64,000 bases of DNA from Nitrospirota bacterium (GTDB lineage: Bacteria; Nitrospirota; Thermodesulfovibrionia; Thermodesulfovibrionales; Magnetobacteriaceae), in contig JADFYO010000014.1 of NCBI GenBank assembly GCA_015233015.1, positions 1-64,000 on the forward strand, given 5' to 3'. The translations under genes and the position numbers were made by a program. Under the pieces are notes generated by a model, which was not told where the DNA came from, ran no database searches, and was given only the letters and a program-made list of their open reading frames with translations. Each line of letters starts with the position of its first letter. The stretch's first letter is position 1. Shown here piece by piece: positions 1 through 64,000 of this stretch.

Positions 1-90
1 TATAACCATCAGAGAACTCAGGCTCGGCTCGGATTCCTATCCCCAGCCACTTATGAAAAACAGTTCTATGAAAAAAGGGCTGCGGCATAA
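1..90 (+). CDS. IS3-family transposase, C-terminal end (partial)
   Basis: The reading frame is open from the first base and stops at 88-90, giving 29 residues that begin YNHQRTQARLGFLSP. This matches the C-terminal tail of IS3-family integrase-type (DDE) transposases, which typically have a YN-x-R-x-H-x-x-LGYLSP-like motif before a short basic end. The catalytic core lies left of the window, so integrity cannot be judged. The family call rests on this short motif only. Confidence 0.7.
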   Translation, partial: YNHQRTQARLGFLSPATYEKQFYEKRAAA

Positions 91-113
91 ATGAATTGGT
101 GTCCACTATTGAC
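1..113 (+). mobile_element. Right end of an IS3-family insertion sequence
   Basis: The transposase stop at 88-90 is followed closely by GTGTCCACTATTGAC (99-113), which resembles the terminal inverted repeat of IS3-group elements. A related inverted copy, ATTGATAGTGGAT, lies at about 163-175, matching 10 of 13 bases. It may be a second element end or a solo remnant. The left end and target duplication lie outside the window, so the exact boundary is uncertain. Confidence 0.5.
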
Positions 114-238
114 ATCACACCTCAAATTCCGTCTTTGTCGTCATTATTTCCCTTCATTGAAAATTGATAGTGGATATAACATTTCAAAATAATGTACAAT
201 GGCAGTACAATGGATGCGATAAGTAGATTTGTTACCAT

Positions 239-268
239 GCCGCCTGAGACGCCGCCGCCTGAGACGCC
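239..268 (+). repeat. Two-copy 15-bp tandem repeat
   Basis: The unit GCCGCCTGAGACGCC occurs twice head to tail (239-253 and 254-268). It is GC-rich, unlike its surroundings, and sits between the IS end and the start of the sensor kinase gene, in the region expected to hold that gene's promoter. No function is evident. Confidence 0.7.
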
Positions 269-306
269 CCGGATACCCCATATGTCCCTGATACTAAAAT
301 ACTAAA

Positions 307-1710
307 ATGCCAAATAAGATACTCATAATAGACGACGACAAGGAAATCTGCGATACCTTCTCCGATATCCTGCAGGAGAGGCGTGATTTTGTATCATCCT
401 CGGCTGGCAGCGCAACAGAAGCACTGGAGCTTATGAGGCAAACAAGCTATGACGCCGTTGTGATTGACATAATACTGCCCGATATGGACGGCTCATCGTT
501 ATTAAGAGAACTCAGAGTGATTAATCCATGCGTAGTGGGTATCATAGTCACCGGACAGGCTGACTTCGATAATGTCTATGAGGCAATTAAGTCTGGTGCC
601 GATGGGTTTTATACCAAACCTTTTTCTGTTGAGGATGTGCTGAAGCGGATTAGTGAATCGCTCCATCAGAAATGTCTCCAGAAGCAGTTGATTGAATCTG
701 AGGACAGGTACCGGAATCTGGTTCAGAAATCCTCCGAGGGCATATGTAATCTGGACATGGATGGGAAGATTGTATTTATTAACCCTGCGTTTCTGAAAAT
801 GTTCGAAAAAGATGAAGAAGAGCTTTCCGGCGTGAAATATGTCGATGTAGTGAATCCAAAAGACCTTGCTCAGGTAGAGGACGCCGTCGAATGCGCCAAG
901 AGAGGCATTAACGTATCCCTTCAATATGAGATCTCCACGTATTCCACAAATAAGTGGGTTGAAAGCACCATAACCCCTATCAGGAGCGACACAGGCATAG
1001 CAGTGTCGAGCATTCTCATAATCTCGAGAGACGTTACGTGGCGTATAAATCTGGAGGCGCAGCTTCAGGCCACGATAAGTGAAAAAGAGACCCTGCTGCA
1101 CGAAATTCACCACAGGGTAAAAAACAACATGCAGGTGATAATCAGTTTGCTTAAGCTTCAGGCCTCTTACCTGAAAGACAGCTGCAATAAGGAGATGTTC
1201 AAAGACTGTGAAAATCGTATTAAGGCCATGGCAATGGTCCACGAACGCCTCCACAGGACAAGCGACATGACAAGTATAAATTTGAAATATTACGTAAAAC
1301 AGATTGCCAACGAGATGATGGCCTCGTATCAAACTGAAAACCGGCGTATTACGTTAAAGATAACCGGCGAAGATTTTATTCTGGGTATAGACACGGCCGT
1401 TCCATGCGGCCTTGTCATAAACGAACTGCTGTCAAACGCGATAAAACACGCATTTCCCGGCGATGAAGACGGCACTATAAAAATTAACTTCAGGTTAATT
1501 CGCGCGGGTGAGTACGAGGTTACGGTAAAAGATAATGGAATTGGGATAAGTGGAAAGATAGACCTCGGGGCGGCCACTACGCTTGGCCTTACGCTGGTAC
1601 ATATGCTTGTCGAGACCCAGTTGAAGGGGAAGTTCTACTACGAGATTGACAACGGCACGGAATTTCATTTTACATTCAAAGAAATAAGGCACAAAAGGCT
1701 CGACCATTAG
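307..1710 (+). CDS. Hybrid response regulator / PAS / HisKA_2 histidine kinase
   Basis: A 467-residue cytoplasmic signalling protein. Residues 1-120 form a receiver domain (acidic D9-D11, phospho-acceptor D54, K104 in YTKPF). A PAS domain follows at about 130-250. The kinase core carries EIHHRVKNN, the phospho-accepting His box of the HisKA_2/HWE-like class, and an HATPase domain with N-box NELLSNAIKHA and a DNGIGI G-box. No transmembrane segment is seen, so it probably relays a signal from a partner sensor through its receiver to its own kinase. The partner is unknown. It lies 22 bp upstream of the ABC exporter and may be cotranscribed with it. Confidence 0.88.
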   Translation: MPNKILIIDDDKEICDTFSDILQERRDFVSSSAGSATEALELMRQTSYDAVVIDIILPDMDGSSLLRELRVINPCVVGIIVTGQADFDNVYEAIKSGADGFYTKPFSVEDVLKRISESLHQKCLQKQLIESEDRYRNLVQKSSEGICNLDMDGKIVFINPAFLKMFEKDEEELSGVKYVDVVNPKDLAQVEDAVECAKRGINVSLQYEISTYSTNKWVESTITPIRSDTGIAVSSILIISRDVTWRINLEAQLQATISEKETLLHEIHHRVKNNMQVIISLLKLQASYLKDSCNKEMFKDCENRIKAMAMVHERLHRTSDMTSINLKYYVKQIANEMMASYQTENRRITLKITGEDFILGIDTAVPCGLVINELLSNAIKHAFPGDEDGTIKINFRLIRAGEYEVTVKDNGIGISGKIDLGAATTLGLTLVHMLVETQLKGKFYYEIDNGTEFHFTFKEIRHKRLDH

Positions 1711-1732
1711 TGTTAATAGAAGGCTATCTGGA

Positions 1733-3484
1733 ATGAATACGGCACAAAAAATCATAGGACTGACAAGGCCATACTGGGGACGGTCTTTTACCGCGCTGGC
1801 CTTTGGGCTGATGGGCTCGGCTGTTATGGGGGCCATTGCGTGGCTTGTTAAACCTGCCTTAGACCTTGTCTTCGTCGATAAGAAAATGCAATATATGATA
1901 TGGATTCCCATCGGGGTTATAATGCTGTTTACCGTAAAGGGACTATTGAACTTTGGCCAGCAGTATCTGATGAAGCAGGCGGGGCTTTCGCTTATCAGGG
2001 ATACTCAAAACAAGCTGCACAACCACATCCTCCATATGCCTGCGGGATATTTCGATAAAGAGGCGTCGGGGATTTTAATGTCGAGGGTGATTAACGACGT
2101 AAGGATGCTGAGCGCGCTGTTTGACGAGGTGCTCAGGGCGTGTACAATCGAAGTGCCTAAGATATTTATCCTGCTTGGAATAGCCTTCTACAGGAAGTGG
2201 GATATGACGCTGTCGTGTCTTTTGATTGTCCCTGTGTTAGCATTCAGCGCGAGGAAACTTGGAAAGAAGGTAAAGCAGCGAAGCCATGAGGCGCAAAAAA
2301 GCGTATCCTACTTAACCCACAGGCTTGGCGAATCCATAACCGGAATAAAGGTTATCAAGGTATTTAACCGCGAGGGACTTAGAAATGAGAAGTTTACCTC
2401 TGAAAATAAAAACGTTTACAGGGAGAATGTAAGGGCGATAAAGTTCAAGGAGATAAATAAACTGGTAATCGACTGTCTGACGGGGCTTGCCATAGGGTTT
2501 GTATTGATATACGGGGGAAGGCAGGTTGTCGTTGGCGTTGTTACTCCGGGGGATTTTGCATCGATACTTACGGCCATATATTTGGTGTTTAGTCCGGTTA
2601 AGCAGGTGGGAGAGTCCTATACTACCCTTCAGGGAATTCTGGCGGCGATGGAGCGGATTGAGCATGTGATGAATATAAAGACAGAAGATGTTGGTTCGAT
2701 TAAGATAGGGGAATTCAAAGAAGGGATAAGCTTTCAAAACGTCTGGTTTGAGTTTGCTAAAGACACCCAGATGGTATTACAGGACATAAACCTGCGTATA
2801 GGCGCGGGAGAAGTCCTTGCGTTAGTAGGTCCAAGCGGAGCTGGCAAGACGACGATAGCGCATCTCCTGCCGCGTTTTTATACGCCTGTAAGGGGGTGTA
2901 TCAAAATCGACGGCGTGGATATAAGGGAAATGGACATACACTCCTTGCGAGGCTTAATCGGGATAGTAAGCCAGGACATCGTCCTGTTTAACGACACGGT
3001 AAGGGAGAACATCGCCTTTGGCAACCCTGACGCCTCATTCGATGAGATAAAAAAGGCTGCCGGGACGGCCTTTGCCGCGGAGTTTATCGAGAAAATGCCC
3101 GAAGGGTATGATACTATCCTGGGTGAGCGAGGCATGACGCTCTCCGGTGGGCAGAGGCAGCGTATAGCCATAGCGAGGGCAATATTAAAGAATCCACCGA
3201 TAATGATACTGGATGAGGCCACCTCGTCGCTGGACTCCGTATCCGAGGCACTGGTACAAAAGGCCCTCGAGGGCCTTATGAAAAACCGCACGACAATTGT
3301 AATAGCACACAGGCTCTCAACGATAAGAAACGCGGACAGGATTGCAGTCATCAAAGACGGCAGGATAACCGACATCGGGACACACGACGAGCTGCTTGCG
3401 GCAAACGAGACTTACAGGAGCTTGTATCACACCTTTGCCATGACAGAAGATGGCGAAAGACACATCGGCACTGAAATATCATAA
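1733..3484 (+). CDS. msbA: ABC exporter, MsbA-like (lipid A flippase family)
   Basis: A 583-residue ABC half-transporter. An N-terminal six-helix membrane domain occupies about 1-310, followed by a nucleotide-binding domain with Walker A GPSGAGKTT (from residue 366), signature LSGGQRQR, Walker B IMILDEATSSLD and the switch His in IAHRLSTI. Length and architecture fit MsbA, which homodimerises in the inner membrane and flips lipid A-core for export. Other type IV exporters share this layout. It follows the kinase by 22 bp and ends 11 bp before a convergent gene. The MsbA assignment fits a Gram-negative envelope but substrate specificity cannot be read from the sequence. Confidence 0.8.
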   Translation: MNTAQKIIGLTRPYWGRSFTALAFGLMGSAVMGAIAWLVKPALDLVFVDKKMQYMIWIPIGVIMLFTVKGLLNFGQQYLMKQAGLSLIRDTQNKLHNHILHMPAGYFDKEASGILMSRVINDVRMLSALFDEVLRACTIEVPKIFILLGIAFYRKWDMTLSCLLIVPVLAFSARKLGKKVKQRSHEAQKSVSYLTHRLGESITGIKVIKVFNREGLRNEKFTSENKNVYRENVRAIKFKEINKLVIDCLTGLAIGFVLIYGGRQVVVGVVTPGDFASILTAIYLVFSPVKQVGESYTTLQGILAAMERIEHVMNIKTEDVGSIKIGEFKEGISFQNVWFEFAKDTQMVLQDINLRIGAGEVLALVGPSGAGKTTIAHLLPRFYTPVRGCIKIDGVDIREMDIHSLRGLIGIVSQDIVLFNDTVRENIAFGNPDASFDEIKKAAGTAFAAEFIEKMPEGYDTILGERGMTLSGGQRQRIAIARAILKNPPIMILDEATSSLDSVSEALVQKALEGLMKNRTTIVIAHRLSTIRNADRIAVIKDGRITDIGTHDELLAANETYRSLYHTFAMTEDGERHIGTEIS

Positions 3485-3495
3485 AACGGGACTTT

Positions 3496-4263
3496 CTAAC
3501 TAACCATATAAATCACAGCGACTGTTACGCCCACGGCAAGGACAATACGGCGTAGTATTAACGGCTTAATCCAGCCTGTCAAACGCCCGCCTAATATCCC
3601 GCCGGCAAGGGCGCACACGGCCATGACAATTGCCGCTGACCAGACAATCTTTCCAGAGAACAGAAAAAATATCGCGGCCGCAATATTAATGCTAAAAGAG
3701 ACTGCCTGTTTCAGGGCGTTGAGACGTGTAAAGGACTCCTCTACGACAAGTCCAAGCACTGCAAGCACGATAACACTAACGCCGGCCCCGAAATAGCCTC
3801 CATAAACGGCGGCAGGAATGACCGGCAGCATAGCCCAGGCATCGTGCAGGGGAGCAGCGCCGGTGCGGCCTGAACGTGAAATCACCCATGCACGTATTTT
3901 GTCCTGAAAGGCCAGCAACGCCACGGCTAAAAGGATCAGATACGGCACAAGGGTTCGAAACACCTGCTCCCGTGTATTCAAAAGCAATACGCCGCCGGCT
4001 ATGCCGCCTAACAGGCTGACGGGCAGTAACAACCATAGCCTGAACATCTGGCCTCTCAGGTCCTTCATCTGGGCAAATGTCGCACCAAGATATCCGGGGC
4101 AAAGGGCAACCGTATTAGTTATATTGGCGGCAACGGCAGGAATGCCAACGGCAGTAAGGACGGGGAATGTGATAAGCGTTCCACCGCCTGCAAGGGCATT
4201 GACCGCACCGCCTAATACTGCTGCCAATCCGACAAACAGTAAATCGACCCCGCTCATGTGCAT
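3496..4263 (-). CDS. TauE/SafE-family membrane permease
   Basis: A 255-residue very hydrophobic protein with about eight predicted membrane helices and two glycine-rich halves ([16 protein letters not shown] near the N-terminus, and [19 protein letters not shown] in the middle) typical of the TauE/SafE (DUF81) family. Members are thought to export sulfite, sulfoacetate or related organosulfur anions. The substrate here cannot be inferred. It lies 15 bp downstream of the LolA-like gene on the same strand, so the two may be cotranscribed. Confidence 0.8.
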
Positions 4264-4278
4264 GCCAATAATTCCAGC

Positions 4279-4911
4279 TTACTGTCCTTTGGCGGGATTA
4301 TTCATATTTCTCGGTGGCATCTCCATCTTCTTGTAACCTGAAGGGATCTCAAACATGGCGTCCTGGACAGGCTCAAAGTTAATATTCTTCCAAACCATAG
4401 TGGCGGTTTTATCTTCGTTCTGATATTTCACGGGGAAATTATTCAGATCGGATGCCTCCCATATGAATCCAGAAGATTCCTTTTTCCCATCTCTGGAGGT
4501 AGTAACATGATATTTTTTAGCGGGATGGTTATCGATGGTCTCATTACTCAGGAATTCCTTATCAGTTTTTACCTTAGAGTCCTGCATATTTGAAAAAATA
4601 TCCTGATTTTTAACGTCAAGGGGCATCTCCATAAACATATTCTGGTCAGGCATCAGCATCCATACCAGCTTTTTATCGGGTCTGACAATGGTAACCGATT
4701 TTTTGCCGTTGGCGCTTTGCTCAATTCTTTGCTTCCCATCTTTTGAAACAACCTTTGACGTGGAAGAAAAGTTTCCCTTAGTAGTGGTAGTCTCTATTAC
4801 GGCGGTATAGTTTTTAAGCAAACCTGGTTCCGCTGCCGGCGAAGACTTGACCCAAAGGACAAAAACGAATACGGTTAATGACATCACAAAGATTTTTCTT
4901 GTCATACACAT
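4279..4911 (-). CDS. LolA/LolB-like or DUF4412-type periplasmic protein
   Basis: A 210-residue protein with an N-terminal signal peptide (hydrophobic stretch ending near SSPAAE). The mature part has alternating beta strands: a short CDS-internal pattern of 'verb' strands such as QRIEQSANGKK and PDKKLVWMLMPDQNMFMEMPL. That last motif (printed-out parameter followed by a methionine-rich 'MFMEMPL' strand) is characteristic of DUF4412 and outer-membrane lipoprotein-sorting-like folds. A role in lipoprotein or lipid handling is possible but unproved. The promoter should lie in the 4912-5040 region, divergent from the riboswitch-controlled gene. Confidence 0.65.
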   Translation of the reverse strand: MCMTRKIFVMSLTVFVFVLWVKSSPAAEPGLLKNYTAVIETTTTKGNFSSTSKVVSKDGKQRIEQSANGKKSVTIVRPDKKLVWMLMPDQNMFMEMPLDVKNQDIFSNMQDSKVKTDKEFLSNETIDNHPAKKYHVTTSRDGKKESSGFIWEASDLNNFPVKYQNEDKTATMVWKNINFEPVQDAMFEIPSGYKKMEMPPRNMNNPAKGQ

Positions 4912-5039
4912 ACCTCCTTAATCGATAGTAACATTCTGAATTGTATCATAAAACGACTGGAAGAAAAAACCCCTTATTGCATCAGGTATAAATCTATACG
5001 AAATAGTGTCGTTGCTCTGTGACACCTGATTTATGAGGT

Positions 5040-5069
5040 TTGACTATTTGGGTTTCGATTTATTATACT
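5040..5069 (+). promoter_or_regulatory. Sigma-70-type promoter of the riboswitch leader
   Basis: TTGACT (5040-5045) and TATACT (5064-5069) are separated by 18 bp. The predicted start of transcription is near 5076, just ahead of the riboswitch. It is called by match to consensus and position. Confidence 0.55.
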
Positions 5070-5084
5070 TCCAACTGTCTGTTT

Positions 5085-5240
5085 CAGCATCCCGGAACAC
5101 GGTGAAAGTCCGTGGCAGTCCCGCTGCTGTGAGTGGTGACGAGGGCTATAGTATCCTGCCACTGCTATGGGGGTTAACCATAGTGGGAAGGCATTATAGC
5201 CGTTAGGTTTGAGCCGCGAGCCAGAAGACCTGCTGAAGAA
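5085..5240 (+). promoter_or_regulatory. Cobalamin (adenosylcobalamin-type) riboswitch
   Basis: The leader contains the conserved cobalamin-riboswitch core: ACGGTGAAAGTCCGTGGCAG (5099-5118) followed by TCCCGCTGCTGTGAG. The long P-arms include an internal CACTGCTATGG / CCATAGTG helix (5160-5186), and the B12 box GCCAGAAGACCTGC lies at 5219-5232. A terminator hairpin follows at 5281-5327 and the regulated gene at 5356. This is the organisation of an OFF switch: cobalamin binding favours termination. Controlling a ThiC-family gene by cobalamin rather than thiamin diphosphate is the key clue to that gene's function. Confidence 0.9.
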
Positions 5241-5280
5241 GAATATGAATATATTATATAATTAAGGAATCTTATGGTAA

Positions 5281-5327
5281 AGGGTTCTGGATGCTGCCTT
5301 TGGCAGAATTCGGAACCCTTTTTTTTA
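5281..5327 (+). terminator. Rho-independent terminator of the riboswitch expression platform
   Basis: AGGGTTC (5281-5287) pairs with GAACCCT (5313-5319), with an inner CTGCC/GGCAG helix (5294-5306). An uninterrupted T run to 5327 follows. It lies between the B12 box and the coding region, so it probably serves as the transcriptional attenuator. Confidence 0.85.
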
Positions 5328-5355
5328 TTCAAATAAATTTAATCGGGAGACTTGT

Positions 5356-6657
5356 ATGACACAGATTGAAAGGGCATTAATGGGTGAAATTACAGAGGAG
5401 GTCAAGGCAGTAGCGGCAAGCGAAAAAGTAGATGTCAATCTTATATTACGCCGTGTGGCGTCAGGGAAGATAGTCATTCCGTCAAACGCAAAAAGAAAAG
5501 TCAAGACCATAGGCATCGGCAAAGGCCTGAAAACTAAGGTCAATGCCTCTATCGGTACTTCAACCGACATCATCGAGCTGGCAATGGAAATAGAAAAGGC
5601 ACAGTTAGCGGAGAAATATGGCGCCGACACCATAATGGACCTGAGCGTTGGCGGCAGTATAACGGATATCAGAAGGGCTGTCATGGACTCCGTAGCGCTT
5701 CCTCTGGGTACTGTCCCGCTTTATGAGGCATTTGCGGTTGCCGCTGAGAAATATGGCTCGATTACGAAAATGCCTGAGGAGCTGCTATGGGAAACCATGG
5801 AGAGGCAATGTGAAGAGGGTGTGTCTTTTATGGCCGTGCACTGCGGCATAAACAGGCTTACCTTAGAAGTTTTAAAAAATCAGCACTACAGATATGGCGG
5901 ACTGGTTTCAAAGGGCGGTGCCTGCATGGTGGCATGGATGCAGTATAATGACAAGGAAAATCCCCTGTACGCGAATTTTGACAGGGTTGTCGATATCCTG
6001 AAGCGCCACGACGTAGTCCTGAGCCTTGGCAATGGATTTCGCGCCGGGGCTATACATGACGCCACAGACCGGGTTCAGATTCAGGAGTTGATAGTAAACT
6101 GTGAATTTGCCGAACGAGGCCGCGGCATGGGCTGCCAGACAATGGTGGAAGGACCGGGACATATCCCGATTAACGAGATAGAGGCAAACATTATACTTGC
6201 AAAGAAGATGAGTGGTGAGGCCCCATTTTATATGCTTGGGCCGATAACTACAGACATAGCGCCTGGATATGACCACATAACCTCGGCAGTGGGGGCTGCG
6301 CTTTCGGCATCCTACGGGGTAGATTTCCTATGCTATGTAACGCCGGCTGAGCATCTTGGACTGCCGTTTACCGAGGACGTCAGAGAGGGTGTCATAGCTG
6401 CGAGGATAGCCGCCCATATCGGTGACATGGTAAAACTCTCAGACACAGACAGAGATAAAAACATCGGCAAGGCACGAAGAAATATGGACTGGAAGACCCA
6501 GTTTGACCTTGCAATAGACCCGGAGAGGGCTTGTGCAATAAGGAACAAAAGAAATAACAACGAGGAGCGCTCATGCACGATGTGCGGAAAGTTCTGTGCC
6601 AACGATATGCTCAAAGGCATGTTCGAAAAACACACAAAGGGGACAGACAAGGACTAA
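5356..6657 (+). CDS. bzaF: ThiC-family radical SAM enzyme, probable 5-hydroxybenzimidazole synthase (BzaF)
   Basis: A 433-residue protein of the short ThiC class: it carries the family's NASIG and GPGHIP motifs and the C-terminal iron-sulfur cluster motif C407-x2-C410-x3-C414, one residue tighter than the E. coli ThiC motif. ThiC turns aminoimidazole ribotide into the thiamin pyrimidine. The paralogue BzaF turns the same substrate into 5-hydroxybenzimidazole, the precursor of the B12 lower ligand, under anaerobic conditions. Known bza genes sit behind cobalamin riboswitches, whereas thiC usually sits behind a TPP riboswitch. The leader here is a cobalamin riboswitch, so BzaF is favoured. The start is the ATG at 5356 after GGGAG. 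If no thiC exists elsewhere in the genome, a ThiC role remains possible. Confidence 0.75.
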   Translation: MTQIERALMGEITEEVKAVAASEKVDVNLILRRVASGKIVIPSNAKRKVKTIGIGKGLKTKVNASIGTSTDIIELAMEIEKAQLAEKYGADTIMDLSVGGSITDIRRAVMDSVALPLGTVPLYEAFAVAAEKYGSITKMPEELLWETMERQCEEGVSFMAVHCGINRLTLEVLKNQHYRYGGLVSKGGACMVAWMQYNDKENPLYANFDRVVDILKRHDVVLSLGNGFRAGAIHDATDRVQIQELIVNCEFAERGRGMGCQTMVEGPGHIPINEIEANIILAKKMSGEAPFYMLGPITTDIAPGYDHITSAVGAALSASYGVDFLCYVTPAEHLGLPFTEDVREGVIAARIAAHIGDMVKLSDTDRDKNIGKARRNMDWKTQFDLAIDPERACAIRNKRNNNEERSCTMCGKFCANDMLKGMFEKHTKGTDKD

Positions 6658-6753
6658 CATTTTTTTTGAGGGGGTCAATTAAAGCCTTTTAAAATCAGTC
6701 TGAATATGTTATAATTAATATTCTATATTTGGAGTACATTAAGGAGGCAGACA

Positions 6754-6960
6754 TTGAAAGAGGGAATACATCCGAAATACAATGAGGCAAAGGCGTCGTG
6801 CGCCTGTGGTGTAGTGTTTGAGACTAAGTCGACAAAACCGGCCATTACCGTGGACATTTGCTCACAGTGCCACCCGTTTTACACGGGGAAACAGAAGATT
6901 GTTGACGCCGAAGGACGTGTAGAGAAATTTAAGAAGAAATATGCGGGTACGAAAAAGTAG
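6754..6960 (+). CDS. rpmE: 50S ribosomal protein L31, zinc-binding type
   Basis: A 68-residue ribosomal protein starting at a TTG preceded by a perfect AAGGAGG (6741-6747, 6-bp spacing). C16, C18, C37 and C40 form the zinc-binding set of the C+ (type A) L31 forms, with the family's HPFYTG motif. It begins the cluster rpmE - DUF1385 - prfA, a common arrangement in many bacteria. It opens 96 bp after bzaF. Confidence 0.95.
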
Positions 6961-6968
6961 GTTCAGAA

Positions 6969-7859
6969 GTGAAAGTAGGCGGGCAGGCCGTCATCGAGGG
7001 TGTGATGATGAAATCGAAGGATTTATGGTCTGTGGCCGTAAGGGACCCAAAGGGCGTTATCCACGTTAAAAAGGAGCAGCTGCGTCCGGTGCCTAAGTTT
7101 CTGAAACTCCCGTTTATCAGAGGGGTTTATGCGCTTTATCAGTCTCTTGCCCTTGGTGTCAGGGCGTTAGATTATTCGGCTTCAAAGGCGCTCAACGAAG
7201 ACAAAGGGGATAAACCCCTTAGTTCGGCTGCGATTATGATGACAATGGTTTTTGCTTTTGTCATGGGCATTGGGATATTCCTTCTTTTGCCGCTATATAT
7301 CACAAAGCTGATTGCCCTCCTGTATCGGCCAATTGCGGAAAGCTCCTTTCTTTTTAATATAGCAGACGGAGTTTTGAGGGTAGGGTTCTTTGTTGTTTAC
7401 ATCTTTGTGATAAGTTTATGGAAGGATATGAGAAGGATCTTTGAATATCACGGGGCTGAGCACAAAGTAATTTTTGCCTTTGAAGCAGGGACGAATATGG
7501 AGCTGGCAAGCATAAAGAAATTTGGCACCCACCACCCGCGATGCGGCACGAGTTTTCTCTTTATCGTCATGCTGATGAGCATTCTTATTTTTTCTATCAT
7601 ACCAAAGACATGGGATTTCTCATGGAAATTTGCGTCGAGGGTAGTCCTGATACCACTGATTGCGGGGCTTTCTTATGAGGTGTTAAAATACTCGGCCGGG
7701 GACAGTGCAAACCCCGTAATCAAATTTTTGATTCAACCCGGGCTGCTGCTTCAGCGCATCACTACGAAAGAACCTGACGACTCCCAGATAGAGGTAGCGC
7801 TCTGCGCCCTGAATGAGGTCATCCCCGTCTTGAAACCCGAGGTGGAGAGGCTCTCATGA
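6969..7859 (+). CDS. DUF1385 membrane protein (YqhQ-like)
   Basis: A 296-residue protein starting with GTG at 6969, 8 bp after rpmE. The opening GGQAVIEGVMMKS, the internal YHGAEHKVIFAFE and the HPRCGTSFLFIV segments are diagnostic of DUF1385. About four to five membrane helices surround a conserved His/Glu/Arg core. The function is not established. Its persistent place between rpmE and prfA suggests translation-linked conservation of order rather than a proven role. Its last four bases overlap the prfA start, indicating translational coupling. Confidence 0.88.
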   Translation: MKVGGQAVIEGVMMKSKDLWSVAVRDPKGVIHVKKEQLRPVPKFLKLPFIRGVYALYQSLALGVRALDYSASKALNEDKGDKPLSSAAIMMTMVFAFVMGIGIFLLLPLYITKLIALLYRPIAESSFLFNIADGVLRVGFFVVYIFVISLWKDMRRIFEYHGAEHKVIFAFEAGTNMELASIKKFGTHHPRCGTSFLFIVMLMSILIFSIIPKTWDFSWKFASRVVLIPLIAGLSYEVLKYSAGDSANPVIKFLIQPGLLLQRITTKEPDDSQIEVALCALNEVIPVLKPEVERLS

Positions 7860-8926
7860 TTAAAAAACTTAATGCCATAGAGGATAAATACAAAGAGATT
7901 ACTTCAAGGCTCTCAGACCCCGTTGTCCTTGCCTCGCAAAAGGACTGCCAGAGGTACTCAAAGGAGAGAGCCGACCTTGAGCCTCTTATCGATAAAATAC
8001 AAGTTTACAGAAAAATGCTCGACAGCATGGAGGCGGCAGAGGAAATAATAAAGGATGCCTCGGACGAGGAACTTCGCGAGATGGCAAGAGAAGAGATAGA
8101 CGAGCTGAAGGTCAAAATCCCTGTAATCGAGAAAGAACTGAAGCTGATGCTCATCCCCAAAGACCCGCGGGATGAAAAGAACGTCGTAATTGAAATACGT
8201 GCCGGCACGGGAGGCGAAGAGGCCGCCCTGTTTGTAACCGACCTGTTCCGCATGTACTCAAAATATGCGGAATTAAAGAACTGGAAGGTGGAAATAATAG
8301 ATTCCAACCCAACGGGGATAGGCGGCAACAGGGAAATGACCGCGACTATCGCAGGGCGCGGCGCTTATAGCAAGCTGAAATACGAAAGCGGGGTACACAG
8401 AGTACAGCGCGTGCCGGTTACCGAGGCGTCGGGAAGAATCCATACATCCGCCTCAACTGTAGCCGTGCTGCCGGAGGCCGAGGAGATAGATTTAAAGATT
8501 GATGAAAAAGACCTTCGCGTCGATACGTTCTGTTCATCCGGCCCTGGTGGACAGGGAGTAAACACCACATACTCGGCCATCAGGATTGTGCATATACCCA
8601 CCGGACTTACCGTCCAGTGCCAGGATGAACGCTCTCAGCTAAAAAACAAGATTCGGGCTATGAAAGTCCTGAGATCAAGATTATATGACATGGAGATAGA
8701 AAAACAAGACCGCTTACGCGCCGATTCAAGAAAATCTCAAGTAGGCTCAGGCGACAGAAGCGAGCGCATCAGGACGTATAATTTCCCTCAAAACAGGGTT
8801 ACAGACCACAGGATAGGCCTCACCCTGCACAGGCTGACTCAGGTGCTGGAAGGCGATATGGAGGAAATCTTAGGGACGCTCTCGACACATTTCGAGGCAA
8901 AAAAACTCCAGGACATATCCATATAA
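7856..8926 (+). CDS. prfA: Peptide chain release factor 1
   Basis: A 356-residue class I release factor that ends translation at UAA and UAG. It carries the catalytic GGQ (in SSGPGGQGVNTTYS, near residue 230) and the RF1-type recognition motif PVT (in HRVQRVPVTEASGRIHTS). RF2 would carry SPF there. Length is normal. The gene begins inside the end of the DUF1385 gene (ATGA overlap). The usual downstream prmC methyltransferase is absent here; a TsaC-type gene follows after 7 bp. Confidence 0.95.
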   Translation: MIKKLNAIEDKYKEITSRLSDPVVLASQKDCQRYSKERADLEPLIDKIQVYRKMLDSMEAAEEIIKDASDEELREMAREEIDELKVKIPVIEKELKLMLIPKDPRDEKNVVIEIRAGTGGEEAALFVTDLFRMYSKYAELKNWKVEIIDSNPTGIGGNREMTATIAGRGAYSKLKYESGVHRVQRVPVTEASGRIHTSASTVAVLPEAEEIDLKIDEKDLRVDTFCSSGPGGQGVNTTYSAIRIVHIPTGLTVQCQDERSQLKNKIRAMKVLRSRLYDMEIEKQDRLRADSRKSQVGSGDRSERIRTYNFPQNRVTDHRIGLTLHRLTQVLEGDMEEILGTLSTHFEAKKLQDISI

Positions 8927-8933
8927 TCTTGTC

Positions 8934-9572
8934 GTGCGTTTAAAATTATCCGAAACCCCAGAGGCAGTTATCTTTGAGACCGCGTTAAAATATTTGAAAT
9001 CCGGTAAAATAATCGCCTATCCTACGGAGACATTCTATGGCCTTGGGGCTGCCTATGACAACAATGAAGCACTCCAACGGCTATGGGAAATAAAAAGAAG
9101 GTCGTCCGGCAAACCATTTCCGCTTATCGCTGCGGATGTAAATCAGCTTGGCGTATTGGCAAGTGAGATTGAGCCGGAGGCATTGGCCTTAATCGGGAAA
9201 TACTGGCCAGGTCCGCTGACCATACTTTTCAATGCAAAACAGGGGCTGTCTCAGTTTATCACAGGCAAAGAAGGCAAGGTTGCCGTAAGGGTACCGGGCA
9301 GCTCAGCGGCCCTTCGACTTGCCAGATACGTCATGTTTCCCGTGACTGCAACCAGCGCGAATATATCAAACGAGCCGCCTGCGTCAGATGCGCAAACTGT
9401 AATCGACTGCTTTGGGGATGCCGTTGACATGATAATTGACGGCGGCAGTACCAGAGGAGGCCGCCCTTCGACTATCGTTGAAGTAGTAAACGGGCATATA
9501 AGTGTAATCAGGCACGGGGCAGTCAACTGGCCGGAGTTTCCGGCTTATATGAATAAAGTGCAAGGTCTCTGA
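8934..9572 (+). CDS. L-threonylcarbamoyladenylate synthase (Sua5/YciO/TsaC family)
   Basis: A 212-residue single-domain protein with the YrdC fold signatures: IAYPTETFYGLGA near the N-terminus, the KRRSSGKPFPL substrate loop and ATSANISNEPP in the nucleotide-binding site. The family makes threonylcarbamoyl-AMP for tRNA t6A37. YciO paralogues share the fold with unclear function. It starts at GTG 8934, 7 bp after prfA, and completes the translation-related operon. Its 3' end overlaps the convergent cNMP-binding gene by 50 bp. Confidence 0.88.
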   Translation: MRLKLSETPEAVIFETALKYLKSGKIIAYPTETFYGLGAAYDNNEALQRLWEIKRRSSGKPFPLIAADVNQLGVLASEIEPEALALIGKYWPGPLTILFNAKQGLSQFITGKEGKVAVRVPGSSAALRLARYVMFPVTATSANISNEPPASDAQTVIDCFGDAVDMIIDGGSTRGGRPSTIVEVVNGHISVIRHGAVNWPEFPAYMNKVQGL

Positions 9573-10389
9573 TTTTCTTGTCGGCCTTTCTCAGCCGCTC
9601 ACTAAATATATAGGCAAATTTCTTATATAATTTTAACGTTATTATGTCATCGTAGCTGTTCATAATGGCCTTATCAAGCTCAAAGAGCATAATATTTTCA
9701 TTTGCGATAGCCCTTGCTGAACGTGTGGAGTCCTCGAGCAGGGCCATTTCACCAAAACACTCGCCCTTGCTGAGTTTTGCCAGACGTTCTATCTTACCAT
9801 CTTCCATTTGTTTACAAATGGAAATAGAGCCGTCAACGATTACATAAAACCTATCCCCCGGCTGTCCCTCGTCAAAGATAAGCTCCTCTGCCGCATACCG
9901 CCTGAGTTTACTCATCCTGAGAAGTTTCACGATGTCCTCATCGGTCATGAAAGAAAAGAAATCCAGCTGCCTTATTTTCGCATAGGTATCGGCCACCACC
10001 GTGTTCTCGCTCCTTGTGGCGTCGCCTATGGCCTTTTGGACGTCTGTCATCTGAAATGGAAACTTCAGGACTGAGCTAACGCCGTCGTTATACATTTTTT
10101 TTAGCTGAGCGGCCTCGAGGTCGTCTTTATAGAGGAGGATTATTCTCTTGTAACTCAGGGCAGGGTTAGATTTTATCGTGTTAAGAATATCTGTCCTCGA
10201 GGTTTCGATGGAGTCGTAGTCTATTATTATCAGGTCGCATTTTTCGCGTAACAGGAATTCGACGATGTTTTTGGGGTCGTTGATGGTATTAATCGATGAA
10301 TAGCCGATGTAGCGCAGTGTGCCTTTTGTAACATCGCGCACTGCAATGTCCCTATGTATAACTATCAAAATACTTAAATTTTTATCCAC
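9523..10389 (-). CDS. Receiver-like / cyclic-nucleotide-binding domain protein
   Basis: A protein of 288 residues. The first ~120 residues look like a degenerate receiver: the strand-3 Asp is kept (IIIDYD) and LKFPF stands where KPF is usual, but the strand-1 acidic pair is lost. Residues ~135-260 form a cNMP-binding domain with the phosphate-cassette sequence GECFGEMALLEDSTRSARA. No HTH follows, so it is not a CRP-type transcription factor. The start is taken as GTG 10389, because GGAGGG lies 7 bp upstream; an ATG at 10428 would be out of place inside the upstream CDF gene. It could be a ligand-responsive adaptor for cAMP made by the cyclase at 19.7-21.4 kb, by inference. Confidence 0.75.
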   Translation of the reverse strand: MDKNLSILIVIHRDIAVRDVTKGTLRYIGYSSINTINDPKNIVEFLLREKCDLIIIDYDSIETSRTDILNTIKSNPALSYKRIILLYKDDLEAAQLKKMYNDGVSSVLKFPFQMTDVQKAIGDATRSENTVVADTYAKIRQLDFFSFMTDEDIVKLLRMSKLRRYAAEELIFDEGQPGDRFYVIVDGSISICKQMEDGKIERLAKLSKGECFGEMALLEDSTRSARAIANENIMLFELDKAIMNSYDDIITLKLYKKFAYIFSERLRKADKKIRDLALYSYKPETPAS

Positions 10390-11302
10390 GCCTTTTCCCT
10401 CCGTTGTCCTTATTCCAGCCGCACTCATCCGGGCACATATCAGTCATATTGCCGCATGGTTCGGGGTGTATTACCACCTTGCAGTTGTTCAACTGCTGAG
10501 AGATGCTGTTTTCTATTTCATCCATTGTTGTATGGGTTTTGCTTATTGTCTCGTTAGCGCACACGGTAAGGTGTAAATCGATATGCCTTTCGCACCCGGC
10601 CATTCTGGTTCTTAAATCATGATAATCTTTAATGTTTCTTGATTCGGCGTCGAGGATTTTCTTTATCGACGCAAGCTCCTCTTCAGGAAGGGCCTTGTCC
10701 AGAAGTGAGCCGATAGATTTCTTTGTTATCATAACGCCCTCGTAAAAGATTAAAAGAGCAATACTGACGGCTGCTATCGGGTCGATAATCTGACGCCCTG
10801 TCAGGGCGATTAAGACAAGGGCTGCAAACACGGCAAGCGAACTATAAATATCGGCTGTGAGGTGCCTGGCGTCTGCCTCGAGCGCGGGGGAATCGGTCTG
10901 CTTTGCAACTTTAAACAGATAGCGGGATACAAAGAAATTAACCGCAACCGACACGCCCATTACCGCGATAGCCACGCCTGGCATGGATAGCGCAATGCCC
11001 ATCCTGATTTTATGGACTGCCTCGAGGACAATCAACACCGCCGCGATGATTATCAGCACGGCCTCAACCACGGCACTCAGGTTTTCTATCTTGCCGTGTC
11101 CATAGGGGTGGTGCGAATCCGGCGGCACACCGGCCTGCCTGATGCTGAAAAATGCCATTACCGCAGCGGCAAGGTCAATAGAGCTGTGGATTGCCTCAGA
11201 GATTATACTCACGCTGCCTGTAGCAATACCGGCGATTATCTTAAACAGTACAAGGGTCGAATTAGAGATTACAGATACCAAGGCGGCGTTTTTTTGCCTC
11301 AT
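10382..11302 (-). CDS. Cation diffusion facilitator (CDF) metal transporter
   Basis: A 306-residue inner-membrane efflux protein with about six helices in the first 210 residues and a cytoplasmic C-terminal domain. The family motif HHPYGHGKIENL is present. The metal site in helices 2 and 5 reads HSSID and HLTAD, the H-x3-D / H-x3-D pattern usually linked to zinc-type CDF proteins rather than the iron/manganese D-x3-D types. The tail is Cys-rich (HPEPCG, MCPDECG). It overlaps the downstream cNMP-binding gene by 8 bp, so the pair is translated together. Confidence 0.88.
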   Translation of the reverse strand: MRQKNAALVSVISNSTLVLFKIIAGIATGSVSIISEAIHSSIDLAAAVMAFFSIRQAGVPPDSHHPYGHGKIENLSAVVEAVLIIIAAVLIVLEAVHKIRMGIALSMPGVAIAVMGVSVAVNFFVSRYLFKVAKQTDSPALEADARHLTADIYSSLAVFAALVLIALTGRQIIDPIAAVSIALLIFYEGVMITKKSIGSLLDKALPEEELASIKKILDAESRNIKDYHDLRTRMAGCERHIDLHLTVCANETISKTHTTMDEIENSISQQLNNCKVVIHPEPCGNMTDMCPDECGWNKDNGGKRRG

Positions 11303-11521
11303 AATATCCCCCGCCTTATGTCATCACAGGGTATAGTTCCATCATTAATTATAGTATATACGTTATAAACGCAAAAGCGCAACCGCGTAACCCGGACAAA
11401 CTCACAGGGAGAGAGATTGACAAAATCGTTCCATTTCAAATAATATTAAATAAACGGGCAGCTGGTATGCGGAAGTTATGTGCGCCGATACAAATTATAC
11501 AAATAGCGCCGATAAAAAAGC

Positions 11522-13915
11522 ATGGTGGGCCAATGGGAATATATGTCAGAGACCAACGATAAGATACTTGTCATAGACGACGAGCAGGTTATTCATGATG
11601 TAATTCGTAAACATCTTGGTAGAAATGGATACGAAGTGTATCACGCGTTTAACGGCGAAGAGGGGCTTTCAATATGTGATGAGAGGCAGCCTTCAGTAAT
11701 ACTGCTCGACCTGAAAATGCCCATAATGGATGGGCATGAGTTTCTTCGCAGATTCAGAGAGCGGTTCTCTTTCCCATGCTCCATAATTGCCGTAACCGGT
11801 CACGCAGGGGATGCCGATTTCGAAAAGTGTTTTAACAACGGGATTGAATCTTTCCTCCATAAACCATTCAACTTGTACGAGTTATTAGGAGTAGTTGACA
11901 GCTCCAGAAATCTGCAGCGAGCGAGGGCTTCGCTGTTAAGCGAATTAACGGAGCGAAAAGCCGTCCAGAACGGGCACTTAAAACTTCTCGCCGAATTCGA
12001 GGCCATCTTTGAAAACGCGCCATTTGGCATAGCATATATGGATTCCGATTTTCATATCTTAAAAATGAACCGGTTTCTATATAATTTTACCGGATTTAAG
12101 CCGGAAGACATAGCCGGTAAACCATGTTACGAGACCGTGGGCGAGTTTGCGGCCGACAACGCCAAAGGCGGCATGGAAAAGGTTTGCAGCTTCTGCAAGG
12201 TAGCCGAGTCCTTTATGACCGGAATACCTGCGGCCATCGAGAGGCCGATGGGAAAACACTTTATCAGGGTTACAACAATACCTATTTTCGATAAAGGCAA
12301 ATCCATCAGCCATTTTCTCGAAATCATCGAAGACATAACATGGCAAAAAGAGGCGGAGGAGAAAATTGTTCGCAACTATCAGGTTCAGAGCACTATAAAC
12401 TCCATCTTACACATATCCATCGAGGCAGTTCCGCTTAAGGATGTCTTACAGCAGGTGCTTGAGCTGGTATTGTCCATCCCGAGGTTCTCATTTCAATCCA
12501 GAGGTTCAATACATCTTGTGGATGATGCTGCCCGTTCGATAGTATTGTACGCCCAACACAATTATACCGATGAGCAGATTATAACCTGTGGGACAGTTCC
12601 CTTAGGCAAATGTCTGTGCGGTCTTGCCGCATCAACCGGTGAGATAGTCTATTCCGAAAATGTCGATGACAGACATACGATAAGGTATGATACTATTGCC
12701 CCGCACGGGCACTACTGCGTCCCCATTGTTAACAGCAACAAAGTACTTGGTGTTTTTAACATGTATATCCCTGAAGGCCACAAAAGGTCTTTTGAAGAGG
12801 AAGAGTTTTTAAGCGCCATTGCAAATACAATTTCCGGCGTAATTGTGCGTAACCAGAGAAACGCAGAGATAAGAGAGCGTGAAGAGCATTTCCGTTCGGT
12901 GGTGGAGTCGACAAAAAATGCGATTGTTACGGTAACCAGCCAGGGAAATATAACCTTCTGGAATAAGGCCGCTGAGGCCCTTTTTGGTTATCCATTTGAT
13001 GAAGTCAAAGATACCTCTATAATGAATATAATACCGGAGAGATTTCGAAACACAGACATGGAAGGTCTATGCAGGGTGCTGGAAACTGGAAATACCGGCG
13101 TCATCGGGGATATGTGTGAGATCTATGGACTAAGAAAAGATGGGAGTGAGTTCCCGCTCGAATTCTCAGTGGCAAAGTGGGAGGCCGCCGCGGGTACGTT
13201 TTTTACCGCCGTTTTTGTCGATATAACAAAGCGCAAACAGGCGGAGGAGACCCTTGCCGAGAGTTTTGAAAATCTGAGAAAGGCACTCGGCGGGGTAATT
13301 CAGACCCTCTCGATGGCCCTTGAGGCAAAAGACCCTTATACGGCCGGCCATCAAAACAGGGTTGCCGACCTTTCAAGGGCAATAGCGTTTGAGATGGGGC
13401 TTTCTCAGCATCAAATCGAGGGCGTACGAATGGCGGGCGCCATTCATGACCTGGGTAAAATATGGGTGCCGGCCGAAATCCTCAGCAAACCCGGTAAGCT
13501 GCACGAAAGCGAATTCGCACTTATAAAAAACCATTCATTCGTAGGTTATGAGATCCTGAACAATATGGATTTCCCCTGGCCTATTGACGTGATAGTCCTC
13601 CAGCACCATGAAAAGTTGGACGGCTCCGGCTATCCAAATAAACTCAAAGGGGAAGATATCCTCATAGAAGCAAGGATTATCTGTGTTGCGGACATCGTTG
13701 AGGCCATGTCTTCTCACAGGCCATACCGCCCATCTCTCGGCATAGAAGCCGCCCTTGAAGAGATTGCCGCACATATGGGGACTTACTACGACACAGATGT
13801 TGTCGAGGCATGTCTGAGACTCTTCAGAGAGAAAGGATTCACGTTTAAGGAATCCCCTAATAAATATAATCATGCTGCGAATATTGGCAATAAAAGACAT
13901 GATGCAAAACATTAG
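11522..13915 (+). CDS. Response regulator with PAS, GAF, PAS and HD-GYP domains (c-di-GMP phosphodiesterase)
   Basis: A 797-residue cytoplasmic protein: receiver (about 10-125; acidic VIDDEQ, phospho-Asp in VILLDLKMP, K in LHKPF), PAS (155-280), GAF (about 295-455), PAS (460-580) and HD-GYP (about 600-780). The HD-GYP core keeps HDLGK and HHEKLDGSGYP, so it should hydrolyse c-di-GMP. Met8 (11543) is an alternative start. Its direct upstream region (11303-11521) separates it from a divergent CDF gene and holds no other gene. Phosphorylation of the receiver probably controls the phosphodiesterase. Confidence 0.9.
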   Translation: MVGQWEYMSETNDKILVIDDEQVIHDVIRKHLGRNGYEVYHAFNGEEGLSICDERQPSVILLDLKMPIMDGHEFLRRFRERFSFPCSIIAVTGHAGDADFEKCFNNGIESFLHKPFNLYELLGVVDSSRNLQRARASLLSELTERKAVQNGHLKLLAEFEAIFENAPFGIAYMDSDFHILKMNRFLYNFTGFKPEDIAGKPCYETVGEFAADNAKGGMEKVCSFCKVAESFMTGIPAAIERPMGKHFIRVTTIPIFDKGKSISHFLEIIEDITWQKEAEEKIVRNYQVQSTINSILHISIEAVPLKDVLQQVLELVLSIPRFSFQSRGSIHLVDDAARSIVLYAQHNYTDEQIITCGTVPLGKCLCGLAASTGEIVYSENVDDRHTIRYDTIAPHGHYCVPIVNSNKVLGVFNMYIPEGHKRSFEEEEFLSAIANTISGVIVRNQRNAEIREREEHFRSVVESTKNAIVTVTSQGNITFWNKAAEALFGYPFDEVKDTSIMNIIPERFRNTDMEGLCRVLETGNTGVIGDMCEIYGLRKDGSEFPLEFSVAKWEAAAGTFFTAVFVDITKRKQAEETLAESFENLRKALGGVIQTLSMALEAKDPYTAGHQNRVADLSRAIAFEMGLSQHQIEGVRMAGAIHDLGKIWVPAEILSKPGKLHESEFALIKNHSFVGYEILNNMDFPWPIDVIVLQHHEKLDGSGYPNKLKGEDILIEARIICVADIVEAMSSHRPYRPSLGIEAALEEIAAHMGTYYDTDVVEACLRLFREKGFTFKESPNKYNHAANIGNKRHDAKH

Positions 13916-13958
13916 TATAACCTTCAATGTTATTGATTATAAAGAGTAATATTGTTGT

Positions 13959-15581
13959 ATGAGCGAACCCATCAGAGCGTCTGCCTTTAATAAACCGCCG
14001 CTCAAAACTCAAGTTATCATTTGCCTGTTATTCATAATCGCGATATTCACGGTATTTCTGCAGGTTAAGGATTTTAAATTCCTGTTTTACGACGACGATC
14101 AATATATCATTCTCAATCCGCATGTGCGGGAAGGGATTTCGATAAGAAATTTAGAGTGGGCAATCACCTCGACTGAATATAGCAATTGGTTTCCTGTGTC
14201 ATGGGCGTCGCACATGGTGGATGTCTCGCTGTACGGGTTATGGCCGGGGGGGCATCACCTTACGAACGTTGTCCTTCACGCCCTGAACTCTGTATTGCTG
14301 TTTTTGCTTTTTTCGTCAGCTACCGGTGCGCTGTGGCGGAGTGTCTTCGTTTCGGCGCTCTTTGCGTTTCATCCGATGCACGTGGAGTCGGTTGCATGGT
14401 TGGCTGAGCGAAAGGATGTTTTGAGCGCCTTTTTTTGGATTTCGGCAATGTGTCTCTATGTGTATTATACAAAGCGGCAGTCGGCTGGCAGATACGCAGC
14501 CGTGCTTTTTTGTTTTATCCTGGGGCTTATGTCCAAGCCCGTCATAGTGTCTCTGCCTTTGGTGCTGCTTCTGCTGGATTACTGGCCGCTTGGACGTTTT
14601 TTTGATGGCAAGACCCCTGTCTCGTCTTTATTTATAGAGAAAATCCCGTTCGTAATATTATCTGTCCTTACTGGCGTTTTTACTTTTTATGTACAAGAGA
14701 CCGGCGGGGCAGTTGCCACGCTTTCGGCATTGACGCTGAAATTACGAATGGAAAATGTCGCTGTTTCTTATGTGAAGTATATTATAAAACTGTTTTACCC
14801 GGACGGACTTGGGTTAATGTACCGCCATCCAATTGATTATCCCGTGTGGCAGGTCGTTGGTGCGGTTATTTTTCTTGTGGCTGTTACGATATTTGCCGTT
14901 GCTAAGATGAGGCTGCGGCCATGGTTTTTTACCGGCTGGTTTTGGTACATATGTACGCTGATGCCCACGATTGGAGCGGTGAAGGTTGGGATTTCCTACA
15001 TGGCCGACAGATATACGTATATGCCCTATGTCGGATTGTTTATTATACTGTCAATGTCAGTACCTGACGGGGCATTATCTTCCGGCATAATTAAACGGGC
15101 TGCCGCGGTTACGGCAGCTGTGGCTATTATCGTATGTATTGTCCTGACCAATAGGCAGCTCAAATTCTGGCGTGACAGCGTCACATTATTTACAAGGGCG
15201 GCAACTACGGCAAAAGACAGCTATTTCGCCTATTACAGCCTGGGCTATGCGCTCAATAACGCAGGGCGCTACAGAGAGGCTGAAGAGGCGCTGAAAATGG
15301 CGGTTACGATAAACCCAAAATACGCAGAGGCACTGCTGCATCTGGGCATAGTCTTGTTAAGACAGGAAAAACTTAATGAGGCACATGAAGTTATTATAAA
15401 GGCTATCAGGGTAAACCCCTTAATGACAGAGGCATATAACAGCGCCGGTGTGGCCCTGATGAACATGGGACGGTTGACCGAGGCCGCCGCGTATTTTAAG
15501 AGGGCACTTGCCGTTGATTATGGCAATGAAGACGCTTATCGCAATCTCAAACTTATTGAACAACTGGCAACGGGTAAATAG
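13959..15581 (+). CDS. TMTC-like multi-pass membrane protein with C-terminal TPRs
   Basis: A 540-residue protein with about ten hydrophobic helices in residues 20-400 and three TPR units (about 420-535). The luminal loop contains FHPMHVESVAWLAERKDVLS, a hallmark of TMTC/PMT-like O-mannosyltransferases (GT-C fold), and an FYDDDQYI segment early in loop 1 that corresponds to the acidic GT-C motif. The likely activity is transfer of a sugar from a polyprenyl-phosphate donor to exported proteins or glycans; the acceptor is unknown. It sits 43 bp after the HD-GYP regulator and 1 bp before the next gene. Confidence 0.8.
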   Translation: MSEPIRASAFNKPPLKTQVIICLLFIIAIFTVFLQVKDFKFLFYDDDQYIILNPHVREGISIRNLEWAITSTEYSNWFPVSWASHMVDVSLYGLWPGGHHLTNVVLHALNSVLLFLLFSSATGALWRSVFVSALFAFHPMHVESVAWLAERKDVLSAFFWISAMCLYVYYTKRQSAGRYAAVLFCFILGLMSKPVIVSLPLVLLLLDYWPLGRFFDGKTPVSSLFIEKIPFVILSVLTGVFTFYVQETGGAVATLSALTLKLRMENVAVSYVKYIIKLFYPDGLGLMYRHPIDYPVWQVVGAVIFLVAVTIFAVAKMRLRPWFFTGWFWYICTLMPTIGAVKVGISYMADRYTYMPYVGLFIILSMSVPDGALSSGIIKRAAAVTAAVAIIVCIVLTNRQLKFWRDSVTLFTRAATTAKDSYFAYYSLGYALNNAGRYREAEEALKMAVTINPKYAEALLHLGIVLLRQEKLNEAHEVIIKAIRVNPLMTEAYNSAGVALMNMGRLTEAAAYFKRALAVDYGNEDAYRNLKLIEQLATGK

Positions 15582-15582
15582 T

Positions 15583-17517
15583 ATGAATAAGCCGGAACCG
15601 AAGGCCAGTGGCTTACAAGGCGTAACCGGCGTGGTGACCGGCACAACATCATCTATGCCAGGGACAGATTATCCAGAAAATGTAAATCTCATAACGGCTG
15701 AAAACATGAGCAATGAACCGATTAAGGTAACATATCAGGATGGGTTTGAAAGCGTCTATAGCAAGGCATTCGACAACCATGATAACAAACTTATCAAAAT
15801 AACTTATCCAATAAATGAACAGCAAGCAAGTAGGATTAAGGAAGACACAGGGCTTGACGTTGCTGGATATAACAGAACTATTGATAATTACTCAATCAGA
15901 CACATTTTAAATAAACATGGGGATGCTAAAACAGAGGCATCAAGAGGCCAGATAGAGGTAACAAAAGATGATTTACTAAGAATCCCTGAAATTGTTAATA
16001 TGGCCGATGATGTTGCTTATGTTGCTAAAACAAAAGTTGGTAGAGAAGGAATCCAATATACAAAAAAGATAAACGGGCATGTTTATTACTTAGAAGAAGT
16101 CAGGAGTAGGCACAATGAATTAAACCCAGTAAGTATGTGGAAGGTGAAGTCCTCGACGAGTGGTGAGCCTTCCGCTAAGAAGTCCTACTCTGACACGTCC
16201 AAAACGCTTCGAGTTCCCCCACCTTCTACTGATTCTACAATACCACAACCTGACGAGGTTGTCAAGAGTACAGGAGAAGCTCTCACGCCAATAGAGCAAA
16301 ATAAGATATTTGCCGGGATTAGTTCGGCAGATAATATTTACAATTCAAACAAAACCCGAAATAAGGAGGAATTAATAGAAATGTCTGAAAAAACATGGTA
16401 CGATCAATTAAGGGCAATGTTTAATGGTCTCAACCGTTGTGTGTTTTTAAACTCGGCTGGGGTAGCAATGGTGTCCAAACCCGCCAGGGACGCCGTAACC
16501 GAATGGGCAGAACTTGGGCAGTGTGCCAGCTATGACTATAATTCAATTATCACTGAGGCAAAGAAAAATGCCGCCGCCATCGTTTCCGGCACACCGGACA
16601 AGGTATTTCTCTCAAGAAACACGACTCACGGCATTCAGACTTTTATCTTAGGCTACCCGTGGCAAAGGGGAGACGGCGTTGTCATAGCCGATTGTGAATT
16701 TCCGGCAAACAGGCTGACGTGGTTGTCCCTGCGCGAGAAAAAGGGTGTTGACGTAAAGGTTGTGAAGTCGCATAAATATAAAGTATCACTTGATGAATAT
16801 TATAAAACATGCGATAAAAACACGAAAGTCATTGCCATAAGTTGGGTTCAATACCTGTCAGGGCAGAAGGCTGCCATTGGTGAACTTGGCAAGTTTTGCA
16901 GGGAAAACAATATGTTTTTGGTAGTTGACGGTATTCAGGGCATTGGGGCGGCTGCGATGGACGCAGAGGCGATGCAAATTGACTGGCTCAGTGCCGACGG
17001 GCATAAGTGGATGTGCGGCCCGGAGGGGGTAGGGCTTGTCTGGACATCGCAGAGGGCGCTTGAAATAGTAGAACCCGCGTGTAAGGGTTGGTTTGGCGTT
17101 AAAAACCCGTTTGACTTTGAGAATTTTGACCAGGACTACGCGCCAAACGCCGATAAATATCTCGATGGAAGCCCGATGCTGCTTGGGATAATGGCCTTTA
17201 ATGCCGCCCTTAAAATGCTCCTGAGTTTTGGTATAGATAAAATCGAAGCGCGGGTACTGGAGCTGTCTTCATATACGATAAACGAGGCCGGAAGACGTGG
17301 CTGGGAAGTCCTGACGCCGCATGACCCAAAAGACAGGGCAGGGATTGTAACTTTTAAGCCGTCGCCTGGCGACCCGGCACTGATTATGAAGAAGCTGCTC
17401 GAAAACAAAATCGTCTGTTCATTAAGGGGAGGGCAGTACCTGAGAATCTCGGCACATGCCTGTAATAATCACGAAGATATTGACAGGGCATTTTATGTAA
17501 TAGATAAACTTATGTAA
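15583..17517 (+). CDS. Class V aminotransferase with in-frame N-terminal phage-type nuclease-like (PBECR) domain
   Basis: One open frame of 644 codons from ATG 15583. Residues ~1-265 resemble phage-Barnase-EndoU-ColicinE5-RelE-like (PBECR) nuclease domains: NYSIRHILNKHGD, a VTKDDLLRIPEIV strand-helix, then YTKKINGHVYYLEEVR and MWK. A P/S-rich linker follows. Residues ~267-644 form a complete PLP-dependent class V aminotransferase (cysteine-desulfurase/epimerase-like) with the PLP Lys in SADGHKWMCGPEG. An internal ATG at 16381 has its own AAGGAGGA, so the aminotransferase (378 residues) may be made alone, with the upstream part a separate cassette lacking its own stop. The 5' part is AT-richer than the 3' part. 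The reaction of the aminotransferase is not identifiable. Confidence 0.75.
   Translation: MNKPEPKASGLQGVTGVVTGTTSSMPGTDYPENVNLITAENMSNEPIKVTYQDGFESVYSKAFDNHDNKLIKITYPINEQQASRIKEDTGLDVAGYNRTIDNYSIRHILNKHGDAKTEASRGQIEVTKDDLLRIPEIVNMADDVAYVAKTKVGREGIQYTKKINGHVYYLEEVRSRHNELNPVSMWKVKSSTSGEPSAKKSYSDTSKTLRVPPPSTDSTIPQPDEVVKSTGEALTPIEQNKIFAGISSADNIYNSNKTRNKEELIEMSEKTWYDQLRAMFNGLNRCVFLNSAGVAMVSKPARDAVTEWAELGQCASYDYNSIITEAKKNAAAIVSGTPDKVFLSRNTTHGIQTFILGYPWQRGDGVVIADCEFPANRLTWLSLREKKGVDVKVVKSHKYKVSLDEYYKTCDKNTKVIAISWVQYLSGQKAAIGELGKFCRENNMFLVVDGIQGIGAAAMDAEAMQIDWLSADGHKWMCGPEGVGLVWTSQRALEIVEPACKGWFGVKNPFDFENFDQDYAPNADKYLDGSPMLLGIMAFNAALKMLLSFGIDKIEARVLELSSYTINEAGRRGWEVLTPHDPKDRAGIVTFKPSPGDPALIMKKLLENKIVCSLRGGQYLRISAHACNNHEDIDRAFYVIDKLM
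16363..16383 (+). promoter_or_regulatory. Internal ribosome-binding site and start of the aminotransferase
   Basis: AAGGAGGA (16363-16370) lies 10 bp before ATG 16381, which begins MSEKTWYDQL, the natural N-terminus of the class V aminotransferase. No comparable site precedes ATG 15583. This supports independent initiation of the enzyme inside the long frame. Confidence 0.6.
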
Positions 17518-17757
17518 TATTAAAAGAAATTAAACATGCTTAGTTGGTATGACAATGCCAGCATTATACGACATACCATTAAACACAATCTCATTGACCA
17601 GCATGAGCGGCTATAGTATTGTGCAAGACTGGCAATATAGGTAATTTCCCTATATACATTATAAAAAACCCTATATGAAATCCGGCCTTCTACCGATTGT
17701 TTCAAAATTTTATAAATGTAATAATTGAATGAGCTTATTTTACATCATGCTTAGAAT

Positions 17758-17778
17758 AGCCCGGTATTCAGTCGGGCT
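17758..17778 (+). terminator. Small hairpin in the leader of the GAF/HD-GYP gene
   Basis: AGCCCG (17758-17763) pairs with CGGGCT (17773-17778) around a 9-base loop, followed by GTTTATT. It lies 22 bp before the start codon, so it may be an attenuator or a weak terminator for the upstream gene. Nothing else is seen in the 17518-17799 gap. Confidence 0.3.
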
Positions 17779-17799
17779 GTTTATTGATGGAGGTGGAAA

Positions 17800-19623
17800 A
17801 TGTCAGGAATCAGGAGTTTACAATCTTCGGATGAGGATTATCAGCCATTTAACCATTTTCTCGTAGATCATGCTAATGCTGCGGAGTTCGAGGATTTTAA
17901 TAATATACTCAAGTGTATAATGAACTATCTCAAAAACCAATGCAGTAGCAGTGCGGCATCAGATGTCGAGCAGGAGGCTCTTGTCTCTAATATGGTGGAT
18001 TATGTTGACTTGCAGGCAAGGCTCAAGAGAAGACTCCTGCAAATCGGAATCGCCCTCTCGGCTGAGAAAGACGTAGATACCCTGCTCGAAATGATTGTGT
18101 CCGAGGCTATGAGTTTCACTCACGCCGACGGCGGCACGCTCTATATTATGTCGCCTGACGTGAAAAGCTTGTCGTTTAAGATAATTCGAAATAATTCACT
18201 AAATGTGAAAAAAGGCGGTTTAAGCAGTGAGCCTCTAACATTCCCACCCGTGCCGCTTTATAAGGACGACGGCACAAAAAACATGCAAAACGTCTCCACA
18301 TATGTCGCCCTGACTGGTGAAACTATCAACTTTCCCGACGTTTATGAGGTAGAAGGGTTTGACTTTCATGGGACTAAGGACTATGATAAAAAAAACAATT
18401 ACCGCTCCAGCTCAATGCTCGTTACCCCCATGAGAAATCACGAACGCGAGATAATCGGCGTCTTACAGCTTATTAATGCTGGCGACAGCAAAGGCAACGT
18501 GACAGCGTTTTCCCAGGACTATCAGTTTTTAATAGAATCTCTGGCCTCGCAGGCAGCAATCGCCATCACAAATGCCACCCTTATCAAAGGGTTGAAAGAC
18601 TTGTTGGATTCGTTTGTCAAGGTAATAGCGGCAGCGATTGACGAGAAATCCCCATATACGGGCGGACATATCAGACGCGTGGCAGAGCTGACGATGGAAA
18701 TAGCAAATGGACTGAGCAATTCTGAAGATGATAAGTGGAAGGATTTTAATCTTACACCTGAAGAGCAGGAAGAACTGAAGATAGCCGCGTTGATGCATGA
18801 CGTTGGAAAAATAACCACACCGGAATACGTAGTCGATAAGTCCACTAAACTGGAGACCATTACTGACCGTGTGAATGTGGTAAACATGAGGATTGAGGTA
18901 TTAAAAAGGGATATTGAAGTCGAATATATAAGAAAGAAGGCAGGGCTTGAGGCCGGAAATAGTGGAGACACTCAGAGCGCCATTCAGAAACTCGATGAGG
19001 ATTTCGCAGAGCGAATTGCGGAACTATCCGGCGATAAGGAGTTTTTAAAGACGACCAACATAGGGGGCGAGTTTACCTCGGACGATAAAATCAAGAGAAT
19101 ACACAAGATAGCCTCATACAGCATTAGTGTCGATGGCAAGCCTGAGCCTGTATTAAACGATGAAGAGGTAAAGAATCTGAGCATACAAAGAGGAACGCTC
19201 ACAGACGATGAGAGAAAAGTAATAATGAACCACGTCTCAATGTCAATTAAAATGCTTAGTCAGCTGCCGTGGCCTAAAAATATGAAAAACGTAACCACTT
19301 ACGCCGGCCAACACCACGAAAAACTTGACGGCACGGGTTACCCAAACGGCTTGACCGCAGAGAGTCTTTCAACCCAGTCAAGGATAATGGCAATAGCCGA
19401 TATATTTGAGGCCCTGTCGGCAGCGGACAGACCATACAGACCGGGTAAAAAGCTCTCCGAGTGCGTTCGAATTCTCGGGTTCATGGCAAAAGACAGACAT
19501 GTAGATAAGGAACTGGTCGATTTTTTCATAACCTCAGGGTTACTAGCTCAGTACGCGAAAAGGGAAATGAAGGAATACCAGATAGATAATTTCGTCTATA
19601 ACGGCAAAGAATACACATTGTAA
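17800..19623 (+). CDS. GAF-domain HD-GYP phosphodiesterase
   Basis: A 607-residue protein starting at ATG 17800 after GGAGGTGG. Residues ~65-260 form a GAF domain; ~270-590 form an HD-GYP domain with MHDVGK and HHEKLDGTGYP. Between the HD box and the GYP box there is an extra charged, coiled-coil-like segment of about 120 residues (roughly 350-470). The domain is expected to degrade c-di-GMP and the GAF domain to sense a small ligand. It is transcribed alone; its end faces the cyclase operon on the other strand 28 bp away. Confidence 0.88.
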   Translation: MSGIRSLQSSDEDYQPFNHFLVDHANAAEFEDFNNILKCIMNYLKNQCSSSAASDVEQEALVSNMVDYVDLQARLKRRLLQIGIALSAEKDVDTLLEMIVSEAMSFTHADGGTLYIMSPDVKSLSFKIIRNNSLNVKKGGLSSEPLTFPPVPLYKDDGTKNMQNVSTYVALTGETINFPDVYEVEGFDFHGTKDYDKKNNYRSSSMLVTPMRNHEREIIGVLQLINAGDSKGNVTAFSQDYQFLIESLASQAAIAITNATLIKGLKDLLDSFVKVIAAAIDEKSPYTGGHIRRVAELTMEIANGLSNSEDDKWKDFNLTPEEQEELKIAALMHDVGKITTPEYVVDKSTKLETITDRVNVVNMRIEVLKRDIEVEYIRKKAGLEAGNSGDTQSAIQKLDEDFAERIAELSGDKEFLKTTNIGGEFTSDDKIKRIHKIASYSISVDGKPEPVLNDEEVKNLSIQRGTLTDDERKVIMNHVSMSIKMLSQLPWPKNMKNVTTYAGQHHEKLDGTGYPNGLTAESLSTQSRIMAIADIFEALSAADRPYRPGKKLSECVRILGFMAKDRHVDKELVDFFITSGLLAQYAKREMKEYQIDNFVYNGKEYTL

Positions 19624-19651
19624 CAGACCTATTCATAATGAGAGGAGACGA

Positions 19652-21415
19652 TCATTCGGGTCTGTCCAGTGAGTAAATAGTTACCTTGTTTCTTTTACCC
19701 TTAACAGCTACATCACCTAAATAACGTGTTATGTAGTTGCCGTTGGATTTATCGAGAGTAGCGCCACTTATGATAATTTTTGTTTTAAACTCCTCACTTT
19801 TCGTAAGAGTCTCAAGTCTTGAGGCAATGTTGACACCGTCCCCTATTACAGTGTAGTTAAGCCTGTGCTTAGATCCCATGTTTCCTGCTAACACAGTGTC
19901 TGTGTTTATTCCGATACCTATGTCAATCGGCTTAAAACCCATTTGTTCGATTTCTCTGTTTAAACCACTCAAGGCCTCCTCCATTTCTAAGGCTGAGTTA
20001 AGGGCACTGTCGGCATCGTCCGGGTTACTGATAGGGGCGCCATAAAGAGCCATTATAGCGTCTCCTATAAACTTATCTATAACACCGCCGTGTCTCTCTA
20101 TTATAGTGCTCATCGTGGTTATATACATGTTTAACAGGGTCAGGACTTGCTTTGGCGGGTGATTTTCACTTATAGTCGTAAAATTTCTTATATCGGTAAA
20201 CAATATCGTTACCTCCCGTTCCTCACCACCAAGTTCGACCTTCTTTTTCAGTAGTTCATGGGCAATAGGTGCTGAGACGACCTTTCCGAGAAGGTCGGCC
20301 ACCAGTTCTTTTTCCTCCAATCCCATGCTCATAACATTAAATGCCTCGGCAAGCTCACCTATCTCATCCCCGTGTCTGACCATCACCCGATGGCTGTAGA
20401 TACCTTTAGCGATTTCTCTTACACCTTCAACAAGAGTACTTACCGGTTTGGTAACAGTTCGGGCTATGCGTAACGATGCAAGAATTGAAGAAAGTAGTGT
20501 AAGAACAAAGAACACATAAAGAACCCTTCGCAGCGTGTAAAATGGTTTGAGTACCTCATTCAAAGAGCGTTGAAGAGCTGCTATTATCGAATAACCGCCA
20601 ACTTTTTGTAAAGTAGTTATTGCCGTAACGTATTTTTCATTTTTGTAGTTTACTTCTAATAAAGTATTCACTTTTTCGGTGTTAACTTTAGAAATGGATT
20701 TAAGCAGGGTTTGAGATACTTGTTTAGGTAAAGTGGATGCGATAATCGGCTGGCTCTCTGTCCTGTTCATATTTATTACGGTTACATCGGCTAAGATAAG
20801 TTTTTTCATCTCAAAAAGCAGGTCATCATCTACTAAAAATCCGGTACATAACCAGGCGACAGGGTCTGGGGCAAGAAGAGGCACGATAGTAATCTGGTAT
20901 GTTTTCCCGTCCATTGTGACAATTGCCGACGACTCGCCATGGTTTTCCGCCTCAGACAACGCCTCAGGCAATTGCAGCGTACCTTTTACAATTTCCGGGT
21001 GCATTGTATTTGCCAAAACGGTGTGATCCAATGATATGAGCATCACCAGATGAGCATTTATACGGGTTTTCAGGTTTTCCAGTACTGAGATGATTGTTTC
21101 GCGGTCGGAGGTTGTAACAGCGTTTTTAAAAGCGAAATCTGCGGACAGAAGACGGGTCATTTGAGCAAGTTGCCCGGCCCTTTTGTTCATAAGTTCTGTA
21201 AACACATGTCCTCCTACGGAGAGGTTTTCATCAATCTGGGTTTTAGCGCTGTCTATCATAGCAGTATCTATAAAAACAAGCGTTGCGAGTTGAACCAGAC
21301 CGAGTAGGGTTAAAAAGAAAAAAAGGAGCTTTGATTTAAAATGGTGAAAAAAAGGTCGTATCAGCGATAAAGCCCCCCCCCGCCTTCTAATGTGGGGCCC
21401 CGCCTTGAGTGCCAT
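19652..21415 (-). CDS. Membrane class III adenylate/guanylate cyclase with Cache-like sensor and HAMP
   Basis: A 587-residue protein. A membrane helix at ~30-50 precedes a large extracytoplasmic sensor region (~55-300, Cache-like), then a second helix (~300-320), a HAMP domain (~320-375) and a class III cyclase catalytic domain. Metal-binding aspartates occur in LFTDIRNFT and in DKFIGDAIMALYG; the purine-binding/transition-state stretch is NYTVIGDGVNIASRLE. It makes cAMP or cGMP in response to a periplasmic ligand. The ATG at 21415 lies inside the previous gene (55-bp overlap across a run of nine G on this strand); no better start exists until a Met past the first helix. It ends the reverse-strand operon with the barrel and cupredoxin-like genes. 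Confidence 0.85.
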   Translation of the reverse strand: MALKAGPHIRRRGGALSLIRPFFHHFKSKLLFFFLTLLGLVQLATLVFIDTAMIDSAKTQIDENLSVGGHVFTELMNKRAGQLAQMTRLLSADFAFKNAVTTSDRETIISVLENLKTRINAHLVMLISLDHTVLANTMHPEIVKGTLQLPEALSEAENHGESSAIVTMDGKTYQITIVPLLAPDPVAWLCTGFLVDDDLLFEMKKLILADVTVINMNRTESQPIIASTLPKQVSQTLLKSISKVNTEKVNTLLEVNYKNEKYVTAITTLQKVGGYSIIAALQRSLNEVLKPFYTLRRVLYVFFVLTLLSSILASLRIARTVTKPVSTLVEGVREIAKGIYSHRVMVRHGDEIGELAEAFNVMSMGLEEKELVADLLGKVVSAPIAHELLKKKVELGGEEREVTILFTDIRNFTTISENHPPKQVLTLLNMYITTMSTIIERHGGVIDKFIGDAIMALYGAPISNPDDADSALNSALEMEEALSGLNREIEQMGFKPIDIGIGINTDTVLAGNMGSKHRLNYTVIGDGVNIASRLETLTKSEEFKTKIIISGATLDKSNGNYITRYLGDVAVKGKRNKVTIYSLDRPE

Positions 21416-22053
21416 TGCTGCGTAAGGTGTACTGTAAATTTAACGTCATCGTCATTGCCGTTGGCCACGGAGACATTCAGTGTTTGACCTTGTGACTTTG
21501 GTCCCATGGCTGGATGCCAAACGGCTACATCATATTTACCCTCCGGCACATTATTTATGATCATTTTGCCTTTAGAATCGGATTTTGCAAAATATGGTGT
21601 CTCTACGACATATATATATGCCTTCATCCAGTCGTGAATATTACAGCCGACAACTACCACACCCGGTTTGTCAAAAAGTACTTTGTTGTTGGCATCGACA
21701 CCGGGAGGATACAAGGGAATTTCAAATTGTTTTGCAGAAGAAAAAGAGTAAACGTGATGGCGTATTTTGTCGTCATTGGGGAATGTTACGGTAGTACCCA
21801 CCTGCACAGGCGTTACAAAGGCAATAAATTCCTTGTCAACCTGGTCAATAACGACATCTGACGGCTTTTTTAAATCTTTTATAGTAACAGAAACGGGAGT
21901 TGCCGTTACAACCGCATCTTCTACCGGTTTACCCTCCTCATCGGTAATAAATGCCTTAATGTTTGCCCCATAACAGCAGGATACTAAGACTAAAACAAAG
22001 AAAAAATAAATTGTTATCACAGAAATAGTAATAAAATATTTATTATTTTTCAT
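21361..22053 (-). CDS. Exported cupredoxin-like (methylamine-utilisation type) protein
   Basis: A 230-residue protein with a signal peptide (hydrophobic run ending VSCCYGA). It has an Ig-like strand early (AFITDEEGKPVEDAVVTAT) and a plastocyanin-like fold with potential copper ligands: H in RHHVYSFS, then C and H in VGCNIHDWM with a nearby Met. The C-terminus RRGPTLEGGGGLYR resembles the ends of related proteins, which argues that the frame is right despite the G run. Such proteins are periplasmic or outer-membrane associated. It lies between an outer-membrane barrel and a sensor cyclase. Confidence 0.72.
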   Translation of the reverse strand: MKNNKYFITISVITIYFFFVLVLVSCCYGANIKAFITDEEGKPVEDAVVTATPVSVTIKDLKKPSDVVIDQVDKEFIAFVTPVQVGTTVTFPNDDKIRHHVYSFSSAKQFEIPLYPPGVDANNKVLFDKPGVVVVGCNIHDWMKAYIYVVETPYFAKSDSKGKMIINNVPEGKYDVAVWHPAMGPKSQGQTLNVSVANGNDDDVKFTVHLTQQWHSRRGPTLEGGGGLYR

Positions 22054-22083
22054 CCAATCCTCATGCCAATATATAGTATCTTT

Positions 22084-23001
22084 TCAAAAACTATACATGA
22101 TAGCAAATTTTTCAATGTTTTCATAGTATTTCCACCCTGAGGCATATCCTAAAACATATGAATAACCGGCATTTAGCGATAAATGTCCGGTCAGGGCATA
22201 GCTGGCTCCAAATAAAAGCTGGTGGGAGTGGCCGTGCATCTTATATGTCCACATAGGTTCTTCATAAGCATCGTCAAGGATGTTTGCCTTCGAGGAGTAT
22301 TTTATCTCGTTGACATAATCCTTACAGGCTGAGGATACGAAATCACCTGTGTTATAAGAATAACCTGGGGTGATAACTAAACTGGGGGTGGCAAGAAAGT
22401 TCGCTATAAATGAAATCCTCTGGCTGTTGAGATCAAAAACGCGGCCGGAAGCACCCTCCTCAGCAGCATCGAGGTTTTTGCCCCTCCTTGCGGTATATTG
22501 ATACCCTGCCTGCAAGTCTATCCTCTCACTTATATACCCTCCTGCATTAATACCAACTGTATATATCATGCTGTCTCTGTTGCTGTCACTTACGGCAAGA
22601 TATGAAGCGGAGCCATTCAGGGAAATCCAGGGAATCTCGTGGCCTAAGCCGAGTTTTTGCACTAAAACAAATGAAGGTCCGGCAAGGATGCTGTCCAATT
22701 TATGATATAAAGCAAATATATCACTGGATACATCGGCCGTCAGCCTTAATCTTGTATATTCCCCTAACTGATAATATCTGCCAAGGGATATTGAGGGTGA
22801 TGTCACGAAATCTCCTCTTTTCTCTTCGGAAGCAAATATATAATTTATATTATCGCTGTACCTGGAAGATAGACTGGTATCTAATATCCACTCCGCCCAT
22901 TCGGCATATGACGCGGAAGGAAACACGGTCATAGCTATAAAGAGAAATAGACAGAGGCTAAGAGGCCTGATTTTCCCAAAACTATTCAAGGTAACCACCA
23001 T
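22084..23001 (-). CDS. Outer-membrane beta-barrel protein
   Basis: A 305-residue protein with a signal peptide (cleavage near SYAEW) and many alternating amphipathic strands rich in Tyr/Gly. It ends in IMYSF, the terminal-Phe signature recognised by the BAM complex. It is probably a 12-14-strand outer-membrane channel or receptor of unknown substrate. It is the first gene of the operon with the cupredoxin-like protein and the cyclase (31-bp gap to the next gene), which suggests that all three serve one envelope-sensing function. Confidence 0.75.
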   Translation of the reverse strand: MVVTLNSFGKIRPLSLCLFLFIAMTVFPSASYAEWAEWILDTSLSSRYSDNINYIFASEEKRGDFVTSPSISLGRYYQLGEYTRLRLTADVSSDIFALYHKLDSILAGPSFVLVQKLGLGHEIPWISLNGSASYLAVSDSNRDSMIYTVGINAGGYISERIDLQAGYQYTARRGKNLDAAEEGASGRVFDLNSQRISFIANFLATPSLVITPGYSYNTGDFVSSACKDYVNEIKYSSKANILDDAYEEPMWTYKMHGHSHQLLFGASYALTGHLSLNAGYSYVLGYASGWKYYENIEKFAIMYSF

Positions 23002-23368
23002 CCTTGTTCATTACTGACAGCATTAATAAATTTTCTTTGCAGGCAATTCCGGTTTATATTAGCATAAACCACTGAATTAATCAAATGATTTTCCCTGAAG
23101 GGACTGCGTCAGAAAAAAGGGATAGGGGGTGGAGGCAGAGCTTAAAACAGTCTGGTCGTAACCACGCCGGAAATAACCATAACCTTAATAGGAGGAAAGA
23201 TGAATTTACAGACATATGATTCGGATCAAAATTTTTGTCGTGCACCTCAATGGTGAAGTTTATTAAACACTTTGCGTTATATCTGTGGAAAATTATTTTG
23301 TGGATTACAGTGGACATAATACTCTATAATCACATAGCTGAGTACGAAACTATAAGGGGGTATAGAGC
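23002..23368. other. Intergenic region between divergent operons
   Basis: This 367-bp stretch holds the promoters of the barrel operon (minus strand) and of the rubrerythrin gene (plus strand). A TATAAT lies at 23325-23330, 39 bp before the rubrerythrin start, with no convincing -35 box. No RNA gene or credible short ORF was found. Confidence 0.4.
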
Positions 23369-23911
23369 ATGAAGCAATTTGTATGTACCGTATGTGGTTA
23401 TGTGCACGAGGGGTCAGCGCCGCCGGATAAATGTCCTCATTGTGGGTCTGCTTCCGAGAAGTTTGTCGAAAAGAGCGCAGATGGGATGCAGTGGGCGGAC
23501 GAGCACAGAATAGGAGTGGCAAAAGGTGTGGATAAGGAGATTTTGGAAGGTCTCAGGGCCAACTTTATGGGAGAGTGTACCGAGGTAGGTATGTATCTTG
23601 CCATGAGCCGCCAGGCTGACAGAGAGGGACTTCCAGAGGTTGCCGAGGCATATAAGAGAATTGCTTTTGAAGAGGCTGAGCACGCGGCGAAGTTTGCGGA
23701 ACTCCTTGGAGAGGTGCTGCAATCAAGCACTAAGGAGAATCTGAAAGCACGGGTTGACGCGGAAAATGGCGCGTGTAAAGGTAAAAAGGATCTTGCCACA
23801 AAGGCCAAACAACTTAATCTGGATGCTATTCATGACACAGTCCACGAAATGTGTAAAGACGAAGCACGTCATGGTCAGGTATTTGAGGGACTGTTAAAAA
23901 GGTATTTCTAA
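23369..23911 (+). CDS. Reverse rubrerythrin (NADH-peroxidase type)
   Basis: A 180-residue cytoplasmic protein with an N-terminal rubredoxin-like domain (C6, C9, C22, C25) ahead of a ferritin-like four-helix domain, the order opposite to classical rubrerythrin. The di-iron ligands lie in [22 protein letters not shown] and [12 protein letters not shown]. Reverse rubrerythrins reduce hydrogen peroxide and help anaerobes to survive oxygen. It is monocistronic, with its own upstream promoter. It is one of the clearest signs of an anaerobic lifestyle in this window. Confidence 0.92.
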
Positions 23912-23950
23912 AAATACCGCTCAGTAAGTCATCGATAGAAGTAGTACGGG

Positions 23951-25885
23951 GTGAGTTTATATGGGACGAGTTTCAGCCGTGGCTGTGTCGTTGTGATTTT
24001 AGACGAGGTAGTTCTGTTTTTGCGGAAGGTACCGCCCTTTCAGTTTCTTAGCGACAGGGCGCTCAAGGGCGCGATTAAGGGCATAGTGTCAGAGTTTTAC
24101 CCTAAAGGATCGGTAATCGCCACAGTGGGCGGCCCCGGCGACGAGTACCTGTTTGTTATACGAAAAGGCGGGGCTAAAAGATCGTTGTATCGTGAAGGAG
24201 AAGAGACATTGGTCGATTACAGGGGCGAAGGCGAGGTAATTGGCTATCTTTCTCTTTTTGGCGAGGATGTGCCCTGGACTAACATCACTGCCATAGACGA
24301 TACAATATGCTATCTGCTGAGAAAGGATCGGATAAAGGGGCTTATCGATACGGATGATGAGGCAAGGAAGCTGTTCTCAAAGTCTTTTTTGCATCCACTC
24401 AACAAGAATGCCGTCAAAGATGCTCAGAATTTTACCTACAGCTGCGGCGAAAAGATACTCTTTAGCACGCGCGTGGGAGACATCGCAATGAGGAATCTCG
24501 CCACTGCCCCGCAAGACATATCCATAAGAGAGGCAGCCCGGCTTATGACGCAGCGCCGTACGGGTTCCCTTATTTTCCTCGATGCAGCGGGCGCTCCCAT
24601 CGGCATCGTTACCGACAGCGACTTACGCGATAAGGTAGTCTCTCAGGGCAGGGATGTAAATGAACCGGTCAGCACAGTTATGACCAGTTCAATTCACAGT
24701 GTGGACGCAGGGGACTATTGTTACGAGGCAGTGCTCATGATGATCAAAAATAACGTCCACCACCTCATAGTGATGAAAGAGCAACGACTATGGGGCATAC
24801 TAACAAACCACGACCTGATGCTTTTACAGGGCACATCCCCGCTTGCCATAGTAAAGGACATAGAGAGCCAGTCTTCGGTCAACGGGTTAATCCCCGTATC
24901 AGGCAAAATAAACGGCGTCTATAACATGCTGCTCAGCGATGGAGCCAGGGCAGGCAATGTCCTGAGGATAATCACCGAGATAAATGACAGGCTCGTAAGG
25001 AAGGTCATCACGCTTACCGAAGAAGACCTAAGTCCGCCTCCGGTTGCCTATGCGTGGATTGTTTTTGGCAGCGAGGGCAGGAAAGAGCAGACATTTAAGA
25101 CCGACCAGGACAACGCGGTTATCTATGGCGACCCTGCAGATGAGCTTGAAGCTCAGGCTGCTCATGACTATTTCGCACGTTTCTCGGTATTGGTCAGAGA
25201 TAATTTACTTAAGGTCGGCTTTCCCCCATGTCCCGGCAACTACATGGCTTCTAATCCCATATGGCGCCAGCCGCTGAAAACATGGAAAAAGTACGCAGCC
25301 AATTGGACTGCCACCCCTTCCTCTAAGGCTGTTCTTAATACAGTAACCATCTTCGACTCCAGAACCATTAATGGAGATGAAAGCCTGCTAACGGCATTCA
25401 GAGAGCACCTTCAGTCCCATATTACCGGCAACAGGTTGCTATTGGGCAATGTGGCAAGTCTTTCCATAAAAAATGCCCCGCCAATAGGATTTCTCAAGGC
25501 CTTTGTCGTTGAAAAAAGCGGTGAACACAAGGACATGCTGAACCTGAAAGTAAAGGGAGTGGCGCCTATAGTTGACCTGGCCAGGCTGTTTGCCCTTGAA
25601 AAAGGAGTTGGAATAACTTCCACGCTAAAGCGCATAGAGTCGCTTGCGGATACACACAGCATTGTAAAAGAATACGCCGAGGAGCTTATCCATGCGTTTG
25701 AGTTTATAATGCTGTTGAGAATCCAGCATCAATTCGAAAAAATAAGAAGAGGACTTCCCCCGGACAATTTTATAAGACCTGATAAGCTTACGAATCTTCA
25801 GAAAAGAACTGTCAGAGAGGCCTTTCAAATCATATCGAAGATACAGGGCATGGTCATAGAGCGGTACAGGGAGATGATATGGTAA
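23951..25885 (+). CDS. cNMP-binding / CBS-pair / DUF294 putative nucleotidyltransferase
   Basis: A protein of up to 644 residues. It has a cNMP-binding domain (~15-145), a CBS pair (~170-305) and a DUF294 nucleotidyltransferase domain with FGSEGRKEQTFKTDQDNA (~360-385), the G-S-x-G...D-x-D signature of GlnD-like transferases, then a helical DUF294-C domain to the end. GlnD-like transferases uridylylate a protein partner; the partner here is unknown. GTG 23951 is used as start, but GTG 23993 (residue 15) is equally possible. It overlaps the exonuclease gene by 7 bp. Pairing of DUF294 proteins with DnaQ-like exonucleases is recurrent in bacteria. Confidence 0.82.
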   Translation: MSLYGTSFSRGCVVVILDEVVLFLRKVPPFQFLSDRALKGAIKGIVSEFYPKGSVIATVGGPGDEYLFVIRKGGAKRSLYREGEETLVDYRGEGEVIGYLSLFGEDVPWTNITAIDDTICYLLRKDRIKGLIDTDDEARKLFSKSFLHPLNKNAVKDAQNFTYSCGEKILFSTRVGDIAMRNLATAPQDISIREAARLMTQRRTGSLIFLDAAGAPIGIVTDSDLRDKVVSQGRDVNEPVSTVMTSSIHSVDAGDYCYEAVLMMIKNNVHHLIVMKEQRLWGILTNHDLMLLQGTSPLAIVKDIESQSSVNGLIPVSGKINGVYNMLLSDGARAGNVLRIITEINDRLVRKVITLTEEDLSPPPVAYAWIVFGSEGRKEQTFKTDQDNAVIYGDPADELEAQAAHDYFARFSVLVRDNLLKVGFPPCPGNYMASNPIWRQPLKTWKKYAANWTATPSSKAVLNTVTIFDSRTINGDESLLTAFREHLQSHITGNRLLLGNVASLSIKNAPPIGFLKAFVVEKSGEHKDMLNLKVKGVAPIVDLARLFALEKGVGITSTLKRIESLADTHSIVKEYAEELIHAFEFIMLLRIQHQFEKIRRGLPPDNFIRPDKLTNLQKRTVREAFQIISKIQGMVIERYREMIW

Positions 25886-26577
25886 CGCGCATGGAAAGAC
25901 TCTTTGGCCGCCCAAAGGAAAAAATCAGGCGTAACGCCCCAATTACATCCCTTGCCTTTGTCTCAGTTGACCTGGAGCTTACCGGCCTTAATGAAAAACG
26001 TGACGCTATTGTCTCGATAGGAGCCGTAAAAATGACAGGGGGCAGGATTCTCCTCTCAGACTTCTTTTACAGGCTCATAAATCCAAACATCCCATTTCGC
26101 GGCCCAAGCGTTACTATTCACGGCATAACCCCCTCGGACGTTCATGCCTCAGATGGCATGGAAACAGTGGTGCGGGAGTTCATCGACTTCTGCGGCGATG
26201 ATGTTATCATAGGGCACTGCGTGGAGATTGATATGGCCTTTTTGGGCAGGGACATCAGAAAACTCACTGGACGGCGATTCAGAAATAAATCTGTAGATAC
26301 CCTGTCTGTTTATAAATGGCTCTTAAGCAGAAATTACTACAATATGGATAATACTTTGACGAAAAACTCTTCGCTTTATGAAATAGCTAAATATTTTTCA
26401 ATACCTGTGGAAATCAGTCATAACGCCATAATGGACGCCTATATAACAGCCCAGCTTTTTCAACGTTTTATCCCGGCACTGCAGTGCTGCGGCTCACAAC
26501 AAATCGGCGATTTACTCAGAATTGGTAATCCGTCCAAAGGAGGTGTGATAGTATCTGGAGAATTCAGTAATTTTTAA
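25879..26577 (+). CDS. DnaQ-like 3'-5' exonuclease (DEDDh)
   Basis: A 232-residue exonuclease domain protein. Exo I is VDLELTG (D-x-E), exo II lies in VIIGHCVEIDMAFL, and the third motif contains HNAIMDA with the DEDDh His. It resembles the proofreading epsilon subunit of DNA polymerase III, but it is a stand-alone gene translationally coupled (ATGGTAA overlap) to the DUF294 protein, so a signalling or RNA/DNA turnover role is more likely than replication. No polymerase-binding tail is obvious. Confidence 0.85.
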   Translation: MVTRMERLFGRPKEKIRRNAPITSLAFVSVDLELTGLNEKRDAIVSIGAVKMTGGRILLSDFFYRLINPNIPFRGPSVTIHGITPSDVHASDGMETVVREFIDFCGDDVIIGHCVEIDMAFLGRDIRKLTGRRFRNKSVDTLSVYKWLLSRNYYNMDNTLTKNSSLYEIAKYFSIPVEISHNAIMDAYITAQLFQRFIPALQCCGSQQIGDLLRIGNPSKGGVIVSGEFSNF

Positions 26578-26636
26578 TGTACCTGATTAAATGCAGGCCA
26601 GCCCTGTATGCCGTAAATTATAAAAAGGAGGACTAC

Positions 26637-26945
26637 ATGAGCGGCAACAAAACAAGTTTCAACTTTAAGGACGACAAAGATTTCATAAAGCTCTCGCGGC
26701 AGAAATCCTTCGTATCGATAGTTCTGACCATACTTGAACTATTCTTCTACTTTGGTTTCATAAGCCTGATAGCCTTTAACAAACAATTCCTGTCGTCAAT
26801 GCTGACTGAGCGAATTACCGTAGGGATTCCCATAGCGGTTGGCGTCATAGTGATGTCGTGGATATTGACCGGTATTTACGTATATTGGGCAAATAACACC
26901 TATGATGTGCTGGTAAAAAAAGTAAAAGATAAGGTGGAGGGTTAA
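26637..26945 (+). CDS. DUF485 small membrane protein
   Basis: A 102-residue protein with two membrane helices (FVSIVLTILELFFYFGFISL and a second near residue 70) of the DUF485 family, which is almost always encoded just upstream of acetate-type sodium:solute symporters. The start is ATG 26637, because AAGGAGG lies 7 bp before it; a longer frame from 26577 has no ribosome-binding site. It is 3 bp from the symporter gene. Confidence 0.88.
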   Translation: MSGNKTSFNFKDDKDFIKLSRQKSFVSIVLTILELFFYFGFISLIAFNKQFLSSMLTERITVGIPIAVGVIVMSWILTGIYVYWANNTYDVLVKKVKDKVEG

Positions 26946-26948
26946 CGC

Positions 26949-28646
26949 ATGGCGCAGTCAATCATAGGACAGGTACATCCGGTTTCCATAGCCTTTTTCT
27001 TTTTATTTGTACTAAGTACGCTCTGCATCACCTACTGGGCTGCGAAGCGCACGAGGACTACGAAGGAGTTTTACGCGGCTGGAAGGAGCATTACCGGATT
27101 TCAGAACGGTCTGGCACTAGCGGGAGACTATATGAGTGCCGCCTCGTTCTTAGGTATCGCCGGTCTGGTTTCGACAAAGGGTTACGACGGCCTGATTTAT
27201 TCGGTGGGCTGGCTTGTGGGCTGGCCGATTGTAATGTTTCTGATAGCTGAGCCGCTTCGCAATTTGGGCAAATATACATTTGCCGACGTAGTTGCCTACC
27301 GCTTGAAGCGTATGCCTATCAGGACATCGGCTGCCGCAGGGTCTCTTGTTACGGTGCTGTTTTATCTGATTGCCCAGATGGTTGGGGCAGGCACACTGAT
27401 AAAGCTGATGTTCGGGCTTCCCTATGAGTATGCCATAGTGATAGTAGGATGCCTGATGATAGCATATGTCCTTTTTGGCGGTATGCTGGCCACCACATGG
27501 GTGCAAATCATAAAGGCTGTGCTACTGCTTGGAGGCGCTACGGTACTTGTTATTCTTACGCTGTCTAAGTTCGGATTTAATTACGGGGAACTTTTTGGCA
27601 GTGCCTCGCAAAAATATGGGCCTGAGTTCCTTCAGCCCGGCGGACTTGTCACAAACCCTGTAGATGCTATCTCGCTGGGACTTGCCCTCATGTTCGGCAC
27701 GGCCGGCCTTCCTCACATCCTGATGAGGTTTTATACGGTGCCTGACGCTAAGGAGGCGAGAAAGTCGGTTTTCTATGCCACAGGTTTTATCGGCTATTTT
27801 TACATCCTGACAGTAACGATTGGCTTTGGTGCCGCAGTCCTGGTTGGTAAGAAGGTAATAATGGCTATAGACAAGGGAGGAAACATGGCAGCCCCTCTGC
27901 TGGCCGAGGCCCTGGGCGGGCATGTGTTTCTTGGATTTTTGGCCGCGGTAGCGTTTGCCACAATACTTGCCGTAGTGGCGGGGTTGACCCTGGCGGGTGC
28001 CTCGGCACTGTCGCATGACCTCTATGCAGGCGTTTTCAGAAGAGGGCAGGCCAACGAAAAGGATGAGGTGAAGGTAGCAAAAATCGCCACAATTGGCCTT
28101 GGCGTATCGGCAATGCTCCTCGGTATATTGTTCAAAGGGCAGAATGTTGCCTTCATGGTAGGGCTTGCCTTTGCCGTGGCCGCAAGCGCTAACTTCCCGG
28201 CACTTCTCATGTCTATAATGTGGAAGAAATTCTCTACCAGTGGTGCCGTTGCCAGCATATGGACGGGTCTTATTCTGGCAGCCGGACTTATTATCATAAG
28301 CCCGACGGTGTGGGTTGACATAGTCCACTCATCAGAAAAGGCCGCGGTGGAAAAACAAATAAGCGAAGCGGAGGCGCAGTCAAAGGCTAAAGTAGAAACT
28401 CTCGAAAAGGCCGCCGCCGACCCTAAGGCTATATCCGATGAGAAGGCAGCCCTGGGGGCTATGAAAAAGGAGCTTGCCTCTAAAATGCCTCAGGCCCCGT
28501 TTCCTCTTAAAAACCCCGGCCTCATATCTATGGGTGCCGCCTTTTTGATAGGTATTATAGTATCTCTGCTATCGAGTGAGCCTGAAGCGCAGGAGAAATT
28601 CGAGAAAGAAAAACTACGGGCATATATAGGCATTGGCTCGGAGTAG
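26949..28646 (+). CDS. actP: Sodium:solute symporter, acetate permease (ActP) type
   Basis: A 565-residue inner-membrane protein of the SSS family with about 13 helices. The motif [20 protein letters not shown] near the N-terminus is typical of ActP-like permeases, and DUF485 upstream strengthens the call. Probable substrates are acetate or another short monocarboxylate taken up with sodium or protons. A hydrophilic, Lys/Glu/Ala-rich coiled-coil-like segment of ~60 residues (about 460-520) separates the last two helices. The gene pair is not linked to an acetyl-CoA synthetase gene in this window. Confidence 0.82.
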
Positions 28647-28685
28647 TTTTCCTTTCGCAGATAGATTTTAACTGGTCTTTATTTC

Positions 28686-28716
28686 GGGAGAAGGATAAAA
28701 AAATAGTCCTTCTCCC
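28686..28716. terminator. Perfect 10-bp hairpin between convergent genes
   Basis: GGGAGAAGGA (28686-28695) and TCCTTCTCCC (28707-28716) form a perfect stem with an 11-base A-rich loop. It lies between the symporter gene and the converging DtxR/FeoA-like gene. No T run follows on either strand, so it may act as a two-way barrier rather than a classical terminator. Confidence 0.55.
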
Positions 28717-28727
28717 CAACTTGTCTT

Positions 28728-29477
28728 TTAACCCTTTCTGCACTTTTTGAATATCCCTATACCTCTTCCTATAAGGGAGTGTTTTTTCGCAGTATCTGGA
28801 CTTTCTGTTTTTGGCATGTATTTCTTTTCCCGCCACACGCAGATGTTGTTGGCAATCTCCTCGTCGAGGGCAATGTTAGACCCCTCGCATTCGATGACGA
28901 ATGATGGATATGTCTGGTGAAGTTTTATTTTTACACCTGGTCTGATTTGAAGGCCGTTTAATCTGTGAATCTCATGGTCCTTTCTGCAGTTGACATATGC
29001 CACGCGCGCCGACTGCCCAATTTCGAGGCCGGTGAGGTGGATGACTGAGCTTTCTATCGTAGTGGCGGCATTATCGCAGCACTCCCCGGGCGGAATCGGC
29101 AGACCCTGCGGACTTTCCTTTGGGTGCCCAAGCATAGTGCAAATGCTGTCCACAAGGGCAGGGCTGACCATGTGCTCAAACTCACAAGCGCCCTCCTCGA
29201 TGTTCTTGGTCATTCCCATTACGTCAAAAAGCAGTCTCTCGGCCAGCCTGTGAGCGCGGATTATACGTCTGGCTCGCTCCTCTCCTTTTATTGAAAGCGA
29301 TATGGTTTTATCGTCGTCAGAAACATCGGCAAGACTGCTGTCAAGGCAGTCGTTGACAATCTCCATGTTAAAGTTGTCCCCTATTTCAGCCTTCAATTCG
29401 GCCATCAGGTTTTTACCATCCTCTTTCATATACCAAAGGGCCTCAAGGTACTCGTCCATCTCCATCGTATTTTTCAT
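28728..29477 (-). CDS. DtxR-family regulator with C-terminal FeoA-like domain
   Basis: A 249-residue protein. The dimerisation and metal-binding domain of the DtxR/MntR family is clear (RAHRLAERLLFDVMGM, then EFEHMVSPALVDSICTMLGHP and PPGECC, with Cys/His/Glu ligands). Residues ~145-220 resemble a FeoA/SH3-like domain (LTGLEIGQSARVAYVN). The N-terminal winged helix is poorly conserved: the usual recognition helix is replaced by a Asp/Ser-rich stretch, so DNA binding may be weak or lost. It lies 53 bp downstream of feoB on the same strand, where it could sense ferrous iron and regulate FeoB or its gene. Confidence 0.75.
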   Translation of the reverse strand: MKNTMEMDEYLEALWYMKEDGKNLMAELKAEIGDNFNMEIVNDCLDSSLADVSDDDKTISLSIKGEERARRIIRAHRLAERLLFDVMGMTKNIEEGACEFEHMVSPALVDSICTMLGHPKESPQGLPIPPGECCDNAATTIESSVIHLTGLEIGQSARVAYVNCRKDHEIHRLNGLQIRPGVKIKLHQTYPSFVIECEGSNIALDEEIANNICVWREKKYMPKTESPDTAKKHSLIGRGIGIFKKCRKG

Positions 29478-29530
29478 TTCAAATGACCTCCGAACTACCT
29501 TATTGCATAACTATGATAACATTTAATATA

Positions 29531-31525
29531 TTAGAAAAATATTAGTAATACCCGGTTCAAAAACCCCGCAATGAGCACCGATGTAAATGTCATCGTAGAT
29601 ACCATGAACAGGGTGGACTTCCATCCCTGGTGTTTTACTATTATTCCTATATGGGCAAGGCATGGTACGAACATCGTGGTCAGTACTACCGCCACGATAC
29701 TCTGAACGAAATTCAAATGTCCGTTTTCAGACATTTTTATTATCACGCTGGCAGCGGCCTCCCTCCTTGCTATTACCAGAATCAGGGCGTCAACCATCTC
29801 GGTTGGCAGACCCAAAAATCCTTCGACTACTGGTTGAAGAAATACCTTCATAATCTTTAAAATACCTGTCTTATCCAGTGCAAACATGGCAATGGCGGCA
29901 TACATAAACGCCGGCAGGGCCTCCTCTAAAAACCAGAACAGGCGGTAGTAGGTCTTCTTGAGAACTGCCTTCAAATTCGGCATTCTGATTGCCGGCAACG
30001 CCTGTATAAAACAGCTCTTGTCGTCGTCCTTAATAATTTTGTTCAGGATAAGGCCGGTTATTGCCTCTATGGCGGCAAGAACGGAGAAGGTTATAATGAA
30101 TGCCTTTATTCCAACTCTGCCTAAGAGGCTCATATTAAGGCCAATCTGCGGGGCACAGGGTAGGGCGAACGCAATAAGAAAAATGGTTATGTACCTCTCC
30201 TTAGGCGATGTCAACGTCTTTGCGGTAAGCGTGGCCATTGTCTTACATCCAAACCCCAGCACCATAGGCATAATAGACGCCCCGCTCAGGCCGATCTTAT
30301 CAAAGACACGCTTAGATAACACACTAAGATTTGGGATGTATCCCACATCCTCCAGTGTATTGTACAGTATGAAATATACGGAGAGTATAGGCAGCACTGT
30401 CAACAATGCACCGCCCACGCCAAGCGTAAACACACCATAAGGGCCTATAAAAAAATCCTTCCAGAAAGGGTAGGTAATAAGCGAATCCAGACGTGTCTGC
30501 ACAGGGAGCCAGAGGAGCTTTTCCATCCAGTCCGATATCCAGTTCGCCACGTTTACGACCAGAAAGTATGTGGCAACTATAATTCCCATAAGAATCGGGA
30601 CGCCAAATATGACCGAACGGCACATGCGGGCAATAGTCTCAGATACCCTTCCGGTAAGTGCCACCTGCCTTTTTATGATTTTCTCTGTAACGGCATCGAC
30701 CCATTCCGCCCGTTTGTGATTTATAGTTCTGACAAGATTCCCCTTAAAATACTCCTGAACTTCGTTAACCGCGTCCTGTATCTTCCGGTACTGGTCTTCG
30801 GAGACAGCATCTATCAGGTATTTATCTAGAAAAGGGTCGTTAAGCAATGCTAAAATAGCGGTTTTTTGTTTATACGGAAGCGGCTCTGGCAGAAGTGCCT
30901 CCACCGTTGAGATGCCTCTTGACATAATATCGCCGTAGTGTATCGAAAGCTTCCCCACACGCGCCCTTTGTATGGCGATTTTGAGCTTGTTCGTTCCGAT
31001 TCCCTTTGTGGCTATGGACTCAATCACTGGAATGCCGGTGATTTGAGACAGCATGTCGGAGTCTATCCACATACCCTTTTTAGAGGTCTCGTCTATCGCG
31101 TTTATTGCTATTACCATAGGGATTTGAAGCTCCATGAGGTCTGCGGCGAGGGCAAGTGATTGTTTAAGCAGGTTTGCGTCTATACATAAAAGTAAGACGT
31201 CAGGCCTTTCCTGAAATATCAGGTCCCGCACCACCAGTTCGTCTTCCGAATGGATGAACAAACAGTAGAGTCCCGGCGTGTCATAGACCTCATAGGTCTC
31301 TTCCCCCATGCGGAACTTCCCTTTTTTGACGCATATGGTCGATAAGGGGTAGTTGGCAACGATAGAGTATTCACCTGTAAGGTTGTTAAAAATCTGGCTC
31401 TTACCGCTGTTTGGAAGGCCGGCGACTATTACTTTTTTGGGCGTCCGCGGCGTGTCCGTTGAACTGGTTTCGACAGAGGCATCGGGTACTATGGCCTTTT
31501 TCGTATCGTTTTTTTGCTTTGACAC
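29531..31525 (-). CDS. feoB: Ferrous iron transport protein B (FeoB-like)
   Basis: A 664-residue protein. A short hydrophilic N-tail precedes a small GTPase: G1 GLPNSGKS (residues 36-43), G3 DTPG, G4 NAID. The remainder is a membrane region with about ten helices and the paired Gate regions (FWLEE-type stretch FWFLEEALPAFMYAAIAM, and VLGFGCKTMATL). It imports Fe2+ across the inner membrane, with the G domain as switch. It lacks a separate feoA in front, but the downstream DtxR-like protein carries a FeoA domain. The promoter region is shared with the divergent actin-like gene. Confidence 0.88.
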   Translation of the reverse strand: MSKQKNDTKKAIVPDASVETSSTDTPRTPKKVIVAGLPNSGKSQIFNNLTGEYSIVANYPLSTICVKKGKFRMGEETYEVYDTPGLYCLFIHSEDELVVRDLIFQERPDVLLLCIDANLLKQSLALAADLMELQIPMVIAINAIDETSKKGMWIDSDMLSQITGIPVIESIATKGIGTNKLKIAIQRARVGKLSIHYGDIMSRGISTVEALLPEPLPYKQKTAILALLNDPFLDKYLIDAVSEDQYRKIQDAVNEVQEYFKGNLVRTINHKRAEWVDAVTEKIIKRQVALTGRVSETIARMCRSVIFGVPILMGIIVATYFLVVNVANWISDWMEKLLWLPVQTRLDSLITYPFWKDFFIGPYGVFTLGVGGALLTVLPILSVYFILYNTLEDVGYIPNLSVLSKRVFDKIGLSGASIMPMVLGFGCKTMATLTAKTLTSPKERYITIFLIAFALPCAPQIGLNMSLLGRVGIKAFIITFSVLAAIEAITGLILNKIIKDDDKSCFIQALPAIRMPNLKAVLKKTYYRLFWFLEEALPAFMYAAIAMFALDKTGILKIMKVFLQPVVEGFLGLPTEMVDALILVIARREAAASVIIKMSENGHLNFVQSIVAVVLTTMFVPCLAHIGIIVKHQGWKSTLFMVSTMTFTSVLIAGFLNRVLLIFF

Positions 31526-31565
31526 CTTGTTGCCCCTTAAACGGCTTTCATTTGAAATATTTTAC

Positions 31566-31597
31566 TTGACAACACAAACAAAATAGCATTACTATTT
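31566..31597 (+). promoter_or_regulatory. Promoter with overlapping palindrome, feoB/actin-like intergenic region
   Basis: TTGACA (31566-31571) and TACTAT (31590-31595) are 18 bp apart, an excellent sigma-70 promoter for the actin-like gene 75 bp downstream. AAATAG-CATTA-CTATTT (31581-31597) is a perfect 6-5-6 inverted repeat lying across the -10 box and could be an operator for either divergent operon, for instance a metal-responsive one. Confidence 0.5.
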
Positions 31598-31670
31598 ACA
31601 GCACGTTAAGATAACATAAATTTTGGCTAATTGCAATCAGATTATATTTATATAGAAAAAGGGGGATAAG

Positions 31671-32942
31671 ATGGCCGAAGCGAGCGAGTATCAAAAAGAA
31701 ATCGAAAGATTAAAACAGAGACTTACTGAGATAGAGGCGCCGCCTGTGCCGCAAACTGAGGTGTCAGCCGCTGCCGGCGCGGGCAGGCCGTCCGAAGCTT
31801 CGAGAGTTGACGCTCCCCGCGTGGAATCGTTTTCCTCTCCATCAATCCCGATAAATCAGAACGTTTCTGACCAGAAAATAGAAGCGGCCGTAAAGACAGC
31901 AGTAAAACCCACCGTCTCGCATGAAATGGGAGTCGGCTCAGAACCTGAAAGCCCGTGGGGTCCGGTAGGGCTTGACGTCGGCACAAGCAATATAGTCATG
32001 GCCCAGAATAAGGGCAATAAAGTACAAATAATTAAGCAGCTAAACGCCTTTTTCACCATACCCCAGTCCAAATTCACCAAACAGATACTCACTCAAAATA
32101 ATGTAATGTTTTTCGAGCACAACAAACGCTACTATATTATAGGATACTCCGCCGAGGGCTTTGCCAATATGTTTAACTCCAACACAAGGAAGTCGATGGA
32201 AAAAGGCCTTCTAAGCCCGCGTGAAGACGAAGCCGTTATCGTTATTCAGTCTATAATAAACACCCTGATTCAAAAACCCAAGAAATTCGGTGAAATAATC
32301 TGTTTCAGTGTCCCCGGGCAGCCGATAGAAAGAGAAGTCATCATTACCGGGCACGAATCAATAATAAAGATGTATCTGGAGACACTTGGCTACACACCTA
32401 TCTCGATAAACGAGGGCCTCGCCGTGGTAATGTCCGAGCTGTCGGACGATAGTTTTACGGGCATAGGTGTAAGCATGGGCGGTGGGATGTGTAACGTCTG
32501 CCTTTCATATTTATCAGTGCCTGTTATAACGTATAGTATTCAAAAGGGCGGCGATTACATAGATGAAATGGCAAGTCTCGAAACAGGCGAACCTGCCACA
32601 AAGATAAAGGTCATAAAAGAAGAGTCTTTAGACCTCTCCGTTCTCCCTAAAAACAAGCTTGAGCTGACAATGCACCTTTATTATAACGACCTTATCAATC
32701 ACCTCGTAAGGAGTATTCAGGACGTTATAACGTCGTCTGAAAATATACCAAAAATTACCGAACCAATCCCGATAGTATTAAGCGGCGGAACGGCTATGCC
32801 AAAAGGATGTAAGGAAAAATTTGAAAAGGCCCTCAATGCTATCAGACTGCCGATTGAGATCTCCTCAATCAGGGTTGCAAAGGAGCCTCTTAATGCCACA
32901 GCAAAAGGGGCATTGGTAATGGCTATGGCAGAATCCCGTTAA
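31671..32942 (+). CDS. Actin-like ATPase (MreB/MamK-type fold), uncharacterised subfamily
   Basis: A 423-residue protein. Residues 1-95 are a charged coiled-coil start (EYQKEIERLKQRLTEIE) and a Pro/Ala-rich linker. Residues ~97-420 form the actin fold: phosphate-1 GLDVGTSN (around D102), phosphate-2 GIGVSMGGGMCNV, and adenosine motif VLSGGTAMPKG. It should bind ATP and may polymerise. The sequence differs from standard MreB and FtsA, and shares its GDYID/SINEGLAVV motifs with a little-studied actin-like group; MamK is the nearest well-known filament former, but there are no other magnetosome genes here. It opens the cluster with the receiver-like, MinD-like and V4R genes. Confidence 0.75.
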   Translation: MAEASEYQKEIERLKQRLTEIEAPPVPQTEVSAAAGAGRPSEASRVDAPRVESFSSPSIPINQNVSDQKIEAAVKTAVKPTVSHEMGVGSEPESPWGPVGLDVGTSNIVMAQNKGNKVQIIKQLNAFFTIPQSKFTKQILTQNNVMFFEHNKRYYIIGYSAEGFANMFNSNTRKSMEKGLLSPREDEAVIVIQSIINTLIQKPKKFGEIICFSVPGQPIEREVIITGHESIIKMYLETLGYTPISINEGLAVVMSELSDDSFTGIGVSMGGGMCNVCLSYLSVPVITYSIQKGGDYIDEMASLETGEPATKIKVIKEESLDLSVLPKNKLELTMHLYYNDLINHLVRSIQDVITSSENIPKITEPIPIVLSGGTAMPKGCKEKFEKALNAIRLPIEISSIRVAKEPLNATAKGALVMAMAESR

Positions 32943-32967
32943 CTTAGAGCCGTCAGCGATAAAAAAA

Positions 32968-33501
32968 ATGTCTCTTAAGGTAGTCATTTTTTCAGCCGAT
33001 ACCATTAGAGGAAGTATGATAAAAAAGGCTCTTGAGAGATGGGTTGATAAACCCGCGCGTGATTCCGGCATTCAGCCCGGCGGCAGTGACTCCAGAGTTA
33101 CCCAATATGAAGAGAAAATACCAGTTCTGATTCTTTTTTTTGAGGACTTGCTCAATATCGAAGAGACGCTTACAAGGGAAAGGCCGGCGGTTGTGGTTTT
33201 GGATATGAAAGGATATTTCCAGGGGGAATTGGAGAAATTCAGAAACGGCTGTGCGCAGCTCTTTGCGCAGGCGGTATATTTTAAAGTATTGGCTATAGGA
33301 AACACAGTGCGAAAAGAATCGTCGGTTATAAAAGATGTGGTAAGCGATTGGTGTATGGATACTCCTATTGACCCCGTGCTGATTGTATCAAAAGTCAGAA
33401 TGCTTCTTGCTTCCGGCGCTAAAAGCGGCAGTAACGGCAACAATCAATCCGATACAGATGTCCTGATGAGCAATCTGATGGGATTTCTCAACATAAAATG
33501 A
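32968..33501 (+). CDS. Receiver-like (pseudo-response-regulator) small protein
   Basis: A 177-residue protein with no recognised full-length family. The strand-helix pattern is receiver-like: VVIFSADTIRGSMIKKALE at the start, VVVLDMKGYF in the strand-3 position with one Asp, and a last helix DPVLIVSKVRMLLASG as in response regulators. The strand-1 acidic pair is reduced to one Asp and the conserved Lys before the final helix is missing (CMDTPIDP). Phosphorylation is therefore doubtful and a protein-binding role is likely. It starts 25 bp after the actin-like gene and 36 bp before the MinD-like gene, so it probably belongs to their complex. Confidence 0.6.
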   Translation: MSLKVVIFSADTIRGSMIKKALERWVDKPARDSGIQPGGSDSRVTQYEEKIPVLILFFEDLLNIEETLTRERPAVVVLDMKGYFQGELEKFRNGCAQLFAQAVYFKVLAIGNTVRKESSVIKDVVSDWCMDTPIDPVLIVSKVRMLLASGAKSGSNGNNQSDTDVLMSNLMGFLNIK

Positions 33502-33537
33502 TTGCTTTCTTATATATTATAGACAGGAGCGTGTAAC

Positions 33538-34443
33538 ATGCCAAAGAAAGTTATTGCAATAGTAGGGCCAAAAGGAGGCGTTGGGAAAAGCACTATAACA
33601 GCCAATCTCGCCATCGCCATAGCCGGGTTGGGGAAGAAGACTATTGCCGTTGACCTTGACCTCGGCGGGGCAAATCTGCATGTTATTCTTGGGATACGGA
33701 GTTACGCATATTCACTTGACGATTTTGTCCTGAAGCATATAAAAACGCTTGAGCAGTCGCTCATCGAGACAGATATCCCGAATCTGAAACTCATCTGCGG
33801 AGGCTCTAAAATTCCCGATATAGCAAACATGCCTTTCCAGCAGAAGGTCAAGCTGATAGGGCATATTTCAAAGCTGGACTGTGATGTCGTAATTCTGGAT
33901 TTAGCGGCTGGTTCGGCCTTTAACGTAGTGGATTTTTTATTCATAGCGCAAATCGGGCTTTTGGTGACTACCCCTGAGGTAACATCTTTGATGAAGGCGT
34001 ACGGTTTTATAAAAACAGCGATATTCAGGCTGTTGACCTTTCATTTTAAGGAAAGACATACGGAGCAATTCATGGAACTCCTCGACAAGGCTAAGGACGT
34101 AGATGCTAATCCAGATTTAAATACAATAGAAAAATTTCTCAAGGCTGCCGAAAAAATAGACGCAGGGCTTGTGGAATCAGCCCGTAAGAAAATCGCGCGC
34201 TTTACTCCCAGTTTTGTAATCAATATGGTTCAATCGGCGCGGGACATAAACACGGGGATGGTAATTCAAAATCTGGTAAAGCAATACACAAACTTAAACA
34301 CGAAGGTCATGATGACGCTGCCAAACGACGAATCGGTAAAACGCGCTTTATTCAAGACTAAGCCGGTCATGCTTAGTGAACCTATGTCGCCGTTTGCAAT
34401 CGCTATCAAGGAACTCGCGCATAAATGTATAAACACGGTTTAG
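33538..34443 (+). CDS. MinD/ParA/FlhG-type ATPase
   Basis: A 301-residue deviant Walker A ATPase with KGGVGKS at residues 12-18, Walker A' in VDLDLGGANLH and Walker B in VVILDLAAG. Enzymes of this family dimerise on ATP and position cell structures (septum, flagella, chemoreceptors, carboxysomes, plasmids) on membrane or nucleoid surfaces. The region ~170-220 carries an extra helical insert. A clear AGGAG precedes the ATG. No flagellar or division genes adjoin, and the neighbours are an actin-like ATPase and a V4R protein, so the cargo is unknown. Confidence 0.82.
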   Translation: MPKKVIAIVGPKGGVGKSTITANLAIAIAGLGKKTIAVDLDLGGANLHVILGIRSYAYSLDDFVLKHIKTLEQSLIETDIPNLKLICGGSKIPDIANMPFQQKVKLIGHISKLDCDVVILDLAAGSAFNVVDFLFIAQIGLLVTTPEVTSLMKAYGFIKTAIFRLLTFHFKERHTEQFMELLDKAKDVDANPDLNTIEKFLKAAEKIDAGLVESARKKIARFTPSFVINMVQSARDINTGMVIQNLVKQYTNLNTKVMMTLPNDESVKRALFKTKPVMLSEPMSPFAIAIKELAHKCINTV

Positions 34444-34519
34444 CTCAGGCAGTCTGAGCGGTAGTCTGCAACAGTGAGGCAGCAGGTACTTTATAATTGA
34501 ACAAAATTCAGGAGGGGCT

Positions 34520-35050
34520 ATGCCGGAGGATGCTAACCGCAAGTATAAGTTTAACTGGGATTTACTGGGAGATTTGCAATTAGGAAGGCCAAACCTTGGA
34601 CATCAGATGAGGGTAGAGGTCTATCGTCTGATGCAGTACAGTTTTAGAGACGTTATCGAGGAGCGCTATGGCTCGGATGAGGCCGACAGGGTTTTCTATG
34701 AAGCCGGGTTCCTGGCAGGTAAGGCAATTTACGACAATCTCATCGGGCAGCAGGAAGATCTGAACGCATTTATCAGGAAATTGCAGACCGTGCTGAAAGA
34801 GATGGGCATCGGCATCCTTCGCGTTGAGGAGGAAGACCTGAACAATGGCCGCATAACAATGACAGTTGCAGAAGACCTGGACTGCTCCGGGCTGCCTGAA
34901 ACCGGTATAGAGCTTTGCACCTTTGACGAAGGATTTCTTGCCGCACTTCTTAAAAGTTATTCAGGGAAGTCTTTTACGGTAAAAGAGATTGACTGCTGGT
35001 GCACGGGGGATCGCACCTGCCGTTTCTCCGCACAAGTTAACGAGGAATAA
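34520..35050 (+). CDS. V4R-domain protein
   Basis: A 176-residue cytoplasmic protein with AGGAGG just before its ATG. The C-terminal half matches the V4R (4-vinyl-reductase, XylR-N) small-molecule-binding fold: CTFDEGFLAALLKSYSGK, then KEIDCWCTGDRTCRF with the three conserved Cys. Such domains sense aromatic or other hydrophobic ligands, or bind metals, and often feed GGDEF or AAA+ domains. Its stop abuts the next ATG (TAAATGG), so it is translated with the diguanylate cyclase and is probably its sensor. Confidence 0.82.
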   Translation: MPEDANRKYKFNWDLLGDLQLGRPNLGHQMRVEVYRLMQYSFRDVIEERYGSDEADRVFYEAGFLAGKAIYDNLIGQQEDLNAFIRKLQTVLKEMGIGILRVEEEDLNNGRITMTVAEDLDCSGLPETGIELCTFDEGFLAALLKSYSGKSFTVKEIDCWCTGDRTCRFSAQVNEE

Positions 35051-36345
35051 ATGGACGAACGCACAGAGAAAATCATTGATCAGTTTGCCAAAGGACGCCT
35101 CCCTGTGATTGCTTCGGATGTGGAATACGCTGAGCAGCTTTCGGCGCTTAGTGTATATCTGGATGCAATCATGCGTTTTGCGCTGGCGCTTAGTAACGGC
35201 GACCTCAGCCAATCGATAGGGCAGGGTGTGGCAGGGCTGTCGGCAGTTTGAAGGCACTCCACGGCAGCTTAAAACACCTTACATGGCAGACTAAACAAAT
35301 CGCATCCGGTGATTTCTCCCAGAGGGTTGAGGTTATGGGGGAATTCTCAGCTGCCTTTAACAGCATGGTTGAAGGTCTCGACGAATCGCGAACTGAGCTT
35401 GAGACAGCATACAGTCGTATGAATGAAGATATGATTGAGCTTCAGAGAATGTCGGCGAAGCTCAAAGAGAGCGAGGAACGTTTCAGGCTGATTGCCGAGA
35501 GTGTTAGCGATGTCATCTGGACGCTTGACGCCTCGATGGAAAGTTTTACCTATGTAAGCCCATCGATTGCGTCCCTGCGTGGATTTACCGTTGAAGAGGC
35601 CATTGGTGAAACTCTTAAAGAGGCTCTGACGCCGGAGTCTTACGCCTATGTTCGAAACGCCCTGATGCAAAAACTTGCGTCCTTTAAGGAGTCCGGCAAT
35701 ATAGACCGCTTTTCGGAGAGGATTGAAATAGAACAAAAGTGCAAGGATGGAAGGATAATCCCTGTGGAGGTAGTCATCTCGGCCATCACCGCGGAGGATG
35801 GTCATATTAAGGAATTCGTAGGAATATCGAGGGATATTACAGAGCGTAAAAGGGAAGAAGAAAAACTAAAATACAGCAGCACACACGACGCCATGACAGG
35901 GCTTTACAACCGTGCCTTCTTCGATGACGAATTGGGACGTATAGCCCATGGCCCGCTGTTTCCGGTCAGCTTTATAGTGGCCGACCTGGACGGCCTGAAA
36001 CGTGTTAACGACTCAATCGGGCATGAGGCAGGCGACCAGCTCATCAGAGGGGCATCCGACGTGCTTAAGATGTCGTTTCGGAGAAGCGACGTAGTTGCGC
36101 GCACGGGAGGCGATGAATTCCTGATTATCCTCAGCATGACCGATGCGGAGCTAGCCGCTAAATCAATGGAGCGTATAAGGATATATCAAGAGCAGTATAA
36201 TAAGAATAGCGGTAACCTGCCGGTGTCTATATCACTTGGAGCGGCAACTGCCGAAACCCCCGAAGAGCTCGACGCGGCCATCAAAGAAGCCGACAAACGA
36301 ATGTACGACGATAAGGTATCCCGCAAACAGCAGCGCGTCGGCTAA
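35051..36345 (+). pseudogene. PAS-GGDEF diguanylate cyclase, broken by a one-base frameshift
   Basis: Two overlapping frames encode one protein. ATG 35051 opens 66 codons that run to a TGA at 35249-35251; the second frame covers about 35248-36345 (365 codons). Joined, they give ~431 residues: an N-terminal helical region, a HAMP-like stretch (SLKALHGSLKHLTWQTKQIA), a PAS domain (~150-270) and a GGDEF domain with intact ARTGGDEF and the RxxD inhibitory site RRSD five residues before it. Restoring one missing base near 35240 re-creates the family sequence G-S-L-K-A-L after A-G-L. It is the last gene of the V4R operon. A sequencing error is as likely as a true lesion; the GGDEF part may still be made. 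Confidence 0.75.
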
Positions 36346-36447
36346 GAAAGATTAATTGCAGCAAATAGCTGTAAAATCTCATCGCTGCCTTATAAACCAA
36401 TTCCATTTCAAATCAAAGGATTCCCAATATCCAGATTCATAATATCC

Positions 36448-36496
36448 GGTCAAAAGAATATCCCGTCAAAAGAATATCCCGTCAAAAGAATCATCC
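36448..36496 (+). repeat. Three-copy 16-bp tandem repeat running into a REP element
   Basis: The unit (C/G)GTCAAAAGAATATCC occurs at 36448-36463, 36464-36479 and 36480-36496 (the last with an extra C). It continues directly into the REP core at 36490. The surrounding 36346-36739 region otherwise holds no gene, only AT-rich sequence between the cyclase and the mtaB gene. Confidence 0.8.
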
Positions 36497-36513
36497 TGAG
36501 CCTGTCGAAGGAT
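36490..36513 (+). repeat. Single REP-type repeat (24 bp)
   Basis: ATCATCCTGAGCCTGTCGAA followed by GGAT. The palindromic family core recurs six more times in this window at 54.6, 57.2 and 61.4 kb. This copy is alone, whereas the other three loci have inverted pairs. Confidence 0.85.
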
Positions 36514-36739
36514 TACCATTCCTTGTTCACTGAATGTGGCCTCAGTCGTACAGGCGGCTGTATTTGATGGTATATATATAATTTTACATAATATATCTTA
36601 TCGGACTTTTTGTATCAACATGTTTTGTGGATAACTTGTCAGTAATCGCTTGAATTTGCCTTGCAGCGCCTCTGTTTACGCGCTTCTACCGTTATTGTCT
36701 AACTATTGAGCAGTTGATTATTCTTTATAAATTGACAGG

Positions 36740-37993
36740 TTATCTGATTATTACCGGCTTTCCGGCTAGACGGTCATCTTCCTGCCCGGTAACTATCAGA
36801 TTTACAAGGTGTTTTTTTCGTATCTCAAATCCCGGCACTAACTCAGAAACTATTTTAAGATAATTGCCCGTTGTGCCGCTGAATGAGCCGTTTTCAATTG
36901 TTTCAACTGCCGCGCATAGAACTTTTCCTGCCTGAGCGGACATATATGCCTGCTTCTTCTCACCGGACAGTTCTCTTAAATGTGCTGCCCATTGTTTTTT
37001 TATCCCTTCATCCACAGCCCCGGGCATTTCTGCCGCCTTCGTGTTTTTCCTCTTCGAGTATGGAAATACATGCAGATATACCAGTGGTATGGATGAGATA
37101 AACCCATATGTATCGTTGAAGCTATCATGTGTCTCACCGGGGAAACCAACGATGACGTCAGTGCCTATCGATATGTTATCGATGGCGCTATGCAGCCGTA
37201 GGATGGTTCTTCTGAAATCGGAGGTGTTATATGGCCGGTTCATTTTCTTTAATATAACATCGTCGCCGCTTTGCAGTGGTATGTGAATGTGGCTGCAAAT
37301 CCTGCCATTTTCATAGAGCCGGATAAGTCTGTCCGTAATTTCGCTTACCTCGATAGAGGTCAATCTTATTCTTAAATTGTTCGTATTTATCAATATGTTT
37401 TCTATGAGCGCTGAAAGTTCGGTTTTAGGATTTAGGTCAACTCCATAATAGCCTATATGAATCCCTGTTATGACGATTTCCATAAAACCTGCCTCTTCAA
37501 ATGCCTGAGCCTCGCGGATGACTTCGCTGACAGGTCTTGACCTCGATGCCCCTCTGGTTTGTGGTATCTGGCAGTATGTACAGTATGCGTTGCAGCCGTC
37601 TTGTATTTTAAGCAAGGCGCGGCTGTTTCCATGATCCCCTGGCGCCGTGGTCCCGGGATTTGGGCTATGTCCGAATTTATCTTTGAAATAAGCGTCTTTG
37701 TCCGCGTTTTTTACGATCTCGATTGTCTTGCTTATCTGTCTTATCAGCGGCTGATTAAGCTCCGAATAGCAGCCCGTCACAATTACCGACGCCCCCGCCT
37801 TGAGCGCACGCCTTATTAATTGCCTTGACTGATAGTCGCTTTTAGCCGTAACGCTGCATGTGTTTATTATACAGACATCCGGCGATTCCTCGAGCGATGT
37901 CTTACAATGGGAGTTTTCTATTAAGATGTTTTCTATCAGGCTGCTTTCAGACTGGTTGGATTTACAGCCAAGCGTAAGCACACAGAATTTCAT
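36740..37993 (-). CDS. mtaB: tRNA t6A37 methylthiotransferase MtaB
   Basis: A 417-residue radical SAM methylthiotransferase. The N-terminal UPF0004 domain has its cluster Cys in LGCKSNQSE and IINTCSVT; the radical SAM motif is CNAYCTYC. Both LGCK-x-NQ and absence of a strong C-terminal TRAM fit the MtaB type, which makes ms2t6A at tRNA position 37. It is the last gene of a seven-gene operon, 6 bp behind miaB. Confidence 0.9.
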   Translation of the reverse strand: MKFCVLTLGCKSNQSESSLIENILIENSHCKTSLEESPDVCIINTCSVTAKSDYQSRQLIRRALKAGASVIVTGCYSELNQPLIRQISKTIEIVKNADKDAYFKDKFGHSPNPGTTAPGDHGNSRALLKIQDGCNAYCTYCQIPQTRGASRSRPVSEVIREAQAFEEAGFMEIVITGIHIGYYGVDLNPKTELSALIENILINTNNLRIRLTSIEVSEITDRLIRLYENGRICSHIHIPLQSGDDVILKKMNRPYNTSDFRRTILRLHSAIDNISIGTDVIVGFPGETHDSFNDTYGFISSIPLVYLHVFPYSKRKNTKAAEMPGAVDEGIKKQWAAHLRELSGEKKQAYMSAQAGKVLCAAVETIENGSFSGTTGNYLKIVSELVPGFEIRKKHLVNLIVTGQEDDRLAGKPVIIR

Positions 37994-37999
37994 TACCGT

Positions 38000-39304
38000 T
38001 CAGTCTGGCCGGCCTTCGAGGGAGTGTCTAAAGGAATTTGTTATGCTTACCGTTATAAGCATTCCTTTATTAATTTTCTCATCGGGTGTGAAATTAACTA
38101 TCTTATTTGTCCTCGTCCTTCCCGTCCAATGATTAGTGTCTGAGGAGCTTTCGCCTTCTACTATGATTTCTGTTGTTTGCCCCTTAAGCCGACGGTTTAT
38201 TTTATCAGTTATAACATCCTGTAATTCAAGAATTGTTTTAAGTCTGTCTGATTTTATATCTTCACCAAGCTGGCCTTCCATTTCTGATGCCCGTGTGTAA
38301 CGGCGTTTTGAGTATTTAAAGGCAAAGATGCCGTCAAATTCTATTTCTTTTAACGCCGCAAGTGTCTCTTCATGGTCGTCTCCGGTCTCAGTGGGAAAGC
38401 CTGTTATTATGTCGGATGTAATTGAGATGCCGGGGATGTGTCTCCTTAATTCGGTTATCTTATCGAGATACTGTGCGTATGAGTATTTCCTGTTCATCAG
38501 GGAGAGTATCCTCGAAGAGCCTGACTGAAGCGGCAGATGTATATGCTCACACACCTTTTCGAGATCCCTTATTGCACAAATTAACTCCGGCGAGAGGTCC
38601 TTAGGATGAGACGTTATGAAGCGTACCCGTTCTATCCCTTGTATCGCGTTTACGGATTTAAGCAGCTGCGCGAAAGACGCCGTTACATTCTTTGGGTCTC
38701 TGTAGGAGTTTACGTTTTGCCCAAGCAGTGTTACCTCTTTATAGCCTTCGTCTGAGAGGGTCTTTATCTCGTTGAGGATACTGTCTGTTGGCCTCGAGCG
38801 CTCCCTACCCCTTGTATGTGGAACCACGCAGTAGCTGCAAAAGTTATTGCAGCCGTACATGATATTTACCCACGCCCGTGTGCCGTCGTTTCTTATGGCA
38901 GGGAGGTCTGTCTCTGCCAGAGCGGGGTTTTCTTCCACGGCGGCCTTTCTCTTATCTCTCAGTATGAGTTCTGGAAGTTTTACAATATTCTGCGGCCCGA
39001 ACGTGAAGTCAACATCTTTGTTATCTATTAAAAATTTCTCGCCCTCTTGTTGCGCGATACACCCGGAGACAACTATTTGCAGCCCCGGCCTCTTTCTCTT
39101 TAAGCGTCTGAAGTATCCCAGTCTTGACAGAAATTTATGCTCGGCCTTCTCTCTGATGCTGCACGTGTTTAGGATTATCAGGGCGGCGTCCTCTGGTCTG
39201 TCGGTAAAGGCGTATCCTTCGCCCCTTAGAACTCCGGCTATTTTCTCTGTATCGTGGACGTTCATTTGACAGCCCCATGTTTGTAAGTATGCGACTTTGT
39301 CCAA
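38000..39304 (-). CDS. miaB: tRNA i6A37 methylthiotransferase MiaB
   Basis: A 434-residue protein with QTWGCQMNVHD, ILNTCSIREKAE and the radical SAM motif CNNFCSYCVVPHTRGRERSRP (first 20 residues of that stretch), then a C-terminal TRAM domain. It adds the methylthio group to i6A37 of tRNA. It is adjacent to mtaB, so two tRNA methylthiotransferases of different specificity are cotranscribed. Confidence 0.95.
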   Translation of the reverse strand: MDKVAYLQTWGCQMNVHDTEKIAGVLRGEGYAFTDRPEDAALIILNTCSIREKAEHKFLSRLGYFRRLKRKRPGLQIVVSGCIAQQEGEKFLIDNKDVDFTFGPQNIVKLPELILRDKRKAAVEENPALAETDLPAIRNDGTRAWVNIMYGCNNFCSYCVVPHTRGRERSRPTDSILNEIKTLSDEGYKEVTLLGQNVNSYRDPKNVTASFAQLLKSVNAIQGIERVRFITSHPKDLSPELICAIRDLEKVCEHIHLPLQSGSSRILSLMNRKYSYAQYLDKITELRRHIPGISITSDIITGFPTETGDDHEETLAALKEIEFDGIFAFKYSKRRYTRASEMEGQLGEDIKSDRLKTILELQDVITDKINRRLKGQTTEIIVEGESSSDTNHWTGRTRTNKIVNFTPDEKINKGMLITVSITNSFRHSLEGRPD

Positions 39305-39315
39305 TCAGCCCTTCA

Positions 39316-40074
39316 TCAGTAATTTAATATCTCTAAGTAGTTTGCATAATCCTGCTCGATTACGCCGGTGCTGGAGCGCTTTTTCTGTTCAAAATCCTTT
39401 TGTGCCTTTTTAACATTGCCTTTATATTCCGGGGAGACACGTATTCCATCCATCAGCGCCTCGCTGGCCTCGCCATATCGTCCGGCGGCGTTGTGGCAGA
39501 GCGCTATTCCGAAATATGACCCTGTATTGGTTTGATTTCTGGCCAGAGAGTCCTTAAATGCCTTGATGGCCTCATCGTACTTGCCAATCCTGTATAAGGA
39601 ATAGCCAAGATTTTGATAAGACTTATCAGGTGTTGCGTAAATAGGATTTGCCAGCGCTTTCTTAAACGCCTCAATGGACTCGGCGAATTGTCCCATGCCG
39701 GCGTATGTTATGCCAAGATTATTATAGGCGTCGGAGAAATTCTTGTCTGAGGCAACCGCCTTCAGAAAAGATTCCTTTGCATTGTTATACTCGCCAAACC
39801 TGTGATAAACAAGGCCAAGGGCATTTAAGGAGTCCTTGTCGCCAGGATTTATCTCAAGGGCCTTTTTAAATTCTACAAAGGCGCCCTGATAGTCGTTTTC
39901 CTTCATCTTTGAGACCCCGTGGACATAGTGCCCTTTGACCTGATTTTCCTTTTTGGTTTCTTCGTCTATCTGGGGAGTTGCATTGCGCGTCGAGCCTGTG
40001 CCTGAACAGGACACTAACACAGTCAACGTAAATAATATGTTAAGACACCACCTTACGTTCTTACTATTTATCAT
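39316..40074 (-). CDS. TPR lipoprotein, PilF/PilW-like
   Basis: A 252-residue lipoprotein. The lipobox is LTVLVSC near residue 20 (start ATG 40074, with AGAGGTG 6 bp ahead; a longer frame overlaps scpA and lacks a site). About five TPR units follow. The spacing and the sequence LANPIYATPDKSYQNLGYSL match the type IV pilus biogenesis lipoprotein PilF/PilW, which helps to assemble the secretin. No pilus genes are nearby, so a general scaffold role is possible. It lies in the operon between scpA and miaB. Confidence 0.75.
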   Translation of the reverse strand: MINSKNVRWCLNILFTLTVLVSCSGTGSTRNATPQIDEETKKENQVKGHYVHGVSKMKENDYQGAFVEFKKALEINPGDKDSLNALGLVYHRFGEYNNAKESFLKAVASDKNFSDAYNNLGITYAGMGQFAESIEAFKKALANPIYATPDKSYQNLGYSLYRIGKYDEAIKAFKDSLARNQTNTGSYFGIALCHNAAGRYGEASEALMDGIRVSPEYKGNVKKAQKDFEQKKRSSTGVIEQDYANYLEILNY

Positions 40075-40102
40075 AATCTTCACCTCTGGCCAGCTTTGGC
40101 AG

Positions 40103-40828
40103 TTAACGTTTTGATATCCATATATGTGAAAACTCACCATCCTGAAATGCGTAAGCAAGCCCCAGCTTCAATATCTCGAGCAGGGCTAAAAAGGTTATTA
40201 TGACTTCCACTTTTGTTGCCGCATCCGCAAATAAACTGTAAAATAAGATTTTATTCCTCTCAAATTCAAGCCTCTCAGTAATAATAGCAATTTTATCCTT
40301 AATGGTCAAGTGTTCTTTTGTTATTGACCCTATTGCAAATGGTTTTTTGTCTATTACGCACTGGAGGGCCTTTACAAGGTCATACAGGTTGAGATTGATA
40401 AGGTATGGCTGCTGCTGTGTCTTAGCGTTTTCGAGTGCCCAGCCGGCTTCCTTCGTAAAGATGTTTTCCCAGACAGCCTCTCTTTCCTTTAGTGAAAATG
40501 CCGCATCCTTATACGACTGATACTCGATTAATCTCTGAACAAGCTCCATGCGCGGGTCTTCCTCTTCCTCCTGCCCTTCCCTCTCCTCGGCGGGCAGCAG
40601 CATTTTTGATTTAATATGTATCAGTGTGGCCGCCATCACTATGAACTCACCCGCGATGTCGATGTTCAAATCCTTCATAATGGCTAAATACTCAAGGTAC
40701 TGTCCGGTGATAAAGGCTATTGGTATGTCGTAGATGTCGATCTTATTTTTGTGTATCAGAGAGAGGAGCAAGTCAAGGGGTCCCTCAAAAATATCTAATT
40801 TTATTTTATACGCTTCAGACCCAGACAT
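40103..40828 (-). CDS. scpA: Segregation and condensation protein A
   Basis: A 241-residue kleisin. The opening IKLDIFEGPLDLLLSLIHKNKIDIYDIPI (key residues FEGPLDLLL near 11-19) is diagnostic. It bridges Smc heads and binds ScpB in chromosome condensation. The winged-helix end (VEVIITFLALLEILKLG) is present. scpB lies about 8 kb away on the other strand, unlike the common scpA-scpB pair. Confidence 0.95.
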   Translation of the reverse strand: MSGSEAYKIKLDIFEGPLDLLLSLIHKNKIDIYDIPIAFITGQYLEYLAIMKDLNIDIAGEFIVMAATLIHIKSKMLLPAEEREGQEEEEDPRMELVQRLIEYQSYKDAAFSLKEREAVWENIFTKEAGWALENAKTQQQPYLINLNLYDLVKALQCVIDKKPFAIGSITKEHLTIKDKIAIITERLEFERNKILFYSLFADAATKVEVIITFLALLEILKLGLAYAFQDGEFSHIWISKR

Positions 40829-40837
40829 AGCATTCCC

Positions 40838-41698
40838 CTATTTAAACAATTTATCGAGCGCTATAAACACCAGCACCGTTACGCTGATATAGCCGTTCAT
40901 ATTGAAAAATGCCATATCAAGTTTACTTAAATCCCCTGGCCTGACAAGGTTGTGTTCGTATATCAGGAGACCGGCCACAATTGCCATCCCTGTATAATAT
41001 ACTATTCCCAGGTGAAATACGCCCCCGCAGGTCATCAGAAATATCCATGTAAGGAAATGAAATCCCCGCGCGATAAATAATGAACGCCTGACGCCGAAAC
41101 GCTGGGGTATCGAAAACAGCCCGTATTGCCGGTCAAATTCGATATCCTGAAGAGCGTAGAGAATATCAAAGCCGGCAAGCCAGAATACGACAGCCGCCGA
41201 CAGCGGCACTGCCTCCCATGAAACACTCCCCCTGACCGCTATCCATGCCCCAAGTGGTGCAAGTGCTATAGCCACCCCCAGCACTATATGGCATCCCCAT
41301 GTTAAACGCTTCGTATAGGAATAGAGATATATGACAACCAGCACAATTGGGGAGAGCTTTAGACACAGGGGATTTAACATATATGCCGAGAAAACAAATA
41401 TAATCGAAGACAACGCGATAAATGCCGCCGCCTGGGCTGTAGAGATAACCCCTGCAGGTATCTCACGATTTTTTGTCCTGGGGTTTTGGGCGTCTATCTT
41501 TCTGTCAATTACCCTGTTTAAGCCCATCGCCGCCGACCGTGCCGAAACCATCGCCACCGTTATCCATAGGGTTATATTAGTTTCTGGAAGACCTCCGGCC
41601 GCTAAAACGGCAGATGAAAAGGCAAACGGCAGCGCGAACAACGAATGTGAGAATTTAATCATCTTCAGGTAAGAAATTACGCGTGCAGAGTAAGCCAT
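40838..41698 (-). CDS. UbiA-family prenyltransferase (UbiA or futalosine-pathway MqnP)
   Basis: A 286-residue membrane protein with about eight helices and the two prenyl-diphosphate/Mg motifs: NRVIDRKIDAQNPRTKNREI and the second at FDILYALQDIEFDRQYGL. It attaches a polyprenyl chain to an aromatic acid. UbiA (ubiquinone) and MqnP (menaquinone by the futalosine route) are hard to separate by sequence; an anaerobe more likely uses the latter. It is 9 bp before scpA in the operon. Confidence 0.85.
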   Translation of the reverse strand: MAYSARVISYLKMIKFSHSLFALPFAFSSAVLAAGGLPETNITLWITVAMVSARSAAMGLNRVIDRKIDAQNPRTKNREIPAGVISTAQAAAFIALSSIIFVFSAYMLNPLCLKLSPIVLVVIYLYSYTKRLTWGCHIVLGVAIALAPLGAWIAVRGSVSWEAVPLSAAVVFWLAGFDILYALQDIEFDRQYGLFSIPQRFGVRRSLFIARGFHFLTWIFLMTCGGVFHLGIVYYTGMAIVAGLLIYEHNLVRPGDLSKLDMAFFNMNGYISVTVLVFIALDKLFK

Positions 41699-41716
41699 CA
41701 GTTATTAATTCGCAAG

Positions 41717-43441
41717 TTATATTTTATTTTGCAGCCGGGCATTTTCGATTACTATTGCCGCCTCTTCCGCAAGGGCCATAGCGAAGTCTATCTCGTCGTT
41801 AGAAAACACCCTTTGCTCGCTGGTCAGGAGCCTAAGTACCCCTATAATATTGTTGTACAGCATCAGAGGGATGACGAGAATACTCTTAATTCCTTCCCTT
41901 TCGGCCTCTTTGTTGAAAGATATCCGGGCGTCGTTTGCTGCGTCGAAAATGGCTACCGGTTCTCCCTTCAGGGCAATCTGTATATTTTCCTCGAACTCTA
42001 TGGAGCCTCTGTTGAGATATTCATCGCTCAGGCCGGAGGATGCCGCCAGCTCCAGTCTCTGATTTATTGGGTTTAACAGCCGTATAGTTGCCGCCGTTGT
42101 ATTCATTATCTCAGGCAGGCGCGTAACGATGTGATTTAATACCTTGCTGAAATCCGTTGTTTTTGTCCTGAGTTTTGTTATCTCCTGGATGGTCTTTAAA
42201 TAAGTAACCTCTTTATACTTTTTTTCGTACATAGTAGCGTTAACGATTGCAAGACCGCACTGTTCGGCTAAGGAAGTAGTAAAGGCCACCTCTTCGGGAG
42301 TGAAATTTCGCAGTAAGCCGGTAAACAGCTTAATTATGCCAATTAGTTTACCCCTTGCCAGAATAGGCACGGAGAGGATACTTTTAATGCCCTCTTCTAT
42401 TATGTCTTTTTTGTTCAGAACCCTGGGGTCTGTTGTCGCGTCGTAAATAAATACCGGCTTGTAGTTCAGTTCCTCGAGGATATTCATGTCCTTGTCCTTA
42501 AGAAAAGGCAGCGTTGACGCCTGTGAGTAGAGGTGATTCAATGCCTCCATGATATTCAGCTCTTTTACCGCCGGGTCTTTTGCCAAAAAATCTTTGTTTA
42601 GTCCATAAGCGGCTGCAAGTTTTATCTTTTTAGTATTTTCGTCTATAAGTTTTATCGTAGCCCCTTTTACCTGAATGGCCTCGGGAATTTTCCTGACAAT
42701 CATGTTCAGAACTTCCTCGAGGTTGAGCGAAGAGCTTAACGCCTTTGAGATCTCCTGGAATACCCTCAGATATTCTTTTTCCCGTGATACAATACTCTCA
42801 AACTCCTTGGCGTTCATTATGGCCATAGCGGCCTGTTCGGCGATTGCCGATACGAATTTCATATCCTCGTCCGAGTAGTTTCTTGGCTCGGCAGTGTACA
42901 TCCTCATTATTCCGATAATATCGTCTTTGAACCGCAGAGGGACACTCATGATGCTTCTGATGCCTTCTTTTTTTGCTGCATGAAAATATATCGAATTCTG
43001 ATCGTCCGCCACATCATATATCGACACAGATTTGCCCGACATGGCGTCTTCCAAACTCTGGTCGAAGGTTACCGCACCCTTGTTAACATATTCGTCGGAT
43101 AACCCGAATGACGCGGCAAAGTCTAAAGTCCTTGATTTCTTGTTTATCAACCGCAGAAGACATGCCTTGACATTCATTACTCTTACGATATTTGTAACAA
43201 TAAGATTCATGACTTCATCTAAAGCGATACTTGAGCTTATCGCCTTGCAGATATTTTGATAGCTCTCGAGATAGACCCTTTTTTGAAAGATTTTTTCCGA
43301 ACATTCGTGGCACATTCCGTGCGTAATGTCTGTGTAGCCCAGCGAACTAAGGAACTCTTCGATAGTTTGCCATGTGGTGTCGTTTTTTATTTTCTTACAC
43401 CAACCGCAGGTAAGTATCATCTGTTTATCAGTGTTTAACAT
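41717..43441 (-). CDS. Triple-GAF sensor protein with N-terminal four-Cys motif
   Basis: A 574-residue cytoplasmic protein with three tandem GAF domains (about 65-215, 230-405 and 415-570), each beginning near an LxEVxNxIV-like helix and ending in an EQ(A/C)(A)xAIxNA helix. The N-terminus has C12-x2-C15 and C44-x2-C47 around a Trp-containing helix, the zinc-knuckle-like segment normally found at the C-terminus of PAS/GGDEF proteins. No output domain is present, so it must act by protein contact or be a sensor subunit. Its start overlaps the purC end by 7 bp. Confidence 0.85.
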
Positions 43442-44370
43442 GTTAATATCTCAAGTATCTCTTTATATCTGAGCGAAGTTTTCGATATGATTTCCCATGG
43501 GAGGCTAGGACCTGGATAATCCATATTCCAGTCCAGCGTTAACAGGTAATCTCTGACGATTTGCTTGTCGAAACTCTCCTGCGCCCTGCCGGCCTCATAG
43601 TCATTAAGCGGCCAGAAGCGTGACGAGTCGGGGGTTAACAGTTCATCTATCAGGATAGGTTGTCCATTTAAAATGCCGAATTCGAATTTTGTGTCGGCAA
43701 TTATAATGCCCTTGCCGAGGGCGTAATCTACCGCCTTGTCGTATATCGCAAGGCTTAGATCTTTTATTTTTCCGGCAATATCGCGTCCAACTATCGAGAC
43801 CGCTTCATCGAACGAAATATTTACGTCGTGGCCCTTTTCGGCCTTTGTGCTTGGCGTGAATATTGGCTCTGGCAGCCTCTCGGATTCTTTTAGTCCACCA
43901 GGCAGCTTAATTGCGCACACTGTGCCGTCTCTTTTATATTCCTTCCATGCCGACCCTGAAAGATAACCCCTGACAATACATTCCACCTCAAGCGGCCTGG
44001 CCTTCTTAACAAGCATCGTCCTTTTCCCAAGTATCTCCCTATACTTCTGACAGACATCGGGAAAGTCATTTATATCGGTAGTAACGATATGATTTTCAAC
44101 TATTTTCTCTACATGGGAAAACCAAAAAGCCGAAATAGCTGTAAGGACTTCACCCTTATGAGGGATACCGTCAGGAAGCACCACGTCGAAAGCCGACAAC
44201 CTGTCTGAGGCAACTAAGAGGAGATATTGCCCAAGGTCGTAGATGTCCCTCACCTTACCTCTTTTAATAAGATGCAGCTCTGGAAATTCAGTATTCAGTA
44301 CAACATCTGTTGTCATAACAACATCTCTTGTCATAGAGTTTGCATTTGCCTCATTGTTTGTCTTTGCCAC
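43435..44370 (-). CDS. purC: SAICAR synthetase (purine biosynthesis)
   Basis: A 311-residue PurC with the [18 protein letters not shown] and SRFW motifs of the family, which ligates aspartate to CAIR in purine synthesis. It is the first gene of the long reverse operon. Met20 or Met19 (in [17 protein letters not shown]) are alternative starts because the first ~20 residues ([13 protein letters not shown]) are outside the family's domain. Confidence 0.93.
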
Positions 44371-44585
44371 TGCGTCAGCACTGCTTTTTTAGCAACCATA
44401 TCGCTTCCTTAGTATAATATAATAGCCCGATACATTATTGTCAACATATAAATCGTCCAGAGCACCTTATTAAGATAAACATGACATTGATTTTTTTATC
44501 TGCTTATGTCTAAAATTAGGGGGCTGATAATTACCTTGAATTGCGTATGGAGGATAAGTGAAATGACTATGCGGCAGGTTCGTCA

Positions 44586-46718
44586 ATGACTAAGGGTGCC
44601 TTAGCCGGGCGTTTATTTCCGTTTTTGAGTTGGTTTGAAGACTATGGAGTGGTAAAGCTCCGGGCCGACCTTATGGCTGGTATCACCGTAGCCCTTGTAC
44701 TGATACCGCAGTCGATGGCCTACGCGCAATTGGCCGGGCTGCCCCCATATTACGGGCTTTATGCCTCTTTTTTGCCACCCATAGTGGCTGCGCTTTTTGG
44801 TTCAAGCCGCCAGCTTGCAACCGGTCCGGTTGCCGTGGTCTCGCTTATGAGTGCCGCGTCTTTGGAGCCGCTGGCTACAAAAGGCGGCGAGGCCTTTATT
44901 GCGTACTCCGTGCTTCTTGCACTTTCGGTAGGGGTTTTCCAGCTTTTTCTCGGTGTTTTTAGACTTGGCCTTGTCGTTAATTTCCTTTCACATCCGGTTG
45001 TCATAGGTTTTACCAACGCTGCCGCATTGATAATAGCTACCTCACAGCTTGCCAATCTCCTTGGTGTTTCAGTTGACAATGCGGAACACCATTATGAGAC
45101 CGTCATCAATGTCGTCAAGGCCGCCATAGATTACACTCACTGGCCGACGCTGCTGTTTGCGCTGTCTTCGTTTTTTATTATGTTTATGCTGAGAAAGATT
45201 AATCCCAGGCTTCCCAATGTCCTCATCGCCGTCGTACTAACTACGTTGGTCTCGTGGCTCATCGGATTTGAAAAAATACATAAAGCTCCTTTGACCGCTA
45301 TTGCCTCTGAAGAGATTTCCACAAAGATAACGGACTACAATTCGGTTTTAGATGAAGTGGAAGCGGCAACCAAACAGCTGACAGTATTATCTAAAGAACT
45401 TGCCGATCTAAAAAAAGATAATAAACATCCCGAGCCAATCAATATACTTGAAGCAGTCCAAAAAATAGAACGATTAAACATTTTTAAAGATGAACAAAAA
45501 AAGAGGGCCAGGCTGCTCAGAGGCCAGCTGCGGGCGGTTAAACTCACGGCCGGGGACGATGGGAAAGGCGGTAAGAGCTTCGTCCTCAGCGATAATAATC
45601 AGGGACCAGTATGGCATATAAATGTCGGCAACAAGCCCCTGCCAAAAGACAAAATAACATTTTCATCGGGGGGGGCAGTCATCGGCAGTATCCCCAAGGG
45701 GCTTCCAACTTTCGCGTTCCCAAAGATTGACCTGAGCATGTTTCTTGCCATATTCCCTAATGCGGTAATTATATCGATACTCGGATTTATGGAGGCCATA
45801 TCGATAGCGAAGGCCATGGCCGCGCGAACCGGACAGCGCCTTGACCCGAACAGGGAGCTTGTCGGGCAGGGTTTGGCCAATATTGCAGGGGCTATGGGAC
45901 AAAGCTATGCCACATCGGGGTCATTCTCGCGCTCGGCGGTTAATCTGCAAGCCGGTGCCGTTACGGGGATGTCAAGTGTATTTACAAGCTGTATCGTGGT
46001 AGTTGCCCTGCTTCTGTTCACGCCATTGCTCTATCATTTGCCGCAGTCGGTGCTGGCGTCGATAATAATGATGGCTGTAATGGGCCTGATTAGCGTCAAA
46101 GGGATAGTCCATGTGTGGCACGCCCAAAAGTATGACGGCGCCGCAGCCATTATAACGTTTATATTCACCCTCGCCTTTGCCCCCCATCTCGATAAAGGTA
46201 TTATGATAGGGGTTGCCTTTTCAATCGGACACTACCTGTACCGCTCTATGAAACCGAGCCTTAATATATTGTCAAGACATGAAGACGGCACACTCAGAAA
46301 CAGCGACATGTACGGTCTTAACCAGTGTCAGCACATCTCGGCCGTCAGCTTTGACAGTACGCTGTTTTTTGCCAACACATCGTACCTTGAGGACCAGATA
46401 TTGCTTCAGCTTTCAGAGAAACCACAGCTGCGGCATGTGATTATCTGCTGTGACGGGATAAACGAAATCGACGCATCCGGCGAGGAAATCCTCGGAATGA
46501 TCGTCACGAGACTGCGCGACAGGGATATAGAAATCACGTTTGTCGCCCTGAAGGACCAGGTTATGGAGGTCATCAAACGCACTGGCCTGTATAATAAAAT
46601 AGGCGAGGACAGGGTTTTCAGAACTGAGGCACAGGCCATACAGGCGGTTCACGCCATCGCCCATGAAAACAGTACAGAAAAAGAATGCCCGTTGATTAAA
46701 GTTTGTTATTTAAAGTAG
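44586..46718 (+). CDS. SulP-family anion transporter with a large hydrophilic insertion
   Basis: A 710-residue protein. The SulP membrane domain starts with DYGVVKLRADLMAGITVAL and IPQSMAYAQLAGLPPYYGLY, and the C-terminal STAS domain covers about 570-700. Between membrane halves, roughly residues 243-366 form a charged, coiled-coil-like insertion with no helix of membrane type, which typical SulP proteins lack. SulP members carry sulfate or bicarbonate; the gene two places downstream is a carbonic anhydrase-like protein, favouring bicarbonate by context. Its promoter must lie in the 215-bp gap after purC, which is otherwise empty. Confidence 0.82.
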   Translation: MTKGALAGRLFPFLSWFEDYGVVKLRADLMAGITVALVLIPQSMAYAQLAGLPPYYGLYASFLPPIVAALFGSSRQLATGPVAVVSLMSAASLEPLATKGGEAFIAYSVLLALSVGVFQLFLGVFRLGLVVNFLSHPVVIGFTNAAALIIATSQLANLLGVSVDNAEHHYETVINVVKAAIDYTHWPTLLFALSSFFIMFMLRKINPRLPNVLIAVVLTTLVSWLIGFEKIHKAPLTAIASEEISTKITDYNSVLDEVEAATKQLTVLSKELADLKKDNKHPEPINILEAVQKIERLNIFKDEQKKRARLLRGQLRAVKLTAGDDGKGGKSFVLSDNNQGPVWHINVGNKPLPKDKITFSSGGAVIGSIPKGLPTFAFPKIDLSMFLAIFPNAVIISILGFMEAISIAKAMAARTGQRLDPNRELVGQGLANIAGAMGQSYATSGSFSRSAVNLQAGAVTGMSSVFTSCIVVVALLLFTPLLYHLPQSVLASIIMMAVMGLISVKGIVHVWHAQKYDGAAAIITFIFTLAFAPHLDKGIMIGVAFSIGHYLYRSMKPSLNILSRHEDGTLRNSDMYGLNQCQHISAVSFDSTLFFANTSYLEDQILLQLSEKPQLRHVIICCDGINEIDASGEEILGMIVTRLRDRDIEITFVALKDQVMEVIKRTGLYNKIGEDRVFRTEAQAIQAVHAIAHENSTEKECPLIKVCYLK

Positions 46719-46761
46719 AATTGTGTTGGTATACAATATTTCCTGAAAGCGCGAGGTATCG

Positions 46762-47589
46762 ATGTCGATTATAACGATAAATAACCGTCCATGTTGCAGA
46801 GGCAGAGATGTGGCCGCCGCGGTAGCCGCTAAAACAGGCAGCGAACTGATAATCAGCGAACAGATAGTCGCCCTGGCCGCCGAGGAATATCACGTATCGC
46901 CTGAGAAGATAAAGAGTGCCTGCGAAAGCCCGGCGACACTTTTTGGAATGTCACTTGAAGAGAGACACAGACATCTGGCCTGTTACGAAGCGGCGCTGAT
47001 GCGCTTCTTTTTGAGAGATAATATTGTGTTTTGCGGTTTTGTCGGGCGTGTTTTGTTAGAAGGCATCTCGCACGTTCTTAAGACCTACATAATATCAAAC
47101 CTTACGGACAGGGCGCGTATCAGGGCCGGCAGAGCAAACATTTCGGATAAGGCGGCTGAAAAACAACTCCTTAAGGAAGACAGCTCACACAAGAAATTGA
47201 TAAAGGCACTCTATAACTTTGAAGACGACGACCCCAAACACTACGACATGGCGCTGAACATCGGGCAAATCACGGTAGAAGACGCCATCGAGATTATCGC
47301 TATGACATCCAAAGGCAGGCGCTTTCAGCCAATGACATATTCGATTGCTGCCGCTAATAATATAGAACTGATGTACAGGGTCAGGGCAGCGCTCATACAC
47401 ATAGACCCAGACATCAGCGTACGTTATGAATGCAGCGGCCTGATAATACACAGCCGTGCCCTTGAGAGTGAGGCTTTAAAGCGTACTGCGGCGATAAAGG
47501 CTGTAATAGACGCCATCCCCGACGCGTCGGAGTCCGAGATAGTCATAACCGAGGATTTCTTTAAGCAGATATCCTCTTCTCTGAGGTAA
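46762..47589 (+). CDS. Cytidylate-kinase-like family protein, P-loop degenerate
   Basis: A 275-residue protein that aligns in outline with cytidylate kinase-like (PF13189-type) proteins: ITINNRPCCRGRDVAAAVA, LRDNIVFCGFVGRVLL, and HYDMALNIGQITVEDAIEII. Where family members have GSGG in the P-loop it reads N7-N8-R9-P10-C11-C12-R13-G14, so nucleotide binding is doubtful. Residues ~190-275 form an added C-terminal domain. It begins 43 bp after SulP and lies 2 bp from the carbonic-anhydrase-like gene, so it is probably a regulatory subunit of that unit. Confidence 0.7.
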   Translation: MSIITINNRPCCRGRDVAAAVAAKTGSELIISEQIVALAAEEYHVSPEKIKSACESPATLFGMSLEERHRHLACYEAALMRFFLRDNIVFCGFVGRVLLEGISHVLKTYIISNLTDRARIRAGRANISDKAAEKQLLKEDSSHKKLIKALYNFEDDDPKHYDMALNIGQITVEDAIEIIAMTSKGRRFQPMTYSIAAANNIELMYRVRAALIHIDPDISVRYECSGLIIHSRALESEALKRTAAIKAVIDAIPDASESEIVITEDFFKQISSSLR

Positions 47590-47591
47590 TC

Positions 47592-48437
47592 ATGTCATTG
47601 TCGGTGAAGTATGGGAATTTTATAGGAAGGGCGGTACATATCTCAGAGCTTTGTGAAATAGTCATAGAGCTGATGGAAAGATATGAACTCTGCCTTGGGA
47701 TAAATACCATACTAGTAATAATAACCTGCCTTGACGACCAATGTACGACAATAATAGAGTACATTAAACGAGAGCTGCGAAAATGCCATCCCACAAAGTT
47801 TGACGATGACCACAGCACCATTCATATGGAGAAATATTATGGTATGAGACTCTTCGGAGGGCTTTTTATTCCTAAGATAAAGACATATGAGTGTTTAATT
47901 CCGGCCGCCCATCATATCCCCGACAAAGAAAACGGCAACCTGCTGATATTCAATTTTGCCCACATAGGGTATGACGATGGAAAAAAGGCATATGGGGCGC
48001 TTGTGAGACACGGCCATTCGAAATCGACGGCCGCGTGCGGGGCAATTATAGGGTGTTATGAAAGGATCCGGCATGGAACAGGGGATCCCAAAGACAACGA
48101 TTTAAAAATCCTTACCAAATATTTAAAGGGGATAGTCAGCAAGTACGATATTGTACATGAGGACAAAGGGCTGCACCTGCTTGAGCTTACAGTAAGGGCA
48201 TACGAGATGCAAGTGCCGTGGCTTAAAAGCCAGCTGACTGAGCTTGCCGTCATGGACAATATCAATATCATGTACATAGGGGGCATCGAAGTAGATTTCA
48301 GCAGAACCTGTGAGGACACAGCGAATGATAAAATCGTTGTAATGGATAAGTTCTTTATCGATAAGAAAGGCTCTCACGAGCAGCTTAGCCAGTTATCGCC
48401 CCTGGAGTTAAACACATGGAGAAATCAGAACAAATAG
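47592..48437 (+). CDS. LCIB-type (theta-class) carbonic anhydrase homologue
   Basis: A 281-residue protein whose motifs match the limiting-CO2-inducible B/C family: C46-L-D48 in the first zinc-site loop (family C-x-D), GGLFIPK and AAHHIPDKENGNLLIF, H124 in FAHIGYDDG, then C149 in STAACGA. The implied Zn set is C46-H124-C149 with D48 as the acid partner. The family hydrates CO2 reversibly. The residue after D48 differs from the common pattern (D49-Q50), so activity should not be taken for granted. Residues ~180-281 form a further C-terminal region. Overlaps scpB by 22 bp. Confidence 0.72.
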   Translation: MSLSVKYGNFIGRAVHISELCEIVIELMERYELCLGINTILVIITCLDDQCTTIIEYIKRELRKCHPTKFDDDHSTIHMEKYYGMRLFGGLFIPKIKTYECLIPAAHHIPDKENGNLLIFNFAHIGYDDGKKAYGALVRHGHSKSTAACGAIIGCYERIRHGTGDPKDNDLKILTKYLKGIVSKYDIVHEDKGLHLLELTVRAYEMQVPWLKSQLTELAVMDNINIMYIGGIEVDFSRTCEDTANDKIVVMDKFFIDKKGSHEQLSQLSPLELNTWRNQNK

Positions 48438-48940
48438 CTGTCGTTGAGGCCTTGCTTTTCGTAGCCGGAGATTCCCTTTCGATTGCAGATATAAAGCGCC
48501 TTACAGGGTTTTCAGATGCCGAGGCCGCCGATGCCGTTGGTGCGCTGACCTCCCGATATGAAAGCAATGGCGGCGGCTTAATGATTGCCGAACTTGCCGA
48601 CGGCTATCAGATGGTTACAAATCCACTGCATGCCGAGTGGATAAAAAATTTAAAGAAATCCAAATCATCTGGAAAACTCTCCATAGCCGCGCTTGAGACC
48701 CTCGCCCTTGTCGCCTATAAACAACCTATTACCAAAGTGGAAATCGAAGAGCTGCGAAGCGTAAGCTCTGACTGGACTTTAAAAGTGTTGCTTGAAAGAG
48801 ACCTGATTAAAATCGCCGGAAGAAAAGACGCCCCCGGCAAACCACTGATATTCGCAACCACTAAGGAGTTTTTAAAATACTTCGGCCTGAAAAACCTCTC
48901 AGACCTGCCTACGCTTAAAGAATTCACGAAAGAAGAGTAA
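48416..48940 (+). CDS. scpB: Segregation and condensation protein B
   Basis: A 174-residue ScpB, with two winged-helix domains and the family motif LSIAALETLALVAYKQPITK, followed by ELRSVSSDWTLKVLLERDLI. It dimerises and binds ScpA at the Smc complex. The gene starts inside the 3' end of the carbonic-anhydrase-like gene and ends 8 bp before the converging aroD. Confidence 0.93.
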   Translation: MEKSEQIAVVEALLFVAGDSLSIADIKRLTGFSDAEAADAVGALTSRYESNGGGLMIAELADGYQMVTNPLHAEWIKNLKKSKSSGKLSIAALETLALVAYKQPITKVEIEELRSVSSDWTLKVLLERDLIKIAGRKDAPGKPLIFATTKEFLKYFGLKNLSDLPTLKEFTKEE

Positions 48941-48948
48941 CGCGCTCA

Positions 48949-49647
48949 CTAAAATGCCTGGTAATATCTCCTGACCTCATCGATTGATAATTGCCCCGGG
49001 GCCGTCACCGTCTCCAATGAGGCAAATGTAAAAAGAGACCCCACAAGCGGCAGAAATATCCTCGACGCCATTCCCATTGCCCCCATTGAGATAGTAACGA
49101 CTGATTCATGGCTTAATTGAAACTCCGTAAGCCTTCTTATGTCGTCCATGCCATTTGGGGTAACCGCAACTTTAACTATGTGCGCGCCTGTCTGTTTCCC
49201 GCGCTCATACACAGCCTCAAGATATTTGTCGTCGGGGGTTTTAGAGAAATTGTGATACGAGGCGATAATTGTCTTATCGTGTTGATTTGCTAAATCGGCG
49301 ATCTTTAACGCTATGTCAGATTTGATTTCGATATCGACCGCGTCGGTGAGGTCTATGATATGGGTAAAGATTGCGACCCTGTCCTCGCCAGCAATTGCCG
49401 CCGCCCCACCCTCTTCTTTTGACCTGCATGTAGCAATGACCGGCACGCCGGGGAATTTCTTTTTAAAGGTTTCAAAGCCCATCATCACATGTTGCACAAG
49501 CTGACTTATAAACATGTCAATTCGCAGCTCCGCAATATCTGCCCCACGGAGATTATCTAAATTATCCACCTCAATTACCGGAACCACTATAAGGGGTCTT
49601 GTTTGCTGACGGCCAAGTGCTATCCCGCCTATTTTTATTTGCGGCAT
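48949..49647 (-). CDS. aroD: Type I 3-dehydroquinate dehydratase
   Basis: A 232-residue class I enzyme of the shikimate pathway. The Schiff-base Lys is in HIVKVAVTP and the catalytic His in IASYHNFSKTP. The product is 3-dehydroshikimate. It is 7 bp downstream of the tandem-HD protein gene on the same strand. Confidence 0.92.
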   Translation of the reverse strand: MPQIKIGGIALGRQQTRPLIVVPVIEVDNLDNLRGADIAELRIDMFISQLVQHVMMGFETFKKKFPGVPVIATCRSKEEGGAAAIAGEDRVAIFTHIIDLTDAVDIEIKSDIALKIADLANQHDKTIIASYHNFSKTPDDKYLEAVYERGKQTGAHIVKVAVTPNGMDDIRRLTEFQLSHESVVTISMGAMGMASRIFLPLVGSLFTFASLETVTAPGQLSIDEVRRYYQAF

Positions 49648-49654
49648 GGAATTC

Positions 49655-50953
49655 TCAAACGCCCTGTGAGCAGCTTTCGGTCAAACTCGCGTCTGTTTTC
49701 AGATTAATGTAGTCTTCTCTTGCGCGTCTCTGAACATCATGCCTAAGCTCATTCAGGTAATCGAAATTATCCACAGCAGTTTCTATGATCCCTCTGTCAA
49801 GGGAATTTTTAGCGCCGAGGTCTTCGATTATAAACAGTGCCTTATCTTTGTCCATTCCTTTTCTGTATGGCCTGTCCTCTGAGATTGCCGTAAGCACATC
49901 CGCTACGGCCATTATCCTTGAGCCAATGGGCAGACTGTTGCCGCTTAAATGAAATGGATAGCCCCTGCCGTCCACTCTCTCGTGATGAAAGGACGCCCAC
50001 ATATTAATCGTCTCCAAACCCTTTATCGACTCAAGAATCCTATATGAGTAATAAATGTGGCTCTTCATTACATTCATTTCATCCTCGTCGAGTTTTCCGG
50101 GCTTTTCTAATATCTCAGTCGGCACGGCCAGCTTTCCTATGTCGTGCAAATACCCTGCAATTGCCATCAGCCTGCACTCTAATAACGAGAACCCGGTAAG
50201 CCCCGCAATCGCGCAGGCAACCGTGCTGATCCCTGCCGAGTGCACAGCGGTAAACGCGCTTCTGAAGTCGATTATATGGCTGAAGAGCTTTGCTATCTCC
50301 TCAAGTTCGTCTACGTTTAGTTCTTTATCGGGTACAACGTCCCTGCTAAGTATCAATCCATCGATGTCGGTATATGACGCGTCAAACCAAAAATATTCCT
50401 TCTCCGAAAGCCCTTTAAACACCTCAACGAGGCGCGGGTCAAAAAGTGTATTTGCGCGGCTCACTATCGCCTTAACAATAGGGCCTTTTTGTTTTAACAC
50501 CTCGGCATCCTTTCTCAATAAGATCTCAATCCTATCGGCCAGATGAATAATATGAGCGCCCGGATGGATTTCCTCCTCGCCATGGTAACGCCCCTTTCCA
50601 TTGTCCCATCTGATATGATGATGGCGGACTATCGGAGCGACATTATTAAATAGTGTGAAATCCTTCATCAGCCAGTAACCCTTCTCGGCATGTTCGTAAG
50701 GATTATTGAGATCGACCTCGGCAAGCCTGCGTTTATCCCTGAGAGAAAAAACTCCAATGTCGTGAAGTGTCGCCGCTATAAAAATGTCCCTGCGCGTCTC
50801 ACGCGAAAGCCCGTATTCCTTAGCTATATCGTCCGCTATGACGGCAACCCTCAGGTGGTGGTTTGACAGCGTTCTATCGACATAGTCAAGGGTCTTGGAA
50901 AATGTAGTCAGAAGCGACCCAAGTTTAACCTTCATATTGGAGATTAAGTCCAT
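49655..50953 (-). CDS. Tandem HD-domain protein, second domain HD-GYP
   Basis: A 432-residue protein. The first HD domain (about 20-150) keeps HH(L)RVA, TLHDIG and RHHHIRWDNG but no GYP box. The second (about 240-410) is a full HD-GYP with YLHDIGK and HHERVDGRGYP, a c-di-GMP phosphodiesterase. No input domain is present. It is the first gene of a two-gene unit with aroD. The ATG at 50953 lies near the divergent permease start (15 bp), so the promoters overlap. Confidence 0.85.
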   Translation of the reverse strand: MDLISNMKVKLGSLLTTFSKTLDYVDRTLSNHHLRVAVIADDIAKEYGLSRETRRDIFIAATLHDIGVFSLRDKRRLAEVDLNNPYEHAEKGYWLMKDFTLFNNVAPIVRHHHIRWDNGKGRYHGEEEIHPGAHIIHLADRIEILLRKDAEVLKQKGPIVKAIVSRANTLFDPRLVEVFKGLSEKEYFWFDASYTDIDGLILSRDVVPDKELNVDELEEIAKLFSHIIDFRSAFTAVHSAGISTVACAIAGLTGFSLLECRLMAIAGYLHDIGKLAVPTEILEKPGKLDEDEMNVMKSHIYYSYRILESIKGLETINMWASFHHERVDGRGYPFHLSGNSLPIGSRIMAVADVLTAISEDRPYRKGMDKDKALFIIEDLGAKNSLDRGIIETAVDNFDYLNELRHDVQRRAREDYINLKTDASLTESCSQGV

Positions 50954-50968
50954 GCACTATTATAGCAC

Positions 50969-52423
50969 ATGTATAATATAAAAAATCATCATGCCAGCGG
51001 CTGGTTCCGCTGCCATATAATTGTGGGCGGTTCAGAGAAAATGCTAATATTAACGATGAATCGGGAGTTATTATATGAAACGGCGCTGGCTCCGGTGAGC
51101 GGCTTTGATTTTTGGGCAGCCGTTTCCATATTCGTTATCTCATACGCCTTGATTGCATATGAAAAGGTTCACAAGACCGTTGCGGCTATTTTTGGGGCTT
51201 CACTTATGCTGGTTTTTCGGGTGTTAACGCAGCACGAGGCCCTTCATATTGAGTCGCTTGGTGTGGACTGGAATGTCATCTTTGTACTTATCTCCATGAT
51301 GATTATAATAAACATAATGAAACCCACGGGCGTGTTCGAATATATAGCCATAAAGAGCGCCCGGCTTGGAAGGTGTGATCCCGTGCGAATAATGATCATA
51401 TTAACCATTATTACGGCAGTTTTAAGCGCCTTTTTAGATAACGTAACGACCGTCCTTTTGATAGCGCCAGTAACGATAATTATTGCCGACGCCCTCGGCG
51501 TTGATGCCGTACCGTTTCTCATTATGGAGGCCATTGCCTCAAATATCGGAGGCACTGCCACGCTTATTGGAGACCCTCCTAACATAATGATTGCCTCTAA
51601 GGCACATCTTAATTTTATGGATTTTATCATACATATTACCCCCTTCATAGTTATCATAATGGCCGCTCTGGTGGTTCTGATTAAGATAGTCTTTGGCCGG
51701 AGGCTTAGGACGACTGAGGAAAGAAAGCAGGCAGTCCTTCTGATGGACGAGGATAATGCCATAACAGACCCTGTCCTGCTGAAAAAATCAATCTTTGTGT
51801 TAGCATTGGTCATAGCGGGTTTTATATTTCACAGGGTGTTATATTACGAACCGGCAACTGTAACCCTCTTCGGGGCAGGACTGCTCCTTCTTATATCAAA
51901 TGTAAGAAACCCGCGCCGTGTGCTGGCCGAGATAGAGTGGCCTACGATCTTCTTTTTTATAGGACTATTTATCATCGTGGGCGGTGTGGTGAAAGTCGGG
52001 CTGATTAAAATCATGTCAGTGAAGGTGCTTGCCCTGACTAATGGCAACATGCTTAAAGCAAGTATGGTTACACTGTGGTTTTCGGCGATTGCCTCGGCTA
52101 TAGTCGATAACATTCCATATGTGACCGCCATGAACCCGCTGATTGTTGACATGGCAGAGCAGTTGTGGCCCTGGCAGCACGGCATTGAACTACTCCAGAA
52201 CAAGGAACTGATGCCGATATGGTGGTCGCTTGTCCTTGGTGCATGTCTGGGCGGCAACGGCACGGCAATCGGCGCCTCGGCAAACGTCATAATTATAGGA
52301 ATGGCGGGACGCGCGGGTAAGAAAATTAGTTTTTTCAGATTTTTTATATACGGATTTCCTATTATGCTCCTTACTATACTGATTTCCACCGTATATATCT
52401 GGATTAGGTATTATGTCTTGTGA
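50969..52423 (+). CDS. ArsB/NhaD-superfamily ion permease
   Basis: A 484-residue (or 460 from ATG 51041) inner-membrane protein with about 11 helices. The repeated motifs LDNVTTVLLIAPV, GGTATLIGDPPNIMIAS and IVDNIPYVTAMNPL are characteristic of the ArsB/NhaD/CitMHS superfamily, with LGGNGTAIGASANVI in the second half. Substrate could be arsenite, Na+/H+ or a dicarboxylate; none of the arsenic operon genes is near. The start at 50969 is provisional. Confidence 0.8.
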   Translation: MYNIKNHHASGWFRCHIIVGGSEKMLILTMNRELLYETALAPVSGFDFWAAVSIFVISYALIAYEKVHKTVAAIFGASLMLVFRVLTQHEALHIESLGVDWNVIFVLISMMIIINIMKPTGVFEYIAIKSARLGRCDPVRIMIILTIITAVLSAFLDNVTTVLLIAPVTIIIADALGVDAVPFLIMEAIASNIGGTATLIGDPPNIMIASKAHLNFMDFIIHITPFIVIIMAALVVLIKIVFGRRLRTTEERKQAVLLMDEDNAITDPVLLKKSIFVLALVIAGFIFHRVLYYEPATVTLFGAGLLLLISNVRNPRRVLAEIEWPTIFFFIGLFIIVGGVVKVGLIKIMSVKVLALTNGNMLKASMVTLWFSAIASAIVDNIPYVTAMNPLIVDMAEQLWPWQHGIELLQNKELMPIWWSLVLGACLGGNGTAIGASANVIIIGMAGRAGKKISFFRFFIYGFPIMLLTILISTVYIWIRYYVL

Positions 52424-52439
52424 ATGAGAGGAGAAGACA

Positions 52440-54464
52440 ATGGAAAACAGGTTAAAAGACGAAAAAAGCCCGTACTTGCTTCAGCACGCCAAAAACCCAG
52501 TAAACTGGTACTCGTGGACTGATGAGGCATTCGAGGCGGCAAGGGCACAGGATAAACCAATATTTCTCTCGATAGGCTATTCGACTTGCCACTGGTGCCA
52601 TGTGATGAAACGCGAATCATTCGAAGACCCTGAGGTTGCCGCCCTTATGAACGACGCCTTTATTTCCATAAAACTGGACAGAGAGGAACGCCCCGATATA
52701 GACAATATTTATATGTCAGCCTGCCAGATGTTGACTGGAGGTGGAGGCTGGCCAATGACAATTATAATGCTTCCCGATGGCAGACCGTTTTTTGCCGCAA
52801 CATATATCCCTAAACGCGGCAGAGGCGAGGCAGCCGGAATGCTCTCCCTTATCCCCCGAGTTAAATACGCGTGGGAGCATGAACGCGATAATCTCATCAG
52901 AATGGCGGAACAGGTAACACAACAAATACGGGGAAACGCGGTCGATACCACAGTCCGCGCACGCGCAAGCTTAGAAATAACAGAAAAGACCTATCGTGCC
53001 GTCTCATCGTCGTTCGATAATACTTATGGAGGATTCGGCAGCGCCCCAAAGTTCCCTGTGCCGCATAATTGTTTATTTCTCCTGAGATATTATTTTGAAA
53101 CCGGCGAGGCCAACGCCCTTCATATGGTTGAGAAAACCCTGAACGCAATGCGTATGGGTGGGATTTACGACCAAATCGGATACGGGTTTCATCGCTACAG
53201 CACCGGCGCCTCGTGGCATGTGCCACATTTCGAGAAGATGCTCTATGACCAGGCGCTTCTTTTGATCGCGTATGTGGAGGCATTCACAGTTACGGCAGAT
53301 GAGTTTTATAAACGTACGGCATACGAGATTATCGAGTATGTGCTGAGGGATATGCGCGGCCATGAGGGTGCCTTCTATACTGCCGAGGACGCTGAGAGCG
53401 AGGGTGTGGAGGGCAAGTTTTACTTTTGGACACATGAGGAGCTAAGGGTAGCCCTCACCCCCGAAGAGGCAGATATTGTCATTAAAGTATTCTATGTCAA
53501 AGCGAATTCAGAATCCGGCAGTGAAGGCATGGACAATATCCTGCACATGGTGAAGCCTGAAAACAAACTCACTCTGGAGGAGCGCGGTCTTATTCGCGGT
53601 GCTATTGTAAAACTCTACAACGCGCGAAAGAAGAGAGTCCATCCTCATAAAGACGATAAGATACTGACAGACCTGAACGGCCTCATGGCGGCGGCATTAG
53701 CAATAGCAGGCCGGGCGTTTAATGACGACAGCTTGATTTCAGCCGCTACTGAGACAGTCTCGTTTATAGAACATACTATGGCAACAGGGCAAGGCGGCCT
53801 TCTGCACCGTTACAGAGACGGCCAATGTGCAATAGCGGGTACGATTAACGACTATGCCTCTATCATATGGGCGCTTATAGAACTGTATGAAGCGGACTTC
53901 AACGAAGATTATCTTTTATCGGCAATAAGGTACACTGATTATCTCATTGAACATTTCTGGGATTGTAAGGACGGCGGCCTTTTCTTTACAGATAAAAACT
54001 CTGAGACACTCATAGCGCGGCCAAAGGAGTTATACGACAGCGCGATACCATCGGGCAACTCCATCGCCCTATTCAATATGATAAGACTTGCCCGCATTAT
54101 TTGTGACCATACACTTGAGGAAAAATCACATGAGCTTATGGACACGTTTTATGCACAGGCCTCAAGGTACCCGGGGGGATATACATTTTTCGCATTATCA
54201 GCCGGTCTCGCCCTTGGCAGAAAGAGCGAAGTTGTAGTAGCCGGAGAGGAAAGACAATCGAGGGCAATTCTTAAAACTATGGGACAGAAATTCCTGCCCA
54301 ATACTGTATTTGTCCTGAAACTGCCTGATGTTAAAAGTATTGTTCCATATAGCGAGGCAATGAAAGATTTCAACGGCAACCCGGCAATCTACGTCTGCGT
54401 CGACAATGCCTGCCATGAGCCGGTAACAGAGATTGCCGATGCCATTAAGGAGCTGACGAGTTGA
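52440..54464 (+). CDS. DUF255 thioredoxin-domain protein (YyaL/SSP411 family)
   Basis: A 674-residue protein. An N-terminal thioredoxin-like domain contains [15 protein letters not shown] and STCHWCHVM (C-x2-C) at about residues 20-60; the remainder is an (alpha/alpha)6-barrel like that of glycan epimerases. It is widespread and its biochemical role is not settled; it is annotated as a spermatogenesis-associated (SSP411)-like protein. It starts 16 bp after the permease gene. Confidence 0.9.
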
Positions 54465-54552
54465 GCCGTCATCTTACCGGACTCACAATCTTTATGATAA
54501 GAGAAAATCAATATCCGCCTTTCCTTTCAGGTTGTTCCTACCAAGTTGCATC

Positions 54553-54687
54553 CATAGAAGGAATAATTAGCCTATTATCATAGAATCATCCTGAGCCTGT
54601 CGAAGGATTACAGATTTATGGGGAAATGAGACTTAAAGGAGCATCCTTCGACAAGCTCAGTATGATTCAAGTCTTCTTCCTTCTATG
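54553..54687. repeat. REP inverted pair within a larger palindromic element
   Basis: Inner REP copies lie at 54585-54608 (+) and 54642-54667 (-, slightly diverged: CAAGCTCAGTATGAT). They are framed by an 11-bp perfect inverted repeat, CATAGAAGGAA (54553-54563) and TTCCTTCTATG (54677-54687). The right flank (TTCTATGAAGGCATTT) is shared with the 57.3-kb locus and, inverted, with 61.5 kb, so the real unit is longer than the 24-bp core. Confidence 0.85.
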
Positions 54688-54745
54688 AAGGCATTTTGGT
54701 ATCAGCTGCTCCTGGATGGTCGGCTTGGTTGGTTCTGCTACTGTC

Positions 54746-55324
54746 TCACCAATTTTTTTTACCATCTGAGGTCTTGACATCATTAAGCAAATCCTTTACA
54801 CTAAGAGTATGAGCCTGCTGCACCGGACGAGACGCGCTGCCTGAAAAGGTATCTTCCGCCCGCAAATCTGTGCCCGCAGCGGGCTTTTCTATTTTTGTCA
54901 GGCTGTGATCGTAAGAACGCTTTCCATTATTTCTTTCTTTTATCGTCAGTTTTGCCCTGTATAATTTATTATCTATTTCCAGTGGGGCATAAAATATGTG
55001 AATATTCTTAATATGAGGATCGTTGTCTCTGTCTGGACGAGTTTCAGACTTCACAGCATTTTCTATTAAGTCAGGGATTGCCCTTATAGCTTCAATATGG
55101 TCTATGGGTGATTGTCTCTCTCCGCTCAAGGCTTTATCTATCCCATTCCCCGTTATATCAATTTTCCACCCTGTATCCTTATTAATTGGAGACCTCCCTT
55201 GTAAATTCTCCTTAGCCCATTTTTTAGCATCTATCCTTGACTTCCATACTTCATTGCCAAATATCCTATCATCAAGCCTCGTTACCTTCATGTCCGGTTT
55301 TGACATATATGACGTATCGGACAT
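54746..55324 (-). CDS. Phage 'polyvalent protein'-type domain (LPD3-like) protein
   Basis: A 192-residue protein with sequence typical of an LPD3-like domain: HIEAIRAIPDLIENAV, IKNIHIFYAPLEIDNKLYR and KLTIKERNNGKRSYDHSLT. These domains usually end large phage or conjugative proteins. The frame remains open upstream of ATG 55324 for about 25 codons (reading ...STGQVLSEEVRGVVGG), with no start codon, so the gene may be a fragment of a longer protein. It faces the YyaL-like gene across a REP element. No phage structural gene is present. Function unknown. Confidence 0.55.
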   Translation of the reverse strand: MSDTSYMSKPDMKVTRLDDRIFGNEVWKSRIDAKKWAKENLQGRSPINKDTGWKIDITGNGIDKALSGERQSPIDHIEAIRAIPDLIENAVKSETRPDRDNDPHIKNIHIFYAPLEIDNKLYRAKLTIKERNNGKRSYDHSLTKIEKPAAGTDLRAEDTFSGSASRPVQQAHTLSVKDLLNDVKTSDGKKNW

Positions 55325-55432
55325 TAAACTGGAATCCTTAACTGGATCATTCCCCCCTACAACGCCTCTAACTTCTTCTGAAAGAACCTGTCCTGTTGAG
55401 AATAATCATGAAACATATGCTATAATAAATGT

Positions 55433-55543
55433 ATGGACGTTATAACTATACCAGCTGACATCATCAAGTGGGTAGCCGCCATGCTTGTGGCGCAGGCCGC
55501 TTTGATAGCCGGCATGTTCAGGCTGTTAGGCATTGTCAAATAA
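55433..55543 (+). CDS. Possible 36-residue membrane peptide
   Basis: ATG 55433 to TAA 55541-55543 encodes 36 residues with one hydrophobic helix (IIKWVAAMLVAQAALIAG). A CTATAATAAATG stretch precedes the start and could be a -10 box, but there is no clear Shine-Dalgarno. Similar C-terminal peptides occur in coiled-coil DUF1640-like proteins. It may be a remnant of such a gene. Not proved. Confidence 0.35.
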   Translation: MDVITIPADIIKWVAAMLVAQAALIAGMFRLLGIVK

Positions 55544-55708
55544 TCAAACGCTTGAATTGCGTGTATTATAGTTGTACATATTGACACTTATTAGTATAAC
55601 TAGTAGAATTGAATCGGTAATTTGAGCTTATTTAAATGCTTTAATTACACAGGGTTTCTTAGTGACTTTAGTTACTTTCAAAAAACTTGTTTAAAGGAGA
55701 CAATTATA

Positions 55709-57033
55709 ATGAGGCATTCATTTAAATCATTCATCTTTTTCTTTTTGGTGGTGTTGTTTATTTCATCTCTTGCATATGCAAGCCATATTTATGTGGGCAG
55801 CTTTCAAGACGGTAAAGTTTATGTATATCCGTCGGGAGCCTCGCTTCGACCGCATCCTACACCATTAGCGGCCTAAACGCTAGTGCCGTTTACGGTGTAG
55901 CAGTTGATACAAGCCATATTTATGTGACAGACATTACTGCCAGTGCAGTTAATGTATATCCAACGGGCGCCTCGACTTCGACCGCATCCTATTCCATCAC
56001 CGGCCTGAATGCCCCTAAAGGTGTAGCAGTGGATGCGAACTATATTTATGTGTCAAACAATGGTGGCACTACAGTAACGGTATACCCGATAGGCGCCTCG
56101 ACTGCAACCGCATCTTACACCATCAGCGGCCTGAATAGTCCTTGGGGTGTGGCAGTGGATGCGAACCATGTTTATGTGGTAAACAGCGGTGGCACTACAG
56201 TAACGGTATATCCGATAGGCGCCTCGACTGCAACCGCATCTTACACCATCAGCGGCCTGACGTCTCCCCATAACGTGGCAGTGGATACGAACCATATTTA
56301 TGTGACAGACGCTGGTGACAATACAGTTAAAGTATATCCGATAGGCGCCTCGACTTCGACCGCATCTTATACCATTAGCGGTCTGAATTCTCCCAGAGGT
56401 GTAGCAGTAGATGCGAACTATATTTATGTGGCAAACTTTAATGGCAATACAGTAACGGTATATCCGATAGGCGCCTCAACTTCAACCGCATCCTACACCA
56501 TCAGCAGTATAAATCAACCCGAAGGTGTAGCGCTGGATCCCTCCACTACCTCGACGGTCAGAAATGACAACGTAACATACACACTGCCATACCTGACTAC
56601 CGCGGCGGACAAACCAATCTATTGCCTTATAACAAACCAGACGAATGACAACGCAACGATACACTTTACCGTAAACGCAAACTCATCTGGTACCGCAAAT
56701 GCAACATATCAGAATTACAATACGCTTAGTAACTATGCGATTATCTATGCACGTCAGACGCGTATGTTATCTTTCGAGGGACTTAATATTAACCTTGACG
56801 GCTTGGTGATGGGTAGTGTGTCTGTCATTATGTCATCCGGGTCGTATGGCGGCAGGATTGGTCTTTGGCAGATGGGGACGCTTGGCGGTTCAGGTTCATC
56901 CAATTCATGGTCATGTGTAGATTTACCTATGGCATGTTTCCAGGGCACCACTGCACCTAAGCGTAACCTTGTCGGTTATATGTGCTCTGACCAATATTCA
57001 CCCCAGACGCCGGTACAGCATTTCACGTATTAA
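55709..57033 (+). pseudogene. Secreted beta-propeller (NHL/YVTN-like) protein, one-base frameshift
   Basis: ATG 55709 has AAAGGAGA 8 bp ahead and encodes a signal peptide (FIFFFLVVLFISSLAYAS). The first blade is cut by a frameshift: the repeat sequence GCCTCG-A-CTTCGACCGC lacks the A after 55843, so the frame ends at 55876 and the rest (55924-57033) reads in another frame. With one base restored, ~440 residues form six blades of ~42 residues (HIYV..VYPIGAST.TASYTISGL.SP) and a ~150-residue C-terminal domain of unknown type. It would be exported and bind a ligand or wall component. Real lesion or assembly error cannot be told apart. Confidence 0.75.
55930..56530 (+). repeat. Near-identical ~126-bp repeats in the propeller gene
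   Basis: Five units share TATCCGATAGGCGCCTCGAC followed by TTCGACCGCATC or GCAACCGCATC, and AGCGGCCTGAAT, with very few substitutions. This indicates recent duplication or gene conversion inside the coding region. Confidence 0.8.
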
Positions 57034-57059
57034 TATATAGCGTCGGCATCATTTCCTTA

Positions 57060-57106
57060 AACTGGCTGGATTCCTGATTTGGGGGGAATTCAGCCAGTTC
57101 AATTTT
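57060..57106 (+). terminator. Terminator of the propeller gene
   Basis: AACTGGCTG (57060-57068) pairs with CAGCCAGTT (57091-57099), followed by CAATTTT. The position, 27 bp after the stop, fits an intrinsic terminator. Confidence 0.7.
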
Positions 57107-57129
57107 ACCGCAGAAGATGAAAATCTCAT

Positions 57130-57263
57130 ACAGATATGCGTTCACTTACAGATATGCGTTCACTGAAGTAATAAAAGTTGAATCATCCTGAGCCTGTCGA
57201 AGGATGTTCCCTTATTCCTCATTTCCCAGTAAATCGGGCATCCTTCGACAGGCTCAGGATGAT
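57130..57263. repeat. Tandem 18-bp repeat and REP inverted pair
   Basis: ACAGATATGCGTTCACT(T/G) is duplicated at 57130-57147 and 57148-57165. REP cores follow at 57182-57206 (+) and 57239-57263 (-), 32 bp apart. The right flank TTCTTCTATGAACGCATTTCAGT matches that of the 54.6-kb locus in part. Confidence 0.85.
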
Positions 57264-57329
57264 TCTATTAATAAGGATAATTGTTTCTTCTATGAACGCA
57301 TTTCAGTATCAACTTTATGAGTTAGGGTA

Positions 57330-58406
57330 TCACGTTACAAGATCTATCTGTTGTATTGTGCCTGCCGTGCCACTGTCTTTTAGGAATATGCCGGTGCTTT
57401 TAAGTTGTCCCATCAGTTTATTCGTCTGGTCTTTGTACCCGAAGTTGGTCGAGAGCGCTGACAGGTCAATTGCCCCGAGGCCTAATGCCTTAAGTGAATG
57501 AAGTTTATCGTGACCGGCGGCGTCCTTTGACCATACTGACAGGGCGTTATAGACTGGATCATTTTCATCAATCCAACCGTTATGGTCTGCATCATACCGC
57601 GCCAGTTCAGAGAATCCGTTTCCCGTTGACGGGCCGAAGAGTTCGCTGCCGTTGTCTATTATACCGTTGGCGTTTTTATCGAGGGCAAGAAAACCGCTGT
57701 CAGTGCCTGTGAAGTGTATGTTTTCTGTTTGTCCGTTGCCGTTCAGGTCAAAGGCATAGGTCTTATCAGTAAGTTGAGCGGCATTTCCCCCGAAATTCAC
57801 TACAAGCGGGTCATGTCTTACACCGTTGCCTGCACTTAGATTTATGTTATTTTGCTGGGTGAACTCACGGCTTAACGAAAGGTCAACAGAGAAGTTTATA
57901 TCCTTGCCGTCGGCGGTCTTTATCACCCCTGCAGCGTTATATGCCATATTCTGCTGCTCTGAGTAGGTCTCCGTCGAGTTGTATGAGACTGAAACAGCGG
58001 GTGGTGGCGCGGGGGCTTGAGCCGATGCAGCGTCTTGCCCTACCCTGACGTTTTGGGCGTCCATTATTCCCTGAATGGATTTAAGGTCTATCTTCCTGCC
58101 AGTCAGTTTCTCTAAAATCAATTTCACAATCATCCATTTCACATCGCCAGTTAAAAATGTGTCCCCGTTATTTGAGGCAGATGTACTGGTGGTGCTGGAC
58201 ATGTCAGAGTTAAAACTTAAGGCGCTCATTGCCTCGCTACTTATAGCAACGGTATCCCCTAATGGGTTGACATTAGCTTGGGCAGTTCCAGACTCAGACC
58301 TGCCCGTGCCGCCGCCATCGCTCACAGTGAGCGCCTCAGATTTCTCATACTGCTGTGTCTGGGAATACGAAGATGACATGCTGACGTTCGATTGTTCTAC
58401 GATCAT
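57330..58406 (-). CDS. EF-hand-like calcium-binding repeat protein
   Basis: A 358-residue protein, ATG 58406 after AGGAGGG. The first ~100 residues are Ser/Thr-rich with a short hydrophobic helix (WMIVKLILEKLTG). The C-terminal half contains Ca-binding-like loops: DLNGNGQTENI, DKNANGIIDNGSELFG and DADHNGWIDENDPVYNALSVW, the 'D-x-N-x-D/N-G-x-I' pattern. DNGSELFG-containing proteins of this type occur near RTX/VCBS exoproteins. No signal peptide is visible, so export by a type I system is possible. Function unknown. Confidence 0.7.
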   Translation of the reverse strand: MIVEQSNVSMSSSYSQTQQYEKSEALTVSDGGGTGRSESGTAQANVNPLGDTVAISSEAMSALSFNSDMSSTTSTSASNNGDTFLTGDVKWMIVKLILEKLTGRKIDLKSIQGIMDAQNVRVGQDAASAQAPAPPPAVSVSYNSTETYSEQQNMAYNAAGVIKTADGKDINFSVDLSLSREFTQQNNINLSAGNGVRHDPLVVNFGGNAAQLTDKTYAFDLNGNGQTENIHFTGTDSGFLALDKNANGIIDNGSELFGPSTGNGFSELARYDADHNGWIDENDPVYNALSVWSKDAAGHDKLHSLKALGLGAIDLSALSTNFGYKDQTNKLMGQLKSTGIFLKDSGTAGTIQQIDLVT

Positions 58407-58505
58407 AAATTTATCCCTCCTTAGATATTTTTCAGCCTCAATGCCGAAACGAAGTTATAGAAGTACAAAGATTTCCACGTCTTTCAACAAGATATTCCCT
58501 GCACT

Positions 58506-58533
58506 GGATTCCCGCTGTTTACGCAGGAATGAC
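58506..58533. repeat. Degenerate inverted repeat ATTCCCGC...GCAGGAAT
   Basis: ATTCCCGC (58508-58515) and GCAGGAAT (58523-58530) form an imperfect palindrome resembling the widespread 'GGATTCCCGC..GCGGGAATGAC' repeat family. The rest of the 58407-58695 gap holds no gene. Confidence 0.45.
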
Positions 58534-58695
58534 AACCTTATAATGCTCTGCTTAAATGACTGCGACTTGGTATTAAACAAGTATCGGCAGAATGCCGGCA
58601 AATCTTTAATTCAGCGTCAGCAATATGGAATCCGCCGTATTGACTTTTTGCCGTCATAATGACACAATAGTTATCATGCTTTAATTCATACTAAT

Positions 58696-58962
58696 ATGGC
58701 AGCGAGGATGGTTGATTATATGCTGGAAACTACAAACTTAAATCATAGAAAAGTGCAGGACAGAAAATACACAATAACCGTTTATGCTAAGCAGTATGGC
58801 GTTATCTTACATCCTGACATGGAAGGCAGCGGTTTTTGGGTAGAATGTCCAGAACTTGACGTCGTTTCTCAGGGTGAGACCGTCGAAGAAAGCCTTAATA
58901 TGATTACAGAAGCCGTCGAACTTCATCTTGAGGATACAGAAGGTACTCAAGGGCAACCATAG
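58696..58962 (+). CDS. hicB: HicB-family antitoxin
   Basis: An 88-residue HicB with the partial RNase H-like domain: YAKQYGVILHPDMEGSGFWVECPELDVVSQGETVEESLNMI (key features GFWVECPELDVVSQGET). It should bind and silence HicA. It precedes hicA by 3 bp, the reversed order relative to the archetype. Met5 or Met9 are alternative starts. Confidence 0.88.
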   Translation: MAARMVDYMLETTNLNHRKVQDRKYTITVYAKQYGVILHPDMEGSGFWVECPELDVVSQGETVEESLNMITEAVELHLEDTEGTQGQP

Positions 58963-58965
58963 CTC

Positions 58966-59193
58966 ATGGGTAAGCTTCATAATTTACACACAGACAAGGT
59001 GCTAAAGGCATTTCAAATGGCCGGTTGGATATTTAAATCACAAAAAGGAAGCCATATTAAACTTGCCAAACAAGGCGAAACAATTATATTGCCCATCCAC
59101 AAGGGAAAACCAATAAAAGAACCTGTCCTGCTTCACGAAATCAAAAGAGCGGGATTAACCACTGAAGAGTTTATACGGTTGTATAAGGAATGA
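58966..59193 (+). CDS. hicA: HicA-family mRNA interferase toxin
   Basis: A 75-residue HicA of double-stranded RNA-binding fold. The catalytic His is H30 in QKGSHIKL, and the G-x-I-x-P-x-H motif lies in TIILPIHKGKPIKEP. It would cleave mRNA unless bound by HicB. It completes a type II toxin-antitoxin pair at the edge of the accessory stretch, next to ruvA. Confidence 0.9.
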   Translation: MGKLHNLHTDKVLKAFQMAGWIFKSQKGSHIKLAKQGETIILPIHKGKPIKEPVLLHEIKRAGLTTEEFIRLYKE

Positions 59194-59247
59194 TTTATCC
59201 TAATGTTATAGCAATTAATTTACTCATTCCTGTATTATAGAACTCCG

Positions 59248-59823
59248 ATGATTGGATCGCTCAGAGGAAAGATTTTGCGTAAAAAGCCCGATATGCTCCT
59301 GGTCGAGGTAAACGGCGTCGGCTATGAGGTGCACTGCCCTATAAGCGTGCTTACCAGCATTCCCGGCGAGGGGCAGAGTGTGTTCCTGTTCATCTATACG
59401 CACGTGCGCGAGGATATACTACAGCTTTATGGATTTCTCAAAGAGGAGGAAAGATTTATTTTTACTAAGGTACTATCTGTCAGCGGTGTTGGACCGAAGA
59501 TAGCCCTCGCGGCGCTCTCTGGCCTTTCGGCGGAGAAGTTCGCCACAGCCGTTAATTCCAACGACATCGATACCCTTACGGCAATCCCCGGCATAGGCAA
59601 AAAAACCGCATCGCGCATCGTCCTTGAACTCAAAGATAAACTCCCCATCTCCGCTTCATTTGTTAACAGGGATTACGAAGACGCATTGTCTGCCCTTCTC
59701 AATCTCGGTTACAAGAGGACAGACGTAATCCATGCGCTTGAAGAGCTGAATAAAAAAGGCGTTAGTGACATAGAGTCCCTTCTTAGGGAGTCATTAAAAT
59801 ATCTTTCAAAGACCGACCAGTGA
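59248..59823 (+). CDS. ruvA: Holliday junction DNA helicase RuvA
   Basis: A 191-residue RuvA: N-terminal OB fold, a tandem helix-hairpin-helix region ([35 protein letters not shown]), and a C-terminal RuvB-binding domain ([19 protein letters not shown]). It binds Holliday junctions and recruits RuvB. Its end overlaps the ruvB start by 4 bp. Confidence 0.95.
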
Positions 59824-60830
59824 AAGACGAGCGAACGATACAATCACAGATACTCTCCGAAGATGGGCAGACGGACTATACGCTTCGTCCGGGGTCGTTC
59901 AGGGAATTCATCGGGCAGACCAGAATTAAGGAAAACCTGACCATATTCATCGAGGCGGCAAGGCAGCGCGGTGAACCCCTTGACCACATACTGTTCTGCG
60001 GCCCTCCCGGACTTGGCAAGACCACAATAGCCAATATCATAGCCAATGAACTCAATGTAAATATAAAGACCACATCGGGGCCGGTACTTGAGAGGGCCGG
60101 TGATTTAGCGGCCATTCTAACAAACCTCTCAGACAACGACATCCTGTTCATAGACGAAATACATCGCCTGCCACGTATTGTGGAAGAAATTATGTACCCC
60201 GCTATGGAGGATTTTAAATTAGATATTCTTATTGGGCAGGGACCAAGCGCAAGGACGCTTAAACTGAATTTACCAAGATTTACACTCATCGGGGCAACCA
60301 CCAGAACCGGCCTTCTGACCTCTCCCCTGCGGGACAGGTTCGGCGTCATTAACAGGCTTGAGTACTACGGCCATCGAGACCTCGTGGTGATAATAAATCG
60401 CTCTGCGTCGATTATTAACGTAGAGATAACTGACGAGGCGGCGATGGAGATAGCGAGGCGGTCACGCGGCACGCCAAGAATCGCAAACCGGCTGCTTAAG
60501 CGTGTTCGCGACTTTGCCCAGGTTAAAAACGACGGCGTCGTTGATTTGAATATTGCCCGGATTGCCCTCTCGTCATTAAATATCGATAGGCTGGGGCTTG
60601 ACGATATGGACAGGAAGGTGCTGCTTACAATAATCGATAAATTTGGCGGCGGCCCTGTCGGGGTTGAAACCATATCGGCCTCCGTGAGCGAGGACAAGGA
60701 CACAATAGAGGATGTCTATGAACCCTATCTGCTTCAGGAGGGGCTGCTTGAGCGAACCCCACGGGGAAGGCTTGCAACCCCATTCGCGTATGAACATCTT
60801 GGCAAGACCATGCCGCGCCGGTTGCTTTAA
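59820..60830 (+). CDS. ruvB: Holliday junction DNA helicase RuvB
   Basis: A 336-residue AAA+ motor: Walker [10 protein letters not shown], Walker [12 protein letters not shown], sensor TTRTG and RuvB-specific arginine finger in SPLRDRFG. It drives branch migration with RuvA. RuvC is not in this window. The operon continues into queH after 2 bp. Confidence 0.96.
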
Positions 60831-60832
60831 TA

Positions 60833-61396
60833 ATGAATGTGTTACTTCACATATGCTGCGCTAACTGCGCGGTATATCCACTTGATGTATTTAATAAAAG
60901 GGGCATAGATATAGCCGGTTTCTGGTATAACCCTAACATTCATCCACTTACGGAATACGCCCTGCGTCTCGAAGCCGTCAAGCTGCTTGCCGCCAGTAAT
61001 CACGTTGAAATTCTTTATGACAATTACTACGGTCTTGCGGAGTTTATCGAAATTGCCGGTAAAAAAGGAACAGACCGGTGCGCGGCCTGCTACGGGATGA
61101 GGCTTACCCAAACCGCAAAAAAGGCAAAAGAGTTGGGCTATAGCGCATTTTCAACGACACTACTTTATAGCATATATCAAAAACATGAAGTGATCGTAGA
61201 AACGGCTGCTGAGATTGCAGAGCAGTATTCAATTGAGTTCTACGAGGAGGATTTCAGAAAGGGCTGGCATGAGGGTATGGAGATGTCAAAAAAACTCTCA
61301 CTCTATAGGCAAAAATACTGCGGCTGCATATACTCAGAAATGGAGCGCTATGCGGGAAAGATGCAAAGGTCAACTGAGGGGTTCAGGATTTCATAA
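60833..61396 (+). CDS. queH: Epoxyqueuosine reductase QueH
   Basis: A 187-residue QueH (DUF208): conserved Cys in HICCANCA, DRCAACYGMRL and KYCGCIYSE, which hold the iron-sulfur cluster and catalytic site. It reduces epoxyqueuosine to queuosine in tRNA, replacing the B12-dependent QueG. It is the third gene of ruvA-ruvB-queH. Confidence 0.9.
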   Translation: MNVLLHICCANCAVYPLDVFNKRGIDIAGFWYNPNIHPLTEYALRLEAVKLLAASNHVEILYDNYYGLAEFIEIAGKKGTDRCAACYGMRLTQTAKKAKELGYSAFSTTLLYSIYQKHEVIVETAAEIAEQYSIEFYEEDFRKGWHEGMEMSKKLSLYRQKYCGCIYSEMERYAGKMQRSTEGFRIS

Positions 61397-61410
61397 CGTT
61401 AAATTTGGAA

Positions 61411-61502
61411 ATCCTTCGACAGGCTCAGGATGATTCGATATAGGTAGTTGCTTCGATATTAGGTAGTTGAACCGGGAATCATCCTGAGCCTGTCGAAGGA
61501 TG
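61411..61502. repeat. REP inverted pair with internal direct repeat
   Basis: REP cores lie at 61411-61434 (-) and 61478-61502 (+), so the order is opposite to that at 54.6 and 57.2 kb. Between them TTCGATAT(T)AGGTAGTTG is duplicated. The right flank CCAAAATGC...AGAAG is the inverse of the right flank at 54.7 kb, consistent with an inverted copy of one larger element. Confidence 0.85.
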
Positions 61503-61598
61503 CTTATGCCAAAATGCAGTAGAAGTAAGAAATCGTTAAATGCTATACTTATTTAGTCCCGATTAGGGAGTGTTGACAAATGTCTATGCAGAGGGGGC

Positions 61599-62807
61599 AT
61601 GACAGAGGCAAAGAAGACAGTTAATCGTTTGCGTTACCTTGTTCCAATAGCTTTGGTTGCCATTGCCATAGGTGTTCGGGTATTGGCGCTAGGGGTATTG
61701 GGAACACGCGTCGCTTGGCTAACGTTTTCTCCAGCAGTGGCGATAGCCTCTATAATTGGGGGGCTTTATACTGGTCTGCTGGCAACGATACTTTCTATTC
61801 TTGCGGTTATTTTTTGGAGTCTAACCAACGAACCCTTTATCAAAGACTTAGGCGATTGGATGGGTGTGATTGTCTTTTTCACAAACGGTATCGTGATCTC
61901 GGCTATGGCTCAGGTGATGCATAAATCCCGGCAAAGGGCTATCGATGCAAAGAAGCGGCAGGATCGGATAGAAATATATCTAAAGCGTGAAAACCAGTTT
62001 AACCATCTCATAGTGGAAAACGTGACCGATGGCTTATCTGTCAGTCATGCGGTAGAGAAGCACCCTTATATCATTTTTACTGTGTGGAATCACCATATGA
62101 CTGAGATAACAGGTTATACTATAGGCGAGATAAACCGTATTGGCTGGTATAATAGCCTGTTTCCAGATCCACAGCAACTAAAAAGAATTGTCGAGCGCGT
62201 GGATGCCGTGAGAGCCGGAGACAACCTCGTTGACGAGATATGGGAGATAGTTTCTAAAGATGGCGAGAAGAAACTCATTTCCATCTCGACTGCTCTTATT
62301 CGTATGGATGATGATGGGTTACTCCATGTCCTTGCCCTAATGCAGGACATAACACAGAAAAAGAAAGCCGAGAACGATCTCATCAGAGCCTCCGCAGTTA
62401 TTCAGCAAAGCCCCATCACGGTGCTTATCACCGATACCAATGGCGATATAGAGTACGTAAACACAAAGTTTACCGATGTAACAGGCTATCAGTTAAACGA
62501 GGTAATAGGGAAGAACCCCAGGATATTAAAATCAGGCAAGACGCCCGCTGAGGTGTATGCAAAGCTGCGGAGTGATATCACTGCCGGTAAGCAATGGCAG
62601 GGGGAGTTATGTAATAGGATAAAGAATGGCACAGAGATATGGGAGGTTGTCAAGGTGCTTCCCTTGAGGGATTCTGACGGAAAAGTAACGCACTATGTCA
62701 GGCTCTCTGAAGATATAACAGATTTAAGGCGCATTGAGTTAGAACCTAAATCCACCATCAAAATTATGGGAAAAGAGTGTAACGTATCATTATACAACGG
62801 TTTTTAG
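61599..62807 (+). CDS. Membrane PAS-PAS sensor, N-terminal half of a split hybrid kinase
   Basis: A 402-residue product. Four membrane helices (about 12-110, DUF4118/MASE-like pattern) are followed by two PAS domains (~145-265 and ~270-385), the second ending DITDLRRIELE. The last 21 residues derive from an inserted element, which brings the stop at 62805-62807. The downstream kinase part resumes in the same frame at ELRQSQKMDAIGQ. Alone this product lacks any output domain, so it is probably non-functional as a kinase. GAGGGGG just ahead of ATG 61599 supports the start. Confidence 0.82.
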   Translation: MTEAKKTVNRLRYLVPIALVAIAIGVRVLALGVLGTRVAWLTFSPAVAIASIIGGLYTGLLATILSILAVIFWSLTNEPFIKDLGDWMGVIVFFTNGIVISAMAQVMHKSRQRAIDAKKRQDRIEIYLKRENQFNHLIVENVTDGLSVSHAVEKHPYIIFTVWNHHMTEITGYTIGEINRIGWYNSLFPDPQQLKRIVERVDAVRAGDNLVDEIWEIVSKDGEKKLISISTALIRMDDDGLLHVLALMQDITQKKKAENDLIRASAVIQQSPITVLITDTNGDIEYVNTKFTDVTGYQLNEVIGKNPRILKSGKTPAEVYAKLRSDITAGKQWQGELCNRIKNGTEIWEVVKVLPLRDSDGKVTHYVRLSEDITDLRRIELEPKSTIKIMGKECNVSLYNGF

Positions 62808-62928
62808 ACATAACACTTTTACATTAATGAAAATATTTTTCTCACGATGGAATAATGTTTGGAGATGGTTGGAGGCAGTATCCACGGGATTTCACATGGA
62901 TACCCTTTAATGTGATGGTGGATTTAGG
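62745..62928. mobile_element. MITE-like insertion in the hybrid kinase gene
   Basis: CCTAAATCCACCATCA (62745-62760) and TGATGGTGGATTTAGG (62913-62928) are perfect 16-bp inverted repeats, with partial pairing over ten more bases. They are flanked by TAGAA at 62740-62744 and 62929-62933, a 5-bp target duplication. The 184-bp element has no transposase. Removing it with one TAGAA restores an uninterrupted gene reading IELE-LRQSQKMDAIG. Insert plus duplication is 189 bp, a multiple of three, so the frame is kept but a stop codon is introduced. Confidence 0.9.
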
Positions 62929-62951
62929 TAGAACTCAGACAGTCGCAAAAG

Positions 62952-64000
62952 ATGGATGCCATTGGACAGCTGGCCAGCGGCGTTGCCCATGATTTTAACA
63001 ATATTCTCTCGGCCATAAAGAACTATGCGTACATTCTGAAAACAAGCCTTAATAAAGATGATGCTCAGCTCCTGGATTTTGTAGATCATATTCAGGCCTC
63101 AACTGATAAGGCCGCATATCTGACGCAAAGCCTTCTGGGCTTCAGCAGAAAGCTAATGGTCAACCTCAGCCCTGTCAACCTCGTAGCCATTGTAGCAGGC
63201 ATTAAAAAACTCTTTGACAGCTTCGTCAGGGAAGATGTAAATGTTCAGTTTTTGCTGCCTCACCCTGAGGTTATGGTAAATGCCGACAGCGTGCAGATTG
63301 AAATGGTGCTTATCAACCTTGTCAATAACGCAATAGATGCCATGCCTAAAGGCGGAGCGTTGACCATCAAGGTGGATATTGCAGCGATAGACACTCATTT
63401 TGTAGAAAGACACAACTACGGTGTTGCTGGTGAGTATGCCAGAGTCTGCATATCAGACACAGGAACTGGCATGGATAAGGCCACAATGGAAAGGATATTC
63501 GAACCATTTTTTACAACCAAGGAGGTAGGCAAGGGTACAGGGTTAGGGCTTGCAACCGTCTATGGTATAGTCAAACAGCACAATGGTTACATAAATGTGT
63601 ATAGTGAAGCCGGCACCGGTTCGACCTTTACAATCCTGATGCCGCTTATTAAATCATCCGCAGAGACTACGACAATCGTCAATCCTGCACCAATAAGAGG
63701 CCATGGGGAAATCATTCTCCTGGCCGACGATAACGAAGAGATGCGAAATAGTATAAGTAATTTATTACAGAGGGCGGGCTACAAGATAATCGAGGCAGTG
63801 GATGGCATAGACGCCATGACTAAGTTTGATGAGAACAGGTCTGATATAGGCATTGTACTCTTAGACGTGATAATGCCTAAGGCAAATGGCAAGGTTGTTT
63901 ATGACTATATAAGAGATACCGGAAGCGCGGTCAGGGTAATCTTTTTGAGCGGCTACTCCTATGAGATTATTAAACAACAAGACATTGCAGACGAGATTGG
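62952..64000 (+). CDS. Hybrid histidine kinase, C-terminal half (continues past the window)
   Basis: From ATG 62952 (MDAIGQLASGVAHDFNNIL) the frame is open to the end of the window. It gives a HisKA with the phospho-His in VAHDFNN, an HATPase with NLVNNAIDAMPKGG, DTGTGMD, EPFFTTKE and GTGLGLATVYG, and a C-terminal receiver (ILLADDNEEM, phospho-Asp in IVLLDVIMPK). This is the kinase half of the gene whose sensor half ends at 62807. It may be translated separately if the MITE or the sequence near 62.9 kb supplies a promoter and start site. The 3' end is outside the window. Confidence 0.85.
   Translation, partial: MDAIGQLASGVAHDFNNILSAIKNYAYILKTSLNKDDAQLLDFVDHIQASTDKAAYLTQSLLGFSRKLMVNLSPVNLVAIVAGIKKLFDSFVREDVNVQFLLPHPEVMVNADSVQIEMVLINLVNNAIDAMPKGGALTIKVDIAAIDTHFVERHNYGVAGEYARVCISDTGTGMDKATMERIFEPFFTTKEVGKGTGLGLATVYGIVKQHNGYINVYSEAGTGSTFTILMPLIKSSAETTTIVNPAPIRGHGEIILLADDNEEMRNSISNLLQRAGYKIIEAVDGIDAMTKFDENRSDIGIVLLDVIMPKANGKVVYDYIRDTGSAVRVIFLSGYSYEIIKQQDIADEI

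Follow-up and report, generated by a model that had tools for sequence, protein, structure and literature searches.

The locus at positions 31671 to 36345 of the window (the whole 64,000-nucleotide stretch of DNA analysed here) raises the question of what an actin-fold protein and a MinD-type ATPase, encoded on one strand with a third gene between them, might position, and whether the set is new. An earlier note, made from the sequence alone, had read the region as five co-oriented genes of a positioning system unlike any described. That reading was right in kind, since actin-fold and MinD-type ATPases do occur here with a degenerate receiver, but the claim of novelty fails: the genes are mad28, mad29, mad17, and mad30, which belong to the published magnetosome gene set and its satellite regions (PMC9376291, PMC9840458, PMC10278575). 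By its sequence, the window comes from a genome of Candidatus Magnetominusculus (magnetotactic Nitrospirota); Ca. Magnetominusculus xianensis HCH-1 has an ortholog 88-89% identical. The cargo, which the note had called unknown, is the magnetosome chain. We consider it likely that the cluster is a satellite magnetosome locus of Candidatus Magnetominusculus, composed of mad17/mad30, mad28, a receiver gene, and mad29, in which the receiver serves as an adaptor between Mad28 and Mad29. The mad28/mad29/mad17/mad30 locus was already known; what is new is that the gene separating mad28 from mad29, hitherto unnamed, encodes a conserved receiver-like protein, and that its receiver domain also occurs joined to a cell-wall synthase, next to a second mad28-like gene.

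The first gene of the run, mad28 (31671..32942, + strand), encodes an actin-like protein of 423 residues. It scores 277 bits against the Pfam family Volactin (PF25216), where the gathering cut-off is 35, but only 32 bits against the MamK family NF040964, where the cut-off is 400, and so falls outside MamK. A single-sequence search of PDB matched no actin; the AF2 model (pLDDT 84), searched with Foldseek, matches MreB, MamK, and BeeR. Residues D102, G104, T105, G372, and G373 of the phosphate-1 and adenosine motifs are invariant in 37 homologues. The motif that defines Mad28 is a phosphate-2 region in which Ser replaces Asp, xxxSxGxGxx (PMC10653835). This serine, S268, is found in all 37 aligned Mad28 sequences, where the MamK rows have Asp; a wider scan found the phosphate-2 Ser in 115 of 126 genes, the other 11 giving no match to the regular expression, while Asp occupied the position in all 11 MamK loci inspected. 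The Volactin score and the phosphate-2 serine as defined in PMC10653835 identify the protein as Mad28. Family scores and the phosphate-2 motif rule out a MamK or MreB orthologue, the plain explanation that the note had named as damaging to its proposal. MamK shares with Mad28 the actin fold and a role in magnetosome positioning, but differs in its phosphate-2 aspartate.

Mad28 has been studied experimentally in orthologues as a filament-forming, curvature-associated magnetosome positioner (PMC10653835, PMC12713370, PMC12748827), with polymerisation and localisation with magnetosomes both documented (PMC10653835, PMC12713370). Desulfamplus magnetovallimortis BW-1 is reported to have one mad28, whose product polymerises (PMC10653835), and deletion of mad28 in Solidesulfovibrio magneticus RS-1 mislocalises the chains (PMC12748827). 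The Mad28 proteins of these two species share with ours the actin fold, the phosphate-2 serine, and an N-terminal helix; ours is about 50% identical to that of BW-1, has a longer linker, and is encoded off the mamK contig of its genome. The N-terminal extension of some 95 residues that the note described as a coiled coil is present, but is modeled as a short helix plus linker (helices predicted at 2-22 and 63-77, unstructured residues between them up to about 62, and an actin core at about 97-423). RS-1 Mad28 likewise has N-terminal amphipathic helices, which are functional (PMC12713370).

The middle gene (32968..33501, + strand) encodes a protein of 177 residues and appears in print only as a hypothetical protein. 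Single-sequence searches of Pfam and NCBIfam returned nothing usable for it; only an alignment profile and a fold search placed it. The profile, built from 27 sequences, matches PDB receivers (Spo0F, 1.5e-6), and the structure model is a (beta-alpha)5 fold that Foldseek aligns to receivers at 2e-6. Profile, model, and fold search together confirm the receiver fold, and the product is a degenerate receiver, as the note had supposed. D79 is retained in 26 of the 27 sequences, but the phosphorylation set is incomplete: S-A replaces the acidic pair, and the beta5 Pro has no preceding Lys. The protein ends in a conserved helix and tail, LMSNLMGFLNIK (33454..33498, + strand), in which L170 and L174 are invariant across the 27 sequences. 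A tail of the form LxxxLxxFLx(I/L) ends every free-standing receiver copy.

The third gene (33538..34443, + strand; 301 residues) encodes an ATPase with the deviant Walker A motif KGGVGKST that the note had reported. It matches minD_arch at 2.5e-31, and its nearest solved structure is FleN (5j1j, 3.4e-21). The protein is Mad29, a name given from the order of the genes and from descriptions in the literature, since no record bearing it turned up in the collections searched; in LBB01, mad29 is placed after mad28 and one unnamed gene (PMC9376291). In FSS-1, going by locus tags, two genes separate mad28 from mad29 (PMC7951924). No relatives of the MinD protein were found among viral contigs, and a viral origin was rejected.

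Is the order of these three genes more than accident? The note had proposed recurrence in other genomes as a check, and the order and strand of the actin, receiver, and MinD genes are kept in 29 genomes of two phyla, Nitrospirota and Desulfobacterota, which argues that the arrangement exceeds chance. Receiver and ATPase are separate genes in all 29. Desulfamplus magnetovallimortis (L180) has a mad28 homologue followed by the receiver and MinD genes. MamK scores over its cut-off in 20 of the 22 triad genomes tested, the exceptions being G351 and G425. The window's own genome has a full MamK (468 bits against NF040964) on another contig (C22), so the linkage of the locus to mamK comes through relatives: several other genomes have triad and mamK 2.5-23 kb apart.

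The mad28-mad29 satellite region of LBB01, LBB02, and XS-1 is the closest published counterpart, sharing mad28, one unnamed gene, and mad29 in that order, with feoB and feoA (mad17 and mad30) as companions. The window differs in having mad17/mad30 directly divergent from mad28 and a V4R gene and a broken cyclase gene after the triad, and its unnamed gene is now given a receiver fold. On the minus strand lie the Mad17-like gene for the ferrous iron transporter FeoB (29531..31525; Pfam FeoB_N 5e-44, Gate, FeoB_C) and the Mad30-like gene for a DtxR-type repressor fused to a FeoA domain (28728..29477; Pfam Fe_dep_repr_C 1.7e-22, FeoA 3e-10). The interval between feoB and mad28 (31526..31670) is a candidate shared promoter region, with TTGACA-18-TACTAT at 31566-31595 (+), although promoter-like matches within it are not clearly above those in shuffled sequence. 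A divergent feoB also adjoins the triad at L104, L105, L106, L107, and G265 (L099). In Nitrospirota magnetotactic bacteria, mad30 is a feoA homologue beside mad17, a feoB (PMC9376291); the iron link that the note had drawn from feoB is borne out, and by the published assignment the two genes would serve magnetosome iron supply.

The same receiver domain also occurs in a second setting. In 13 genomes a second Mad28-like gene is followed immediately by a fusion of this domain with a class A penicillin-binding protein (PBP). The window's own genome carries such a pair (contig C69), and all of the PBP-fused copies lack the tail of the free-standing ones. This suggests a different account, that the triad is primarily a module of cell shape and wall growth, in which Mad28-type filaments sense curvature and steer peptidoglycan synthesis through receiver domains, magnetosome placement being a by-product or later use. 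Two of the 13 genomes have no MamK over the cut-off, and at L179, in a genome that also lacks MamK over the cut-off, PBP pieces lie directly upstream of the triad. Mad28 also belongs, well over the curated cut-off, to one Pfam family with volactin of Haloferax volcanii, an archaeal shape factor (PMC10869688). It also counts against the magnetosome reading that in many genomes of the Desulfobulbales type a Mad28-like actin stands alone, lacking receiver and Mad29 and sometimes MamK; the actin family is therefore not exclusively magnetosomal. The prevalence of MamK in triad genomes, the proximity of several triads to mamK, and the phenotype of the RS-1 deletion all weigh against this account, and we regard it as unlikely. 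The actin tree, made by a quick method with a midpoint root and several long branches, gives no evolutionary direction between wall-linked and magnetosome-linked copies.

Far less probable is the note's own proposal, a new system of five genes for positioning, with polymerisation governed via c-di-GMP by a V4R ligand sensor and a diguanylate cyclase. The first four open reading frames stand as described, co-oriented with gaps of 25, 36, and 76 bases from actin through V4R, and six Magnetominusculus-type loci (the window and five others) carry V4R and cyclase after the triad. The V4R protein (34520..35050, + strand; 176 residues, Pfam V4R 4e-12, MsvR-like 1.3e-20) is genus-specific, however: both genes are absent at LBB02, of the same genus, and V4R is absent from nine loci of other genera tested. 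The HAMP-PAS-GGDEF cyclase gene (35051..36345, + strand; Pfam GGDEF 1.9e-33, PAS 2.6e-13) is frameshifted. Its ATG at 35051 does abut the V4R stop at 35048-35050, the tie on which the note relied, but that frame ends after 66 codons; alignment to three congeners places a 4-base deletion immediately past 35237, and an open HAMP-PAS-GGDEF frame starts only at about 35248. Pfam detected no c-di-GMP effector domain in the actin, receiver, or ATPase. Given the restriction to the genus and the deletion, c-di-GMP control is unsupported, and by sequence comparison the two genes look like genus-level downstream additions, not core parts. In CpaE, the receiver precedes the ATPase. A split CpaE/TadZ- or FleN-like module would fit that order; in it, receiver and ATPase would position machinery bound to the pole, a pilus or flagellum, and the actin would be the scaffold. 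As in CpaE/TadZ, a degenerate receiver is paired here with a MinD-type ATPase, the solved structures nearest to that ATPase are FleN and FlhG-type site-determining proteins, and the receiver model matches the CpaE receiver-like entry 4dn6 and the FrzS pseudo-receiver. This reading is equally improbable, since CpaE/TadZ is one polypeptide whereas the genes here are separate, and the triad is strongly associated with MamK genomes; the actin partner is a further difference from CpaE/TadZ.

Returning to the satellite magnetosome locus, a mechanism may be sketched. Judging from its orthologues, Mad28 would polymerise into filaments, associated with membrane and curvature, that determine the location of the magnetosome chain. 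The receiver-like protein would most likely be an adaptor between such filaments and a client. The receiver domain would attach it to the Mad28-type filament, a link suggested by the PBP fusion beside the second Mad28-like gene, and its helical C-terminal tail might, going by co-occurrence alone, dock the Mad29 ATPase. Mad29, as a MinD/FleN-type switch, would then govern where the complex sits or how it turns over.

A broader possibility, which we offer tentatively, is that Mad28-type actins in general use the receiver as their adaptor, which would couple one filament to peptidoglycan synthesis as the N-terminal domain of a class A PBP and, through its tail, link another to both Mad29 and the chain of magnetosomes. 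If so, magnetosome positioning by Mad28 would share machinery, and perhaps origin, with curvature-directed wall growth. A conserved receiver-like partner whose tail hardly varies, and a PBP fusion beside a Mad28 paralogue, together make a concrete candidate link from an organelle-positioning actin to the cell wall, one that bears on how Mad28 finds cell curvature, and on the role of Mad29, in deep-branching magnetotactic bacteria.

The cluster lies at the coordinates that the earlier note gave it. Four intact ORFs on the forward strand encode the actin-like protein (mad28, 31671-32942), a receiver protein (32968-33501), a MinD-type ATPase (mad29, 33538-34443), and a V4R protein (34520-35050), separated by 25, 36, and 76 bases. 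The fifth gene of the proposed cluster, a HAMP-PAS-GGDEF cyclase on the same strand, is interrupted: its ATG at 35051 directly abuts the V4R stop, and the frame closes after 66 codons. In three congeners the cyclase is a single frame of 432 codons; aligned with them, the window lacks four bases after 35237 (35237-35238), and therefore either the gene carries a frameshift or the assembly has an error at this site. By tblastn, the V4R gene is present in five other Magnetominusculus-type loci and was not found in LBB02 or in nine loci of other genera. The V4R and cyclase genes, once taken for members of the system, fall outside the conserved module; they may be co-transcribed with it.

The actin-like protein scores 277 bits against Pfam Volactin (cut-off 35). 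Its assignment as MamK was rejected at an NCBIfam MamK score of only 32 bits. Its predicted model resembles MreB, MamK, and BeeR; in the N-terminal region, residues 2-22 form a helix that a flexible linker connects to another, short helix. In Mad28, serine replaces the aspartate of the phosphate-2 motif (Awal et al., PMC10653835); S268 of our protein is invariant across 37 homologues, and aspartate occupies the phosphate-2 position in every MamK sequence inspected. Filament formation by Mad28 has been shown both in vivo and in vitro (PMC10653835); the protein is associated with curvature (PMC12713370), and its deletion misplaces magnetosome chains (PMC12748827). RS-1 Mad28 no longer forms filaments without its first amphipathic helix (residues 1-30) or without its whole N-terminal region (residues 1-48) (PMC12713370).

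In the published LBB01 region, one unnamed gene stands between mad28 and mad29 (PMC9376291). The genes feoA and feoB are a second published region, homologous to mad30 and mad17 (PMC9376291), and in XS-1, mad30, mad17, mad28, and an unknown gene share one contig (PMC10278575). A locus matching XS-1 (L178) has the order DtxR-FeoA, FeoB, receiver, actin. The locus in the window is therefore mad30, mad17 / mad28, receiver, mad29: where the earlier note knew of no described system, this is a known magnetosome satellite locus, here in a new genome. What is new is the identity of the unnamed receiver gene, its conservation, and its second domain context. The searchable Mad28 literature mentions neither a receiver nor a MinD partner; most subscription papers were outside our reach, and we claim no priority.

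A scan of genome contigs with the actin alignment matched Ca. Magnetominusculus xianensis HCH-1 (88-89% identity), Ca. Magnetominusculus LBB02, Ca. Magnetobacterium casense, Ca. Magnetomicrobium, Ca. Magnetocorallium, and Desulfobacterota including Desulfamplus magnetovallimortis, all described magnetotactic taxa where named. The genome of the window encodes a MamK of 468 bits on another contig (C22), above a family cut-off of 400 bits that none of 14 control genomes reaches. From this MamK and these relatives we infer that the host is magnetotactic.

The earlier note made recurrence of the gene order in other genomes a check on its proposal. The actin, receiver, and MinD-type ATPase genes are adjacent and co-oriented in 29 genomes (21 Nitrospirota and 8 Desulfobacterota or related bins). 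MamK exceeds the cut-off in 20 of the 22 such genomes tested, the exceptions being G351 and G425. The triad lies about 2.5 kb from mamK in genome G007, and within about 4-23 kb of it in seven more (G265, G347, G430, G431, G418, G419, and G420). G014, a genome on a single contig of 3,273,455 bases, carries MamK at 2,425,480 and a Mad28 gene on its own at 2,428,170, with its triad spanning 405,907 to about 408.5 kb. Desulfamplus bins carry coiled-coil genes upstream of the actin that are putatively Mad23-26-like, by position and composition. At one locus (L179:2-4900), in a genome with no MamK over the cut-off, penicillin-binding protein (PBP) fragments lie just upstream of the triad.

A profile of 27 receiver-protein sequences matches PDB receivers (Spo0F, 1.5e-6). 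AlphaFold2 models a (beta-alpha)5 domain at a mean pLDDT of 80, and its Foldseek matches are receivers from 2e-6, the FrzS pseudo-receiver and CpaE among them. The phospho-acceptor Asp is present in 26 of the 27 sequences. Because the acidic pair and the beta5 lysine are not kept among them, classical phosphorylation is doubtful. The domain is joined by a variable linker to a C-terminal helix, LxxxLxxFLx(I/L), in which L170 and L174 are invariant.

Related actins occur in other settings. In two Nitrospirota genomes with no MamK over the cut-off, Volactin/Mad28-like actins (L094:9843-10883 and L095:9680-10786) lie within gas-vesicle clusters that also encode GvpL/GvpF and ATPases of the ArsA and CDC48 types. 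A Magnetobacteriaceae locus (L096:10238-12900) lacks a receiver gene and combines a gas-vesicle-type actin with a 178-aa protein of unknown kind and a Mad29-like ATPase. A membrane protein with a von Willebrand A-like domain, recognized by eye, is fused to a Mad28-like actin at L151:3555-5723, and another, also read by eye, adjoins an actin-receiver pair at L156:11817-13664. Desulfobulbales-type genomes, including Desulfurivibrio sp. AMeS2, carry tandem pairs of MamK-scoring actins (G405:C23:213271-216029, with similar pairs in G407, G414, G415, and G417). Lone Mad28-like actins, without receiver or Mad29, occur in Desulfobulbales-type loci (L118-L168); MamK over the cut-off is missing in 13 of 32 such genomes tested, some absences possibly reflecting incomplete bins, and Mad28-like actins may therefore not be limited to magnetotactic bacteria.

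Directly downstream of a paralogous Mad28-like gene, 13 genomes carry a gene for a ~740-aa protein with transglycosylase and transpeptidase domains, a class A PBP; the genome of the window has its own instance (contig C69, L083:7393-10690). By hhalign (probability 99.9%, E 5e-35) and by independent hmmsearch (E-values down to 1e-30), the N-terminal segment of the PBP is a member of the same receiver family; a membrane helix, recognized by eye, follows it. Two receiver-PBP loci (L172 and L176) are from genomes with no MamK over the cut-off. Across the 13 genomes, every fused copy lacks the C-terminal tail helix of the free-standing protein, and none has a Mad29 neighbor. This pattern of domains and neighbors suggests that the receiver domain would make the contact with the actin, and that only the Mad29 setting may call for the tail.
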